The notes under the pieces are model-generated. The model had not been told where the DNA came from. It worked only from the letters and a program-made list of their open reading frames with translations, and made no database searches. From Paracoccus marinus (GTDB lineage: Bacteria; Pseudomonadota; Alphaproteobacteria; Rhodobacterales; Rhodobacteraceae): a stretch of 64,000 nucleotides of DNA. Numbering within the stretch: position 1 is the first letter of the stretch; the number at the start of each line of letters is the position of its first letter. The stretch covers positions 124,001 to 188,000 of the forward strand of contig NZ_VJYZ01000018.1 of assembly GCF_007018965.1 (NCBI RefSeq). The letters run 5' to 3'. The position numbers and the translations under genes are program-made. Of this stretch, positions 1 through 64,000 are shown in pieces.

Positions 1-69
1 GGGATCGGGCGGGCGTTCGTCACCGACGATGTGGATTTCACCGCGCTGCGGGCGGTGCTGGGGGGCTGA
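1..69 (+). CDS. C-terminal end of an unidentified protein (partial)
   Basis: An open frame runs from the first base to a TGA at 67-69, giving 22 residues ending in LRAVLGG. Its codon choice matches the neighbouring genes. It converges on pyrG with a gap of about 23 bases. The fragment is too short to place in a family, so no function is proposed; it could also be a chance frame. Confidence 0.5.
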   Translation, partial: GIGRAFVTDDVDFTALRAVLGG

Positions 70-92
70 ACGCTCCGCCGCTCCGGGACGCC

Positions 93-1739
93 TCAGACCA
101 TCCGTTCCAGGTCCTTCGCCGCGCGCACGAAGTCGCGGAACAGCGGCGCGGGGGCGAAGGGCTTGGACTTCAGTTCCGGGTGCGACTGCACGCCGATGAA
201 CCAGGGGTGGTCCTTGACCTCGACCACCTCGGGCAGCCGGCCGTCGGGCGACATGCCCGAGAACCACAGCCCGCACGCCTCGAGCGGCTCGCGGTAGCGC
301 GCGTCGATTTCATAGCGGTGGCGGTGACGGTCCTCCATCTCGGATGCGCCGTCATAGACCTCGCTGATCTTCGATCCGGGCGCGAGCGTCGCGGTGTAGG
401 ACCCCAGCCGCATGGTGCCGCCCTTGTCGTCGGTGATCTTGCGTTCGACCCGGCTGTTGCCCTGCACCCACTCCTTGAGGTGATAGACGACCGGGGTGAA
501 GCGTTCCTCGCCCGCCTCGTGGTCGAACTCTTCGGAGCCTGCGTCGGTGATGCCGGCGAGGTTCCGCGCCGCCTCGATCACCGCCATCTGCATGCCCAGG
601 CAGATGCCGAGATAGGGCACCTTGCGTTCGCGCGCGTATTTCGCGGCGGCGACCATCCCTTCGGTCCCGCGCTCGCCGAAACCACCGGGGACGAGGATCC
701 CGTGGAAGCCGTCGAGCAGGTGGACGCCGTCGGGCTGTTCCAGCTTTTCGGCATCGATCCATTCGGGGCGGACCCGGACGCGGTTGGCCATGCCGCCGTG
801 CGTCAGCGCCTCGGAGATGGATTTGTAGGCGTCCTCGAGCTGCGTGTACTTGCCGACGATGGCGACCCTGACCTCGCCCTCGGCGTTGGTCAGGCGGTCG
901 TTCACGTCTTCCCAGCGGCGCAGGTCGGGGCGGGGGGCGGGGCTGATCTGGAACGCGTCCAGCACCGCGCGGTCAAGGCCGACGCGGTGATAGGCCAAGG
1001 GCGCCTCGTAGATCGACTTGAGATCATAGGCGGGGATGACCGAATCCGGGCGGACGTTGCAGAACAGCGCGATCTTGGCGCGCTCGCGGTCCGGGATCGG
1101 GTGTTCGGACCGGCAGACCAGCACGTCCGGCTGCAAGCCGATCGAGCGCAGTTCCTTGACGCTGTGCTGGGTGGGCTTGGTCTTCAGCTCGCCCGACGCG
1201 GCAAGATACGGCATCAGCGTCAGGTGCATCAGGATGCACTGGCCGCGCGGGCGGTCCTGGCTGAACTGGCGGATCGCCTCGAAGAAGGGAAGGCCCTCGA
1301 TGTCGCCGACGGTGCCGCCGATCTCGCACAGCATGAAGTCGACCTCGTCCTCGCCGATGGCGAGGAAGTCCTTGATCTCGTTGGTGACGTGCGGGATCAC
1401 CTGGATCGTCTTGCCCAGGTATTCGCCGCGCCGTTCGCGTTCCAGCACGTTGGAATAGATCCGGCCCGCGCTGATCGTGTCGGTGCGCCGCGCGCTGACG
1501 CCGGTGAAGCGTTCGTAGTGGCCAAGGTCGAGGTCGGTTTCCGCCCCGTCGTCGGTGACGAAGACCTCGCCATGCTCGAACGGGCTCATCGTGCCGGGAT
1601 CGACGTTCAGATAGGGATCGAGCTTGCGAAGCCGCACGGTGAAGCCGCGCGCCTGCAACAGCGCGCCGAGCGCGGCCGAGGCGAGGCCCTTGCCCAGGGA
1701 TGACACCACGCCGCCGGTAATGAAGATGTAACGCGCCAT
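93..1739 (-). CDS. pyrG: CTP synthase
   Basis: Converts UTP to CTP using ATP and glutamine, the last step of pyrimidine nucleotide synthesis in the cytoplasm. The 548-residue product has the family length. The N-terminal amidoligase begins [18 protein letters not shown], with the P-loop in the first 20 residues. The C-terminal class I glutamine amidotransferase shows the nucleophile in GICLGMQ at about residue 380 and the His-Glu pair in [10 protein letters not shown] near the end. An in-frame open stretch extends upstream, but it is proline/arginine-rich noise antisense to secG, so the ATG at 1739 is chosen. It lies 151 bases downstream of secG on the same strand, a common alphaproteobacterial pair. 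Confidence 0.98.
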
Positions 1740-1856
1740 GCGGGCCCCCGTGATGTTGTCATTCAATGCAAACGCACGGTCCCGAAGACCGGCATCACGG
1801 GAGCCGAGCAATACCCGATTCTCCGCAATCCCGCAACGGACCGCGACAAATGTGGT

Positions 1857-1878
1857 GGGGGCGCCCGGAAGCGCCCTC
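1857..1878 (-). terminator. weak hairpin between secG and pyrG
   Basis: GGGCGC (1859-1864) pairs perfectly with GCGCCC (1871-1876), and one or two more pairs extend the stem. Read on the minus strand, the hairpin lies just after the secG stop. The following T run is poor (ATTTG), so it would at most attenuate transcription into pyrG. Confidence 0.3.
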
Positions 1879-1890
1879 AAGCTGTGGTGT

Positions 1891-2478
1891 TCAGTTCGTG
1901 GGCGGCGTGACGGGTGCCGCAGGGGTCTGGGTCGGGGCGGCGACGGGGGCGGGCGAGACGGGTGCAGGCGTGACGGGCGCAGGCGAGGCGGGCGCGGGTG
2001 TCGCGGGAACAGCCGTGGCGGGCGCAGCCGTCTCAGCGGCCGGCGCGGCCGGCGCGGCCGGGACGACCGGCTGGGTGGTCGCGGGCGTATCGGCAGCCGG
2101 GGCGCTGGACGCCGCGGGCGGCACGATCGGCTGGCCCACGCCGGGCGGGGGCGCGTATTCGGGCAGCGCCGGCAGGCCCTCGGGCGTGTTGTCGGTGGTG
2201 CCGGTCGTGGCGTCGGCCGGCGCGATCCGGTCGAGGACCGATCCCGTGCCCGAGTTCCGGGCCGCAATCACGGTGAGCGCGATGGATGTCACAAGAAAGC
2301 CCGCAGCCAGCAGCCAGGTCGCGCGGGTCAGCGCGTTCGCGGCCTGCCGGCCGGTCATCACGCCGCCGCCGGTGCCGCCGCCGAGGCCAAGGCCGCCGCC
2401 TTCGGAACGCTGCAGCAGGACGACGCCGATCAGCAGCACGGCGAGGATCAGATGCACGGTAAGGACGACGTTCTGCAC
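1891..2478 (-). CDS. secG: preprotein translocase subunit SecG with long Pro/Ala tail
   Basis: SecG is the accessory subunit of the SecYEG protein export channel in the inner membrane. The first 75 residues show the family pattern: a first membrane helix ([20 protein letters not shown]), the Gly-rich loop with [13 protein letters not shown], and a second helix ([19 protein letters not shown]). At 195 residues it is much longer than the usual 75-130. The excess is a low-complexity C-terminal tail of Pro, Ala, Val and Thr from about residue 95. It is transcribed toward pyrG, and a good promoter precedes it. Confidence 0.93.
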
Positions 2479-2510
2479 GGGGTGGCCTTTCTCGTCTCGC
2501 GGGACGCGCC

Positions 2511-2539
2511 TTACTAGTCACGCGCGGGGATGTTGGCAA
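2511..2539 (-). promoter_or_regulatory. probable secG promoter
   Basis: On the minus strand a -35 TTGCCA (2539-2534) and a -10 TAGTAA (2516-2511) are separated by exactly 17 bases. The start of transcription would fall about 25-30 bases upstream of the secG ATG at 2478. This is inferred from spacing and similarity to the housekeeping consensus only. Confidence 0.5.
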
Positions 2540-2584
2540 GCAAGGCCGACACGGTGGGCGCCCGTGCGCCGGGGCCGCAGGCCA

Positions 2585-2612
2585 GCGCCCGCAAACCCGC
2601 GCCCGCAAACCC
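2585..2612. repeat. perfect 14-bp tandem repeat, two copies
   Basis: GCGCCCGCAAACCC occurs twice in direct tandem (2585-2598 and 2599-2612), starting a third time as GCGCGGG. It lies just past the hisA stop in the hisA-secG gap. No function is evident; it looks like a small slippage repeat. Confidence 0.6.
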
Positions 2613-2624
2613 GCGCGGGGCCCG

Positions 2625-3341
2625 TCAGGCCAGCGCCGCCAGCGCCTGACCCAGGTCCAGCGCGCCGTCATAAAGCGCGCGGCCCGAAATCGCCCCCGCG
2701 ATCCCGCCCGCATCGCGCAGCGCGATCAGGTCGTCAAGCGACGACACCCCGCCCGAGGCGATGATCGGCACGCTGACCGCGCGCGCAAGCGCCTCGGTCG
2801 CGGCGACGTTCGGGCCCTGCATCGCCCCGTCGCGGTCGATGTCGGTATAGACGATCGCGGCCACGCCCGCGTCCTCGAACCGGCGGGCGAGGTCGGTCGC
2901 GGTGACCTCGGTCTGCTCGGCCCAGCCGCGCGTTGCGACCCGGCCGCCGCGGGCGTCGATGCCGACGGCGATGCGGCCTGGAAAGGCGGCCGCCGCCTCG
3001 GCCACCAGCGAAGGGTCCTCGACCGCCACGGTGCCAAGGATCACGCGCGTGACGCCCCGGTCCAGCCAGCCCTCGATCGTATCCATGTCGCGGATCCCGC
3101 CGCCAAGCTGCACCGGCACCTCGACCGCCTGCAGGATCGCCTGCACCGCGTCGCCGTTGACGGGGCGTCCGGCGAAGGCGCCGTTCAGGTCCACCAGGTG
3201 AAGCCATTCGGCCCCCGCGCCCGCGAACGCCGCCGCCTGCGCCGCCGGATCGGTGCCGAACACGGTCGCCGCATCCATGTCGCCGCGCAGCAAGCGGACG
3301 CAGGCCCCGTCCTTGAGGTCGATTGCGGGATAAAGGATCAT
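2625..3341 (-). CDS. hisA: ProFAR isomerase (HisA)
   Basis: 1-(5-phosphoribosyl)-5-[(5-phosphoribosylamino)methylideneamino]imidazole-4-carboxamide isomerase, step 4 of histidine biosynthesis, a cytoplasmic TIM barrel. The 238 residues match the family length. The catalytic Asp is in the N-terminal YPAIDLKDG and the second Asp in [14 protein letters not shown]. Phosphate-binding loops are visible in QLGGGIRD and ASGGVSS. The ATG at 3341 has AAGGAG eight bases upstream. It stands alone: no hisH, hisF, hisE or hisB lies on either side, whereas these usually cluster with hisA in relatives. Confidence 0.96.
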
Positions 3342-3566
3342 CCTTCGGCTCCTTCCATGCGCCGGGACCGCCCGGCCGTTCGCGCCGCCAGCAGGGCGTA
3401 TGTCACAGCGCGGGCGGCGGGGAAAGCCGCGCGCAGGGCGGGGGGCCGCCCGTGAACCCGCACGCGAACCCGCATGTGGCCCGAAACCCCGACCCTACGT
3501 CACGCTTGCGAGAATCGCCTTCGACGCGGCTGAATCGGCCCCAGCTTTCCAGGGAGGGGAAACTTC

Positions 3567-3953
3567 ATGAAGACTTTTGCGCTCGCCACCGCCTTTGCGC
3601 TGATGGCCTCGGCCGCGATGGCCGCCGACCCGATCGAGGGGATGTGGCAGACCCAGGCCGACGAGGGGGCGCTGGCCATCGTCAGCATCGCGCCCTGCGG
3701 TGGCGCGTTCTGCGGCACCATCGTCAAGTCCTACAAGGACGGGGCGGAATACGCGTCCCCCAACGTCGGCAAGCAGATCGTGCGGAGCATGAAGGCGACC
3801 GGCGACGGCAACTACGAGGGCCAGGTGTGGCGGCCCGCCAACGACAAGGTCTACAACGGCAAGGCCTCGGTCGCGGGCACCACGATGAAGCTGTCGGGCT
3901 GCGTCGCGGGCGGGCTGATCTGCAAGGCGCAGACCTGGACCAAGCTGAAATAG
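3567..3953 (+). CDS. DUF2147 family periplasmic protein
   Basis: The 128-residue product has a clear signal peptide (MKTFALATAFALMASAAMAA) with cleavage after AMA. The mature part has the DUF2147 pattern: an early GMWQT motif, two cysteine pairs (PCGGAFCG and GCVAGGLIC), a VWRP-type strand and a final W-T-K-L. The family is thought to fold as a small periplasmic beta-barrel, possibly ligand-binding, but its role is unknown. The start is set by AGGGAGGGG 6-14 bases upstream of the ATG. It is a single-gene unit followed directly by a strong terminator. Confidence 0.88.
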   Translation: MKTFALATAFALMASAAMAADPIEGMWQTQADEGALAIVSIAPCGGAFCGTIVKSYKDGAEYASPNVGKQIVRSMKATGDGNYEGQVWRPANDKVYNGKASVAGTTMKLSGCVAGGLICKAQTWTKLK

Positions 3954-3981
3954 GCTGCCGGCCCTCGGGCGAACAGGAACG

Positions 3982-4009
3982 CCCCGCCGGTCGCCCCGGC
4001 GGGGTTTTT
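3982..4009 (+). terminator. Rho-independent terminator
   Basis: A perfect 9-bp stem, CCCCGCCGG (3982-3990) with CCGGCGGGG (3996-4004), has a 5-base loop and is followed by TTTTT. It ends transcription of the DUF2147 gene and may also insulate it from edd, which stops at 4012 on the other strand. Confidence 0.85.
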
Positions 4010-4011
4010 CG

Positions 4012-5814
4012 TCAGCGGACCGCGATGCCCGCGCCTTCGTCCGCGGGCCCGACATGGGCGCGGAAGGCGGCGAACAGCTCGCGCCCCATGCCGTGCGCGC
4101 TGGCATCGGGGTCGTAGGTCGCTGGCGTGCGGTCGGCGAAGTCGGGTTCAAGGCATTCCAGCGTGCCCGCGACCGCGTCCACCCGCACAAGATCGCCGTC
4201 GCGCAGCCGCGCCAGCGGGCCGCCGGTCGCCGCCTCGGGCGTGACGTGGATGGCGGCGGGCACCTTGCCCGACGCGCCCGACATCCGCCCGTCGGTCACC
4301 AGCGCGACCCGCAGGCCGCGATCCAGCAGGACCGACAGCGTCGGCGTCAGGCTGTGCAGTTCGGGCATCCCGTTCGCGCGCGGCCCCTGGAAGCGGACGA
4401 CGACCACCGTGTCTTGGGTGAACTCGCCCGCCTGGAACGCCGCCTTGACCCGGTTCTGGTCGTCGAAGACGCGGACCCGCGCCTCGACCACGTGCAGGTC
4501 GGGCTTGACCGCCGACACCTTGATGACGGCGCGGCCAAGGTTCCCGGTCAGCATATGCAGCCCGCCGGTCGCCGCGAACGGGTCGGCCGCCGGGCGCACG
4601 ATCTTGTCGTTCAGGCTGGCGCGCGGGCCGTCCACCCACGCGATGCCCGCGTCGGTCAGCCGCGGCTCGGTCGCGTAGCGGCCAAGGCCCTGGCCCATGA
4701 CGGTTGTCACGTCCTCGTGCAGCAGCCCCGCCGACAGAAGCTGCCCGACCAGATAGGCAAGCCCGCCCGCCGCGTGGAAGTGGTTCACGTCGGCCAGCCC
4801 GTTGGGATAGACCCGCGCCAGTAGCGGCGTCACCTGGCTGAGGTCGTGGAAATCCTGCAGGTCCAGCACGATCCCCGCCGCCCGCGCCATCGCGGGCAGG
4901 TGGATGATGTGGTTGGTGGACCCGCCGGTCGCCATTAGCCCGACCATCCCGTTGACGAAGGCGCGTTCGTCCAGGATCGCGCTGACGGGGGTGTAGTCGT
5001 TGCCCAGCCGGGTAATCTGCGCCGCGCGCGTCACGCCCGCGACCGTCAGCGCGTCGCGCATCGGCGTATTGGGGTTCACGAAGCTCGCGCCGGGCAGGTG
5101 CAGGCCCATGAACTCCATCAGCATCTGGTTGCTGTTGGCGGTGCCGTAGAAGGTGCAGGTGCCAGGCGAATGGTACGAGGCCATCTCGGCCTCCATCAGC
5201 TTGTCGCGGCCGACGCGGCCGGCGGCGAAATCCTCGCGCACGCGGGCCTTTTCGTCGTTGGGCAAGCCCGAGGGCATCGGCCCGCCCGGCAGGAACACCG
5301 CCGGGACATGGCCGAAGGTCGCGGCGGCGATGACGAGGCCGGGCACGATCTTGTCGCAGATCCCGAGCCATACGGCCGCGTCGAACGTGTCGTGCGACAT
5401 CGCGACCCCCGCCGCCATCGCGATCACGTCGCGGGAAAACAGCGAAAGCTCCATCCCCGCGCGCCCTTGCGTGACACCGTCGCACATCGCGGGCACGCCG
5501 CCCGCCACCTGGGCCGTGGCGCCCGCGGCATGCGCGGTGCGGCGGATCAGCGCGGGATACGTCTCGTACGGCTGATGCGCCGACAGCATGTCGTTATAGG
5601 CGGTGACGATGCCGATGTTGGGGCGCGCGGTCATCGCCATGTCGGCCTTGTCGTCCATGGCGGCATAGGCGTGGGCCTGGTTGCCGCAGCTCAGATGGGC
5701 GCGGCGGGGACCGTCCTCGGCAGAGCGGGCGATGGTGTCGAGATAGACGGCGCGGCGGTCGGCCGAGCGTTCGCGGATGCGGTCGGTGACGCGGGCGATG
5801 GTGTCGTTGAGCAT
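4012..5814 (-). CDS. edd: phosphogluconate dehydratase (Entner-Doudoroff)
   Basis: Dehydrates 6-phosphogluconate to 2-keto-3-deoxy-6-phosphogluconate, the first committed step of the Entner-Doudoroff pathway. The 600-residue product has the full length of the IlvD/Edd family. The conserved iron-sulfur cysteine regions are visible in [19 protein letters not shown] and [15 protein letters not shown]. The C-terminal part has [18 protein letters not shown] and HGMGRELF, which point to Edd rather than IlvD. No eda or zwf neighbour is present in the window, so control rests on its own promoter, which carries a GntR/LacI-like inverted repeat. Confidence 0.95.
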
Positions 5815-5843
5815 GGCGGTTCCCCTTCGTGGGCGCTGTGCAA

Positions 5844-5872
5844 GACATAGGTCGTTAGCGATAACGGCGCAA
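5844..5872 (-). promoter_or_regulatory. probable edd promoter
   Basis: On the minus strand -35 TTGCGC (5872-5867) and -10 TATGTC (5849-5844) are exactly 17 bases apart. The start of transcription would be about 20 bases upstream of the edd ATG (5814). The spacer is almost entirely filled by an inverted repeat, annotated separately. Confidence 0.55.
5853..5866. promoter_or_regulatory. candidate GntR/LacI-family operator in the edd promoter
   Basis: CGTTA-GCGA-TAACG is a perfect 5-bp inverted repeat with a 4-base centre, sitting between the -35 and -10 boxes of the edd promoter. Its GTTA-N4-TAAC core matches the known E. coli GntR operator pattern (ATGTTA-N4-TAACAT), and GntR controls edd there. 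The match is seen; the regulator and gluconate response are inferred. Confidence 0.5.
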
Positions 5873-5981
5873 TGCGGGGGGGTGGCGGGTTTCCCGCATC
5901 GAACGACCCCGCTACCGTTCCGGGCCGGGCGGAATCATGGTATCGTCAGGTCCAACCGGTCCGTTGATTCCAGGAGCTTCG

Positions 5982-7220
5982 ATGCGCCCGCGTTTTCCTG
6001 CGGCGTTTATCGCCGCCGCGCTGTTCGCTGCCGCCGTCACCGCCGGTCCCGCCGCCGCCGAAATGCGGCAGTTCGGCGGGCTGATCTTTCCGGTGCCGCC
6101 GCAGTTCGACGATCCCGTAGGGACCGACCCGTCGCAGCGGGCGATGTGGTCGAACCTTCCCGACGACCGCTGCGAATACTGCCGCATCCTGATCGGCCCC
6201 GAGGCGAAAGCCAGCGGTTCGATCTCGCGCTGGCTGGACCAGAACCGCGAGGCGTTCGTGGATGAGGACGAGCGCGGCGATTTCAAGGTCGGCAAGCCCG
6301 CGACGAATACCCCCCTCGGCAAGCGCGACGCGGCGATGCTGGCTCAGTCCGACGGGTCCGACATGCAGGTTCTGGTCGCGATCGAGGCGGGCGGGCGGTT
6401 CCACCTTCTGGGTTTCGACGGCGACGGCGGCGACGAGGACGAGCTGGCGGAAACCGGCGCCGTCCTGACCGAGACGTTCCTGCCGTGGCTTGCGACCCTG
6501 CGGTTCAGGGCCGAAGGCGCGCCCAGCCTGCTGCCCGAACCCGTCGCGGGCGGGATGGAGGGGCTTTGGTGGGGATGGCGGTCGGACGTGACGCTGGGCA
6601 CCGACATGATGATGAAAACCCAGAACAGCTATCGCACCGTGACCTTCTGGCCCGACGGCACCTTCTATGACGGAACCCCGCCGCTGGGTCTGGCCCCGCC
6701 CGACCGCGCGGCGCTGGATGCCGGGCGCGACACCGACTGGGGCAACTATGTCCGGCAGGGCGACGGCATGGTCCTGACCTATGCCGACGGCCGCACCGAA
6801 AAGGCTGCCCGCGAGGGGGACGGCTGGACGACCGGCGACTACACCCTGAACCGGGTCGAGCCGCTGCCGGACGGGACGCGCATCGACGGGCGTATCTCGT
6901 GGATCAGCTTCTCCGGCTTTGCGCCGGGCACCGGGATGACGGGCGGGGCGGGTGGCGGCGGCGAGACCGTGTTCCACCCCGACGGCCGCTACGAGGGGTC
7001 GAGCTTCGGCACCGCCTTCGGCAGCTTCGCCGAGGGCGGCGGCTTTTCGGTCGGGGGCGGCGACGACGCGGCCGGCGGACGCTACGAGGTCCGCGACGGG
7101 CTGCTGGTCTTTGCCCCGCAGAAGGGCAAGGCCGAACGCGCGGTGCTGGCCTTCAGCGCCGATGACAGCGTGATGCTGGGCACCGACTTCCTCGAAGGGT
7201 CGGTCAGCCCCCCGCGCTGA
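5982..7220 (+). CDS. exported protein of unknown function
   Basis: I do not recognise this 412-residue protein. A signal peptide is clear (hydrophobic [20 protein letters not shown], cut before EMRQ). The mature part has an acidic N-terminal half with a single CEYC motif near residue 65. The C-terminal part, from about residue 190, reads as repeated strand-turn units: a short text with WPDGTFYDG, a second with [13 protein letters not shown], and a glycine-rich stretch (residues 320-365). This resembles lipocalin-like beta-barrels that track how a signal changes with a cofactor, but no family is claimed. The ATG at 5982 has AGGAG six bases upstream; an in-frame ATG at 5937 lacks one. Confidence 0.8.
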
Positions 7221-7299
7221 CGCCCCGTTCCGAAGCGCCGCCTTTCCCCTTGGGCGCAACGACGCTATACCCGCCGCGAAACCGAGCAGGGAATGTGGA

Positions 7300-8592
<1,293 letters not shown>

Positions 8593-8601
8593 GGCGCGGG
8601 G

Positions 8602-8808
8602 ATGGACCAAGGACCCCGCAAGGGCTGGGCGCTGTTTTTGCTGGTGGTGTGGCTGCCGGTCTATCTGGTCGCCGCGTGGTGGGTGCTGAACTGGGTCTAT
8701 GACCGATGGGGGCGGTTGCCGATGTGGGTGGAACTGCCGCTCTACGTCGCGCTGGCGTTCCTGTGGGCGATTCCGTTCCGCAAGGTCTTTCACGGCACCG
8801 GCAAGTGA
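8602..8808 (+). CDS. DUF2842-like small membrane protein
   Basis: A 68-residue inner membrane protein with two predicted helices (WALFLLVVWLPVYLVAAWWVLNW shape, and LPLYVALAFLWAIPF) and a basic C-terminus. Size, the two-helix layout and the aromatic-rich end (LAFLWAIPF followed by a short polar tail) fit DUF2842, an alphaproteobacterial family of unknown role. It starts nine bases after purA and overlaps the next gene by four bases, so it is co-transcribed with both. Confidence 0.75.
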   Translation: MDQGPRKGWALFLLVVWLPVYLVAAWWVLNWVYDRWGRLPMWVELPLYVALAFLWAIPFRKVFHGTGK

Positions 8809-9464
8809 CCCCCGTCATCCGCACCGCGGCCGGCGTCACGCTGATCGGCGGGGGCGACGTGGCGGCGGATGACGTGGCCGCGGCCCACGAGATCGCGCCG
8901 ATGGTGATGGCGGCCGACAGCGGCGCCGACAGGGCGCTGGCGCTGGGGCTGATGCCCGACGCGGTCGTGGGCGACTTCGACAGCATCGGCGGTGCGGCGC
9001 GGGCGGCGATCCCGGCCGAGCGCCTGCACCGGGTCGCCGAACAGAACAGCACCGATTTCGACAAGTGCCTGCGCAACATCGACGCGGGCTTCGTGCTTGC
9101 GCTGGGCTTCGCCGGACCGCGTCTGGATCACGCGCTGGCGGTGATGTCCACGCTTTGCCGCAGGTCGGGCCCGCCCTGCCTGGTGATCGGGGCGGCGGAC
9201 GTGGTGTTCGCCGCGCCGCCCCGGCTGGCGCTGGACCTGCCCGCCGGGACGCGGGTGTCGCTGATGCCCTTCGGCCCGGTCGCGGGAACGAGCGACGGGC
9301 TGCGCTGGCCCATCGACGGCGTGGCGCTGTCCCCGGTCGAACGGGTCGGCACCTCGAACGAGGCGACCGGGCCGGTGCGGCTGGCGCTTGACGGCCCGTG
9401 CCTCGTCATCCTGCCGAAGGCGCATCTGCGGGTGGCGCTCGCGGCGATCGCCCCGCCGCGATGA
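8805..9464 (+). CDS. thiamine pyrophosphokinase
   Basis: Transfers pyrophosphate from ATP to thiamine to give thiamine diphosphate. The family signatures are present: a Gly-rich start (LIGGGDV), AADSGADRAL, VVGDFDSIG, then the QNSTDFDKCL block and LGFAGPRLDHALA, all within the first 120 residues. The C-terminal half is the shorter beta domain that binds thiamine. The GTG at 8805 is chosen because it overlaps the preceding stop as GTGA and gives the expected length of 219 residues; there is no ATG nearby in frame. Substrate is inferred from family membership only. Confidence 0.9.
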   Translation: MTPVIRTAAGVTLIGGGDVAADDVAAAHEIAPMVMAADSGADRALALGLMPDAVVGDFDSIGGAARAAIPAERLHRVAEQNSTDFDKCLRNIDAGFVLALGFAGPRLDHALAVMSTLCRRSGPPCLVIGAADVVFAAPPRLALDLPAGTRVSLMPFGPVAGTSDGLRWPIDGVALSPVERVGTSNEATGPVRLALDGPCLVILPKAHLRVALAAIAPPR

Positions 9465-9466
9465 AG

Positions 9467-9493
9467 AAGGGCGCCGTGAGGGGCGCCCTTTTT
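9467..9493 (+). terminator. Rho-independent terminator after the purA operon
   Basis: AAGGGCGCC (9467-9475) pairs with GGCGCCCTT (9482-9490) around a 6-base loop and continues into TTT. It lies three bases after the thiamine pyrophosphokinase stop, and between genes that converge there, so it may serve the minus-strand permease gene as well. Confidence 0.85.
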
Positions 9494-9517
9494 CCGGTCC
9501 TCAGCGGCCCAAGGCTC

Positions 9518-10537
9518 TCAGCGGCCCCGGATCCGGGGGTCCATCGCGTCGCGCAGGCCGTCGCCGATGTAGTTCACGGTCAGCACCGTCAGCGAGATGA
9601 ACACGCCCGGCAGGATGACCCGCCACGGATACATCTGCATCTGCTCGATCGCGTCGTAAAGCAGCCGGCCCCAGGTCGGGAAGTCGGGCGGAAAACCCAG
9701 GCCCAGGAACGACAGCGCCGATTCCGTGATGATCGCGGTGGCGATCCCCAGCGTCGCCGCCACCATGATGGGCGACAGCACGTTGGGCAGGATGTGGCGC
9801 GTCATCATCCGCAGGTTCGGCGTGCCGATGGATCGGGCGGCAAGGATGAACTCGCGTTCCTTCAGGCCCAGCACGTCGCCCCGCACGATCCGCGCGGCCT
9901 GCATCCAGCTGGTCGCGCCGATCGCCGACACGATCAGGACGAAGGTTCCCAGTCCCGGGCCCATCGCCTGGCCCAGCGGCTCGCGGAACAGCGTCACCAT
10001 CAGCAGCAGAAGCGGCAGCAGGGGCAGCGCCAGGAACAGCTCGGTCATCCGCATCAGGGGCGCGTCGAGCCGGCGGAAGAAACCCGACAGGATCCCGATC
10101 ACGGTGCCCAGCGTCACCGCGATCAGCATCGCGGTCAGCCCAACGGCGAGCGATACCTGCCCACCCTTCATCAGCCGCGCCAGCATGTCGCGGCCCAGCT
10201 GGTCGGTGCCCAGCGGATGCGCGGCGCTGAAGCCCTTGTTGCGCGCGCGGATGTCCACGAACGTCGCGTCGATGGTCCAGATGTAGGGTCCGACCGTCAC
10301 GAACAACACGATCGCGGCGAACAGGACCAGCGCCACCATCGCTCCCCGGTGGCGCCGGAACTGGCGCCACACGTCGCGCCACTGGCTGCGGCTTGCGGGC
10401 GTGAGGTTGGGGGCGGCCGCGACCGCTGCGGGATCGCCCGCGGGCAGCAGGGCGCCGCCGGGACCGGCGGCCGCGGTGGCGGCGCTGTCGCGGATCAGCT
10501 CGGCGCTGCGAAGGGCGTCGTGAGGGTTCTCAGTCAT
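9518..10537 (-). CDS. ABC oligopeptide-type transporter permease (DppC/OppC family)
   Basis: Inner membrane permease of a peptide/nickel-type ABC importer, 339 residues. A hydrophilic N-terminal segment of about 65 residues leads to a first helix (GAMVALVLFAAIVLFVTVGP), a periplasmic loop with HPLGTDQLGRDMLARLMKG, and five further helices. The ATPase-contact EAA-type loop is in the REFILAARSIGTPNLRMM region (near residue 240), and FLGLGFPPDFPTWGRLL is typical of OppC/DppC. It overlaps the partner permease gene by eight bases; the two clearly form one pair. Confidence 0.93.
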   Translation of the reverse strand: MTENPHDALRSAELIRDSAATAAAGPGGALLPAGDPAAVAAAPNLTPASRSQWRDVWRQFRRHRGAMVALVLFAAIVLFVTVGPYIWTIDATFVDIRARNKGFSAAHPLGTDQLGRDMLARLMKGGQVSLAVGLTAMLIAVTLGTVIGILSGFFRRLDAPLMRMTELFLALPLLPLLLLMVTLFREPLGQAMGPGLGTFVLIVSAIGATSWMQAARIVRGDVLGLKEREFILAARSIGTPNLRMMTRHILPNVLSPIMVAATLGIATAIITESALSFLGLGFPPDFPTWGRLLYDAIEQMQMYPWRVILPGVFISLTVLTVNYIGDGLRDAMDPRIRGR

Positions 10538-11537
10538 AGCGGATCCGGGGGTCGAGGATGCCGTAGAGGATGTCGGCGATCAGGGTGAAGACGACGATCA
10601 GGATGGCGAAGATGAAGGTCAGGGTCAGCACCATCGGAATGTCGTTGGAATGGATGGCCGAGATCAGCAGCTGTCCGAGCCCGTTCACCTTGAACACCTG
10701 CTCGGTGATGATCGCGCCGCCGAACACCGCCGGAAGCCCCAGCGCGATCACGGTCACGACCGGGATGAGGCTGTTTCTCAGCACGTGTTTCAGGACCACG
10801 GTGCGTTCCGACAGCCCCTTAGCGCGGGCGGTGCGGACGTAATCCTGACCAAGGTTGTCCAGCATCGACGCGCGCATGAAGCGGCTGATCTGGGCCGCGT
10901 TGTAAAGCGCGAGCACGGTCACCGGCATCGCCATCTGCCGCACCTGCTGCCAGAAGCTGGCCCAGTCGGTGACCTTCAGCGTCGTGTCGTAGATCGACGG
11001 GAACCATTGCAGGTTCACGGCGAACACGATGATGAACACGACTCCGGTAAAGAAGGTGGGCATGGAAAAGCCCACCATCGAGATGAACGTGCCCAGCTGG
11101 TCGAACCACGAATACTGCTTGTAGGCCGAGATGATCCCGATCGGGATCGCGATCAGCACGCCCACCAGATAGCTGAACCCCACGACCTTGAGCGTCTGCG
11201 GGATCCGCTCGGCGATCACGTCGAACACCGGGCTGCGCGACTGGAAGCTGATGATCCGCTGCGCGCCCCGGCTGAAGTCGGTGCCGAGCAGCTGGTCGAC
11301 CCAGTGCAGCGGCTCGATCCAGAAGAACTGCTTGAGCCACAGGACGTAGCGGATGTACCAGGCCTGGCCCAGCCCCAGCGCCTCGCGCATCTTTTCCTTG
11401 ACCTCGGGCGGTACGGTCAGGGGCACGTCCCCCAAGGGGTCTCCGGGCGACAGTTCCAGCAGCAGGAAGATCACCAGCGAGATGAAAAGAAGCGTCGGGA
11501 TCGCGAGCATGATCCGTCGCAGGGCGTATGTCAGCAT
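10530..11537 (-). CDS. ABC oligopeptide-type transporter permease (DppB/OppB family)
   Basis: The first permease of the pair, 335 residues. The N-terminal helix (RRIMLAIPTLLFISLVIFLLL) is followed by a long periplasmic loop with SPGDPLGD and TDFSRG, then five helices. The ATPase-contact loop reads YVRTARAKGLSERTVVLKHV and the end is LADILYGILDPRIRY-like, both standard for OppB/DppB. The ATG at 11537 is preferred because GAGGGA lies just upstream; an in-frame GTG at 11549 would add four residues. Confidence 0.93.
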   Translation of the reverse strand: MLTYALRRIMLAIPTLLFISLVIFLLLELSPGDPLGDVPLTVPPEVKEKMREALGLGQAWYIRYVLWLKQFFWIEPLHWVDQLLGTDFSRGAQRIISFQSRSPVFDVIAERIPQTLKVVGFSYLVGVLIAIPIGIISAYKQYSWFDQLGTFISMVGFSMPTFFTGVVFIIVFAVNLQWFPSIYDTTLKVTDWASFWQQVRQMAMPVTVLALYNAAQISRFMRASMLDNLGQDYVRTARAKGLSERTVVLKHVLRNSLIPVVTVIALGLPAVFGGAIITEQVFKVNGLGQLLISAIHSNDIPMVLTLTFIFAILIVVFTLIADILYGILDPRIRYD

Positions 11538-11641
11538 CGGGTCCCTCACATGGGATGGGGCGTCGCGGCCGCGTGGCGGCGGGCCGGTAAGGCGGACCTT
11601 GCCCGTGGGGCCGGGTCCGCCCTTGTTTCACTGGACGCGTG

Positions 11642-13342
11642 TTACTGGGCGCGGGTCCAGTCGGCGACGTTCCAGAACTCGGTGTCCCACGGGTTCATGT
11701 CGAAGCCCTGAAGCGAGTTCGACACCGCCGACACGCGGCCGCGCCAGGTCAGCGGCAGCATCGCCATCGACTGTGTGGTGAGCATAGCGTTCATCTGCTT
11801 GGCAAGCTCGGCCCGGCGGGCGGGATCGGCGGTCTCGCCCATCTCGTCGATCAGGGCGTCGTAGGCCGGGTCGCAGAAGCGGCCGGTGTTCTCGCCCTGC
11901 CACTGGTTCGCGGGCGCCGGGATCTTGGAACAGGCGCGCTCGGCCATGAACGTGCCCGGATCGGTCCCTTCGTAGACGTCGGTGAACATCTCGACATCGG
12001 CGTAGAACTTGTTGATCGTGTCGGGCGATCCCGGGTCGGTCCCGAAATAGACCGAGGCGTCCACCGTCTTGAGCTCGGTGCCCACGCCGATTTCGGCCCA
12101 CCACTGCTTGATCAGCGCCTGATAGTCCTGCCGCACCGGGTTGACCGAGGTCTGGAACAGCAGTTGCAGCTTGCGCCCGTCCTTTTCGCGGATGCCGTCG
12201 CCGCCGACCGTCCAGCCGGCTTCGTCCAGCAGCGCCTTGGCCCCCTCGATGTCCTGCGCCATGCAGTCCTGCGTGTTCGAGGCGAAGGCCTCGGGCGCGT
12301 TCACCACGTCGCAGGTCGCGCGGCCGGTCTCGCCATAGCCGATCTCGGTCAGCAGCTGGCGGTCGATCGCCTTGGACAGCGCCTGCCGGACCTTGATGTC
12401 GCCGAGGATCGGGTGCGGGTGGGCGACGGTCGAACGCTCGCCCTCGGGCAGTTGCGGCGAGGGGTCGGTGAGGTTGAGGAAGATATGCTCGACCTGCGCG
12501 CCGAACGCGGTCGGAAAGTCGCCGCGGCCGGCCGCGACCATCTGGCCCATCGTCTCGGGCGCGAGCTGCATGTTCCAGGCATAGTCGTATTCGCCGGTTT
12601 CAAGCACCGCGCGCGCCGCGCCGGCGGAATCGCCGCCGCCCTTCAGGTTGACGGTCGCGAAGGCGGGCTTGTCGGCCTCGCGGTATTCGGGGTTCGCCTC
12701 GAACGTGGCCACGTCGTTGGTGCGGAACTCGGTCACGCGATAGGGGCCGGTGCCGATCGGGGCGAAGTTCTGTTCGGTGCAGGTGGGCGCGCGTTCGCCG
12801 GTGCAGTCCTGGAACTGCGCCTTCTGGATGATCGGCGCCTGGCCGCCCACGAAGGCGGAATAGGGATAGGGACGCGCCTCGGTAAAGTTGATCTTCACGG
12901 TCAGCGGGTCCACCACCTCGACCGAGGCGATGCCAGTGAACTTGGCGGCCTGCGCGCAGCCGCCGCTTTCGTCCATGCAGTAGTCGGCGGTGAACTTGAC
13001 GTCCTCGGCGGTCAGGGGCGTGCCGTCGGACCACTTGACGCCGTCCTTCAGCTTCCAGGTGATCGACTTGCTGTCCTGCGCCACGCCGCCGTTTTCCAGC
13101 GTCGGGATCTCGGCCGCGAGCTTGGCCACCAGGTCGCCCTTGGCATCGAAGTTCGCGAGCGGTTCCAGCACCAGCGAGGCGGCGGTGATGTCCTTGGTGC
13201 CGGTGGAAAGATACAGGTTCAGGGTGCTCGGGGCCTGCCAGAAGATCATGTTCATCTGGCCCTGGGCGCCGCGCTCGGCGTGGGCGGCGGGCGAAAGGGC
13301 GGCAACGGCGGCGCCGGCAAGCAGCAATGTTCTGGTGTTCAT
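11642..13342 (-). CDS. ABC transporter substrate-binding protein, family 5 (copy 1)
   Basis: A 566-residue periplasmic binding protein for the importer encoded just downstream. The signal peptide is MNTRTLLLAGAAVAALSPAAHA. The body has the family 5 (DppA/OppA) hallmarks: KLKDGVKWSDGTPLTAEDV near residue 100, IGTGPYRVTEF near 190, and VRQALSKAIDRQLL near 320. It is strikingly similar along its whole length to the protein encoded immediately upstream, so the two are a tandem duplication. Ligand is unknown; family 5 proteins bind peptides, opines, glutathione or nickel chelates. Confidence 0.92.
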   Translation of the reverse strand: MNTRTLLLAGAAVAALSPAAHAERGAQGQMNMIFWQAPSTLNLYLSTGTKDITAASLVLEPLANFDAKGDLVAKLAAEIPTLENGGVAQDSKSITWKLKDGVKWSDGTPLTAEDVKFTADYCMDESGGCAQAAKFTGIASVEVVDPLTVKINFTEARPYPYSAFVGGQAPIIQKAQFQDCTGERAPTCTEQNFAPIGTGPYRVTEFRTNDVATFEANPEYREADKPAFATVNLKGGGDSAGAARAVLETGEYDYAWNMQLAPETMGQMVAAGRGDFPTAFGAQVEHIFLNLTDPSPQLPEGERSTVAHPHPILGDIKVRQALSKAIDRQLLTEIGYGETGRATCDVVNAPEAFASNTQDCMAQDIEGAKALLDEAGWTVGGDGIREKDGRKLQLLFQTSVNPVRQDYQALIKQWWAEIGVGTELKTVDASVYFGTDPGSPDTINKFYADVEMFTDVYEGTDPGTFMAERACSKIPAPANQWQGENTGRFCDPAYDALIDEMGETADPARRAELAKQMNAMLTTQSMAMLPLTWRGRVSAVSNSLQGFDMNPWDTEFWNVADWTRAQ

Positions 13343-13425
13343 GTGGGCCTCGGTCGGAAATGGATGACGGGGTGGGGCCCGGCCGCGCGGGGGACGCGCG
13401 GCCGGGCGGTTCGCTCAGGCGCGGA

Positions 13426-15129
13426 TCACTTCACGCGGAACCAGTCCGACGCGTTCCACAACTCGCTGTCCCAGGTGTTCAGGACGACGCCGCCAAGCGC
13501 GTTCGAATGCGCCGACAGGCGGCCACGGTCCACCAGCGGCACGACGGTCATGCTGTCCTTGGTCAGCATGTCGTTCAGCTTGCGGGCGATAGCACCGCGT
13601 TCGTCGATGCCCGAGGTGCGCGACAGTTCCGCCACCAGCTTGTCGTATTCCGGGTCGCAGTAGCGGTTGTTGTTCTCGCCCTGCCACTGGTTGTCGGGGC
13701 TGGGCGCCTTGTCGCAGGTGTACATCGCCAGATACGCCTCGGGGTCGGTTCCGGGGAAGTTGTTGGCGTACATCTGCACGTCGGCATAGAACTTTTCCAG
13801 CGTGTCGGGCGAACCCGCGTCGCCGCCGAAGAAGACCGACGCATCGACCGTCTTGAGCTCGGTTTCCACGCCGATTTCCGACCACCACTGCTTGATGAGC
13901 GACTGGAAGTCCTGCCGGATCGGGTTGACCGAGGTCTGATAGACAAGGCTCAGGCGCTGTCCGTCCTTCTCGCGCACGCCGTCGCCGCCCGGAACCCAGC
14001 CGGCCTCGTCCAGAAGCTTCTTGGCGCCCTCGATGTCCTGGGTCAGGCAGCCGGTGTTGTCGTTCGAGGCGTATTGCTCGGGCGCGGGGACCAGGTTGCA
14101 GGTGGGGCGGCCGGCCTGGCCGTAGCCCACCTCGACCAGCAGGTTGCGGTCGATCGCCATGCTGAGCGCGCGGCGCACGTTCACGTCCGACAGGAACGGG
14201 TTGGGGTGGGCCTTGGTGGACCGCTCGCCCTCGGGCAGGTCCGGCGAGGCGTCGGTCCAGTTCATCTCGATCCGCTCGACAAGGGTGCCGAACGCGTTCA
14301 CGAACTTGCCCTTGCCGCCGCCTTCCATCTGCGCCTGAACCTCGGGCGCGATCTGGGTGTTCCAGGCATAGTCGTATTCGCCGGTCTCCATCACAACGCG
14401 GGCCGCCGCGGCCGCGTCACCGCCGCCCTTGAGCATGATGGTCGCGAAGGCGGGCTTGGCCGGGTCGCGGTATTCGGGGTTGGCTTCCAGCTGCACCACG
14501 TCGTTGGTGCGGAACTCGGTCACGCGGAACGGGCCGGTCCCGATCGGCTTGAAGTTCGCGTCGGTGCAGGTCGGCGCGGCGGCGCCCATGCAGGGGGTGA
14601 ACTGCGCCTTCTGCACGATCGGCGATTCGGACCCGACGAACGCCGTGAAAGGGAAGGGCTTGGCTTCCTTGAAGGTCACCTTGACGGTGGTCGGATCGAC
14701 CGCCTCGACCTTGTCGATGCCGTCGTACTTGGCCAGCTGCGCGCAGCCCCCATCGGGGTTCATGCAGTATTCGGCGGTGAACTTGACATCTTCCGAGGTG
14801 AAGGGCGTGCCGTCCGACCACTTCAGGTCGGGCTTCAGCTTCCAGGTGACGCTCTTGAAGTCCGCGGCGATGCCGCCGTTCTCGACCGTCGGCAGCTCGG
14901 TCACGAGGCGGGGGAACATGTTGCCCTTCTCGTCATAGCCGGCCAGCGGCTCGATCACGAGCGAGCTTGCCTCGACGTCCTTGGTTCCCGACGAAAGATA
15001 GGGGTTCATCGTCGAGACAGCCTGAAAGTACAGGATGTTCGCCTGGCCGTCGCTGCCGCGCTCGGCCATCGCGGCGGGGGCCATCGCCATCGTGGCGGCG
15101 GCGCCCAGCAGCAGGGTTCTTATCTTCAT
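13426..15129 (-). CDS. ABC transporter substrate-binding protein, family 5 (copy 2)
   Basis: A 567-residue periplasmic binding protein. Its signal peptide is MKIRTLLLGAAATMAMAPAAMA, and the start at 15129 is set by AAGGAG nine bases upstream; an open frame continues further but has no such site. Blocks such as WKLKPDLKWSDGTPFTSEDV, GTGPFRVTEFRTNDV and VRRALSMAIDRNLLVEVGYG line up one-for-one with copy 1. It is the first gene of the minus-strand unit SBP2-SBP1-permease-permease, facing the ATPase gene across a 263-base divergent region. Confidence 0.92.
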   Translation of the reverse strand: MKIRTLLLGAAATMAMAPAAMAERGSDGQANILYFQAVSTMNPYLSSGTKDVEASSLVIEPLAGYDEKGNMFPRLVTELPTVENGGIAADFKSVTWKLKPDLKWSDGTPFTSEDVKFTAEYCMNPDGGCAQLAKYDGIDKVEAVDPTTVKVTFKEAKPFPFTAFVGSESPIVQKAQFTPCMGAAAPTCTDANFKPIGTGPFRVTEFRTNDVVQLEANPEYRDPAKPAFATIMLKGGGDAAAAARVVMETGEYDYAWNTQIAPEVQAQMEGGGKGKFVNAFGTLVERIEMNWTDASPDLPEGERSTKAHPNPFLSDVNVRRALSMAIDRNLLVEVGYGQAGRPTCNLVPAPEQYASNDNTGCLTQDIEGAKKLLDEAGWVPGGDGVREKDGQRLSLVYQTSVNPIRQDFQSLIKQWWSEIGVETELKTVDASVFFGGDAGSPDTLEKFYADVQMYANNFPGTDPEAYLAMYTCDKAPSPDNQWQGENNNRYCDPEYDKLVAELSRTSGIDERGAIARKLNDMLTKDSMTVVPLVDRGRLSAHSNALGGVVLNTWDSELWNASDWFRVK

Positions 15130-15255
15130 GGGACGCTCCTTGTTGGTGTTGCCCCGCACGGGGCTGCGGAAACGGCGGGCCTGATGCCTTTGCGGCGCTC
15201 TTCTAGCCTTTTGCATGCCTTTTCCGGGTCGTCTGTGCCCTTGCGGAATGTTCGA

Positions 15256-15283
15256 ATAGTTAGGCACCGTCCTGAAAACGCAA
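15256..15283 (-). promoter_or_regulatory. possible promoter for the binding protein/permease operon
   Basis: Read on the minus strand, TTGCGT (15283-15278) and AACTAT (15261-15256) lie 16 bases apart, about 125 bases upstream of the binding-protein start. The -10 match is modest. I saw no equally good promoter toward the ATPase gene in this gap. Confidence 0.35.
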
Positions 15284-15315
15284 GCCGGATTTGATGTTGC
15301 AAACCGGGGACGCCT

Positions 15316-15332
15316 GCATCAGCCTGCGATGC
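15316..15332. promoter_or_regulatory. inverted repeat in the divergent ABC transporter promoter region
   Basis: GCATC (15316-15320) and GATGC (15328-15332) form an inverted repeat with a 7-base centre, lying between the two divergent halves of the importer locus. It is a plausible site for a regulator of both units, but no regulator gene is adjacent. Short repeats like this can arise by chance. Confidence 0.25.
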
Positions 15333-15392
15333 TGACGCCGCGCGCACCGCCGTGCCACGGCCGGACGGTCTGCCTGAAACGAGGGATCTTCG

Positions 15393-17234
<1,842 letters not shown>

Positions 17235-17253
17235 GGCGGGACGGGGGCGGCCG

Positions 17254-18597
17254 ATGCAAACGGGCGGACCCATCGCCGCAACCGACCCGGTCCGCTTTCC
17301 CGGGCCGATCCCCGACGCCACCGACGTGGTCATCATCGGCGGCGGCATCGCCGGGATCGCCACGGCGCTGTATCTCGCCCGCGCGGGCGTCGCCGTCACC
17401 GTCTGCGAAAAGGGGCGCGTCGCGGCCGAACAGTCGTCGCGCAACTGGGGCTGGGTGCGCCAGCAGGGCCGCGACCTGGACGAGCTGCCGATCATGATCG
17501 AGGCGCTGCGGCTTTGGGAAGGGCTGCAGCCGGAGCTGGGCGAGGCGGCGGGCCTGCGCCGCACCGGCGTCACCTACCTTGCCCGGACCGAGGCGCAGTT
17601 GCAGGCCTATGAGGGCTGGCTGGTCCACGCCCGCGCGCACGGGCTGGACACGCGGCTTCTGTCGCGGGCGGAACTGGACCGGACGCTGCCGAACGCTGCC
17701 GGGTGGCTCGGCGCGCTCACGACGCCATCCGACGCGCGGGCCGAGCCGTGGACGGCGGTGCCCGCGATGGCGCGCCTTGCGGCCGACGCGGGCGCGGTGA
17801 TCGTCGAGGAATGCGCCGTCCGCACGATCGAAACCGAAGCCGGCCACGTCAGCGGCGTCGTGACCGAGAAGGGAACCATCCGCGCGGCCCGTGTGCTGCT
17901 GGCGGGCGGGGCGTGGTCGTCGCTGTTCGCAGGCAACGCCGGGCTGTCGATCCCGCAGCTGTCCTCGCGCGCGACCGTCGCCGCGACCGAAGCCATGCCC
18001 GATTTCTGGCCCGGCAACGCCGCCGATGATCGCTTCGCCTTCCGCAGGCGCGCCGACGGCGGATACACCCTCGCCCCCGGCACCGTCAGCGACTTCTGGA
18101 TCGGCCCCGGCGCGTTCCGCCATGTCCGCAGCTTCGCCCACCAGTTCCTGCGCGACGTGACCCACACGCGGCTGCACCCCTTCGCGCCCGCGGGCTTTCC
18201 CGACGCCTGGCGCACCGCCCGGCGCTGGCGCGGGGACGAGCAATCCCCGTTCGAGCGAATGCGCGTCCTCGACCCCGCCCCGAACCTGCGGCTGGTCGAA
18301 AAGCTGCAACGCGACTTTGCCGAGACGTTTCCCGCCCTCGGCCGCCCCCGCATCAAGCGCGCATGGGCGGGCATGATCGACGCGACGCCCGACATCGTCC
18401 CGATCCTCGACGAGACGCCGATCCGGGGCTTCTTCGTGGCCACCGGCCTGTCGGGCCACGGTTTCGGCATCGGCCCGGGCATCGGCCGCGTCATGGCCGA
18501 CCTGATCCGCGGGCGCGATCCCGGCCACGACCTGACCCGCTTTCGCTTCGGCCGCTTTTCGGACGGCTCGCCCGTGACGCTCGGCCCGACCTTGTGA
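17254..18597 (+). CDS. FAD-dependent oxidoreductase, DAO family
   Basis: A 447-residue flavoprotein of the D-amino acid oxidase/glycine oxidase superfamily, which oxidises C-N bonds of amino acids or secondary amines. The FAD-binding dinucleotide fold is at residues 25-55 (VVIIGGGIAGIATALYLARAG, with the acidic E at its end). The SSRNWGWVRQQGRD block at about residue 62 and the closing FFVATGLSGHGFGIGPGIG near residue 400 are typical of the family. It starts 19 bases after the ATPase gene and precedes an amidohydrolase, so it likely acts on the imported compound. The exact substrate cannot be read from the sequence. Confidence 0.88.
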   Translation: MQTGGPIAATDPVRFPGPIPDATDVVIIGGGIAGIATALYLARAGVAVTVCEKGRVAAEQSSRNWGWVRQQGRDLDELPIMIEALRLWEGLQPELGEAAGLRRTGVTYLARTEAQLQAYEGWLVHARAHGLDTRLLSRAELDRTLPNAAGWLGALTTPSDARAEPWTAVPAMARLAADAGAVIVEECAVRTIETEAGHVSGVVTEKGTIRAARVLLAGGAWSSLFAGNAGLSIPQLSSRATVAATEAMPDFWPGNAADDRFAFRRRADGGYTLAPGTVSDFWIGPGAFRHVRSFAHQFLRDVTHTRLHPFAPAGFPDAWRTARRWRGDEQSPFERMRVLDPAPNLRLVEKLQRDFAETFPALGRPRIKRAWAGMIDATPDIVPILDETPIRGFFVATGLSGHGFGIGPGIGRVMADLIRGRDPGHDLTRFRFGRFSDGSPVTLGPTL

Positions 18598-18649
18598 CTT
18601 GCGGCGGTGCCTGCGCCGCGCCAACCTGTCCCGAGAACAGGAGACAATC

Positions 18650-19816
18650 ATGCCCGTCAAGAACCGCATGGCCGAGCTGCTGCCCGAGATCACCGCCTGG
18701 CGGCGCGACTTTCACGAGAACCCGGAACTGCTTTACGAAGTCCACCGCACCGCCGGCAAGGTCGCCGAGCTGCTGCGGAGCTTCGGCGTGGACGAGGTCG
18801 TCGAAGGCGTCGGCCGCACCGGCGTGGTGGGCGTCATCAAGGGGCGCAGCGACAGCAGCGGCCGCGTGATCGGCCTGCGCGCCGACATGGACGCGCTGCC
18901 GATCAACGAGATCACGGGCGTCGACTACGCATCCAAGACGCCCGGCGTCATGCACGCCTGCGGCCATGACGGCCACACCGCGATGCTGCTGGGCGCGGCC
19001 CGCTACCTCGCCGAGACGCGCAACTTCGACGGCACGGCGGTCGTGATCTTCCAGCCCGCCGAAGAAGGCGGCGCGGGCGGCCTCGCCATGGTCGAGGACG
19101 GGCTGGTGGACCGCTGGGGCATCCAGGAGTTCTACGGGATGCACAACATGCCCGGCATCCCGACCGGCAGCTTCGCGATCCGCGAGGGCGCGATGATGGC
19201 CGCCGCCGACCAGTTCGACATCGTCGTGACCGGCAAGGGCGGGCACGCCGCGAAGCCCCACGAATGCATCGACACGACGCTGGTGTCGGCGCAGATCATC
19301 GTCGCGCTGCAATCGATCGTGTCGCGCAACATCGACCCGTTGAAGAACGCGGTCGTGTCGGTCTGCGTGGTCCAGACGGATTCGACCGCGCACAACGTCA
19401 TCCCGCAGACGGTGACGCTGAAGGGCACCGCCCGCAGCCTCGACGCAGGTGTCCGCGACCAGCTGGAGGCGGGGATCAGGCGGGTTTCGGAAAACATCGC
19501 CGCCGCCTTCGGTGCCACCGCCGACATCGACTACCGTCGCGGCTACCCGGTGACGGTGAACCACGCCGACGCGACGGAGCACGCGGCGAACGTCGCGCGC
19601 GAGGTCGCGGGCGACATCGACATGACCGTGCAGCCGATGATGGGCGGCGAGGATTTCAGCTACATGCTGGAACAGCGCCCCGGCGCCTACATCTTCGTCG
19701 GCAACGGCGACACGGCGATGGTCCATCACCCGGCCTACAACTTCGACGACGACGCGATCCCGGCGGGGTCGAGCTGGTACGCCGGCATGGTCGAAGCGCG
19801 GATGCCCGCTGCCTGA
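18650..19816 (+). CDS. M20D family amidohydrolase (hippurate hydrolase type)
   Basis: A 388-residue zinc/manganese peptidase-like amidohydrolase that cleaves N-acyl amino acids or short peptides. Metal-site motifs are in order: ADMDALP (about 80), MHACGHDGHT (about 102), EEGGAGG with the catalytic Glu (about 137), MHNMPG, GKGGHAAKPH in the lid domain, and MGGEDFS with HHPAYNF at the end. The ATG at 18650 has ACAGGAGA just upstream; the reading frame continues upstream without such a site. It is the last gene of the plus-strand half of the transport cluster and is followed by a hairpin terminator. Confidence 0.92.
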   Translation: MPVKNRMAELLPEITAWRRDFHENPELLYEVHRTAGKVAELLRSFGVDEVVEGVGRTGVVGVIKGRSDSSGRVIGLRADMDALPINEITGVDYASKTPGVMHACGHDGHTAMLLGAARYLAETRNFDGTAVVIFQPAEEGGAGGLAMVEDGLVDRWGIQEFYGMHNMPGIPTGSFAIREGAMMAAADQFDIVVTGKGGHAAKPHECIDTTLVSAQIIVALQSIVSRNIDPLKNAVVSVCVVQTDSTAHNVIPQTVTLKGTARSLDAGVRDQLEAGIRRVSENIAAAFGATADIDYRRGYPVTVNHADATEHAANVAREVAGDIDMTVQPMMGGEDFSYMLEQRPGAYIFVGNGDTAMVHHPAYNFDDDAIPAGSSWYAGMVEARMPAA

Positions 19817-19839
19817 TTTCGCCTGTCGCTCGCCAAGGG

Positions 19840-19863
19840 AACCCCGGCCTCTGCGCCGGGGTT
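19840..19863 (+). terminator. hairpin terminator after the amidohydrolase gene
   Basis: AACCCCGGC (19840-19848) pairs perfectly with GCCGGGGTT (19855-19863) around a 6-base loop. The downstream T run is interrupted (TTCGTCGTT), so it is a moderate terminator. It separates the transport cluster from the next small gene. Confidence 0.6.
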
Positions 19864-19893
19864 CGTCGTTGGATTCCGGATGAGGAGGGCGCG

Positions 19894-20100
19894 ATGGCCG
19901 GGGATTTCCACAAGGGACAGCGGGTCAGCTGGAACAGTTCGGGCGGGAAGGCGCACGGCAAGATCGTGCGCAAGATCACCTCGCGCATGAAGATCAAGGA
20001 ACACGAGGTCGCGGCCACCGAGGACGATCCGCAATGGCTGGTCGAGACGGACGAGGGCGCGCAGGCCGCGCACAAGCCGGACGCGCTGAAGGCGGAGTGA
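19894..20100 (+). CDS. HVA1 / DUF2945 small TUDOR-like protein
   Basis: A 68-residue protein. It begins MAGDFHKGQRVSWNSSGGKA with a GKIVRKIT strand, and contains the characteristic HEVAATEDDPQWLVETDEG and a C-terminal AAHKPDAL. This is the pattern of the small HVA1 (DUF2945, hypervirulence-associated TUDOR domain) family, whose molecular role in bacteria is not settled. The name comes from a fungal family member, and nothing here suggests virulence. TGAGGAGGG lies just upstream of the ATG. It converges with the cyanophycinase-like gene. Confidence 0.85.
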   Translation: MAGDFHKGQRVSWNSSGGKAHGKIVRKITSRMKIKEHEVAATEDDPQWLVETDEGAQAAHKPDALKAE

Positions 20101-20131
20101 GGACCGGGCCGGGCGGTCGCGGACCCGCCGC

Positions 20132-20965
20132 TCAGGGTTGTGCGATGGTCTGGCCGCGGCGCAGGCGTGTCTGCTCGATCGTCACCGCTTCGGCCGCGGG
20201 ATCGGTCGCGCGCAGGATGGTGACGGTGCCGCTGCCGATCACCCGCGTCGTGCCGTCGCCAAAGCGGACGATCCCGGTATCCTCGTCGATGCCGATGCCG
20301 ATGAGGTCGGGGTGCATCTCGACCGCGCGGGTAAGGCGCTGCAGCCGTCCGCGCTGGCTGAAGTGCTGGTCGATGATCGCGTCCCGCCACAGGCCCAGCC
20401 CGCGCGCGAGGACCGGATGCCGAGTCCCCTCGGACTCGCGCCGCGAGGTCTCGATCATGACGTCGGACATGATGCTCGCGCCCGCGCTGGTGCCGGCGAT
20501 GATGCCCCTGCCGGCGGCGAAGCGGCGGCGCATATCCTCGATCAGCCCGGCCTCGCGGAGCGCGCCCGCCAGCCGCCGCTGAAGCCCGCCCGACATCCAG
20601 ATGATGTCCGCGCGCGCGATCTGCGCGCGGGCGTGATCGACCCGCGACAGGTCCAGCCCTTCGACGTCGTGCGCGCCCGACCGGGCGAACAGCCTGCGGT
20701 TGTCGTCAACCGCGTCGCGGAGGTCCGCGGCGGGGGCGGCATGGGGGATGATCAGGATCTTCGGGGCGGGCCGACCGTAGAGCTGCAGGACGTCGGCATA
20801 GATCCCGCGCCGCGCGCCGCCGCCGATGGCGACAAGCGCGCCGTCGGCCGGGGCACCGGGGATGGCCCGCGCCGGCATCGCGGCGGCGGCCGCGGCAGCC
20901 AGCAGCAGGAGCATCCGCCGGCCGATCGAGGCCCGCGCTCCCCCGTCTCCACGCGTCGTCGTCAT
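20132..20965 (-). CDS. exported cyanophycinase-like S51 family peptidase
   Basis: A 277-residue serine peptidase of the cyanophycinase (S51) family, which breaks multi-L-arginyl-poly-L-aspartate into dipeptides. The nucleophile motif is GTSAGAS (about residue 160). Around it are the conserved IWMSGGLQRRL, LARGLGLW and DQHFSQRGRLQRL blocks, and the end has GIGIDEDTG. The N-terminus has a twin-arginine-like IGRRMLLLLAAAAAAAMPARA signal, so the enzyme probably acts outside the cytoplasm, like the extracellular CphE type. No cyanophycin synthetase gene lies in the window. Substrate is inferred from family only; other S51 members act on different aspartyl peptides. Confidence 0.85.
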   Translation of the reverse strand: MTTTRGDGGARASIGRRMLLLLAAAAAAAMPARAIPGAPADGALVAIGGGARRGIYADVLQLYGRPAPKILIIPHAAPAADLRDAVDDNRRLFARSGAHDVEGLDLSRVDHARAQIARADIIWMSGGLQRRLAGALREAGLIEDMRRRFAAGRGIIAGTSAGASIMSDVMIETSRRESEGTRHPVLARGLGLWRDAIIDQHFSQRGRLQRLTRAVEMHPDLIGIGIDEDTGIVRFGDGTTRVIGSGTVTILRATDPAAEAVTIEQTRLRRGQTIAQP

Positions 20966-21056
20966 GCGATGCTCCCCCGGTGTCCGGCGTCCGTATGCAT
21001 ACCGCGTTTCGGAGTGCCGGCTGCGCGTCGGTGTTCGCGCCGGCCGGCGCTCCGCT

Positions 21057-22448
<1,392 letters not shown>

Positions 22449-22512
22449 CGCGTTTCCCCCGTGGTTCGTTTCGTCGTGATCCGATAGCGTCAGTAACCCA
22501 AGGTTCGCAGCG

Positions 22513-23085
22513 TCACTCGGGAACGGCAAGCTTGACCTTGCCCGATACCAGCGCGCCGTAGCCGCCAGCGTCCAGCAGCTCCTGTTCCTCGGGCGTCGAT
22601 TCGCGCCCCAGCGCGGTGTTGCGCCACGGAAAACGGCCGAACCGCGCAATGGTGTCGCGGTGCATCTGCGCGTGCAGCAGGTTCTCGCCCGGCATCCGTT
22701 CGGAAAACAGCGCCACGGCGCGGTCCTGCAGGGCAAGATCCTCGGCATGCTCGAACGGCATGTAATAGAACTGCCGCGCGGGTTCCGGGGTCTGCAGGTC
22801 GTGCCCCGCCTCGATGGCCGCGCCCGCGATGGACACGGCGAGCGGATCGGTCGCGAAGGACCGGCTGTCGCCCCGGAAAATGTTGCGCGGGAACTGGTCG
22901 GTCAGGATCAGCGAGGCCAGTGTCCCTTCGGGCGTCCCGGCCCATTCGCGGGTCAGTTGCCGCGCGTCCTGCCACGCCGACTGAAAGCGCGCGCGGACCT
23001 GTTCGTCCAGGCCGTCGGACTGCTCGTACCAGCCCTTGGGACCCACGTCCTCAAGCCAGAAGCGGTTGATGTCGTCGGGGGTCAT
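22513..23085 (-). other. internal start: DUF924 domain could be made separately (190 aa)
   Basis: Within the fused frame, AGGGAGAG lies about eight bases before an ATG whose 190-codon product is exactly a full-length DUF924 protein. In the other two frames stops occur right here: one TGA overlaps this ATG as ATGA, another sits six codons upstream. This is what two formerly separate overlapping genes would leave. Confidence 0.5.
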
Positions 23086-24342
23086 GCGGAACTCTCCCTC
23101 AGGGTGGATGGTGGGTTCGCCGGCCTCGGACAGCGCGGTCTCGACGGCGAGGGTGGTTGCGGCGGGCGACAGCATCGCGAAGGCGCCGGTATCCGCGACC
23201 TGGGGCGAGGCGCGGCGCGTCATGCGCCAGGCGGCATAGCCGGACAGCGCCAGCAGCAGGACGCCCATGTAGGCCCAGAAGCCGTCGGGCCCCATCGCCG
23301 CCATCAGCCACGCGGTGACGATCGGGCCGAAGAACGATCCCGCCCCGTTGATGAGCAGCAGCCCCGCCGACCCCGCCGCCATGTCGGACGCGTCGAGGAA
23401 GTCGTTGGTATAGGCGATGAGCAGCGAATAGGTCGGGTTCGCGACCCCGCCCAGCAGCGCGGCGGCCAGCAGATAGCCCCAGATGCCGGTCTGGAACGCG
23501 AACACGGCGACGGTGATCGCCGCCCCGAACAGCGCCATCGTCATGATGAGGACGCGGCGGTCGGTGCGGTCCGATGCCCAGCCGATCGGATACTGGCAGA
23601 TCAGCCCGCCAAGCCAGATCGCGGCGACAAAGGCCGACACGTCGCGGACGTTCATCCCGATCACCGATCCCCAGACCGGCGACATGCCCTGCAGGGCCGC
23701 GAACACGCCGCCCATCAGGAAGATGCCGACGCAGCCCAGGGGGGACGCGCGGAACAGCCTGCGGATGCTCATCGGCGCGATCGTCTCGAACCTTGGCGCG
23801 GGGGTGGTGGCCAGCAGCATCGGCGTGAACGCGACCGACACCAGGACCGACGGGATGACGAACAGCACCCAGCCGCCCGGATCGCCGAAGTTCATCAGGA
23901 ACTGCGCGCTGACCAGCCCCAGCATCTGCACGATCATGTAGGTGGACATGGTCAGGCCGCGATTCTCGTTCGTGGCCCCGGCGTTGAGCCAGCTTTCCGC
24001 GACGATGTAGACGCCGCAGAAGCAGAACCCGATCAGGAACCGCAAGAGCGCCCAGGCAAGCCAGTGCGGCATCGCCGCATACAGGACCAGCACGGCCGAG
24101 ATCATGGACGCGAGCGCCGCGAAAACGCGGACATGGCCCACGCGCTGGATCAGCCCCGGCACGGTCCGGCTGCCGACGACGAAGCCGCCGAAATAGCCCG
24201 CCATCACCAGCGCCATCAGGCCGGTCGGGATCCCCTCGATCCCGCCGCGCACGCCCAGCAGCGTGCCCTGCATGCCATTGCCGACCATCAGCAGCATGAT
24301 GCCCAGAAGCAGCGGCCAGCTGGAGCGGACGACGGTCAGCAT
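22513..24342 (-). CDS. MFS transporter fused in frame to a DUF924 domain
   Basis: One open frame of 609 codons encodes two things that are normally separate. Residues 1 to about 400 form a 12-helix major facilitator of the YcaD-like type, starting [20 protein letters not shown], with the [19 protein letters not shown] block near residue 105 and SDRTDRR in the central loop. Residues about 420-609 form a complete DUF924 protein ([67 protein letters not shown]). The linker [12 protein letters not shown] contains a usable ribosome site and ATG for the second part. It overlaps queA by seven bases. It may be a real fusion or the result of a lost stop. Confidence 0.85.
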
Positions 24343-25397
24343 GCGGCGTCCGGGATCAGAAGCGAGGCGTCGCCGTAGCTGAAGAAGCGGTAGCCGCGTT
24401 CGACCGCGTGGGCATAGATGCGGTCCACCAGGTCCTTGCCCATCAGCGCCGACACCAGCATCAGCAGGGTCGATCGGGGCAGGTGGAAGTTGGTCATCAG
24501 CGCATCGGTCACGCGGAAGCTGTAGCCGGGATAGATGAAGATTTCCGTGACGGCGTCGTAGGGGTGGACGGTTCCGCCCGCATCCGCCGCGCTTTCGATC
24601 AGGCGCAGCGCGGTGGTGCCGACGGCGACGACCCGCCGCCCTTCGGCGCGGGCGGCGTTGATGGCGTCGGCGGCCGTCGCGTCCACGATGCCGCGTTCGC
24701 CGTGCATCCGGTGGGTGGTCACGTCATCGACCTTGACCGGCAGGAAGGTGCCCGCGCCGACATGCAGGGTAACGGTGGCGAAGCGCACGCCCATGTCGGC
24801 CAGGCGGTCAAGCAGCGGCTGGTCGAAATGCAGGCTCGCCGTCGGGGCGGCGACCGCGCCGGACGTGCGGGCCCAGACGGTCTGGTAGTCGGTGCGGTCC
24901 TGGTCGTCGGGCGCGCGCAGCGCGGCGATATAGGGCGGCAGCGGCATCGCGCCGACCCGCGCCAGCGCCTCGTCCAGCGCCGCGCCGTGAGTGTCGAAGC
25001 GCAGCGTCAGGTCGGTGTCGGACATCGCGTCCACGACCGCCGACAGCGTGTCGCCGAAGCGCACCGTCTCGCCCGCGCGCAGCTTGCGCAAGGGCTTTGC
25101 CAGGGCGCGCCAGTTGCCGCCGGGGGTGGGTTCCAGCAGCGTGATCTCCACCTTCGCGGTGGCCTCGCCCTGCGGCGTCGCGCGGGTCCGGCTGCCGGTC
25201 AGGCGGGCGGGAATGACGCGGGTGTCGTTCAGGACCAAGAGGTCGCCCGCCCGCAGGAACCGCGGCAGGTCGGCGACGGTCGCATCCGTCATCGCGTCGC
25301 CCTGCGCCACCAGCAGCCGCGCCGCCGTGCGCGGCCGGGCCGGGCGCGTGGCGATCAGCCCCTCGGGAAGGTCAAAGTCGAAATCGGACAGGCGCAT
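24336..25397 (-). CDS. queA: S-adenosylmethionine:tRNA ribosyltransferase-isomerase
   Basis: Transfers the ribosyl moiety of AdoMet to 7-aminomethyl-7-deazaguanine in tRNA to form epoxyqueuosine. The 353-residue protein shows the family blocks: [19 protein letters not shown] at the start, [33 protein letters not shown] in the middle, and [19 protein letters not shown] near the end. Start at 25397 gives the standard MRLSDFDF beginning. It lies 31 bases after gph and overlaps the transporter gene. No tgt is adjacent. Confidence 0.97.
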
Positions 25398-25428
25398 GGG
25401 GCGGTTGTCGGCGCGGGCAGGGCCAAGG

Positions 25429-26130
25429 TCAAGCCTTGCGCCGGGCCGCGGCGTTGGCGCCCAGCCAGCGCTGGGCAAGGTCCGGCAGCCCGGCGAAGTC
25501 GTGCAGCAGGTAGTCCGGCCCCAGCCGGTCGATCTCCGGCCCCTCGGGCCCGAACCCCACCAGCGCGACCTTGACGCCGGCGGCGCGGGCGGTCTTGACG
25601 TCGGTTTCCGTGTCGCCGACCAGAAACGACCGCGCGACCTCGCCGCCCGCGCGCGTCACCGCCTCGCGGTAGGCGGTCGGGTCGGGCTTTCGGACCGGCA
25701 GCGTGTCGGCGCCCACCAGCGCCGCGAAGCGGTCGCGGATCCCCAGGACCGCCAGCAGCTTTTCGGCCAGCGCGCCGGGCTTGTTGGTGCAGATCGACAG
25801 GATCAGCCCCATGTCCTGCAACCGCGCCAGCGCGTCGTCCACGCCGTCGTAAAGCGTCGTGTGGCGGGCGATGTCGGCCTCGTAGAAATCCAGCAGGCGC
25901 GCGAAATCCACGTCCTCGGCGTCGCCGGGCAGGATCATGCCGGCGGGCATCCGCGCATAGCCCGCGCGCAGCATCGCCCGGCCGCCGTGGAACGCGATCC
26001 CCGCATCCGCGACCGGGTCCAGCAGCGCCCCCAACCCGCGAGAGGAAAAGCAGCCATTCGCCGCCGCCACGAGGTCCGCCGCCGTGTCCGCAAGCGTCCC
26101 GTCCAGGTCGAAGACCACCGTTCCCGTCAT
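25429..26130 (-). CDS. gph: phosphoglycolate phosphatase (HAD superfamily)
   Basis: A 233-residue haloacid-dehalogenase phosphatase that dephosphorylates 2-phosphoglycolate. Motif I is at the very start ([16 protein letters not shown], both Asp present), motif II in LSICTNKP, motif III Lys in VRKPDPTAY and motif IV in [17 protein letters not shown]. The start at 26130 puts motif I at residues 5-14 as usual. It is first of a minus-strand run with queA and is divergent from glmU. Related HAD enzymes with other sugar phosphates cannot be excluded from sequence alone. Confidence 0.9.
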
Positions 26131-26171
26131 CGTCCGTAACCTTCCGTCAAAGCTTGTGAATGCCGCGACCC

Positions 26172-26200
26172 TTGCCGCCACGGTCGGTGGCTAGTTAGAA
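26172..26200 (+). promoter_or_regulatory. probable glmU-glmS promoter
   Basis: TTGCCG (26172-26177) and TTAGAA (26195-26200) are 17 bases apart in the divergent gph-glmU gap. Transcription would begin at about 26206, three bases before an ATG at 26209 and about 30 before the ATG at 26236, which favours the latter as the start. Confidence 0.4.
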
Positions 26201-26235
26201 CGCCGGCAATGAAACATGAACCGGGAAATCGCGGC

Positions 26236-27606
26236 ATGACGGAACAGGCAGTGGCCTTGGTGGTGCTTGCGGCCGGGCAGGGCAGCCGGATGCTTTCGGA
26301 CCTGCCCAAGGTTCTTCACCGGCTGGGCGGCGTGCCGCTGGTCGGCCACGCGCTGGCCGCGGGCCGGACACTGGACCCCGAGCGTGTGATCGTCGTCGCG
26401 GGCCACGGCGCCGAGGCGGTGACGCGCGCGGTCGGCAAGCTCGACCCCGACGCGCAGGTGGCGCTGCAGGAACAGCAGCTCGGCACCGGGCACGCGGTCG
26501 CGCAGGCGCTGCCGATGCTGGACGGGTTCGCGGGCAAGGTGGTCGTGCTTTACGGCGACACGCCCTTCATCGGCGCGGACACGCTGGCGGCGCTCGCGTC
26601 CCATACCGCCGACGTGGTCGTGCTGGGGTTCGAGGCGGCGGAACCCGGTCGCTACGGCCGCCTTGTCGTCCGCAACGGAGGGCTTGACCGGATCGTGGAG
26701 TTCAAGGACGCCGACGAGGCCACGCGGCGGATCGCGCTGTGCAATTCGGGCGTGATGGCGGCGGATGCGGCGCTTCTGCGCGATCTCGTGGGCCGATTGG
26801 GCAACGACAACGCGGCCGGCGAATACTACCTGACCGACGTGGTGGGCCTTGCCCGCGCCGAAGGGCGGACAGCCGCCGTCGTCACCTGCGACGAGGCCGA
26901 GACGCTGGGCATCAACACCCGCGCCGAACTCGCCGCCGCCGAGGCGCAGTTCCAGGCCCGCGCGCGCGAGGATGCGCTGGACAGCGGCGTCACCATGTCG
27001 GACCCGGCGACGGTCTGGTTCGCGCTGGACACCGTGATCGGCCGCGACGCCATCATCGGCCAGAACGTCGTCTTCGGCCCCGGCGTCACCATCGAAAGCG
27101 GGGCCGAGATCCTGCCCTTCTGCCACCTTGAAGGCTGCCACGTCTCGTCGGGTGCGACGGTGGGCCCGTTCGCGCGGCTGCGCCCGGGGGCCGAGCTTGG
27201 CGGCGACGTGCATGTGGGCAACTTCGTCGAGGTGAAGAACGCGGTCCTCGACGAGGGGGTGAAGGTCGGGCACCTGACCTATCTGGGCGACGCGCATGTG
27301 GGCGAGCGCACGAACATCGGCGCGGGCACCGTGACCTGCAACTACGACGGCGTCGGCAAGCACCGGACCGAGATCGGGGCCGACGCCTTCATCGGCTCCG
27401 ACACGATGCTGGTGGCGCCGGTGCGGATCGGCGCGCGGGCGCTGACCGGATCGGGGTCGGTCATCACCCAGGACGTGCCGGACGACGCGCTGGCCCTTGG
27501 CCGGGCGCGGCAGGTGGTCAAGCCGGGGCTCGCCACCCGGATGATGCAGGCGCTGCGCGGGGCAAAGGCGAACGCGGCGGCGGGATCTGCGCGGGGGAAC
27601 GGCTGA
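26236..27606 (+). CDS. glmU: bifunctional GlcNAc-1-P uridylyltransferase / GlcN-1-P acetyltransferase
   Basis: Makes UDP-GlcNAc for peptidoglycan and lipopolysaccharide. The N-terminal uridylyltransferase begins VALVVLAAGQGSRMLSDLPK, with QQLGTGHAVAQAL and YGDTPFI further on. From about residue 240 a left-handed beta-helix of hexapeptide repeats carries acetyltransferase activity, with ARLRPGAELG, NFVEVKNAVL, LTYLGDAHVG and the NIGAGTVTCNYDG block. The ATG at 26236 has GGGAAA upstream; an in-frame ATG at 26209 would add nine residues and cannot be ruled out. Glucosamine-6-P supply comes from glmS, two bases downstream. Confidence 0.96.
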   Translation: MTEQAVALVVLAAGQGSRMLSDLPKVLHRLGGVPLVGHALAAGRTLDPERVIVVAGHGAEAVTRAVGKLDPDAQVALQEQQLGTGHAVAQALPMLDGFAGKVVVLYGDTPFIGADTLAALASHTADVVVLGFEAAEPGRYGRLVVRNGGLDRIVEFKDADEATRRIALCNSGVMAADAALLRDLVGRLGNDNAAGEYYLTDVVGLARAEGRTAAVVTCDEAETLGINTRAELAAAEAQFQARAREDALDSGVTMSDPATVWFALDTVIGRDAIIGQNVVFGPGVTIESGAEILPFCHLEGCHVSSGATVGPFARLRPGAELGGDVHVGNFVEVKNAVLDEGVKVGHLTYLGDAHVGERTNIGAGTVTCNYDGVGKHRTEIGADAFIGSDTMLVAPVRIGARALTGSGSVITQDVPDDALALGRARQVVKPGLATRMMQALRGAKANAAAGSARGNG

Positions 27607-27607
27607 G

Positions 27608-29425
27608 ATGTGCGGGATCGTGGGCATTCTGGGCGGCCACCAGGCCGGCCCGCAACTGGTCGAGGCGCTGCGGCGGCTGGAATACCGCGGCTATGACAGC
27701 GCGGGCATCGCCACCATCGACGACGACGGCGCGCTGGACCGCAGGCGCGAGGTCGGCAAGCTTGTCAACCTGTCGGACGCGCTGGTGCACGACCCGCTGG
27801 AAGGGCGCACCGGCATCGGCCACACCCGCTGGGCGACCCACGGCGCGGCGACGCAGACGAACGCCCACCCCCACCGCTACGGTGCCGTCGCGGTGGTCCA
27901 TAACGGCATCATCGAAAACTTCCGCGAGCTTCGGGCCGAACTCGCCCGCGACGGCATCGTCCCGGAAACCCAGACCGACACCGAAACGGTTGCGCAGCTG
28001 ACCGGCCACCTGATCGGCCAGGGGCTCACCCCGGTCGAGGCGGTGCGCGCCACGCTGTCGCGCCTGCACGGCGCGTTCGCGCTGGCCTTCCTGTTCGAGG
28101 GGCAGGGCGACCTGATGATCGGCGCCCGCAAGGGATCGCCGCTGGCGGTGGGGCACGGGTCGGGCGAGATGTTCCTTGGCTCGGACGCGATCGCGTTGGC
28201 GCCCTTCACCGACCGCGTGACCTATCTCGAGGACGGCGACCATGTCGTCCTGACCCGCGCGGGGGCAGAAATCTATGACGCCGAGGGGCGGCTGGCGAAC
28301 CGGGCCGTCGCGCGGATCGACGTGGGATCGACCGCGATCGACAAGGCCGGGCATCGCCACTTCATGGCCAAGGAAATCGCCCAGCAGCCGGTGGTCCTTG
28401 GCGACGCGCTAGGCCACTACATCAAGGACGGGCGGATCGTCCTGCCGGAATCGCTCGACTTCTCGCAGGTGGACCGGCTGACGCTGGTGGGCTGCGGCAC
28501 AGCCTTCCTTGCCGCGAGCGTCGCGAAATACTGGTTCGAGCGGCTCGCAGGACTGCCGTGCGAGGTCGATATCGCGTCCGAGTTCCGCTATCGCGAGCCG
28601 CCGCTGTCGCCGCAAAGCTGGGCGATGTTCGTCAGCCAGTCGGGCGAGACCGCCGACACGCTGGCCGCGCTGCACTATTGCCGCGACAAGGTCGCCCGGA
28701 CCGTGGGGGTCGTGAACGTCGGCACCTCGGCCATCGCACGGGAATCCGACATCGCGCTGCCGATCCTCGCCGGGATCGAGGTGGGCGTGGCGTCCACCAA
28801 GGCCTTTACCTGCCAGCTTGCGGTGCTGGCGGTGCTGGCGTTGAAGGCGGCGCATGATCGCGGCCGTCTGGACGACGCGGGCCTTGCGGCGCATGTCGCG
28901 GATCTGCTGGCGGTGCCGGGCCTCGTCAGCCAGGCGGTGGCGGCGGGCGACGACTGCCGCCGTATCGCCGCGTGGCTGGCCGAGGCGCAGGACGTGCTGT
29001 TCCTGGGGCGCGGCGGGCTTTATCCGATCGCGCTTGAGGGGGCGCTGAAGCTTAAGGAAATCAGCTACATCCACGCCGAAGGTTATGCGTCGGGCGAACT
29101 CAAGCACGGCCCCATCGCGCTGATCGACCGCAACGTGCCGGTGATCGTGCTGGCGCCCTCGGACCCGCTGTTCGAAAAGACCGTCTCGAACATGCAGGAG
29201 GTGATGGCCCGCCACGGGCAGGTCCTGCTGGTGTCGGACGCAGGCGGGATCGAGGCGGCGGGCGAGGGTGTTCACGCCACGCTGACCATGCCCGCGGGCG
29301 GCGGCGTCTTCGCGCCCATCGTCTATGCGGTGCCGATGCAGTACCTCGCCTACTACACGGCGGTGGCCAAGGGCACCGACGTGGACCAGCCGCGCAACCT
29401 CGCGAAATCGGTCACGGTCGAATAG
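27608..29425 (+). CDS. glmS: glutamine-fructose-6-phosphate aminotransferase (isomerizing)
   Basis: Forms glucosamine-6-P from fructose-6-P and glutamine, the entry step to amino sugars. The 605-residue protein has the N-terminal class II glutamine amidotransferase with Cys after the initiator Met (MCGIVGILGG), followed by EYRGYDSAGIA and HTRWATHG. Two sugar isomerase domains follow: CGTAFLAASVAKYW and SQSGETADTLAAL in the first, LGRGGLYPIALEGALKLKE in the second, ending AKSVTVE. It starts one base after the glmU stop, a translationally coupled pair. Confidence 0.98.
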   Translation: MCGIVGILGGHQAGPQLVEALRRLEYRGYDSAGIATIDDDGALDRRREVGKLVNLSDALVHDPLEGRTGIGHTRWATHGAATQTNAHPHRYGAVAVVHNGIIENFRELRAELARDGIVPETQTDTETVAQLTGHLIGQGLTPVEAVRATLSRLHGAFALAFLFEGQGDLMIGARKGSPLAVGHGSGEMFLGSDAIALAPFTDRVTYLEDGDHVVLTRAGAEIYDAEGRLANRAVARIDVGSTAIDKAGHRHFMAKEIAQQPVVLGDALGHYIKDGRIVLPESLDFSQVDRLTLVGCGTAFLAASVAKYWFERLAGLPCEVDIASEFRYREPPLSPQSWAMFVSQSGETADTLAALHYCRDKVARTVGVVNVGTSAIARESDIALPILAGIEVGVASTKAFTCQLAVLAVLALKAAHDRGRLDDAGLAAHVADLLAVPGLVSQAVAAGDDCRRIAAWLAEAQDVLFLGRGGLYPIALEGALKLKEISYIHAEGYASGELKHGPIALIDRNVPVIVLAPSDPLFEKTVSNMQEVMARHGQVLLVSDAGGIEAAGEGVHATLTMPAGGGVFAPIVYAVPMQYLAYYTAVAKGTDVDQPRNLAKSVTVE

Positions 29426-29531
29426 CCCCCGTGGTGGCCCCCGGTGACGGCCCCCCGTGACGGTCGCGTGAAACTGCGGCGGCAGGGGTCGCGCGCGGGC
29501 AACTTTCGGCGGCCGGCGTGGTTGATCGGGC

Positions 29532-30137
29532 ATGGATGACACCGACAATACGGCAAGCGCCGAAAGCATCATCGACGACCTGCACGAGGCGGACGTGGAC
29601 CTCGCCGTCGATGCGGGCCAGCTGCGCCACACCACCTTCATGGCGGTCGCGGGCCCCCTGAGCGAGATCGCGGACCAGCCGCCCGCCTTCACCCTGGCGA
29701 CGGCGGCGATGATCGGCGGCATCGTGACCGGCCGGCCGCGCCTTGCCCGGACGGGTGCGCGGGTGCTGGCCTCGTTGGCGGTGGCGACGTGGATCAAGGC
29801 CACGATCAAGTCCAAGGTGGTGCGGACCCGCCCCTACAAGCTGCTGGACGAAGGCCACTACGAGACCGGGCTGAATGGTCCGGACGAGGGGCCGTACAAC
29901 TCGTTCCCCTCGGGCCACACGGCGAACGCGGTGGCGGCGGCGCGGGCGATCGGGCGCGCGGCGCCGGGCGCGCGGGCACCGCTTTACCTTGGCGCGGCCG
30001 CGCTGGGGGCGGTGCAGGTGCCGCGCGGCAGCCACTTCGCCGCCGACGTGGTCGCGGGCGCGGTGGTCGGGCTGGTGTCCGAGGCGCTGGTCGATGCCGC
30101 GTTCAAGGCGTTCGTGCCGGGCCGCGACCATCGGTGA
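29532..30137 (+). CDS. PAP2 family phosphatase
   Basis: A 201-residue membrane-associated phosphatase of the PAP2 family. All three phosphatase motifs are present: KSKVVRTRP (residues 96-104), PSGHTANA with the catalytic His (about 125-132) and RGSHFAADVVAG with the second His (about 160-171). The hydrophobic stretches between them could span the membrane, but the enzyme is short and only weakly hydrophobic. Substrate could be phosphatidic acid, undecaprenyl pyrophosphate or a similar lipid phosphate. It is a single gene, closed by a hairpin. Confidence 0.88.
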   Translation: MDDTDNTASAESIIDDLHEADVDLAVDAGQLRHTTFMAVAGPLSEIADQPPAFTLATAAMIGGIVTGRPRLARTGARVLASLAVATWIKATIKSKVVRTRPYKLLDEGHYETGLNGPDEGPYNSFPSGHTANAVAAARAIGRAAPGARAPLYLGAAALGAVQVPRGSHFAADVVAGAVVGLVSEALVDAAFKAFVPGRDHR

Positions 30138-30161
30138 ACGTGGCCGCCGGACCGGCTTGAA

Positions 30162-30185
30162 AAAGGGGCGCAGGGGCGCCCCTTT
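30162..30185. terminator. bidirectional Rho-independent terminator
   Basis: AAAGGGGCG (30162-30170) pairs perfectly with CGCCCCTTT (30177-30185) around a 6-base loop. It separates two genes that converge: the PAP2 gene ends at 30137 and the lipoprotein gene at 30207. The A run before and T run after allow it to work both ways. Confidence 0.8.
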
Positions 30186-30206
30186 CCGTGTGAATGGTCA
30201 GGCCGA

Positions 30207-30671
30207 TCAGGCGCGCCAGACCTCGATCGTCGGCAGGTCGGTCAGGCTTGCGCCCAGCGCCTGCAGCGCCGGCAGCGAGACCTGGCTGCCGCCCGAGGCG
30301 GGGCCGCCCAGCGGGATCAGGTCCACGTTGGCGGACTTGCCGGTCGCGGGATCGACGATGCGCCCCTTGCCTGGCGCGGTGACCAGCGGGGTCTTGATCC
30401 AAAGCCCGCCCTGGCTGGCGTCCCCCAGCGACGCAACCGTGGTGCCCAGGCGCCCGGCCGCCGCATCGCTGCCCGGCGTCACGCCCGCGCCGGTCCCCGG
30501 CGGGGTGGCGATCACGACCGCGCCCTCGCCGTCGGCGGTGGGCGCGGCGACGACCTTGGTGCCGTCGGGCGCGGTGGCCTTGGTCACGACGGGCTTGTTC
30601 AGGAACCCGGTCTCGCCGCAGGCGGCAAGCGCGAGAAGGGGCAGGATGATCGTCAGGCGGGAAAGCTTCAT
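30207..30671 (-). CDS. small lipoprotein of unknown function
   Basis: I do not recognise this 154-residue protein. The N-terminus is a lipoprotein signal (MKLSRLTIILPLLALAACGE) with lipobox LAAC at residues 15-18. The mature part is rich in Gly, Ala, Thr and Pro and contains a possible repeat-like region from 25-75 (APDGTKVVAAPTADG then TPPGTGAGVTPG), and a C-terminal stretch with LGDASQGGLWIKTPLV and GRIVDPATGKSA. AAGGG lies upstream of the ATG. It is divergent from moaA across a region with a palindrome. Confidence 0.82.
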   Translation of the reverse strand: MKLSRLTIILPLLALAACGETGFLNKPVVTKATAPDGTKVVAAPTADGEGAVVIATPPGTGAGVTPGSDAAAGRLGTTVASLGDASQGGLWIKTPLVTAPGKGRIVDPATGKSANVDLIPLGGPASGGSQVSLPALQALGASLTDLPTIEVWRA

Positions 30672-30690
30672 GGCGAGGCCCTTTTCTGTG

Positions 30691-30710
30691 GTGTCCCCCT
30701 TGGGTGACAC
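30691..30710. promoter_or_regulatory. imperfect 20-bp palindrome, possible operator
   Basis: GTGTCCCCCTTGGGTGACAC reads as an inverted repeat with 8 of 10 pairs matched (arms GTGTC-x-CCC and GGG-x-GACAC). It lies 20 bases upstream of the lipoprotein start in the gap shared with moaA. Nothing identifies the regulator; it might also form an RNA hairpin in the leader of the lipoprotein gene. Confidence 0.35.
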
Positions 30711-30767
30711 GCGCGCGGGCTTGCGTCCATCCGCAACCCGCGCGGGCGGCTTTGCCGGGGTCGCTTC

Positions 30768-30796
30768 TTGTGCCGATTGGGCCACGGTCCTATCTT
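30768..30796 (+). promoter_or_regulatory. probable moaA promoter
   Basis: TTGTGC (30768-30773) and TATCTT (30791-30796) are exactly 17 bases apart. Transcription should start at about 30803, one base before the moaA ATG at 30804, so the mRNA may be leaderless. Confidence 0.5.
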
Positions 30797-30803
30797 CGAT
30801 CCC

Positions 30804-31865
30804 ATGAACGCGCCATCGCCCCCGCCTGCGCCGTCCCGTCCCGCGCCCGCGTCGTCCGATGCCTCGCAGGTCGCGCCCCTGATCGACCCGTTCGCGCGCG
30901 CCATCACCTATTTGCGCGTGTCCGTCACCGACCGCTGCGATTTCCGCTGCACCTATTGCATGGCCGAGCACATGCAGTTCCTGCCCAAGGCCGACCTTCT
31001 GACGCTGGAGGAGCTTGAAAGGCTGAGCGGCGCGTTCGTCGATCTTGGCGTCCGCAAGCTGCGGATCACGGGCGGCGAGCCGCTGGTGCGGCGCAACATC
31101 ATGTCGTTCCTGCGCGCCATGTCGAGACGGCTTGGAAGCGGCCTGGACGAGCTGACGCTGACCACCAACGGCAGCCAGCTTGCGCGGTTCGCGGACGAGC
31201 TGGCGGATTGCGGGGTGCGGCGGATCAACGTGTCGCTGGATACGCTTGACCCCGACAAGTTCGCGGCGATCACCCGCTGGGGTCGCCTGCCGCAGGTGCT
31301 TGACGGGATCCGCGCCGCGTCTGCCGCGGGCATCCGCGTCAAGATCAACACCGTGGCGCTGAAGGGCTTCAACGAGGACGAGCTGTTCCCGCTGCTCGAC
31401 TGGTGCGCGGGGCAGGGGCACGACCTGACCTTCATCGAGGTCATGCCGATGGGCGACATCGACGGCGGCGATCGGCTGGACCAGTACTGGCCGCTGAGCG
31501 ACCTGCGCGCGCGGCTGGAATCCCGCCTGACCCTGACCCCGCTGGCCGAACGGACCGGCGGCCCCGCCCGCTACGTCCGGGTCGAGGAGACGGGCCAGAA
31601 GATCGGCTTCATCACCCCGCTGACGCACAACTTCTGCGAAAGCTGCAACCGTGTCCGCCTGACCTGCACGGGCGAGCTGTTCATGTGCCTGGGGCAGGAA
31701 GACCGCGCCGACCTGCGCGCGGCCCTGCGGTCGGGCGGAGACGACGCGGTGCTGCGCAACGCGATCCGCGAGGCGATCGCGCGGAAGCCCAAGGGCCACG
31801 ACTTCGACTATTCGCGCGGGGTCGGCGGCAAGATGTCGCGGAACATGAGCCACACGGGCGGCTAG
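30804..31865 (+). CDS. moaA: GTP 3',8-cyclase (molybdenum cofactor synthesis)
   Basis: Radical SAM enzyme that starts molybdopterin synthesis from GTP. The 353-residue product has the N-terminal cluster motif C-x3-C-x2-C in RCDFRCTYC (about residue 45-53), [18 protein letters not shown], and the second C-terminal cluster in [19 protein letters not shown]. It ends in GG, needed for activity in this family. The N-terminus has a proline/alanine/serine stretch of about 30 residues. The start at 30804 lacks a ribosome site, but the promoter position fits a leaderless start. No other moa genes are nearby. Confidence 0.96.
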
Positions 31866-31872
31866 GCCGCCG

Positions 31873-32223
31873 TCAGACCGCCGCGCCGTCGTAGTGATAC
31901 GAATCCAGCGCCCGCGGATCGACCCCGTCGAGGCAGTTCACGTTCACGGCCACCACCGCCTCGCCGTCCTTTTCCCCCAGCGCATAGGCCTCGATCCCGC
32001 AGGTCGGGCAGAAGCGGTGCGAGATGGCGTGCTTGTTGAACCGGTATTCGGTCGTCCGCCCGTCCGCGGTCAGCTTGAAGTCCGACGCCGGAACCATCGT
32101 CAGGACCGAACCGAGCCGCTGGCAGCGCGAGCAGTTGCAGGTGACGGTCTGGTCCAGGTCCGCCTCGACCTGAAAGGCGATGGCGCCGCACTGGCAGCTG
32201 CCGGTATAGGGACGCTTGGTCAT
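31873..32223 (-). CDS. GFA-family zinc-binding protein (CENP-V/glutathione-dependent formaldehyde-activating fold)
   Basis: A 116-residue protein with the GFA zinc-fold: TGSCQCGAIAFQV at the start, then CNCSRCQRLG, and HRFCPTCGIEAYA near residue 75. The seven conserved cysteines form the zinc sites of the family. Members are named for a claimed formaldehyde-glutathione activity, but most are uncharacterised, so no substrate is asserted. GGAGGAG seven bases upstream fixes the ATG at 32223. It runs opposite to uvrA, sharing a 135-base promoter region, and its stop is seven bases from the moaA stop. Confidence 0.88.
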   Translation of the reverse strand: MTKRPYTGSCQCGAIAFQVEADLDQTVTCNCSRCQRLGSVLTMVPASDFKLTADGRTTEYRFNKHAISHRFCPTCGIEAYALGEKDGEAVVAVNVNCLDGVDPRALDSYHYDGAAV

Positions 32224-32303
32224 GGTGCTCCTCCACTCTGACCGCGCCAGCCTGCCACGTTTCGGCCAGCCTGAGAAGTTCCTTGTTCGTTCCCATTTCA
32301 AGG

Positions 32304-32331
32304 TTGCCTTTCGGACGCGGCTGCCTATCTC
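32304..32331 (+). promoter_or_regulatory. probable uvrA promoter
   Basis: TTGCCT (32304-32309) and TATCTC (32326-32331) are 16 bases apart. Transcription would start at about 32338, downstream of an in-frame ATG at 32332, which therefore cannot be the uvrA start and leaves the ATG at 32359. No LexA-like direct repeat (GTTC-N7-GTTC) was seen here. Confidence 0.45.
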
Positions 32332-32358
32332 ATGCGCTTGTCCAGCGAAGGTCGACCC

Positions 32359-35253
<2,895 letters not shown>

Positions 35254-35297
35254 AGGGGTGGTGCGCGGGGGGGGGGCACGGCCCCGCGCGTCGGAAT

Positions 35298-35474
35298 GCC
35301 CCGGCCTGGGGCGGGGCCGAGCAGAAGGAACGGGCCGCAGGGTTTTGCGCGAGGAAGCGGATCGCCGATCCGGCCGACATCGCGGCTGCCGCGCCGTTCC
35401 TCGAAAGCCCGGTGTCGAGCATCATGGCCGGCTTCGCGTTCTGGGCCGACGGGGGCTCAAGCCGCAGTCGCGTG
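35298..35474 (+). pseudogene. decayed C-terminus of a short-chain dehydrogenase/reductase
   Basis: The frame with codons starting at 35298 reads APAWGGAEQKERAAGFCARK, then RIADPADIAAAAPFLESPVS, then SIMAGFAFWADGGSSRSRV. This is the usual end of an SDR enzyme: the R-x-x-x-P-x-D/E-I-A-x-A-x-x-F-L block followed by the G-x-x-x-x-x-D-G-G motif. No Rossmann fold, catalytic Tyr-x3-Lys or start codon precedes it, since the UvrA C-terminus occupies that sequence. The frame ends at TGA 35546. It is a relic in the 390-base gap between uvrA and nuoA; the rest of the gap shows no gene. Confidence 0.6.
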
Positions 35475-35561
35475 ACGCCCCGTCGATCAGCCCCTGCGCG
35501 GCCCGCACGGCGCGGCCGGGCAGGGGGACCCGCATGCGACATATGACTGGTCCGGCTTGGA

Positions 35562-36645
<1,084 letters not shown>

Positions 36646-36648
36646 TCC

Positions 36649-37296
36649 ATGGCCGTCTATCCCGATCCCGCGGCGCTGGCCGAACTCGGCACCATGATCG
36701 CCCACCGCCGGCAGAACGACGTGCTGTCGTCGAGCGTCGAATATGACGAGCTGACGCTGACCGTGAACGCGTCGGGCATCCCCGGCCTGATCGAGTTCCT
36801 GCGGTCCGAGCCGACCTGCCGTTTCAGCACGCTGGTGGACATCACCGCGATCGACCACCCGAACCGCGCGGCGCGGTTCGACGTCGTCTGGCAGCTGCTG
36901 TCGATGTACACAAACCAGCGCATCCGCATCAAAGCCGCGGTGCGCGAGGACGACCTGGTCCCGTCCATCACCCGCATCTATCCCGCCGCCGACTGGTTCG
37001 AGCGCGAGGTGTTCGACATGTTCGGGGTCATGTTCTCGGGCCACCCGGACCTGCGCCGCATCCTGACCGACTACGGCTTCCAGGGCTTTCCGCTGCGCAA
37101 GGACTTTCCCACCACCGGCTATGTCGAGGTCCGGTGGAGCGATACCGAGAAGCGGGTGATCTACGAGCCGGTGAACCTGACGCAGGAATACCGGCAGTTC
37201 GACTTCCTGTCGCCGTGGGAGGGCGCGAAATACGTGCTGCCCGGCGACGAAAAGGCGCCTGCGACGACCGGCGTCACCGCGGAGGGCAAGAAGTGA
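36649..37296 (+). CDS. nuoC: NADH-quinone oxidoreductase subunit C
   Basis: The 30-kDa type subunit of the peripheral arm, 215 residues. The conserved core is [20 protein letters not shown] followed by [19 protein letters not shown]. The C-terminus includes [20 protein letters not shown] and a short Thr/Gly tail. It starts three bases after nuoB and its stop shares a base with the nuoD start. NuoC and NuoD are separate here, unlike the fused enterobacterial NuoCD. Confidence 0.97.
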
Positions 37297-38534
37297 TGGA
37301 CGGCGACATCCGCACCAACGTCTATGACGACGGCAGCGTGGACACGCTGACCGGCGAGCAGCGCATCCGCAACTTCAACATCAACTTCGGCCCTCAGCAC
37401 CCGGCCGCGCACGGCGTGCTGCGGATGGTCATCGAGCTTGACGGCGAGATCGTCGAACGCTGCGACCCGCATGTCGGCCTGCTGCACCGCGGCACCGAAA
37501 AGCTCATGGAGTCGCGGACTTACCTGCAGAACCTGCCCTATCTCGACAGGCTCGACTACGTCTCGCCGATGAACCAGGAACACGCCTGGTGCCTGGCGAT
37601 CGAGAAGCTGGCGGGGGTGGAAATCCCGCGCCGTGCGAGCCTGATCCGGGTCCTGTTCTCGGAAATCGGCCGGGTGCTCAATCACCTGCTGACGCTGACC
37701 ACCGGCGCGCTCGACATCGGCGCGCTGACGCCGCCGCTGTGGGGGTTCGAGCAGCGCGAGCAGCTGATGGTGTTTTACGAACGCGCATCGGGCGCGCGCC
37801 TGCACGCGGCCTATTTCCGGCCCGGCGGCGTTCACCAGGACCTGCCGCCGAAGCTTCTGGACGACATCGACGACTGGGCGATCCAGTTCCCCAAAACGGT
37901 CCGCGACCTCGACATGCTGATGACCGAGAACCGGATCTTCAAGCAGCGCACCGTCGATATCGGCGTGGTCAAGGAACAGGACGTGCTGGACTGGGGCTTT
38001 TCCGGCGTGATGGCGCGCGGGTCGGGCCTCGCCTGGGACCTGCGCCGGTCGCAGCCCTACGAATGCTATGATGAGTTCGAGTTCGACGTGCCGGTCGGCA
38101 CCAACGGCGACTGCTATGACCGCTACCTGTGCCGGATGGAAGAGATGCGGCAATCCACCCGCATCATCCGCGACTGCATCGCCCGGCTGAAGGCCGAGCC
38201 TGCGGGCGAGGTGCTGGCGCGGGGCAAGCTGACGCCGCCCAAGCGCGCCGACATGAAGCGCGACATGGAAGCGCTGATCCACCACTTCAAGCTTTATACC
38301 GAGGGCTTCAAGGTCCCGGCGGGCGAGGTCTATGCCGCGGTCGAGGCGCCCAAGGGCGAGTTCGGCGTCTACATGGTCAGCGACGGCACCAACAAGCCCT
38401 ACCGCGCCAAGCTGCGCGCGCCCGGCTTCCTGCACCTGCAAGCGATGGACTGGATGGCCAAGGGCCACCTGCTGGCCGACGTGACCGCGCTGATCGCGAC
38501 CATGGACATCGTGTTCGGCGAGGTGGACCGGTGA
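37296..38534 (+). CDS. nuoD: NADH-quinone oxidoreductase subunit D
   Basis: The 49-kDa type subunit, which forms the quinone site with NuoB. The 412-residue product has [19 protein letters not shown] near residue 30 (the His region of the quinone site), [14 protein letters not shown], and the C-terminal [20 protein letters not shown] with [19 protein letters not shown]. The ATG at 37296 overlaps the nuoC stop by one base and has GGAGG upstream; it starts [13 protein letters not shown]. Confidence 0.98.
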
Positions 38535-38571
38535 CCGCCGCCCTGACATTCGCTACCGGAGTTTCCGCCTG

Positions 38572-39444
38572 ATGCTGCGCCGCCTGTCCCCCGTCCAGCC
38601 CGCCTCGTTCGAGTTCCTGCCGCAGAACCTCGCATGGGCGCGCGCGCAGATGACGAAGTTCCCCGAGGGTCGCCAGCAGTCGGCGGTGATCCCGCTCCTG
38701 TGGCGCGCGCAGGAACAGGAAGGCTGGCTGTCGCGCCCGGCGATCGAATACGTCGCCGACATGCTCGGCATGGCCCATATCCGGGTGCTGGAAGTCGCGA
38801 CGTTCTACTTCATGTTCCAGCTGCAACCCGTTGGCCGGATTGCCAACATCCAGATCTGCGGCACCACGACCTGCATGATCTGCGGCGCGGGCGAACTGAT
38901 CGAGATCTGCCGCGCGCGGATCGCACCGACGCCGCACACCGTGTCGGCCGACGGCAACTTCAGCTGGGAAGAGGTCGAGTGCCTGGGGGCGTGTTCCAAC
39001 GCGCCGATGGCCCAGATCGGCAAGGATTATTACGAGGACCTGACGGCGGCGAAGCTGTCCGAGTTGCTGGACGCGCTGGCCGCGGGGCAGCTGCCGGTGC
39101 CGGGGCCGCAGAACGGCCGCTTCTCGTCCGAGCCGCTGGGCGGCGCGGTCGCGCTGGCCGGCACGAAGGGCGGCGAGGGGGACAACGCCTCGGTCGCGCT
39201 GGCGTTGAAGCTGCGCGACACGGTGAAGCGCATCGACGGGTCCGAGGTGCCGATCCTGACCCCTTGGCAGCGGCGCCCGGCCGAGGCCGAGGGGCACGGC
39301 GACGCCGATCCGCAACCCGCGGCCGGGCGTCCCGCGGACGAGACCGGGGCGACGGTGCAGGAAGCGCCTGCCACGTCGGCCGCCCGTCCGGTATCCAAGC
39401 GCGAACCGGCGGGTCAGCCCGCCGACGCCAAGGACACGGAGTGA
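38572..39444 (+). CDS. nuoE: NADH-quinone oxidoreductase subunit E with extended C-terminus
   Basis: The 24-kDa type subunit carrying the N1a [2Fe-2S] cluster near the FMN. The cluster motif is complete: CGTTTC (C-x4-C, near residue 99) and CLGAC (C-x3-C, near 140). The thioredoxin-like core ends by about residue 170. The remaining 120 residues are low-complexity, rich in Ala, Glu, Pro, Asp and Gly, with a short middle block [19 protein letters not shown] and [12 protein letters not shown]. The total of 290 residues is longer than the 160-240 usual for NuoE. It ends overlapping the next frame by four bases. Confidence 0.96.
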
Positions 39445-40225
39445 ACACGGCCATGCAACAGGACGTCTGCAAGCGGAACTGCTGGATCGCGGGCACGGTC
39501 GTCGGCCTGATCGTGCTGATCGTCACCGGCTCGGGCATCGGGCTTGCGGGTGCGGTCATCATGGGCGTGATCGCGGCGCTTCTTTCGGGCGGGTTGTTGC
39601 AGTGGCTGCTGTGCAGCGGCCATTCCGGCGACAGCGCGGGCGACCACAACCGCAACGAGGCGATCGAGGGCCGCGACATCGGCATGGACCGCCACGCCGA
39701 CGCGGGCCCCGAGGGGACGGTCATAACCGGATCGGGTTCCGACGAGCGCACGGTCGCCCCGGTGGGCACGCTTGCGCCGCCCGCCGGGATCGTCGCGGGC
39801 GCGCTGCAGACCATGTCCGACGGCGCGGTGCTGGCGCGGACCGGCAGCGGTCAGGCGCCGACCTTCGGCAAGCCCGCAAGTGCGACAGCGGCCGCCTCGC
39901 CGCATGCCCCCCAGCCAAACGCCACGCCTGCGCCGATCGCCGGCGGCAGCCCGCTTGAGGACACACGTTCGGTCATGGCCGTGCCATCGCAGTCGGAACA
40001 CCACGACATGCCGGGCGAGGCCGTGCCCGCGGCCGAACCGGACGGGGCGCAGGACGACCTGCCGCCGAACGGCGCGACGGGCCGCAAGGGCAAGGCGCCC
40101 AAGCGTGACAAGGCGACGGTGGCTTCGGGCGACGACGCTGTCGCAGGGCCGTCCAAGCGCAAGCGCGGCGGCAAGATCCGGGTGACCGGCGGCGATGACG
40201 TCGGCCCTGCCGGCGGGGACGCCGT

Positions 40226-40229
<4 letters not shown>
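39441..40229 (+). CDS. nuo-associated membrane protein with disordered basic tail (unknown)
   Basis: I do not recognise this 262-residue protein. The first 55 residues hold two hydrophobic helices ([20 protein letters not shown] and [21 protein letters not shown]) with cysteines at their edges (DVCKRNC and LCSG). The remaining 200 are polar and probably disordered, rich in Ala, Pro, Gly and Asp, and ending in a lysine/arginine cluster ([26 protein letters not shown]). A GTG at 39441 overlaps the nuoE stop as GTGA with AAGGA upstream; an ATG follows at 39453. It sits between nuoE and nuoF, where relatives also carry unassigned frames. Confidence 0.78.
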
Positions 40230-41765
<1,536 letters not shown>

Positions 41766-41889
41766 TCCGCAACGGCGAATATCGGGCAACGGGCCGCGAC
41801 CCTGCCGATCACGGGCAGGTGACGGTCCCGTGCAGCGCATCGGCGCGCCGCAGGTCCTATCTTGGTGTCATCTTGAAGGAGATGACGCG

Positions 41890-42312
41890 ATGAAAGCCTT
41901 TGTTCGCACCCGCCTTGCGACCGCCGCCGCGCTGCTCTGCGCCGCCACGCTGGCCACCCCCGCGCTCGCGCTGGAACCCCTGTCCAGCGAACGCTACGTC
42001 AACGACCGTCTGATCGCCGCGCGGATCGCCGACCAGATCCGGCGCAACTGCCCGACGATCGAGGGGCGGATCGTGTTCGCGTTCCAGCAGGCGCGGGCGC
42101 TTCAGCGCTATGCGCTCGACAAGGGCTACAGCAAGGACCAGATCGACGCGTTCCTGGACAGCAAGCCCGACCGCAAGCGCATCTATGCCGTGGCCGAGGA
42201 CTACATGGCGTCCAAGGGCGTGCGCGAGGGCGACGAGGCCAGCTACTGCAAGCTGGGCCAGGCCGAGATCGCGGCCAACAGCGTCACCGGCTCGCTTCTG
42301 GTGGCGAAATGA
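41890..42312 (+). CDS. DUF5333-like exported protein
   Basis: A 140-residue protein with a clear signal peptide ([20 protein letters not shown] then LATPALA). The mature part is mostly helical and charged, with two cysteines ([15 protein letters not shown] and [11 protein letters not shown]). This fits the small periplasmic DUF5333 family that relatives carry inside nuo clusters; the match is from pattern memory. AAGGAG lies nine bases before the ATG. The 124-base gap upstream contains a TATCTT -10-like box without a clear -35. The stop overlaps the next start as ATGA. Confidence 0.72.
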
Positions 42313-42569
42313 AGCGCGCGGTGCGCTGGCTGGGTTTCGCGATCGTGGCGGCTGCGGCGGCCACGATGCTGATGGCCGACATGGTCCTTGCGCGCCCCGC
42401 CACGCTGGCGCAGACCGCCATGCAACAGTCCGCGGGGCAGACCACGCACCAGACGGCGGGGCAGACCGCGCCGCGGACCACAATGCAACAGCCCGCGTCG
42501 GCGTTCGCGATCCCCGGTGAAACGGGCGCGACGACCGGGTATAAGGACATGAGCCGCGGGTCCCGCTGA
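42309..42569 (+). CDS. small membrane-anchored protein with Q/T-rich repeat (unknown)
   Basis: An 86-residue product with one N-terminal helix ([20 protein letters not shown]) and a short exported tail. The tail has an internal near-repeat: [18 protein letters not shown], then TTMQQPAS. The last segment is [19 protein letters not shown] know no family for it. It is translationally coupled to the preceding gene by a 4-base overlap, which supports it being real. Its helix could be a signal anchor or a cleavable signal (ADMVLA-RP). Confidence 0.6.
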
Positions 42570-42598
42570 CCCGAGGCACGAGCGCAAGGCACGGCAGG

Positions 42599-44632
42599 AT
42601 GAGCAATCTTCGCACCATCAAGATCGACGGCAAGCTGATCGAGGTCGATCCGAACCTGACCCTGATCCAGGCCTGCGAACAGGCCGGGATCGAGGTGCCG
42701 CGCTTCTGCTATCACGAGCGGCTGTCGATCGCGGGCAACTGCCGCATGTGCCTGGTCGAGATCGTGGGCGGCCCGCCCAAGCCCGCCGCCAGCTGCGCCA
42801 TGCAGGTCAAGGACCTGCGCCCCGGCCCCGACGGCGCGCCGTCCGAGGTCCGCACCAACTCGCCCATGGTCAAGAAGGCCCGCGAAGGGGTGATGGAGTT
42901 CCTGCTCATCAACCACCCGCTCGACTGCCCGATCTGCGACCAGGGCGGCGAATGCGACCTGCAGGACCAGGCGATGGCCTATGGCGTCGATTTCAGCCGC
43001 TACCGCGAGCCCAAGCGCGCGAGCGAGGAACTGAACCTCGGCCCGCTGGTCGAGACCCACATGACCCGCTGCATCAGCTGCACCCGCTGTGTCCGCTTCA
43101 CCAGCGAGGTCGCGGGCATCACCCAGATGGGGCAGACCGGGCGCGGCGAGGACAGCGAGATCACGAGCTACCTCAACAACACGCTCGCCTCGAACCTGCA
43201 GGGCAACATCATCGACCTGTGCCCGGTGGGCGCGCTGGTCAGCAAGCCCTATGCCTTCACCGCACGGCCCTGGGAGCTGCGGAAAACCGAGACGATCGAC
43301 GTGATGGACGCGCTCGGCTCGAACATCCGCGTGGACACGAAGGGGCGCGAGGTCATGCGGATCCTGCCCCGCAACCACGACGGCGTGAACGAGGAATGGA
43401 TCAGCGACAAGACGCGCTTCGTCTGGGACGGGCTGCGCCGCCAGCGGCTGGACAAGCCCTATATCCGGGAAAACGGCCGCCTGCAGCCGGCGACCTGGCC
43501 CGAGGCGCTGGATGCAGCGGCGAACGCCATGCGCGGGCGCAAGGTTGCGGGGCTGGTGGGCGATCTCGCGCCGGTCGAGGCGGTGTTCGCCCTGAAAAAC
43601 CTTATCGAGGCGATCGGCGGCACAGTCGAGTGCCGGACCGACGGCTCGAAACTGCCGGCCGGCAACCGCGCGGGCTATGTGGGCACCGCGTCGATCGCCG
43701 ATATCGACGACGCGCAGATGATCCAGCTCATCGGCACCAACCCCCGGGTGGAAGCGCCGGTCCTGAACGCCCGCATCCGCAAGGCCTGGACGCACGGCGC
43801 CCAGGTCGGGCTGGTGGGCGAGGCGGCGGACCTCACCTATGACTACGCCCATGTCGGGACCGACCGGGCGGCGCTGGAACGCCTGTCGGGGCTGACCATC
43901 ACCGACGAGACGCGCGACAAGCCGACGATGGTGATCGTGGGGCAGGGCGCGCTGCGCGAGGCGGACGGCGCGGCGGTGCTGGGCCACGCGATGCAGCTGG
44001 CGCAGAACTCGAACTCGGGCCTTCTCATCCTGCACACGGCGGCGAGCCGGGTGGGCGCGATGGACGTGGGCGCCGTGACCGAAGGCGGGCTAGCCGCCGC
44101 GATCGAGGGCGCCGATGTGATCTGGTCGCTGGGCGCCGACGAGGTCGAGATCGCCCCGCGCGATGCGGGCGGCCCGTTCGTGATCTACCAGGGCAGCCAC
44201 GGCGACCGTGGCGCGCACCGCGCCGACGTGATCCTGCCGGGCGCCTGCTACACCGAGGAAAACGGCCTGTTCGTCAACACCGAAGGGCGGCCGCAGCTGG
44301 CGCTGCGCGCGAACTTCGCGCCCGGCGAAGCCAAGGAGAACTGGGCGATCATCCGGGCGATGTCGCCGCTGCTGGGCAAGACGCAGGCGTGGAACAGCCT
44401 GGCCGAACTGCGCCGCGCGCTGATCGACGCGGTGCCGCACCTGGCGCGCATCGACGAGGTGCCGGAAAACGCGCCGGCCGCCGTCGAGGCGGGGCAGCTT
44501 GGCCGCGCCGACTTCCGTCCGGCGCTGAACGACTTTTACCTGTCGAACCCGATCGCGCGCAGCTCGGCCCTGATGGGCCAGCTGTCGGCCATGGCGGCCG
44601 AGCGCTCGGCGCCGGCCATCGCGGCGGAGTAG
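42599..44632 (+). CDS. nuoG: NADH-quinone oxidoreductase subunit G
   Basis: The large 75-kDa type iron-sulfur subunit of complex I. The N-terminal ferredoxin domain carries [20 protein letters not shown] and a further Cys; then [19 protein letters not shown] (H-x3-C-x2-C-x5-C), and the [4Fe-4S] ligands in [11 protein letters not shown] and LCPVGAL. The C-terminal molybdopterin-oxidoreductase-like domain (about 220-677) is enzymatically silent in this family but has [19 protein letters not shown] and [17 protein letters not shown]. The 677 residues match the mitochondrial-type length, shorter than E. coli NuoG. Confidence 0.98.
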
Positions 44633-44636
44633 CATC

Positions 44637-45443
44637 ATGACCCGGCACGCAGCCCGCCCGGTCGCAGCTTTCCTGGCCTTTGCGGCGCTGGCCGCGACGC
44701 TGGCGGGATGCGACAGGTCGTCCGATCCCCGCCCCTCGGCCAAGCCCGACGAACTGGGCGTGGCCGTGGTCCAGAACGGCAAGGGCGGCAAGCAGCTGAC
44801 CCGCGGCCGGGTGTCCACCAAGTCGGGCGACATCCTGATCCTGGAAGCGGACGGCACCGTCAGCGAGGTCGCGCTGGACAGCCCGAGCGGCCGCGACGCC
44901 TTCGACGTGTCGCAGGAAGAGCTTGAGGCGCTGTCGGTGAACCTTGGGCTGGACCTGTCGGCGGCCCCGGTCGTGGCGGGCTTCGCCACGGGCGGCCATC
45001 GCGGCGGCGATGCCTCGCCCGGTCCGGTCAAGGGCCCGACGGCACAGGAAAAGGCGCTCGAGGCGTTCGCGGCGCGGACCCAGCCCGCTTTCCCCAAGCT
45101 GCCCGACGGCTTCAAGGCAAACCCCGAGAACTTCATCGCCGTCAACGTCAAGACGCTCGGCTCTGACAAGCGCGGCTCGCTGGTCGAAGTCTCGGCCGAC
45201 CTGCAACCGGGGGTGGACGCCGACGTGGCCATGGCCTATGCGACGTGCGCGCTGGCGGGCTGGGCGCAGGGCGAGGGCCGCGATTTCGCGCGCCACGTCC
45301 GCACCCTGCAGGACAAGCGCGGCGGCAAGCTGATGGTCGGGTCGGTCTTCACCACCTCGAGCGAGAAGCCGATGGGCCTGCGGGTCATGGAAACCAACGC
45401 AACCTTGCGCGAGTGCAAGGATCGCGGCATTCCCGTCGCGTGA
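44637..45443 (+). CDS. lipoprotein of unknown function inside nuo
   Basis: A 268-residue product with a lipoprotein signal, lipobox LAGC (residues 22-25 of MTRHAARPVAAFLAFAALAA, then TLAGC). The mature part contains two likely short domains: residues 40-110 (VAVVQNGKGGKQLTRGRVST, then ILILEADGTVSEVALDSPSG) and 150-268, with AFPKLPDGFKANPENFIAVN and a final CKDRG pair of cysteines with C at 205. I do not recognise a family. It sits between nuoG and nuoH, four bases after nuoG, and is probably co-expressed with complex I. Confidence 0.75.
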   Translation: MTRHAARPVAAFLAFAALAATLAGCDRSSDPRPSAKPDELGVAVVQNGKGGKQLTRGRVSTKSGDILILEADGTVSEVALDSPSGRDAFDVSQEELEALSVNLGLDLSAAPVVAGFATGGHRGGDASPGPVKGPTAQEKALEAFAARTQPAFPKLPDGFKANPENFIAVNVKTLGSDKRGSLVEVSADLQPGVDADVAMAYATCALAGWAQGEGRDFARHVRTLQDKRGGKLMVGSVFTTSSEKPMGLRVMETNATLRECKDRGIPVA

Positions 45444-45461
45444 ACGAAGGTATGGACGTGA

Positions 45462-46526
45462 ATGGCTGAGTTCCTGGCATCCCCGTTCGGGGCAACCCTG
45501 ATCCTTCTGGCGCAGGGCCTTGCGATCATCGCCTTCGTGATGATTTCGCTGCTGTTCCTGGTCTATGGCGACCGCAAGATCTGGGCCGCGGTGCAGATGC
45601 GGCGCGGGCCGAACGTCGTGGGCCCGTGGGGCCTGCTGCAGTCAGTGGCCGACGCGCTGAAATACGTCCTCAAGGAAATTATCGTCCCGGCGGGCGCGGA
45701 CAAGTTCGTGTTCTTCCTGGCCCCGTTCATGTCGATGACGCTGGCGATGTTCGCGTTCGTCGTGATCCCGTTCTCGGACGGCTGGGTTATGGCCAACATC
45801 AACGTGGGCGTGCTGTTCATCTTCGCCGTCTCCAGCCTCGAGGTGTACGGCGTCATCATGGGCGGCTGGGCCTCGAACTCCAAATACCCGTTCCTCGCCT
45901 CGCTGCGGTCGGCCGCGCAGATGATCTCGTACGAGGTGTCGCTGGGTCTCATCATCGTGGGCGTCATCATCTCGGCCGGCACGATGAACCTGTCGGGGAT
46001 CGTCGAAAGCCAGCGCGGCGCCTACGGGCTGTTCAACTGGTACTGGTTCGCGCATCTGCCGATGCTGGCGCTGTTCTTCATCAGCTGCCTTGCGGAAACG
46101 AACCGCCCGCCCTTCGACCTGGCCGAGGCGGAATCGGAACTGGTCGCGGGCCACATGGTCGAATATTCGTCCACGCCCTATCTGCTCTACATGGCGGGCG
46201 AATACATCGCGATCTGGCTGATGTGCGCGCTGATCTCGGTCCTGTTCTTCGGCGGCTGGCTGTCGCCCATTCCCGGTCTGCCCGACGGCGCGCTGTGGAT
46301 GTTCCTGAAGATGGCGTTCTGGTTCTTCATGTTCGCGATGGTGAAGGCGATCGTGCCGCGCTATCGCTACGACCAGCTGATGCGGATCGGCTGGAAGGTG
46401 TTCCTGCCCCTGTCGCTCGTCTGGGTGGTGCTGATCGCGTTTCTCGCGCGCTACCAGGTCCTGGGCGGCGCATGGGCCCGCTGGGACCACCTGACGCAGA
46501 TCGGCGCAACCGTAGTCGGAGGATAA
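45462..46526 (+). CDS. nuoH: NADH-quinone oxidoreductase subunit H
   Basis: Membrane subunit that closes the quinone chamber and links the two arms of complex I. The 354-residue protein has at least eight helices. The conserved [20 protein letters not shown] follows helix 1; the acidic loop [20 protein letters not shown] (about 205-224) is near the quinone entry. The end has [14 protein letters not shown]-like transmembrane sequence. It starts 18 bases after the lipoprotein gene and ends four bases before the next small frame. Confidence 0.97.
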
Positions 46527-46529
46527 GCC

Positions 46530-47220
<691 letters not shown>

Positions 47221-47248
47221 GCCCCTGCCGCCAAGCCCCTGACGCCAA
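47221..47248. repeat. 14-bp tandem repeat after nuoI
   Basis: GCCCCTGCCGCCAA and GCCCCTGACGCCAA stand in tandem directly after the nuoI stop with one mismatch, and GCCCC begins a third. It is a minor slippage-type repeat in the 66-base gap before the next gene. Confidence 0.5.
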
Positions 47249-47286
47249 GCCCCGACCGTTCTAACCCGCCTGACGAGTCCCGCCCG

Positions 47287-47694
47287 ATGAGCGACGCTTT
47301 CACCAAGATGTTCTCGCAGATGCTCGCCTCGGGGCAGGAAATGGCGCGCGCGTTCAACCCCGGGCTGGAAAACCTCGACACCCGCGCGATCGAGAAGATG
47401 TTCCCCACCATGTCCGCCGACATGATGGAGATGTGGTTCGGCCGCACCTTCAACCGCGAGGGGCTGGACGCCAAGACCCGGCTTCTGCTGACCATCGGCG
47501 CGCTGACGGTGCAGGGCGCGGTGGCCGAACCGCAGCTGCGCCTTGCCGTGCGCCACGCGCGCGAGGCTGGCGCCACCCCGCGCGAGATCGCCGAGACGAT
47601 CTGGCAGATGAGCATGTTCGGCGGGATGCCCGCCATGCAGAAGGCGCTGGACGTGGCCCAGTCCGTCTTTGCCGAAGAGGACGACCGGAAATGA
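47287..47694 (+). CDS. carboxymuconolactone decarboxylase-like protein without CxxC
   Basis: A 135-residue helical protein of the carboxymuconolactone decarboxylase/AhpD fold. The core is [20 protein letters not shown], then [37 protein letters not shown], as in the family. There is no cysteine anywhere in the chain, so it cannot act as a CxxC peroxidase like AhpD, and the decarboxylase substrate is not indicated. Its place between nuoI and nuoJ, overlapping nuoJ by four bases, implies co-expression with complex I. Confidence 0.82.
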
Positions 47695-48293
47695 TGACCT
47701 TCGCCTTCTACCTGTTCGCGCTGTCCGTGGTGGTCGGCGGGTTCATGGTCGTGATCTCGCGCAACCCGGTCCACTCGGTCCTGTGGCTGATCCTGACCTT
47801 CCTCGCCTCGGCCGGGCTCTTCATCCTGCTGGGGGCCGAGTTCGTGGCCCTGCTGCTGGTGATCGTCTACGTGGGCGCGGTGGCGGTGCTGTTCCTGTTC
47901 GTCGTCATGATGCTCGACGTGGACTTCGCGCAGCTGAAGGGCGAGCTGGCGCAGTATCTGCCGCTGGGCGCGCTGATCGCGCTGGTGATGCTGGCGATGC
48001 TGGTCGTGGGCTTCGGCGCCTGGGATTCGGCGGCGACGGCTGACGCTGCCCGCGCGGTCCCGATCGTGGAAAACACGCTCAACACCAACGCGATCGGCGC
48101 GGTGCTGTATGACCGCTACCTGCTGGCGTTCCAGCTGGCGGGGTTGATCCTGCTGGTGGCGATGATCGGGGCGATCCTGCTGACGCTGCGCCACCGCCGC
48201 GACGTGAAGCGCCAGGACGTGCTGCAGCAGATGTGGCGCGACCCGGCAAAGGCGATGCGGATGACGAACCCGAAGCCAGGGCAGGGGCTGTGA
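47691..48293 (+). CDS. nuoJ: NADH-quinone oxidoreductase subunit J
   Basis: Membrane subunit of complex I, 200 residues with five helices. The conserved third helix is [20 protein letters not shown], and the first is [20 protein letters not shown]. The last helix is [20 protein letters not shown], followed by [13 protein letters not shown] and a basic cytoplasmic tail. The ATG at 47691 overlaps the preceding gene as ATGA; another at 47694 would remove one residue. A 137-base gap follows before nuoK, the longest within the operon. Confidence 0.96.
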
Positions 48294-48307
48294 GGCAGCG
48301 AGTTTGA

Positions 48308-48736
<429 letters not shown>

Positions 48737-48746
48737 GGGCCCGGGC

Positions 48747-51026
48747 ATGGAAAAGTTCATCCTCTTCGCGCCCCTGGTCGCCTCGATCATCGCGGGCTTC
48801 GGCTGGCGCGTGATTTCGGAAAAGGGCGCGCAGGTCCTGACCACGATCGTGCTGTTCGCGGCTTGCGCGATGTCCTGGGCGGTGTTCCTGGGCTTTGACG
48901 GCACCGTCCGCCACATCCACGTCATGGACTGGATCGTGACCGAAGGCTTCAACGGCGCGTGGGGCATCCGCATCGACCGGCTGACCGCGATCATGCTGAT
49001 CGTGGTGACGACCGTGTCCGCGCTCGTCCACCTGTATTCGCTGGGCTACATGGCCCACGACGACAACTGGACCGAGGACGAACCCTACCGCGCCCGGTTC
49101 TTCGCCTATCTGTCGTTCTTCACCTTCGCCATGCTGATGCTGGTGACGGCCGACAACCTTCTCCAGATGTTCTTCGGCTGGGAAGGGGTGGGCCTCGCGT
49201 CCTACCTGCTGATCGGCTTCTACTACAAGAAACCCAGCGCCAACGCCGCCGCGATGAAGGCGTTCGTCGTGAACCGCGTCGGCGATTTCGGCTTTCTGCT
49301 CGGCATCTTCGCGCTTTACTGGCTGACCGGCACGATCCAGTTCGACGAGATCTTCGCCGGAGTGCCGCAGATCGCGCAGACGCAGCTGCATTTCCTCTGG
49401 CGCGACTGGAACGCGGCCGAGGTGACGGCGGTGCTGCTGTTCATCGGCGCGATGGGCAAGTCGGCGCAGCTTGGCCTGCACACCTGGCTGCCCGACGCGA
49501 TGGAGGGTCCGACGCCGGTGTCGGCCCTGATCCACGCCGCGACCATGGTGACGGCGGGCGTGTTCCTCGTCTGCCGGATGTCGCCGCTTTATGAATTCGC
49601 GCCGGACGCCAAGGCATTCATCGTGCTGGTCGGCGCCTCGACCGCGTTCTTCGCGGCCACGGTGGGCCTGGTCCAGAACGACATCAAGCGCGTGATCGCC
49701 TATTCGACCTGTTCGCAGCTGGGCTACATGTTCGTGGCCGCGGGCGTCGGCGTCTATTCGGTCGCGATGTTCCACCTGCTGACCCACGCCTTCTTCAAGG
49801 CGATGCTGTTCCTTGGTGCGGGTTCGGTCATCCACGCGATGCACCATGAACAGGACATGCGGAACTACGGCGGTCTGCGGAAGAAGATCCCGCTGACGTT
49901 CTATGCGATGCTGATCGGGACGCTGGCGATCACGGGCGTCGGCATTCCGCTGACCACCATCGGCTTCGCGGGCTTCCTGTCCAAGGACGCGATCATCGAA
50001 AGCGCGTTCGGGGGCGGGGCGACCTATGCCTTCTGGCTGCTGGTCATCTCAGCCATGTTCACCAGCTTCTACAGCTGGCGGCTGATGTTCCTGACCTTCT
50101 TCGGCGCGCCGCGCCCGCAGCAGGTCTGGGACCCGCAGATCAAGGCCGAGGAGGAGATTCAGACTTCCGCCGCCGCCGATCATCATGATGGGCACGCGCA
50201 CGGGCATGGCCATGACGATCACGCCCACGGCCATCACGGCGGCCTGCACGCCTATGAACACGCCCACGAAAGCCCCGCCGTCATGCTGGTGCCGCTGGGC
50301 GTCCTCGCGGTTGGCGCGATCTTCGCGGGAATGGTCTGGTATGCGCCGTTCTTCGGCGACCACCACCGCGTGACCGAGTTCTTCCACATCGCGCAGGCCG
50401 AAGGCCACGGCGAGGCGGGCGCGCCCGCCGACCACGGCGCCGAGGCGGCGCAGCCCGCCGACCACGCGACCGCCCCGGCCGAAACCGCCGAGCCCGCCGC
50501 GGCCCACGCGCCGGAAGGCGAGGGGACCCCGGTCGATGGCGAGGACACGGGCATCCGCACCGATGTCGCGGCCCCGGTCGGCGGCGCGATCTACATGCAC
50601 CCCGACAACCACGTCCTGGACGAGGCGCACCATTCGCCCGTGTGGGTCAAGGCCGCGCCGTTCTTCGCGATGCTCGCGGGTCTCGCGTTGGCGTGGATCA
50701 TGTATATCCGCAACCCGTCCGCGCCCGCGCGGCTGGCTCAGACGCAAAAGCCGCTCTACCGCTTCCTTCTCAATAAGTGGTACTTCGACGAACTGTACGA
50801 CGCCGTGTTCGTGCGGACCGCGCGTTGGCTTGGCCGCGCGCTGTGGCACGGTGGCGACGGGCGGACCATCGACGGCGCGATCAACGGCGTTGCGATGGGC
50901 CTGATCCCGCGCGTCACCCGCTTCGCCGGGCGGGTGCAGTCGGGATATCTGTTCCACTACGCCTTCGGCATGGTGATCGGCCTCGTCGGCCTTCTGATCT
51001 GGGTGATGACGCGGGGCACGCTCTGA
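48747..51026 (+). CDS. nuoL: NADH-quinone oxidoreductase subunit L with histidine-rich loop
   Basis: A proton-pumping antiporter-like subunit at the far end of the complex I membrane arm. The 759 residues exceed the 610-700 usual. Core motifs include [19 protein letters not shown] (about 139-157), the [20 protein letters not shown] proton channel block and [14 protein letters not shown]. From about residue 478 a cytoplasmic/periplasmic loop is packed with His ([20 protein letters not shown]), and residues 545-600 form an Ala/Glu/Pro/His-rich stretch. The long lateral helix and last helix follow. Ten bases separate it from nuoK. Confidence 0.96.
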
Positions 51027-51027
51027 A

Positions 51028-52575
51028 ATGACCAACCTTCTGTCCTTCATCACCTTCCTGCCGATCGTGGCGGCGCTGATCCTGGCGCTGCTTCTGCGCG
51101 GCGACGACGAGGCCGCGGCCCGCAACGCCCGCTGGGTGGCGCTGGTCGCGACCACGGCGACGTTCATCCTGTCGTGCTTCGTCCTGGCCGGGTTCGATCC
51201 CCAGAACACCGGGTTCCAGTTCGTCGAGGACCAGCCCTGGATCATGGGCCTGCGCTACAAGATGGGCGTGGACGGCATCTCGATCCTGTTCCTGATGCTG
51301 ACGACGTTCCTGATGCCGCTGGTGGTCCTGTCCACCTGGAAGGTCACCGACCGCGTCAAGGACTACATGATCGCCTTTCTGGTGCTGGAAGGGCTGATGA
51401 TCGGCGTTTTCACCGCGCTCGACCTGTTCCTGTTCTACCTGTTCTTCGAGGCCGGGCTGATCCCGATGTTCCTCATCATCGGGATCTGGGGTGGGGCGAA
51501 CCGGATCTACGCGACGTTCAAGTTCTTCCTTTACACCTTCCTCGGCTCGGTCCTGATGCTGGTCGCGATGGTCACGATGGTCTCGCTTGCCGGCACCACC
51601 GACATCCCGACGCTGATGGGCTTCGATTTCCCCAGCGATCCGATCCCGGTCTTCGGCACCTACCTGCTGGGCGGCACGCAAACGCTGCTGTTCCTCGCGT
51701 TCCTTGCAAGCTTCGCGGTCAAGATGCCGATGTGGCCGGTCCACACCTGGCTGCCCGACGCGCACGTTCAGGCGCCGACGGCGGCGTCGGTGCTGCTGGC
51801 GGCGGTGCTTCTGAAGATGGGCGGTTACGGGTTCCTGCGCTTCAGCCTGCCGATGTTCCCGGAAGCGTCCGCCATCGCCCAGCCCGCGATCCTGTGGCTG
51901 TCGGCCATCGCCATCGTCTACACGAGCCTTGTCGCGCTGGTGCAGACCGACATGAAGAAGCTGATCGCGTACTCGTCGGTCGCGCACATGGGCTACGTGA
52001 CCATGGGCATCTTCGCCGCCAACCAGGCGGGCGTGGACGGCGCGATCTTCCAGATGATCAGCCACGGCTTCGTGTCGGGCGCGCTGTTCCTGCTGGTCGG
52101 GGTGATCTACGACCAGCTTCACACGCGCGAGATCGACGCCTATGGCGGGCTTGCGAACCGGATGCCGATCTATGCGCTGATCTTCCTTTTCTTCACCATG
52201 GCGAACGTGGGCCTGCCGGGCACCAGCGGCTTCGTGGGCGAGTTCATGACGCTGCTCGGCACCTTCCGGGTCAACACCTGGGTGGCGCTGGTCGCGACCT
52301 CGGGCGTGATCCTGTCGGCTGCCTATGCGCTGTGGCTTTACCGCCGGGTGGCGCTTGGCGATCTCATCAAGGGCAGCCTCATGTCCATGCGCGAGATGTC
52401 GCCGCGCGAGCGCTGGATCTTCGTCCCGCTGATCGCCATGACGCTGCTTCTGGGCGTCTACCCGCGCGCCGTCACCGACATCACCCGGCCCGCCGTCGCG
52501 GCGCTGCTTCAAGACTATCACGCCAGCCTGCCTGCGCCCGCGCCCGTCGCGGTCGTGGCCACGGCCGGCCACTAA
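51028..52575 (+). CDS. nuoM: NADH-quinone oxidoreductase subunit M
   Basis: A second antiporter-like, proton-translocating membrane subunit of complex I, 515 residues and about 14 helices. Typical blocks are [20 protein letters not shown] with the key Glu, [20 protein letters not shown] (about 230-249) and [18 protein letters not shown]. The end carries [20 protein letters not shown]. It begins one base after the nuoL stop. Confidence 0.98.
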
Positions 52576-52587
52576 GGGGGCGCGGCC

Positions 52588-54099
52588 ATGACCTCGCTTG
52601 ATTTCTGGACCGTCCTGCCCGAAGCGGCGCTGGCGCTGTTCACGCTGGTGGCGCTGCTTCTGGGGTCGTTCACCGGCAAGGACGCGCAGGGCCGCACGAT
52701 CCTGTGGCTGACCGTCGTCGCGCTGCTGGTCGCCGCCCTCGCCATCGGCCGGGGCTGGGGGGCCGCGCCCGACGGGCCCGAGGGCGGGCAGGCGTTCTTC
52801 GGCATGTTCATCGACGACGGCTTTGCCCGCTTCGCCAAGATCGTGATCCTGATCTCCGCCGCTGCCGTCCTGGGGATGAGCGTCGATTACCTGTCGCGCC
52901 ACGGCATGATGCGGTTCGAGCTGCCGTTGCTGGTCGTCCTCGCCGTCATCGGCATGATGGTGATGGTGTCGGCCGGCGATCTCCTGACGCTCTACATGGG
53001 GCTGGAGCTGCAGTCGCTGGCGCTTTACGTCGTGGCCGCCCTGCGCCGCGACAGCGTCCGTTCGTCCGAGGCGGGGCTCAAGTACTTCGTGCTCGGCTCG
53101 CTCAGCTCCGGGATGCTGCTTTACGGCGCGTCGCTGGTCTATGGCTTTGCAGGCACGACCAACCTTGCGGCGATCGCGAACGTGGTGGTCAGCGGCCAGC
53201 TTCCGATCGGGCTGCTGTTCGGGATGGTGTTCCTGCTGGTCGGCCTTGCGTTCAAGGTCAGCGCGGTGCCGTTCCACATGTGGACGCCCGACGTCTACGA
53301 GGGCTCGCCCACGCCGGTGACCGCGTTCTTCGCGACCGCGCCCAAGGTGGCCGCGATGGCGCTGCTGGCGCGGCTGATGTTCGGCGGCTTCGGCAACGCC
53401 ATCGGCGACTGGACGCAGATCGTCGCGCTGCTCGCCGTGCTGTCGATGTTCCTGGGCTCGATCGCCGGGATCGGCCAGCGCGACATCAAGCGGCTGATGG
53501 CCTATTCCTCGATCTCGCACATGGGCTTCGCGCTGGTGGGCCTGGCCGCGGGCACGGCGGTCGGGGTTCAGGCGATGCTGCTTTACATGGCGATCTATGC
53601 CGTGATGGGGGTCGGCAGCTTCGCCTTTATCCTGTCGATGGAACGCAACGGCCGTCCCGTGACCGGGCTCGACGACCTGAACCTGCTGGCGCGCACCGAG
53701 CCGTTGAAGGCGGCGGCCATGCTGATCCTGCTGTTCAGCCTGGCGGGTGTGCCGCCGTTCCTGGGCTTCTTCGCCAAGTTCGCGGTGCTGTCGGCGGCGG
53801 TCGATGCGGGGCTTGGCTGGCTGGCCGTTCTGGGCGTGATCGCGTCGGTGATCGGCGCGTTCTATTACCTGCGGATCGTCTACTACATGTATTTCGGGGC
53901 CGAGCGTGACGGCGTGCTGACCACCCGCATGGGCGGGTTCCAGTGGCTGGCGCTGGTCGGATCGGCCGCGATCATGACGCTGGGCGCGGTCAGCATGCTG
54001 GGCGTGGACGACGCGGCGGGCCGCGCGGCGGCGACGCTGGTCGCGGAAAAGCCTGCCGTGGCGGACCCGGTCGCGGTGGCGACGGCCCACGTTGACTGA
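52588..54099 (+). CDS. nuoN: NADH-quinone oxidoreductase subunit N
   Basis: The third antiporter-like subunit, 503 residues. Conserved points include [20 protein letters not shown] (about 133-152, with the Glu), [20 protein letters not shown] (about 220-239) and [18 protein letters not shown] short Ala/Val-rich C-terminal segment follows the last helix. A 12-base gap separates it from nuoM, and it overlaps the next gene by eight bases, so birA, coaX and rnj are probably read through from the nuo promoter. Confidence 0.97.
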
Positions 54100-54874
54100 C
54101 ACCCGCCCTGCGGCCTGGCCCGATGGCGTGGCGCGCCACGTCCTCGACCGCACCGACAGCACCAACGCCCACGCGATGCGGCTGGCGCCGCAGCTCAGCG
54201 GGCCCGCGTGGATCATGGCGCGGGAACAGACCGCCGGCCGGGGCAGGCGCGGGCGGCCCTGGGTCATGCCCCCCGGCAACTTCGCGGCGACGCTGGTGAT
54301 GCGGCCGTCGGGGCAGGCGCAGGACGCCGCGCGGCTGGGCTTCGTCGCCGGGCTCGCCGTCCATGACGCGCTGGCGGCGGCCTGCGGGCCTGCGGCGCGG
54401 CTCGCGATCAAGTGGCCCAACGACGTGCTGCTGAACGGCGGCAAGGTGTCGGGCATCCTGCTGGAGGGGCTTGGCGCGGGCGGCACGGCCGGCGTCGACC
54501 TGCTGGCCGTGGGGATCGGCGTCAACCTGGCCGCGGCACCGGCCGCGGCCGAGGTCGAGGCCGACGCGCTGCCGCCCGTCTCGGTCGCGTCCGAAACCGG
54601 GCACGCGGTTTCGCCCGACGACTTTCTGGACCTGCTCGCCCCGGCCTTCGCCCACTGGCAGGCGCGGCTGGCTCGGGACGGCTTTTCCCCCGTTCGCGCC
54701 GCCTGGATGGCGCGGGCCGCGAAGCTGGGCCAGACGATCACCGCCCGCACCGGCCACCATACCCGCAGCGGGCGCTTCGACGGCATCGACGAGGCGGGCG
54801 CGCTGATCCTGACGACGGCGCAGGGGCGCGAAGTCGTGCCCGCCGCTGACATCTACTTCGCGGAAGGCGCCTGA
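54092..54874 (+). CDS. birA: biotin-[acetyl-CoA-carboxylase] ligase
   Basis: Attaches biotin to the carboxylase carrier protein. The 260-residue enzyme has the conserved [11 protein letters not shown] near residue 25, the biotinyl-AMP loop GRGRRGRPW (about 50-58) and [19 protein letters not shown] (about 110-128). It lacks the N-terminal DNA-binding domain of E. coli BirA, so it is a ligase only, not a repressor. The start is a TTG at 54092 inside the nuoN end; no ATG near the N-terminus retains the DSTN motif with enough sequence. It lies one base before coaX. Confidence 0.93.
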
Positions 54875-54875
54875 C

Positions 54876-55655
54876 ATGCTTCTGTGCATCGACACCGGCA
54901 ACACCAACACCGTGTTCTCGATCTGGGACGGGAACAGCTTCCTCGGCCACTGGCGCATCTCGACCGACCACCTGCGGACGGCCGACGAATACTTCGTCTG
55001 GCTGTCCTCGATGATCGCGCTGCGCAAGCTGGACGTGTCGATCGACGCCTGCATCATCAGCTCGACCGTGCCGCGCGTGGTGTTCAACCTGCGCGTCCTC
55101 TGCAACCGCTACTTCGACCTGCGGCCGCTGGTGGTGGGCAAGCCCGACTGCCTGCTCCCGGTCCAGCCCCGCGTGGACGAAGGGACGACGGTGGGCCCTG
55201 ACCGGCTGGTGAACACCTGGGCCGCGTTCGACCGCTACGGCCCCGACCTGACGGTGGTCGATTTCGGCACCGCCACCACCTTTGACGTGGTGGACATCGA
55301 CGGGGCCTATGTCGGCGGGGTGATCGCGCCCGGCGTGAACCTGTCGCTCGAGGCGCTGCACATGGGGGCTGCGTCCCTGCCGCACGTGGACGTGACCCAG
55401 CCGCAGCAGGTGATCGGCACGAATACGGTTGCCTGCATCCAGTCGGGCGTGTTCTGGGGCTATGTCGGCCTTGTCCGCGAAATCTGCGCGCGGATCCAGG
55501 GCGAACGCGGCCGCAAGATGACGGTTATTGCAACCGGGGGACTGGCCCCGTTGTTCGACCAGGCTGACGGTCTGTTCCACAGCTGGGACGAAGATCTGAC
55601 GATGCACGGGCTTCGGCTCATCCACGATTACAACAAGGAGATGGGCAATGGCTGA
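54876..55655 (+). CDS. coaX: type III pantothenate kinase
   Basis: Phosphorylates pantothenate in the first step of coenzyme A synthesis; type III enzymes resist feedback by CoA. The 259-residue protein of the ASKHA fold opens with the phosphate loop CIDTGNTNTVFSIWDG (residues 4-19), then GPDRLVNTWAAFDRYG and VDFGTATTFDVVD with the catalytic Asp, and PGVNLSLEALHMGAASLP. It overlaps rnj by eight bases. The order nuoN-birA-coaX-rnj recurs in alphaproteobacteria. Confidence 0.96.
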   Translation: MLLCIDTGNTNTVFSIWDGNSFLGHWRISTDHLRTADEYFVWLSSMIALRKLDVSIDACIISSTVPRVVFNLRVLCNRYFDLRPLVVGKPDCLLPVQPRVDEGTTVGPDRLVNTWAAFDRYGPDLTVVDFGTATTFDVVDIDGAYVGGVIAPGVNLSLEALHMGAASLPHVDVTQPQQVIGTNTVACIQSGVFWGYVGLVREICARIQGERGRKMTVIATGGLAPLFDQADGLFHSWDEDLTMHGLRLIHDYNKEMGNG

Positions 55656-57321
55656 GCGCCTGATCTATCTGCCGCTGGGCGGCGCGGGCGAAATCGGGAT
55701 GAACGCCTATGTCTACGGCTACGGCGAGCCGGGGCGCGAACGCCTGATCCTCGTCGATCTGGGCGTGACCTTCGGCGACATGGACAGCGCGCCGGGGATC
55801 GACCTCATCATGGCCGACATGGGCTGGCTGGAAGACAACCGCGACCGGCTCGAGGCGATCTTCATCACCCACGGGCACGAGGATCACGTGGGCGCGCTGG
55901 GGCTGCTTTACGGCCGCCTGAAGGTGCCGGTCTATGCCCGCCGCTTCACCGGCACGCTGGCGCGGATGAAGATGGAAGAGGCGGGCCAGCCCACCGACAA
56001 GCTTCGCATCGTCGCCCCCCGGCCCGAAATCGTGCATGCCGGTCCCTTCGACGTGCAGTTCGTGCCGCTGAGCCACTCGATCCCCGAAAGCTCGGCGCTC
56101 ATCATCGACACGCCGGCGGGGCGCGTCGTGCATACCGGCGACTTCAAGCTGGACGGAACCCCGGTCGTAGGCGAGCCCTTCGACCCGATGCTGTTCCACG
56201 AGATCGCGAACGAACGCCCGGTCAAGGTGCTGGCCTGCGATTCCACCAACGTGTTCAGCCCCAACCCCGGCCGGTCCGAGGCGATGCTGGCCAACCCGCT
56301 GCTCGACTTCGTCGTGGCGCAGAAGCAGATGGTCGTGGCGACCACCTTCGCGTCGAACGTGGCGCGGTTGAAGACGCTGGCGGATGCGGGCATCGCCGCC
56401 GGGCGGCAGATCTGCCTCCTGGGCCGCGCGATGCGCAAGATGGTGACGGCGGCGATCGAAACCGGCGTCCTGACCAGTTTCCCCGACGTGATCGGCCCCG
56501 AACAGGCGGCGGAGCTTCCGCGCAACAAGGTCATGCTGATCGTCACCGGCAGCCAGGGCGAGCGCCGCGCCGCATCCATGCAGCTGTCGATGGGCCGGTA
56601 CCTTGGGCTCGAGCTGAAGGAAGGCGACAGCTTCCTGTTCTCGAGCCGGACGATCCCGGGGAACGAGCGCCCCGTGATCCGCATCATGAACAACCTCAGC
56701 CGCCGCGGCGTGGACGTGTTCGATGCCGATGACGGGTTCTACCACGTCTCGGGCCACGCGAACCGGCCCGACCTGCAGGCCGTCCACGACCTGCTGAAGC
56801 CCGAAATCCTGATCCCCATGCACGGCGAGCACATGCACCTGCGCGAGCACGCAGCCCTCGGTCAGGCCAAGGGGATCGCGACCGCCATCGCCACCAACGG
56901 CACGATGCTGGACCTGACGGGTGCCACGCCGCGCGTGGTGGACGACGTGGCGACCGGCCGGCTGTATCTGGACGGCACGGTGCTGATCGGGGCGATGGAC
57001 GGGATCGTCCGCGACCGCATCCGCATGGCGCTGAACGGCCACGCGACCGTGTCGATCATCATCGACGAGAACGACGAGCCGCTGCCCGACGCCTGGGTGG
57101 AAACCATGGGTCTGGCGCAGCAGGGCCGCGCGGGCGTGCCGCTGGCGCGTCACCTGGAATCCGAGCTGGCCGAGTTCCTGGACCGGGTCGATGCCCGCAC
57201 AGTCATGGACGACAAGAAGCTGGACGAGGCGATACGCAAGATCACCCGCAACGTCGCCATGGAAGAGATCGGCAAGAAGCCCGAGGTCAAGGTCATCATC
57301 AGCCGCCTCGCCGCGGACTGA
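55648..57321 (+). CDS. ribonuclease J
   Basis: A metallo-beta-lactamase/beta-CASP ribonuclease with 5'-3' exo- and endonuclease activity in RNA maturation and decay. The 557-residue protein has LGGAGEIGMNAYVYGYG at the start, the metal motif THGHEDHVGALG near residue 74, PLSHSIPESSALII, HTGDFKLDG, and the beta-CASP/motif C block FYHVSGHANRPD near residue 370 with PMHGEHMHLREH. The C-terminal 120 residues are the small J-specific domain. It is the last of a run of tightly packed genes that start with nuo. Confidence 0.95.
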   Translation: MAERLIYLPLGGAGEIGMNAYVYGYGEPGRERLILVDLGVTFGDMDSAPGIDLIMADMGWLEDNRDRLEAIFITHGHEDHVGALGLLYGRLKVPVYARRFTGTLARMKMEEAGQPTDKLRIVAPRPEIVHAGPFDVQFVPLSHSIPESSALIIDTPAGRVVHTGDFKLDGTPVVGEPFDPMLFHEIANERPVKVLACDSTNVFSPNPGRSEAMLANPLLDFVVAQKQMVVATTFASNVARLKTLADAGIAAGRQICLLGRAMRKMVTAAIETGVLTSFPDVIGPEQAAELPRNKVMLIVTGSQGERRAASMQLSMGRYLGLELKEGDSFLFSSRTIPGNERPVIRIMNNLSRRGVDVFDADDGFYHVSGHANRPDLQAVHDLLKPEILIPMHGEHMHLREHAALGQAKGIATAIATNGTMLDLTGATPRVVDDVATGRLYLDGTVLIGAMDGIVRDRIRMALNGHATVSIIIDENDEPLPDAWVETMGLAQQGRAGVPLARHLESELAEFLDRVDARTVMDDKKLDEAIRKITRNVAMEEIGKKPEVKVIISRLAAD

Positions 57322-57381
57322 CGCCGAGAGCGGGGCGGGCAGGCACTTGACCTCCGCCCCGCCGCGCGGCATCGCCCGCCC

Positions 57382-58077
57382 ATGACCGAGTTCGACCCGA
57401 CCCCGCCCCGCCGCAACTTCTACGGCCGCCGCCACGGCAAGACCCTGCGGCAAAGCCAGAAGGGCTACCTGTCCGAGGACCTGGGCGACCTGCGCCCGCG
57501 CGGGATCACGGTCCACGAGAATCCGGACCGCACGCCGGTCGACCCGCGCGCGATCTTCGGCGACGACCGGCCGCTGTGGCTGGAGGTCGGGTTCGGCGGC
57601 GGCGAGCACATGGTCGCGATGGCCGCGCGCTATCCCGGTATCGGCATCATCGGCTGCGAGCCGTTCATCAACGGCGTGGCGATGCTGCTGGGCAAGATCC
57701 GCGCGGCGGGGGTGACGAACGTGTCCGTCCATCCAGGCGACGCGCGAGACCTGATGGACGTGTTCCCCGACGCCTCGATCGCGCGGGCGTTCCTGAACTA
57801 TCCCGACCCCTGGCCCAAGGCGCGCCATCACCGCCGCCGCTTCGTCACGCCCGAGCATCTGGTGCCGCTGCACCGCGTGCTGGCACCGGGGGCGGAGTTC
57901 CGGGTCGCGACCGACATCCCCGACTACATGCGCCAGACGCTTGAAGAGGTGCCGAAGGCGGGCTTCACGCTGGTCGCTGAAGGACCCGAGGCGTGGGACG
58001 ACTGGCATTCGACGCGCTACGAGCAGAAGGCGCTGCGCGAGGGCCGCGCGCCCCACTACGCGACGTTCCGGCGGTAG
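57382..58077 (+). CDS. trmB: tRNA (guanine-N7)-methyltransferase
   Basis: Methylates G46 in tRNA using AdoMet. The 231-residue protein has RNFYGRRHGKTLRQSQKGYL at the N-terminus, the AdoMet loop LEVGFGGGEHM (about residue 68), GCEPFINGVA, and the signature FLNYPDPWPKARHHRRRFVT (about 137-156) that defines the family. It lies 60 bases after rnj and is likely a separate short unit. Confidence 0.96.
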   Translation: MTEFDPTPPRRNFYGRRHGKTLRQSQKGYLSEDLGDLRPRGITVHENPDRTPVDPRAIFGDDRPLWLEVGFGGGEHMVAMAARYPGIGIIGCEPFINGVAMLLGKIRAAGVTNVSVHPGDARDLMDVFPDASIARAFLNYPDPWPKARHHRRRFVTPEHLVPLHRVLAPGAEFRVATDIPDYMRQTLEEVPKAGFTLVAEGPEAWDDWHSTRYEQKALREGRAPHYATFRR

Positions 58078-58081
58078 GCGC

Positions 58082-58117
58082 GGCGCCTCCGGCGGGGATA
58101 TTTCGGGACAGAAGATG
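58082..58117. repeat. candidate intergenic repeat element with short hairpin
   Basis: Just after the trmB stop the sequence has CGCC-TCC-GGCG (a tight 4-bp hairpin, 58085-58095) followed by GGGATATTTCGGGACAGAAG. From memory, similar hairpin-plus-TATTT strings recur between genes in Rhodobacteraceae genomes, but this could not be checked and only one copy is in the window. It may act as a terminator-like mark for trmB. Confidence 0.35.
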
Positions 58118-58168
58118 GCAGGGCCGCGCCGCCCGCGCTAGTGTCGCGCCCGAACACGAGGAGCCGCC

Positions 58169-59500
58169 ATGCCGCACGACGCAGAACCCACGCCGTTGAC
58201 CGCCCGCCGCGCCGGACCGCTGAGGGGGGAGGCGCGGGTGCCCGGCGACAAGTCAGTGAGCCACCGGGCGCTGATACTCGGCGCGCTGTCGGTGGGCGAG
58301 ACGCGGATCACGGGGCTTCTGGAAGGGCAGGACGTGTTGGACACCGCGCGCGCGATGCAGGCGTTCGGGGCCGAGGTCGAGCGGCTGGGCGAGGGTGCGT
58401 GGTCGGTTCACGGGGTGGGCGTCGGCGGGTTCGCCGAGCCTGCGGGCGTGATCGACTGCGGCAATTCCGGGACCGGTGTGCGGCTCATCATGGGGGCGAT
58501 GGCGACGACGCCGATCGTTGCGACGTTCACCGGCGACGCCAGCCTGTCACGGCGGCCGATGGGGCGGATCACCGATCCCCTGCGGCTGTTCGGGGCCGAG
58601 GTGACGGCGCGCGGGGGCGGGCTGCTGCCGGTCACGATCCTGGGCGCGGCGGATCCCGTGCCGGTGCGCTATGCGACGCCCGTCGCCAGTGCGCAGATCA
58701 AGTCGGCGGTGCTGCTGGCCGGGCTGAACGCGCCCGCGCAGACCGTGGTGATCGAGGCGGAGCCCACGCGCGACCATACCGAACGAATGCTTGCGGGCTT
58801 CGGCGCCACCATCCGCACCGAGATCACGGACGAGGGCCGCGTCATCACCCTGACCGGCCAGCCCGAATTGCGGGCGCACGCGGTGGCGGTGCCGCGCGAC
58901 CCGAGCTCGGCCGCGTTCCCGGTGGCGGCGGCGCTGCTGGTGCCGGGGTCCGAGACTCGGGTGCCGGGCGTCAGCCGCAATCCGACGCGGGACGGGTTCT
59001 ACGTCACGCTCACCGAAATGGGCGCGGACCTGACCTGGGAAAACGAGCGCGAGGAGGGCGGCGAGCCGGTCGCGGACCTGGTCGTGCGCCATTCGGCCCT
59101 GCGCGGGGTCGAGGTCCCGCCCGAGCGCGCCGCGAGCATGATCGACGAGTTCCCGATCCTGTCGGTGGTGGCGGCGCTGGCTCAGGGCACCACGGTCATG
59201 CACGGCGTGGCCGAGCTGCGGGTCAAGGAAAGCGACCGCATCGACGCGATGGCCCGCGGCCTGAAGGCGAACGGGGTCAAGGTCGAGGAGACGCGGGACA
59301 GCCTGACCGTTCACGGCACGGGCGAGGTTCGGGGCGGGGCGACCTGCCTGACCCATCTCGACCACCGGATCGCAATGAGCTTTCTCGTCCTCGGCATGGC
59401 GGCGCGCGATCCGGTCACGGTGGACGACGCGGGCCCGATTGCGACGAGCTTTCCGGACTTCCTGCCGCTGATGCGGGCGCTCGGGGCCGATATCGGCTGA
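58169..59500 (+). CDS. aroA: 3-phosphoshikimate 1-carboxyvinyltransferase (class II EPSP synthase)
   Basis: Joins phosphoenolpyruvate to shikimate-3-P in the shikimate pathway. The 443-residue protein is of the CP4 (class II) type: it has [20 protein letters not shown] near residue 26, [49 protein letters not shown] and [18 protein letters not shown]. In the PEP-site loop it reads [12 protein letters not shown], with Gly where glyphosate-tolerant CP4 has Ala (GNAATG). GAGGAG lies six bases before the ATG. Confidence 0.97.
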
Positions 59501-59525
59501 GTGCCCGCCCCCGATTTGCCGTCGG

Positions 59526-61808
59526 TCAGCCGTAATGGTCGACCGGGGTGCCCGCGAGGGCCGAGATGTTCAGCAGCCCGCGCGTCGTGATCGAGGGCGT
59601 CACGATATGGGCGCGGTTGCCCATCCCCATCAGGATCGGCCCGACCTCCAGCCCCTCGGCGCGAGTTTTCAGGATGTTGCGCACCCCCGAGGCCGCATCC
59701 GAGCCCGCGAAGATCAGCACATTCGCCGCGTCATTGCCCAGCCGCGAGCCGGGGAAGATCCGTTCCCGCACCGACGGGTCGAGTGCTGCGTCGACGTGCA
59801 TCTCCCCCTCGTAGATGAAATCGACCTGCGCCGCGTCCAGCAGCGCCAGCGCGGCCCGCATCTTGCGCCCCGAATAGGTGTCGAGGTTGCCGAACTGCGA
59901 ATGCGAGCAAAGCGCGATCTTCGGCGTTAGGCCGAAGCGGCGGACGTGGCGGGCGGCGCCCACCGCGGACGCGGCAACCTGTTCGGGGGTCGGGTCGTGG
60001 TTCACCTGCGTGTCGGCGATGAAGATCGGCTCGTCCTGCAGGATCATCATCGACAGCGCCCCGATCGGGTCCAGCCCGTCGCGCCCCAGCACCTGCCGGA
60101 TGAAGTCCAGATGCCACGAGAACTGCCCGACCGCGCCGCAGATCAGGCTGTCGGCCTCGTTCCGGTGAACCATGATCGCGCCGATCGCGGTGGTGTTCGT
60201 CCGCATGATCGACCGCGCGACGTCGGGGGTGACGCCGCGCCGGGCCATCAGCCGGTGATAGGTTTCCCAGTAGTCGCGGTAGCGCGAGTCGCTTTCCGGG
60301 TTCACGATCTCGAAGTCGGTTTCCGGCCGGATCGGCAGGGCCGCGCGTTCGCAGCGCGTCGCGATCACGTCGGGGCGTCCGATGAGGATCGGCACCTCGG
60401 TCGTTTCTTCCAGCATGGCGTTGGCGGCGCGCAGGACCCGCTCGTCCTCGCCATCGGCAAAGACGATGCGGCGGGTGGCGGTCGCCGCCGCCTCGAACAC
60501 AGGGCGCATGATGAGGGCCGAGCGGAAGACCGAGCTGTCCAGATTGCGCTTGTACGCGTCGAGGTCGGCCACGGGCCGCGCGGCCACGCCCGACTGCATC
60601 GCGGCGCGGGCGACGGCGGTGGCGACGACGCCGATCAGGCGCGGGTCGAAGGGCTTGGGGATCAGGTAGTCCGCGCCGAAGCTCAGCCGCTCGCTGCTGT
60701 AGGCGGCGGCGGCTTCGGCGCTGGTGGTGGCGCGGGCCAGCGCCGCGATGCCTTCGACGCAGGCGATCTGCATCTCGTCGTTGATGCGCGTCGCGCCCAC
60801 GTCCAGCGCGCCGCGGAAGATGAAGGGGAAGCACAGGACGTTGTTGACCTGGTTGGGATAGTCGCTGCGGCCGGTGGCGATGATCGCGTCCGGGCGGGCG
60901 GCGCGCACCTCCTCGGGCATGATCTCGGGCCGGGGGTTGGCGAGAGCGAAGACGATCGGCGGCGATGCCATCCGCGCGACCATGCCGGGCGCCAGCACGC
61001 CGGGGCCGGAAAGGCCCAGAAACAGGTCCGCGCCGTCGATCACGTCGTCGAGCGTGCGCAGGTCGGTCATCTGCGCGAACGCCGCCTTTTCGGCGTTCAT
61101 GTCGATTTCGCGGCCCGCGTGGACAAGGCCGTGGATGTCGCACAGCCACACGTTCTCGCGCCGGACGCCCAGCTTCAGCAGCATGTTGAGGCAGGCGATC
61201 CCCGCCGCGCCGCCGCCGGTCGAGACGACCTTGATGTCCTCGAACCGCTTTCCCGCGACCAGCAGCGCGTTGGTCGCGGCCGCGCCGACCACGATGGCGG
61301 TGCCGTGCTGGTCGTCGTGGAAGACGGGGATGTTCATCGACTCGCGGCACAGTTTTTCCACGACGAAGCAGTCGGGCGCCTTGATGTCTTCCAGGTTGAT
61401 CGCGCCGAAGGTCGGCTCGAGCGCGCGGACGATGGCGGCGAGCCGCTCGGGGTCGGATTCGTTCACCTCGATGTCGAAGCAGTCGATGTTGGCGAACTTC
61501 TTGAACAGGACCGCCTTGCCCTCCATCACCGGTTTCGAGGCGAGGGGGCCTATGTTGCCCAAGCCCAGCACCGCCGTTCCGTTGCTGACCACGGCGACGA
61601 GGTTCCCGCGCGAGGTGTAGCGGGCGGCGGTCGCGGCGTCGGCCTTGATCTCAAGACAGGCCTCGGCCACGCCGGGGGAATAGGCGCGGCTCAGGTCGCG
61701 GCCGTTCGCGAGCGGCTTCGTTGCGCGGATTTCCAGCTTTCCCGGGCGCGGAAATTCGTGGTAATCCAGCGCCGCCTGCCGTGCCGTGTCCTGCCGCCGT
61801 TCGTCCAT
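59526..61808 (-). CDS. maeB: NADP-dependent malic enzyme with PTA-like domain
   Basis: Oxidatively decarboxylates malate to pyruvate. The 760-residue protein is the large MaeB type. Residues 1-400 are the malic enzyme part, with [72 protein letters not shown] and the NADP loop [13 protein letters not shown]. Residues 430-760 resemble phosphotransacetylase ([49 protein letters not shown]); in MaeB this domain is regulatory rather than catalytic. It converges on aroA with a 25-base gap. Confidence 0.96.
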
Positions 61809-61930
61809 TCCTGCCCTCGTTTATGCTTTGGTCGAAGGCTAGACCCGTTCGCCGGCACGTCCAACCCCGTAGCGCGCAGTCCGGTCCCGGTCGCGCGCCG
61901 CTTTCCCTGCCTGAAAGGAGCTTTCCCCCC

Positions 61931-62332
61931 GTGACGCTGATCGACGAGGCCCGCAAGGTGCGGGAACTGGCCTACGCCCCCTATTCCCGCTTCAAGGTCG
62001 GCGCCGCCGTCCGGGGCCGCAACGGCGTCGTCTACGTCGGCTGCAACGTCGAGAACGTGGCCTATCCCGAGGGCACCTGCGCCGAGGCCGGCGCCATCGC
62101 CGCGATGGTGGCGGGGGGCGAGACCGAGTTGGTCGAGGTCTGCGTCATCGCCGAAAGCGGCAAGCCGATCCCGCCCTGCGGCGGCTGCCGCCAGAAGCTG
62201 GCCGAGTTCGGCGACGCCAACGTGCCCGTGCTGCTGGCGACGACCGGCGGGCAGACCCTTGCGACCACCATCGGCGACCTGCTGCCGGGCCGGTTCGACG
62301 CGACCCACATGGCGGATGTCGCGCCCCAGTGA
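61931..62332 (+). CDS. cdd: cytidine deaminase
   Basis: Deaminates cytidine and deoxycytidine in pyrimidine salvage. The 133-residue chain has the family length and zinc motifs: [20 protein letters not shown] (Cys plus the catalytic Glu, about residues 40-60) and [14 protein letters not shown] (C-x2-C, about 82-95). [13 protein letters not shown] near the N-terminus is the usual substrate-side block. The GTG at 61931 is chosen because it places this block at the expected distance and has AGGAG ten bases upstream; there is no better ATG. It is followed by upp. Confidence 0.95.
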
Positions 62333-62409
62333 CGGGGTGTGGCGGCCGCTTGGCTGATCGCGCCCGATCGGGCATCAAGGGCGCATCGCCCGCCTGCAAG
62401 GACCCTCGC

Positions 62410-63048
62410 ATGACCGACGCCCCGCATCTTACCGTGATCGATCATCCGCTGGTCCAGCACAAGCTGACGATCATGCGCGACAAGCGCACCTCGACGTCGG
62501 GGTTCCGCAAGCTTCTGCGGGAAATCAGCCTGCTTCTGGCCTATGAGGTCACGCGCGAGCTGGACCTGACCACGACCGAGATCGAGACGCCGCTGTGCCC
62601 GATGCAGGCCCCGGTGCTCGAGGGCAAGAAGCTTGCGCTGATCTCGATCCTGCGGGCCGGGAACGGGCTTCTGGACGGTATCCTGGAACTGATCCCGGCG
62701 GCGCGGGTGGGCTTTATCGGGTTGTACCGCGACCCGGTGACGCTGCAGCCGGTGCAGTATTACAGCAAGGTCCCGGCCGATCTGGACCTGAGGATGGTGA
62801 TCGTGGTGGACCCGATGCTGGCCACGGGAAACAGCTCGGCCGCGGCGATCGACCTGCTGAAGAAAGCGGGGGCACGGAACCTGCGCTTCCTGTGCCTGCT
62901 GGCCGCGCCCGAGGGCGTGGCGCGGATGCGCGAGGCGCACCCGGACGTCCCGATCTTCACCGCCGCGCTGGACGAGCGGCTGGACGAGCAAGGCTACATC
63001 CTGCCGGGCCTTGGCGACGCGGGCGACCGCATGTTCGGCACGAAATAG
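62410..63048 (+). CDS. upp: uracil phosphoribosyltransferase
   Basis: Salvages uracil to UMP with PRPP. The 212-residue chain matches the family (about 208-216). It has [20 protein letters not shown] near the N-terminus, [16 protein letters not shown], the PRPP motif [19 protein letters not shown] (about 127-145), and the C-terminal uracil-binding [16 protein letters not shown]. The ATG at 62410 has AAGGA eight bases upstream. With cdd it forms a pyrimidine salvage pair. Confidence 0.97.
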
Positions 63049-63120
63049 TGGCGGCCTTAACCCGGAATTAGCTGCTCACCCCGTAGCGTCGGGAAAAGGG
63101 TTGGCGAATCGGGTGGCATC

Positions 63121-64000
63121 ATGCGGGTGAACGGACTGGGCGCGTTGATGGCGGCGATCGCCGGCACGTGGGCGCTGCTGCTGTCCTGTCAGGCGGGGCA
63201 TGCGGACGGGGCGGCTGCAGGGCCCGTCGCAGGTGCGACGGTGGCCGGGGGGCGCCCGGCCGAGCCGCCGCCGGCCGATTTCACGGGCGGGCAGTTTATC
63301 GACAGCGCGGGCTGCGTCTTCGTGCGCGGCGACGGGGTCTGGGACGCGCGGCAGGCCCGCGACGGCTCGCCGATCTGCGGCTATCCCCCGACCTTCTCGG
63401 CCCGCCGAACGGGCCCGGACCGGCTGACGCCGCTGTTCCCCGACACGGTCGAGGACGAAGGCACCCGCATCCGCCGCGAACTGACGGAGACGGTAATGGC
63501 CGGGCTTCAAACCGGCGAACTGGCAGGCGCACAGAGCAGTGGCGAGCGCGACGGGCCGTCGACAGGGCCGACGGGATCTACGATGGCGACGGGAGCGCAT
63601 GATCCGTCCCCGCTTCCCGTCGCGGCAGCGCCAGGGGAACTGCCCGACCCAACGAGCACCCTTGCCGCAAGCATCGCGGCGGCGCCCCGGTTGCGGGCCG
63701 GCATCGCCCGCGCAGGTGCGGGCGACCACTCGGCCGAATTGTGCGAACTGCTGGGCGCGAATGCCGGAACGACCGGCACTCTGGGTGCGCCGGACACGCT
63801 GGGCATGTGCGGGGGGATGGACGATGTGCTGGCCGGTCGTCGCCGGGTAGCAGCGGTGGAACCAGCTGACGTTGCGCCGCAGACAATCCACTCCGGTGTC
63901 AAGGCAGCCGCTGCGGAACGAGCCTCGGACAAGGCCGCGGATCGTCGCTCGGGTCGCGTTGCGCCGACGACCCGCGCGGTAAAGCAGACGAAGTCGCGTC
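63121..64000 (+). CDS. secreted protein, SPOR-protein-like N-terminus (truncated at window end)
   Basis: An open frame from ATG 63121 runs off the end of the window for 293 codons without a stop. The first 30 residues are a signal sequence with a possible lipobox (LLLSC at about residues 19-23) or a cleavage after GHA. Then comes DFTGGQFIDSAGCVFVRGDG and, further on, a SPICGYPPTF block, which resembles the N-terminal part of Rhodobacteraceae SPOR-domain cell-wall proteins. The rest is low-complexity Ala, Thr, Gly, Arg. A SPOR domain itself would lie beyond the window, so the family remains tentative. Confidence 0.7.
   Translation, partial: MRVNGLGALMAAIAGTWALLLSCQAGHADGAAAGPVAGATVAGGRPAEPPPADFTGGQFIDSAGCVFVRGDGVWDARQARDGSPICGYPPTFSARRTGPDRLTPLFPDTVEDEGTRIRRELTETVMAGLQTGELAGAQSSGERDGPSTGPTGSTMATGAHDPSPLPVAAAPGELPDPTSTLAASIAAAPRLRAGIARAGAGDHSAELCELLGANAGTTGTLGAPDTLGMCGGMDDVLAGRRRVAAVEPADVAPQTIHSGVKAAAAERASDKAADRRSGRVAPTTRAVKQTKSR

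Follow-up and report, generated by a model that had tools for sequence, protein, structure and literature searches.

A single gene in the window (the whole 64,000-nt stretch of Paracoccus marinus DNA analysed here) joins a major facilitator superfamily (MFS) transporter to a DUF924 protein in one uninterrupted frame, within which the DUF924 start codon of unfused relatives persists together with a strong Shine–Dalgarno (SD) sequence. On balance we favour, from comparison of sequences across relatives, the reading that this is a genuine fusion whose one mRNA yields both a membrane-tethered fusion protein and a free DUF924 protein. The broader proposition, that such dual-product genes arose repeatedly, in three or more Paracoccus clades and perhaps also in two further genera, and that selection has preserved their internal start, we hold more tentatively, as plausible rather than probable. 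The features concerned, in order of transcription, are as follows.

24336–25397, minus strand: queA, upstream neighbour, its end overlapping the start of the MFS gene by 7 nt (ATGCTGA)
22513–24342, minus strand: fused MFS–DUF924 gene, 609 codons plus stop (ORF and Pfam)
23215–24342, minus strand: MFS transporter part, residues 1–376 (Pfam, NCBIfam and structure model)
23086–23214, minus strand: MFS C-terminal tail and linker, residues 377–419, mostly disordered in the model
23092–23099, minus strand: putative internal SD, AGGGAGAG, including GGGAGAG (23098–23092), duplex energy −7.8 kcal/mol
23083–23085, minus strand: internal ATG, in frame, aligned to the codon at which unfused relatives start DUF924
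23082–23085, minus strand: ATGA, its TGA out of frame here, equivalent to the stop/start overlap in several sister species
22561–23070, minus strand: DUF924 domain (PF06041), residues 425–594 (Pfam)
21057–22448, minus strand: lpd (dihydrolipoyl dehydrogenase), downstream neighbour (ORF list and NCBIfam)

The 609-aa frame opens with ATG and has no internal stops (ORF listing, 24342–22513), and its two parts are each recognized by Pfam: MFS_1 (PF07690) at E 2.3e-21 and 76.6 bits against a cut-off of 33.4, and DUF924 over the entire profile (positions 1–180 of 180; residues 425–594) at E 7.4e-55 and 186.3 bits against a cut-off of 27. The top NCBIfam match of the MFS part, over residues 2–351, is PRK03633 (named ‘MFS transporter’), which we take to be the YcaD model; at 86.1 bits against a cut-off of 361, the MFS part falls outside that equivalog. 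In the AlphaFold2 model of the fused protein (mean pLDDT 86.1, pTM 0.70, 62 sequences) the MFS body extends to residue 376 in eleven long helix runs, the last of which (318–376) is able to hold two; this is consistent with twelve transmembrane segments, and the model is compatible with the 12-helix transporter originally proposed. Foldseek matches of this body are MFS folds including G6PT1, NorA and MdfA, and it can be assigned to the MFS. The linker is unstructured in the model (residues 387–401 and 406–417 at pLDDT <50), and from residue 422 on an all-helical domain is modelled confidently; Foldseek aligns the DUF924 part to 2i6h (Atu0120) at E 3.7e-09, with a TM-score of 0.92 by target length, an rmsd of 1.4 and 45% identity, and the same entry is its sole significant PDB sequence match (E 1.1e-41). 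The original prediction, made from this DNA alone, of one 609-codon frame in which a complete MFS transporter is followed by a complete DUF924 protein is thus borne out by ORF, Pfam and AlphaFold2. As MFS transporters have both their N- and C-termini inside the cell, a tethered DUF924 domain would face the cytoplasm. A 572-aa open frame also lies opposite the fused gene (22660–24378, plus strand); we regard it as most likely a coding shadow due to high GC content.

The gene sits in a conserved neighbourhood: across 80 named loci, queA lies upstream in all 80 and lpd downstream in 79 (in the remaining one the contig ends), with DUF924 between them or absent. The 7-nt overlap of queA with the MFS start (24336–24342, minus strand) has counterparts in several Paracoccus loci, L080, L081, L083 and L087 among them, where the QueA match also passes the MFS start, and the queA–MFS–DUF924 run may be coupled translationally throughout. 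Conserved closeness to queA is no evidence for a role in queuosine metabolism.

At the join itself, the linker codons on the minus strand read ATC CAC CCT GAG GGA GAG TTC CGC ATG ACC. A second TGA starts 16 nt upstream of the internal ATG, and the two TGAs occupy the two non-coding frames, confirming the earlier observation of stops in both other frames at the join, one of them as ATGA. None of the other 25 in-frame Met codons examined in this gene has an SD as strong as that of the internal ATG (−7.8 kcal/mol); with the ATG aligned to the start of unfused relatives, the anticipated ribosome site and ATG at the normal DUF924 start are both present.

Across Paracoccus, we surveyed the junction in 124 of 125 genomes, leaving out G132, where the match lies at a contig start. 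Ten are open through the join, 60 carry adjacent but separate pairs, and 54 have no DUF924 beside the MFS gene, the last class including G017, which stops at a contig end and is uninformative. The suggestion that the fusion might prove a widespread and real architecture therefore stands in part: fusion is found in no fewer than three Paracoccus clades and, outside Paracoccus, in two genera, yet with 10 of 124 Paracoccus loci it is a minority state. Of the 60 separate pairs, 37 have their genes in different frames and 23 share a frame that a stop interrupts, approximately the one third in phase expected by chance; this gives no sign of programmed readthrough of an in-frame stop in the relatives, and we set that reading aside. 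Within a set of 37 Paracoccus genomes (36 relatives plus the source genome), twelve have no adjacent DUF924, and 11 of these carry a distant DUF924 elsewhere (40–47% identity), as if one DUF924 lineage had replaced another in Paracoccus without the adjacent gene; a search of G017 (71% complete) found no DUF924. Loci lacking DUF924 beside the MFS gene include L012, L017, L020 and L022–L025. At L212 (G135) and L137, DUF924 lies 1267 nt downstream of the MFS gene, compared with a gap of 99 nt in the sister genome G006 (L031), and the two genes have apparently been parted by an insertion.

Beyond Paracoccus, 60 loci from other genera of the family, selected non-randomly (40 with long open frames and 20 without), comprise 55 adjacent but separate pairs, three loci without DUF924, and two fusions (G232 and G395), so that other genera hold at least two fusions among the matches listed. 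Open-frame length was rejected as a sign of fusion, with two of 40 loci fused at >600 without a stop and none of 20 at <600. In 11 of the 12 fused genomes (several of them only 84–90% complete) no DUF924 was found apart from the fused gene, which is therefore probably the cell's source of DUF924. The fused set includes some MAGs (L103, L146 and L158 as named copies), and G029 has a frame break inside the MFS part.

The ten Paracoccus fusions form at least three clades. In a tree of the MFS part (residues 1–385, 142 rows, with G017 omitted as too short), they fall into clade A (the source genome G000 with G061, G028 and G136; support 97), clade B (G029, G019 and G014; support 99) and the remaining G021 and G027/G131, whose union branch has support 0. 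A single origin of all ten is rejected by 70.6 log-likelihood units (p-AU 0.00488, for a group chosen after the tree was seen), and no unfused member falls within clade A or clade B. The distance from a conserved Trp codon to the ATG is 144 nt in all four clade A genes, and sisters in the alignment have other Trp–ATG lengths and another phase. Among the nine sisters of clade A, four overlap as ATGA (G020, G128, G137 and G068), four have a +2 nt spacing (G033, G013, G105 and G002, the last, L010, having its ATG at gap +2 and a phase assigned by hand), and the remaining one, G101, combines an in-frame stop with a gap of 42 nt. The next outgroup contains G133, with an ATGA overlap, and G090 and G079, whose gaps measure 179 and 211 nt. 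Because the constant clade A length differs from the sisters in both length and phase, a net change of +1 (or −2) nt would most simply have made the clade A fusion. For clade B and for G021, G027 and G131, loss of the stop in an in-phase pair may be as likely, since the unfused genomes nearest to them either have a spacer or lack the gene. The comparison of the join with close relatives that had been proposed therefore returned two genes in the sisters and a shared open join throughout clade A, and it supports the idea of a scar left where a small indel or stop loss fused coupled genes: eight of nine sisters overlap or are spaced by +2, and in the fused clade a net length change of about 1 nt brings DUF924 into the MFS frame and leaves the ATGA in place out of frame.

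If only the fusion protein mattered, the old DUF924 start would be expected to decay. The homologous start Met is retained in nine of the ten Paracoccus fusions (in clade B, that of G029 and G019 was read off the aligned letters); the exception, G014, has another Met 3 codons further with an SD of −5.6. Duplex energies are −7.8, −11.4, −7.2 and −2.5 kcal/mol in clade A (the last being G136), −10.6, −5.6 and −4.9 in clade B (G014 −5.6, G029 −4.9), and −11.3, −11.2 and −7.6 in G021, G027 and G131. Their mean of −8.0 compares with −2.3 across 231 internal Mets elsewhere and −2.7 across 5692 codon positions, and not one of 20,000 random draws reached it, whichever control set was sampled; unfused ATG-started DUF924 genes average −8.3 (n = 56). 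These fusions are related within clades and so are not ten independent cases, and the linker SD could be an inheritance from the unfused ancestor rather than a product of selection. Such repeated retention of the internal start was unforeseen in the original prediction.

These data bear directly on the strongest alternative, that only the full-length fusion is made and relevant, with DUF924 solely a domain of the transporter and the internal ATG and SD as relics. It accords with the frame and fixed length common to four genomes, with the lack of unfused members in clades A and B, and with the loss of the homologous start Met in G395 and G014 and the poor SD of G136. We nevertheless consider it the less likely account, as the Met is retained in nine of ten fusions and an SD of −7 kcal/mol or stronger occurs in seven of ten, against about 1% (about 2 of 231) of other internal Mets, and as G232 and G395 also carry a strong-SD ATG near the boundary (−7.7 and −10.6), though at a codon other than the homologous one. 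The G395 gene (L236) is a 40%-identical fusion from another genus in which the homologous DUF924 start Met is gone; its ATG (SD −10.6) lies in the inter-domain tail, 27 residues upstream of the FW motif. G136, which has the weakest internal SD, is also the one genome among the 12 with a fusion in which a second DUF924 gene was found, a pairing that is suggestive at n = 1; in G014 and G029, also with weak SDs, a second DUF924 was not found.

Evidence that the fused frame is itself kept is mixed. Fitted to all unfused pairs (leaving out G002, G135 and outgroup states), the rate of phase change is 55.8 per amino acid substitution per site (95% interval 9.3–148), at which the chance of clades A, B and G027/G131 all staying in phase is 6e-5, or 0.0017 at the low end of the rate (G021, having no within-clade branch, is outside this product). 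At the sister-clade rate of 0.80 (0.04–4.46), the probability of clade A being this stable is 0.59, or 0.089 if the upper bound is taken; that clade A has kept its frame is thus ordinary at the sister-clade rate, and retention is unlikely only when set against all unfused pairs, so that we do not use this test as main evidence. The linker has pN below pS in all 12 within-clade pairs, as expected if it is translated; its pN is above that of either domain, two clade A pairs give a pN/pS of approximately 1, and part of the native MFS tail is counted in the linker.

A second alternative is that joining the frames is close to neutral: the two proteins would still act separately, the internal start would supply free DUF924, and the read-through form would be tolerated or cleaved in the linker. 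The internal starts do have SDs as strong as those of unfused DUF924 genes, fusion occurs sporadically (10 of 124), the frame retention of clade A cannot be told apart from that of its sisters, and the linker is disordered and variable. This reading is the more doubtful of the two, however, as every member of the fused clades lacks a stop or frame change at the join and all 12 pairs show a linker pN lower than pS, although the latter stems partly from the native MFS tail. Finally, a sequencing or assembly error at the join, an option raised in the original prediction and allowed by the draft state of the source genome (3.13 Mb in 38 contigs), is refuted by the identical open join and length in three other Paracoccus genomes (MFS identity 79, 81 and 94%), the closest being P. 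aeridis JC501 (L087, the same locus as that of G061), and we give it almost no credence.

We therefore return to the dual-product fusion as the best explanation. Under it, ancestral neighbouring MFS and DUF924 genes, ordered queA–MFS–DUF924–lpd and probably translationally coupled, would have undergone a net indel of about 1 nt near the old ATGA overlap that placed DUF924 in the MFS frame. Ribosomes from the MFS ATG would then continue to give a 609-aa protein with DUF924 tethered at the transporter C-terminus, and some ribosomes would probably begin at the retained SD and ATG to give a free DUF924 of approximately 190 aa. The sequences themselves show the open frame, its presence in four genomes, its origin from an overlapping pair, its recurrence and the retention of start and SD; we infer both that the two products are made and that the fused protein has a function. 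When the same pair of genes has fused more than once, this is generally read as a sign that their products work together. If the explanation is true, DUF924 is placed physically at an MFS transporter, and such a link to the inner membrane would offer a lead to the role of an uncharacterised family. The species also form a natural series (spaced, overlapping, fused with a strong start, fused with a weak start) in which one could test how bacterial genes fuse while keeping a free second protein.

Among known systems, full-text literature searches, with subscription papers mostly outside their scope, returned no paper under DUF924, PF06041 or COG3803, and no match to a combination of queA, major facilitator, DUF and Paracoccus. 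The closest likeness is the unfused Rhodobacteraceae pair in queA–MFS–DUF924–lpd, which shares genes, order and DUF924 start signal with the fused gene but has two frames or an in-frame stop, mostly with a 40–130-nt spacer or a short overlap, where the fused gene has one frame. Adjacent unfused orthologues occur in relatives and the fusion is nested among them, as in a fusion of neighbours; a survey of frame transitions likewise describes genes adjacent in one genome that may be fused in another (PMC3711429). For the two halves, Atu0120 of Agrobacterium (2i6h) offers a solved structure of a similar DUF924, and is a separate, presumably soluble protein that its entry title calls functionally uncharacterised, whereas here the domain belongs to a transporter fusion; PRK03633 transporters are the best NCBIfam match of the MFS part, at a score far below the family cut-off (86 against 361 bits). 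Overlapping, coupled gene pairs are, according to one study, enriched for subunits of complexes (PMC10666635), which by analogy fits MFS and DUF924 touching; the short overlap resembles that of the sister species, and in the fused gene the stop is gone and the frame continues. As for the mechanism proposed here, in-frame second starts in bacteria have been mapped as N-terminal proteoform pairs (PMC11005335), and these similarly give two products from one frame; what would set the present gene apart from those pairs is that its short form was formerly a separate gene, newly enclosed.
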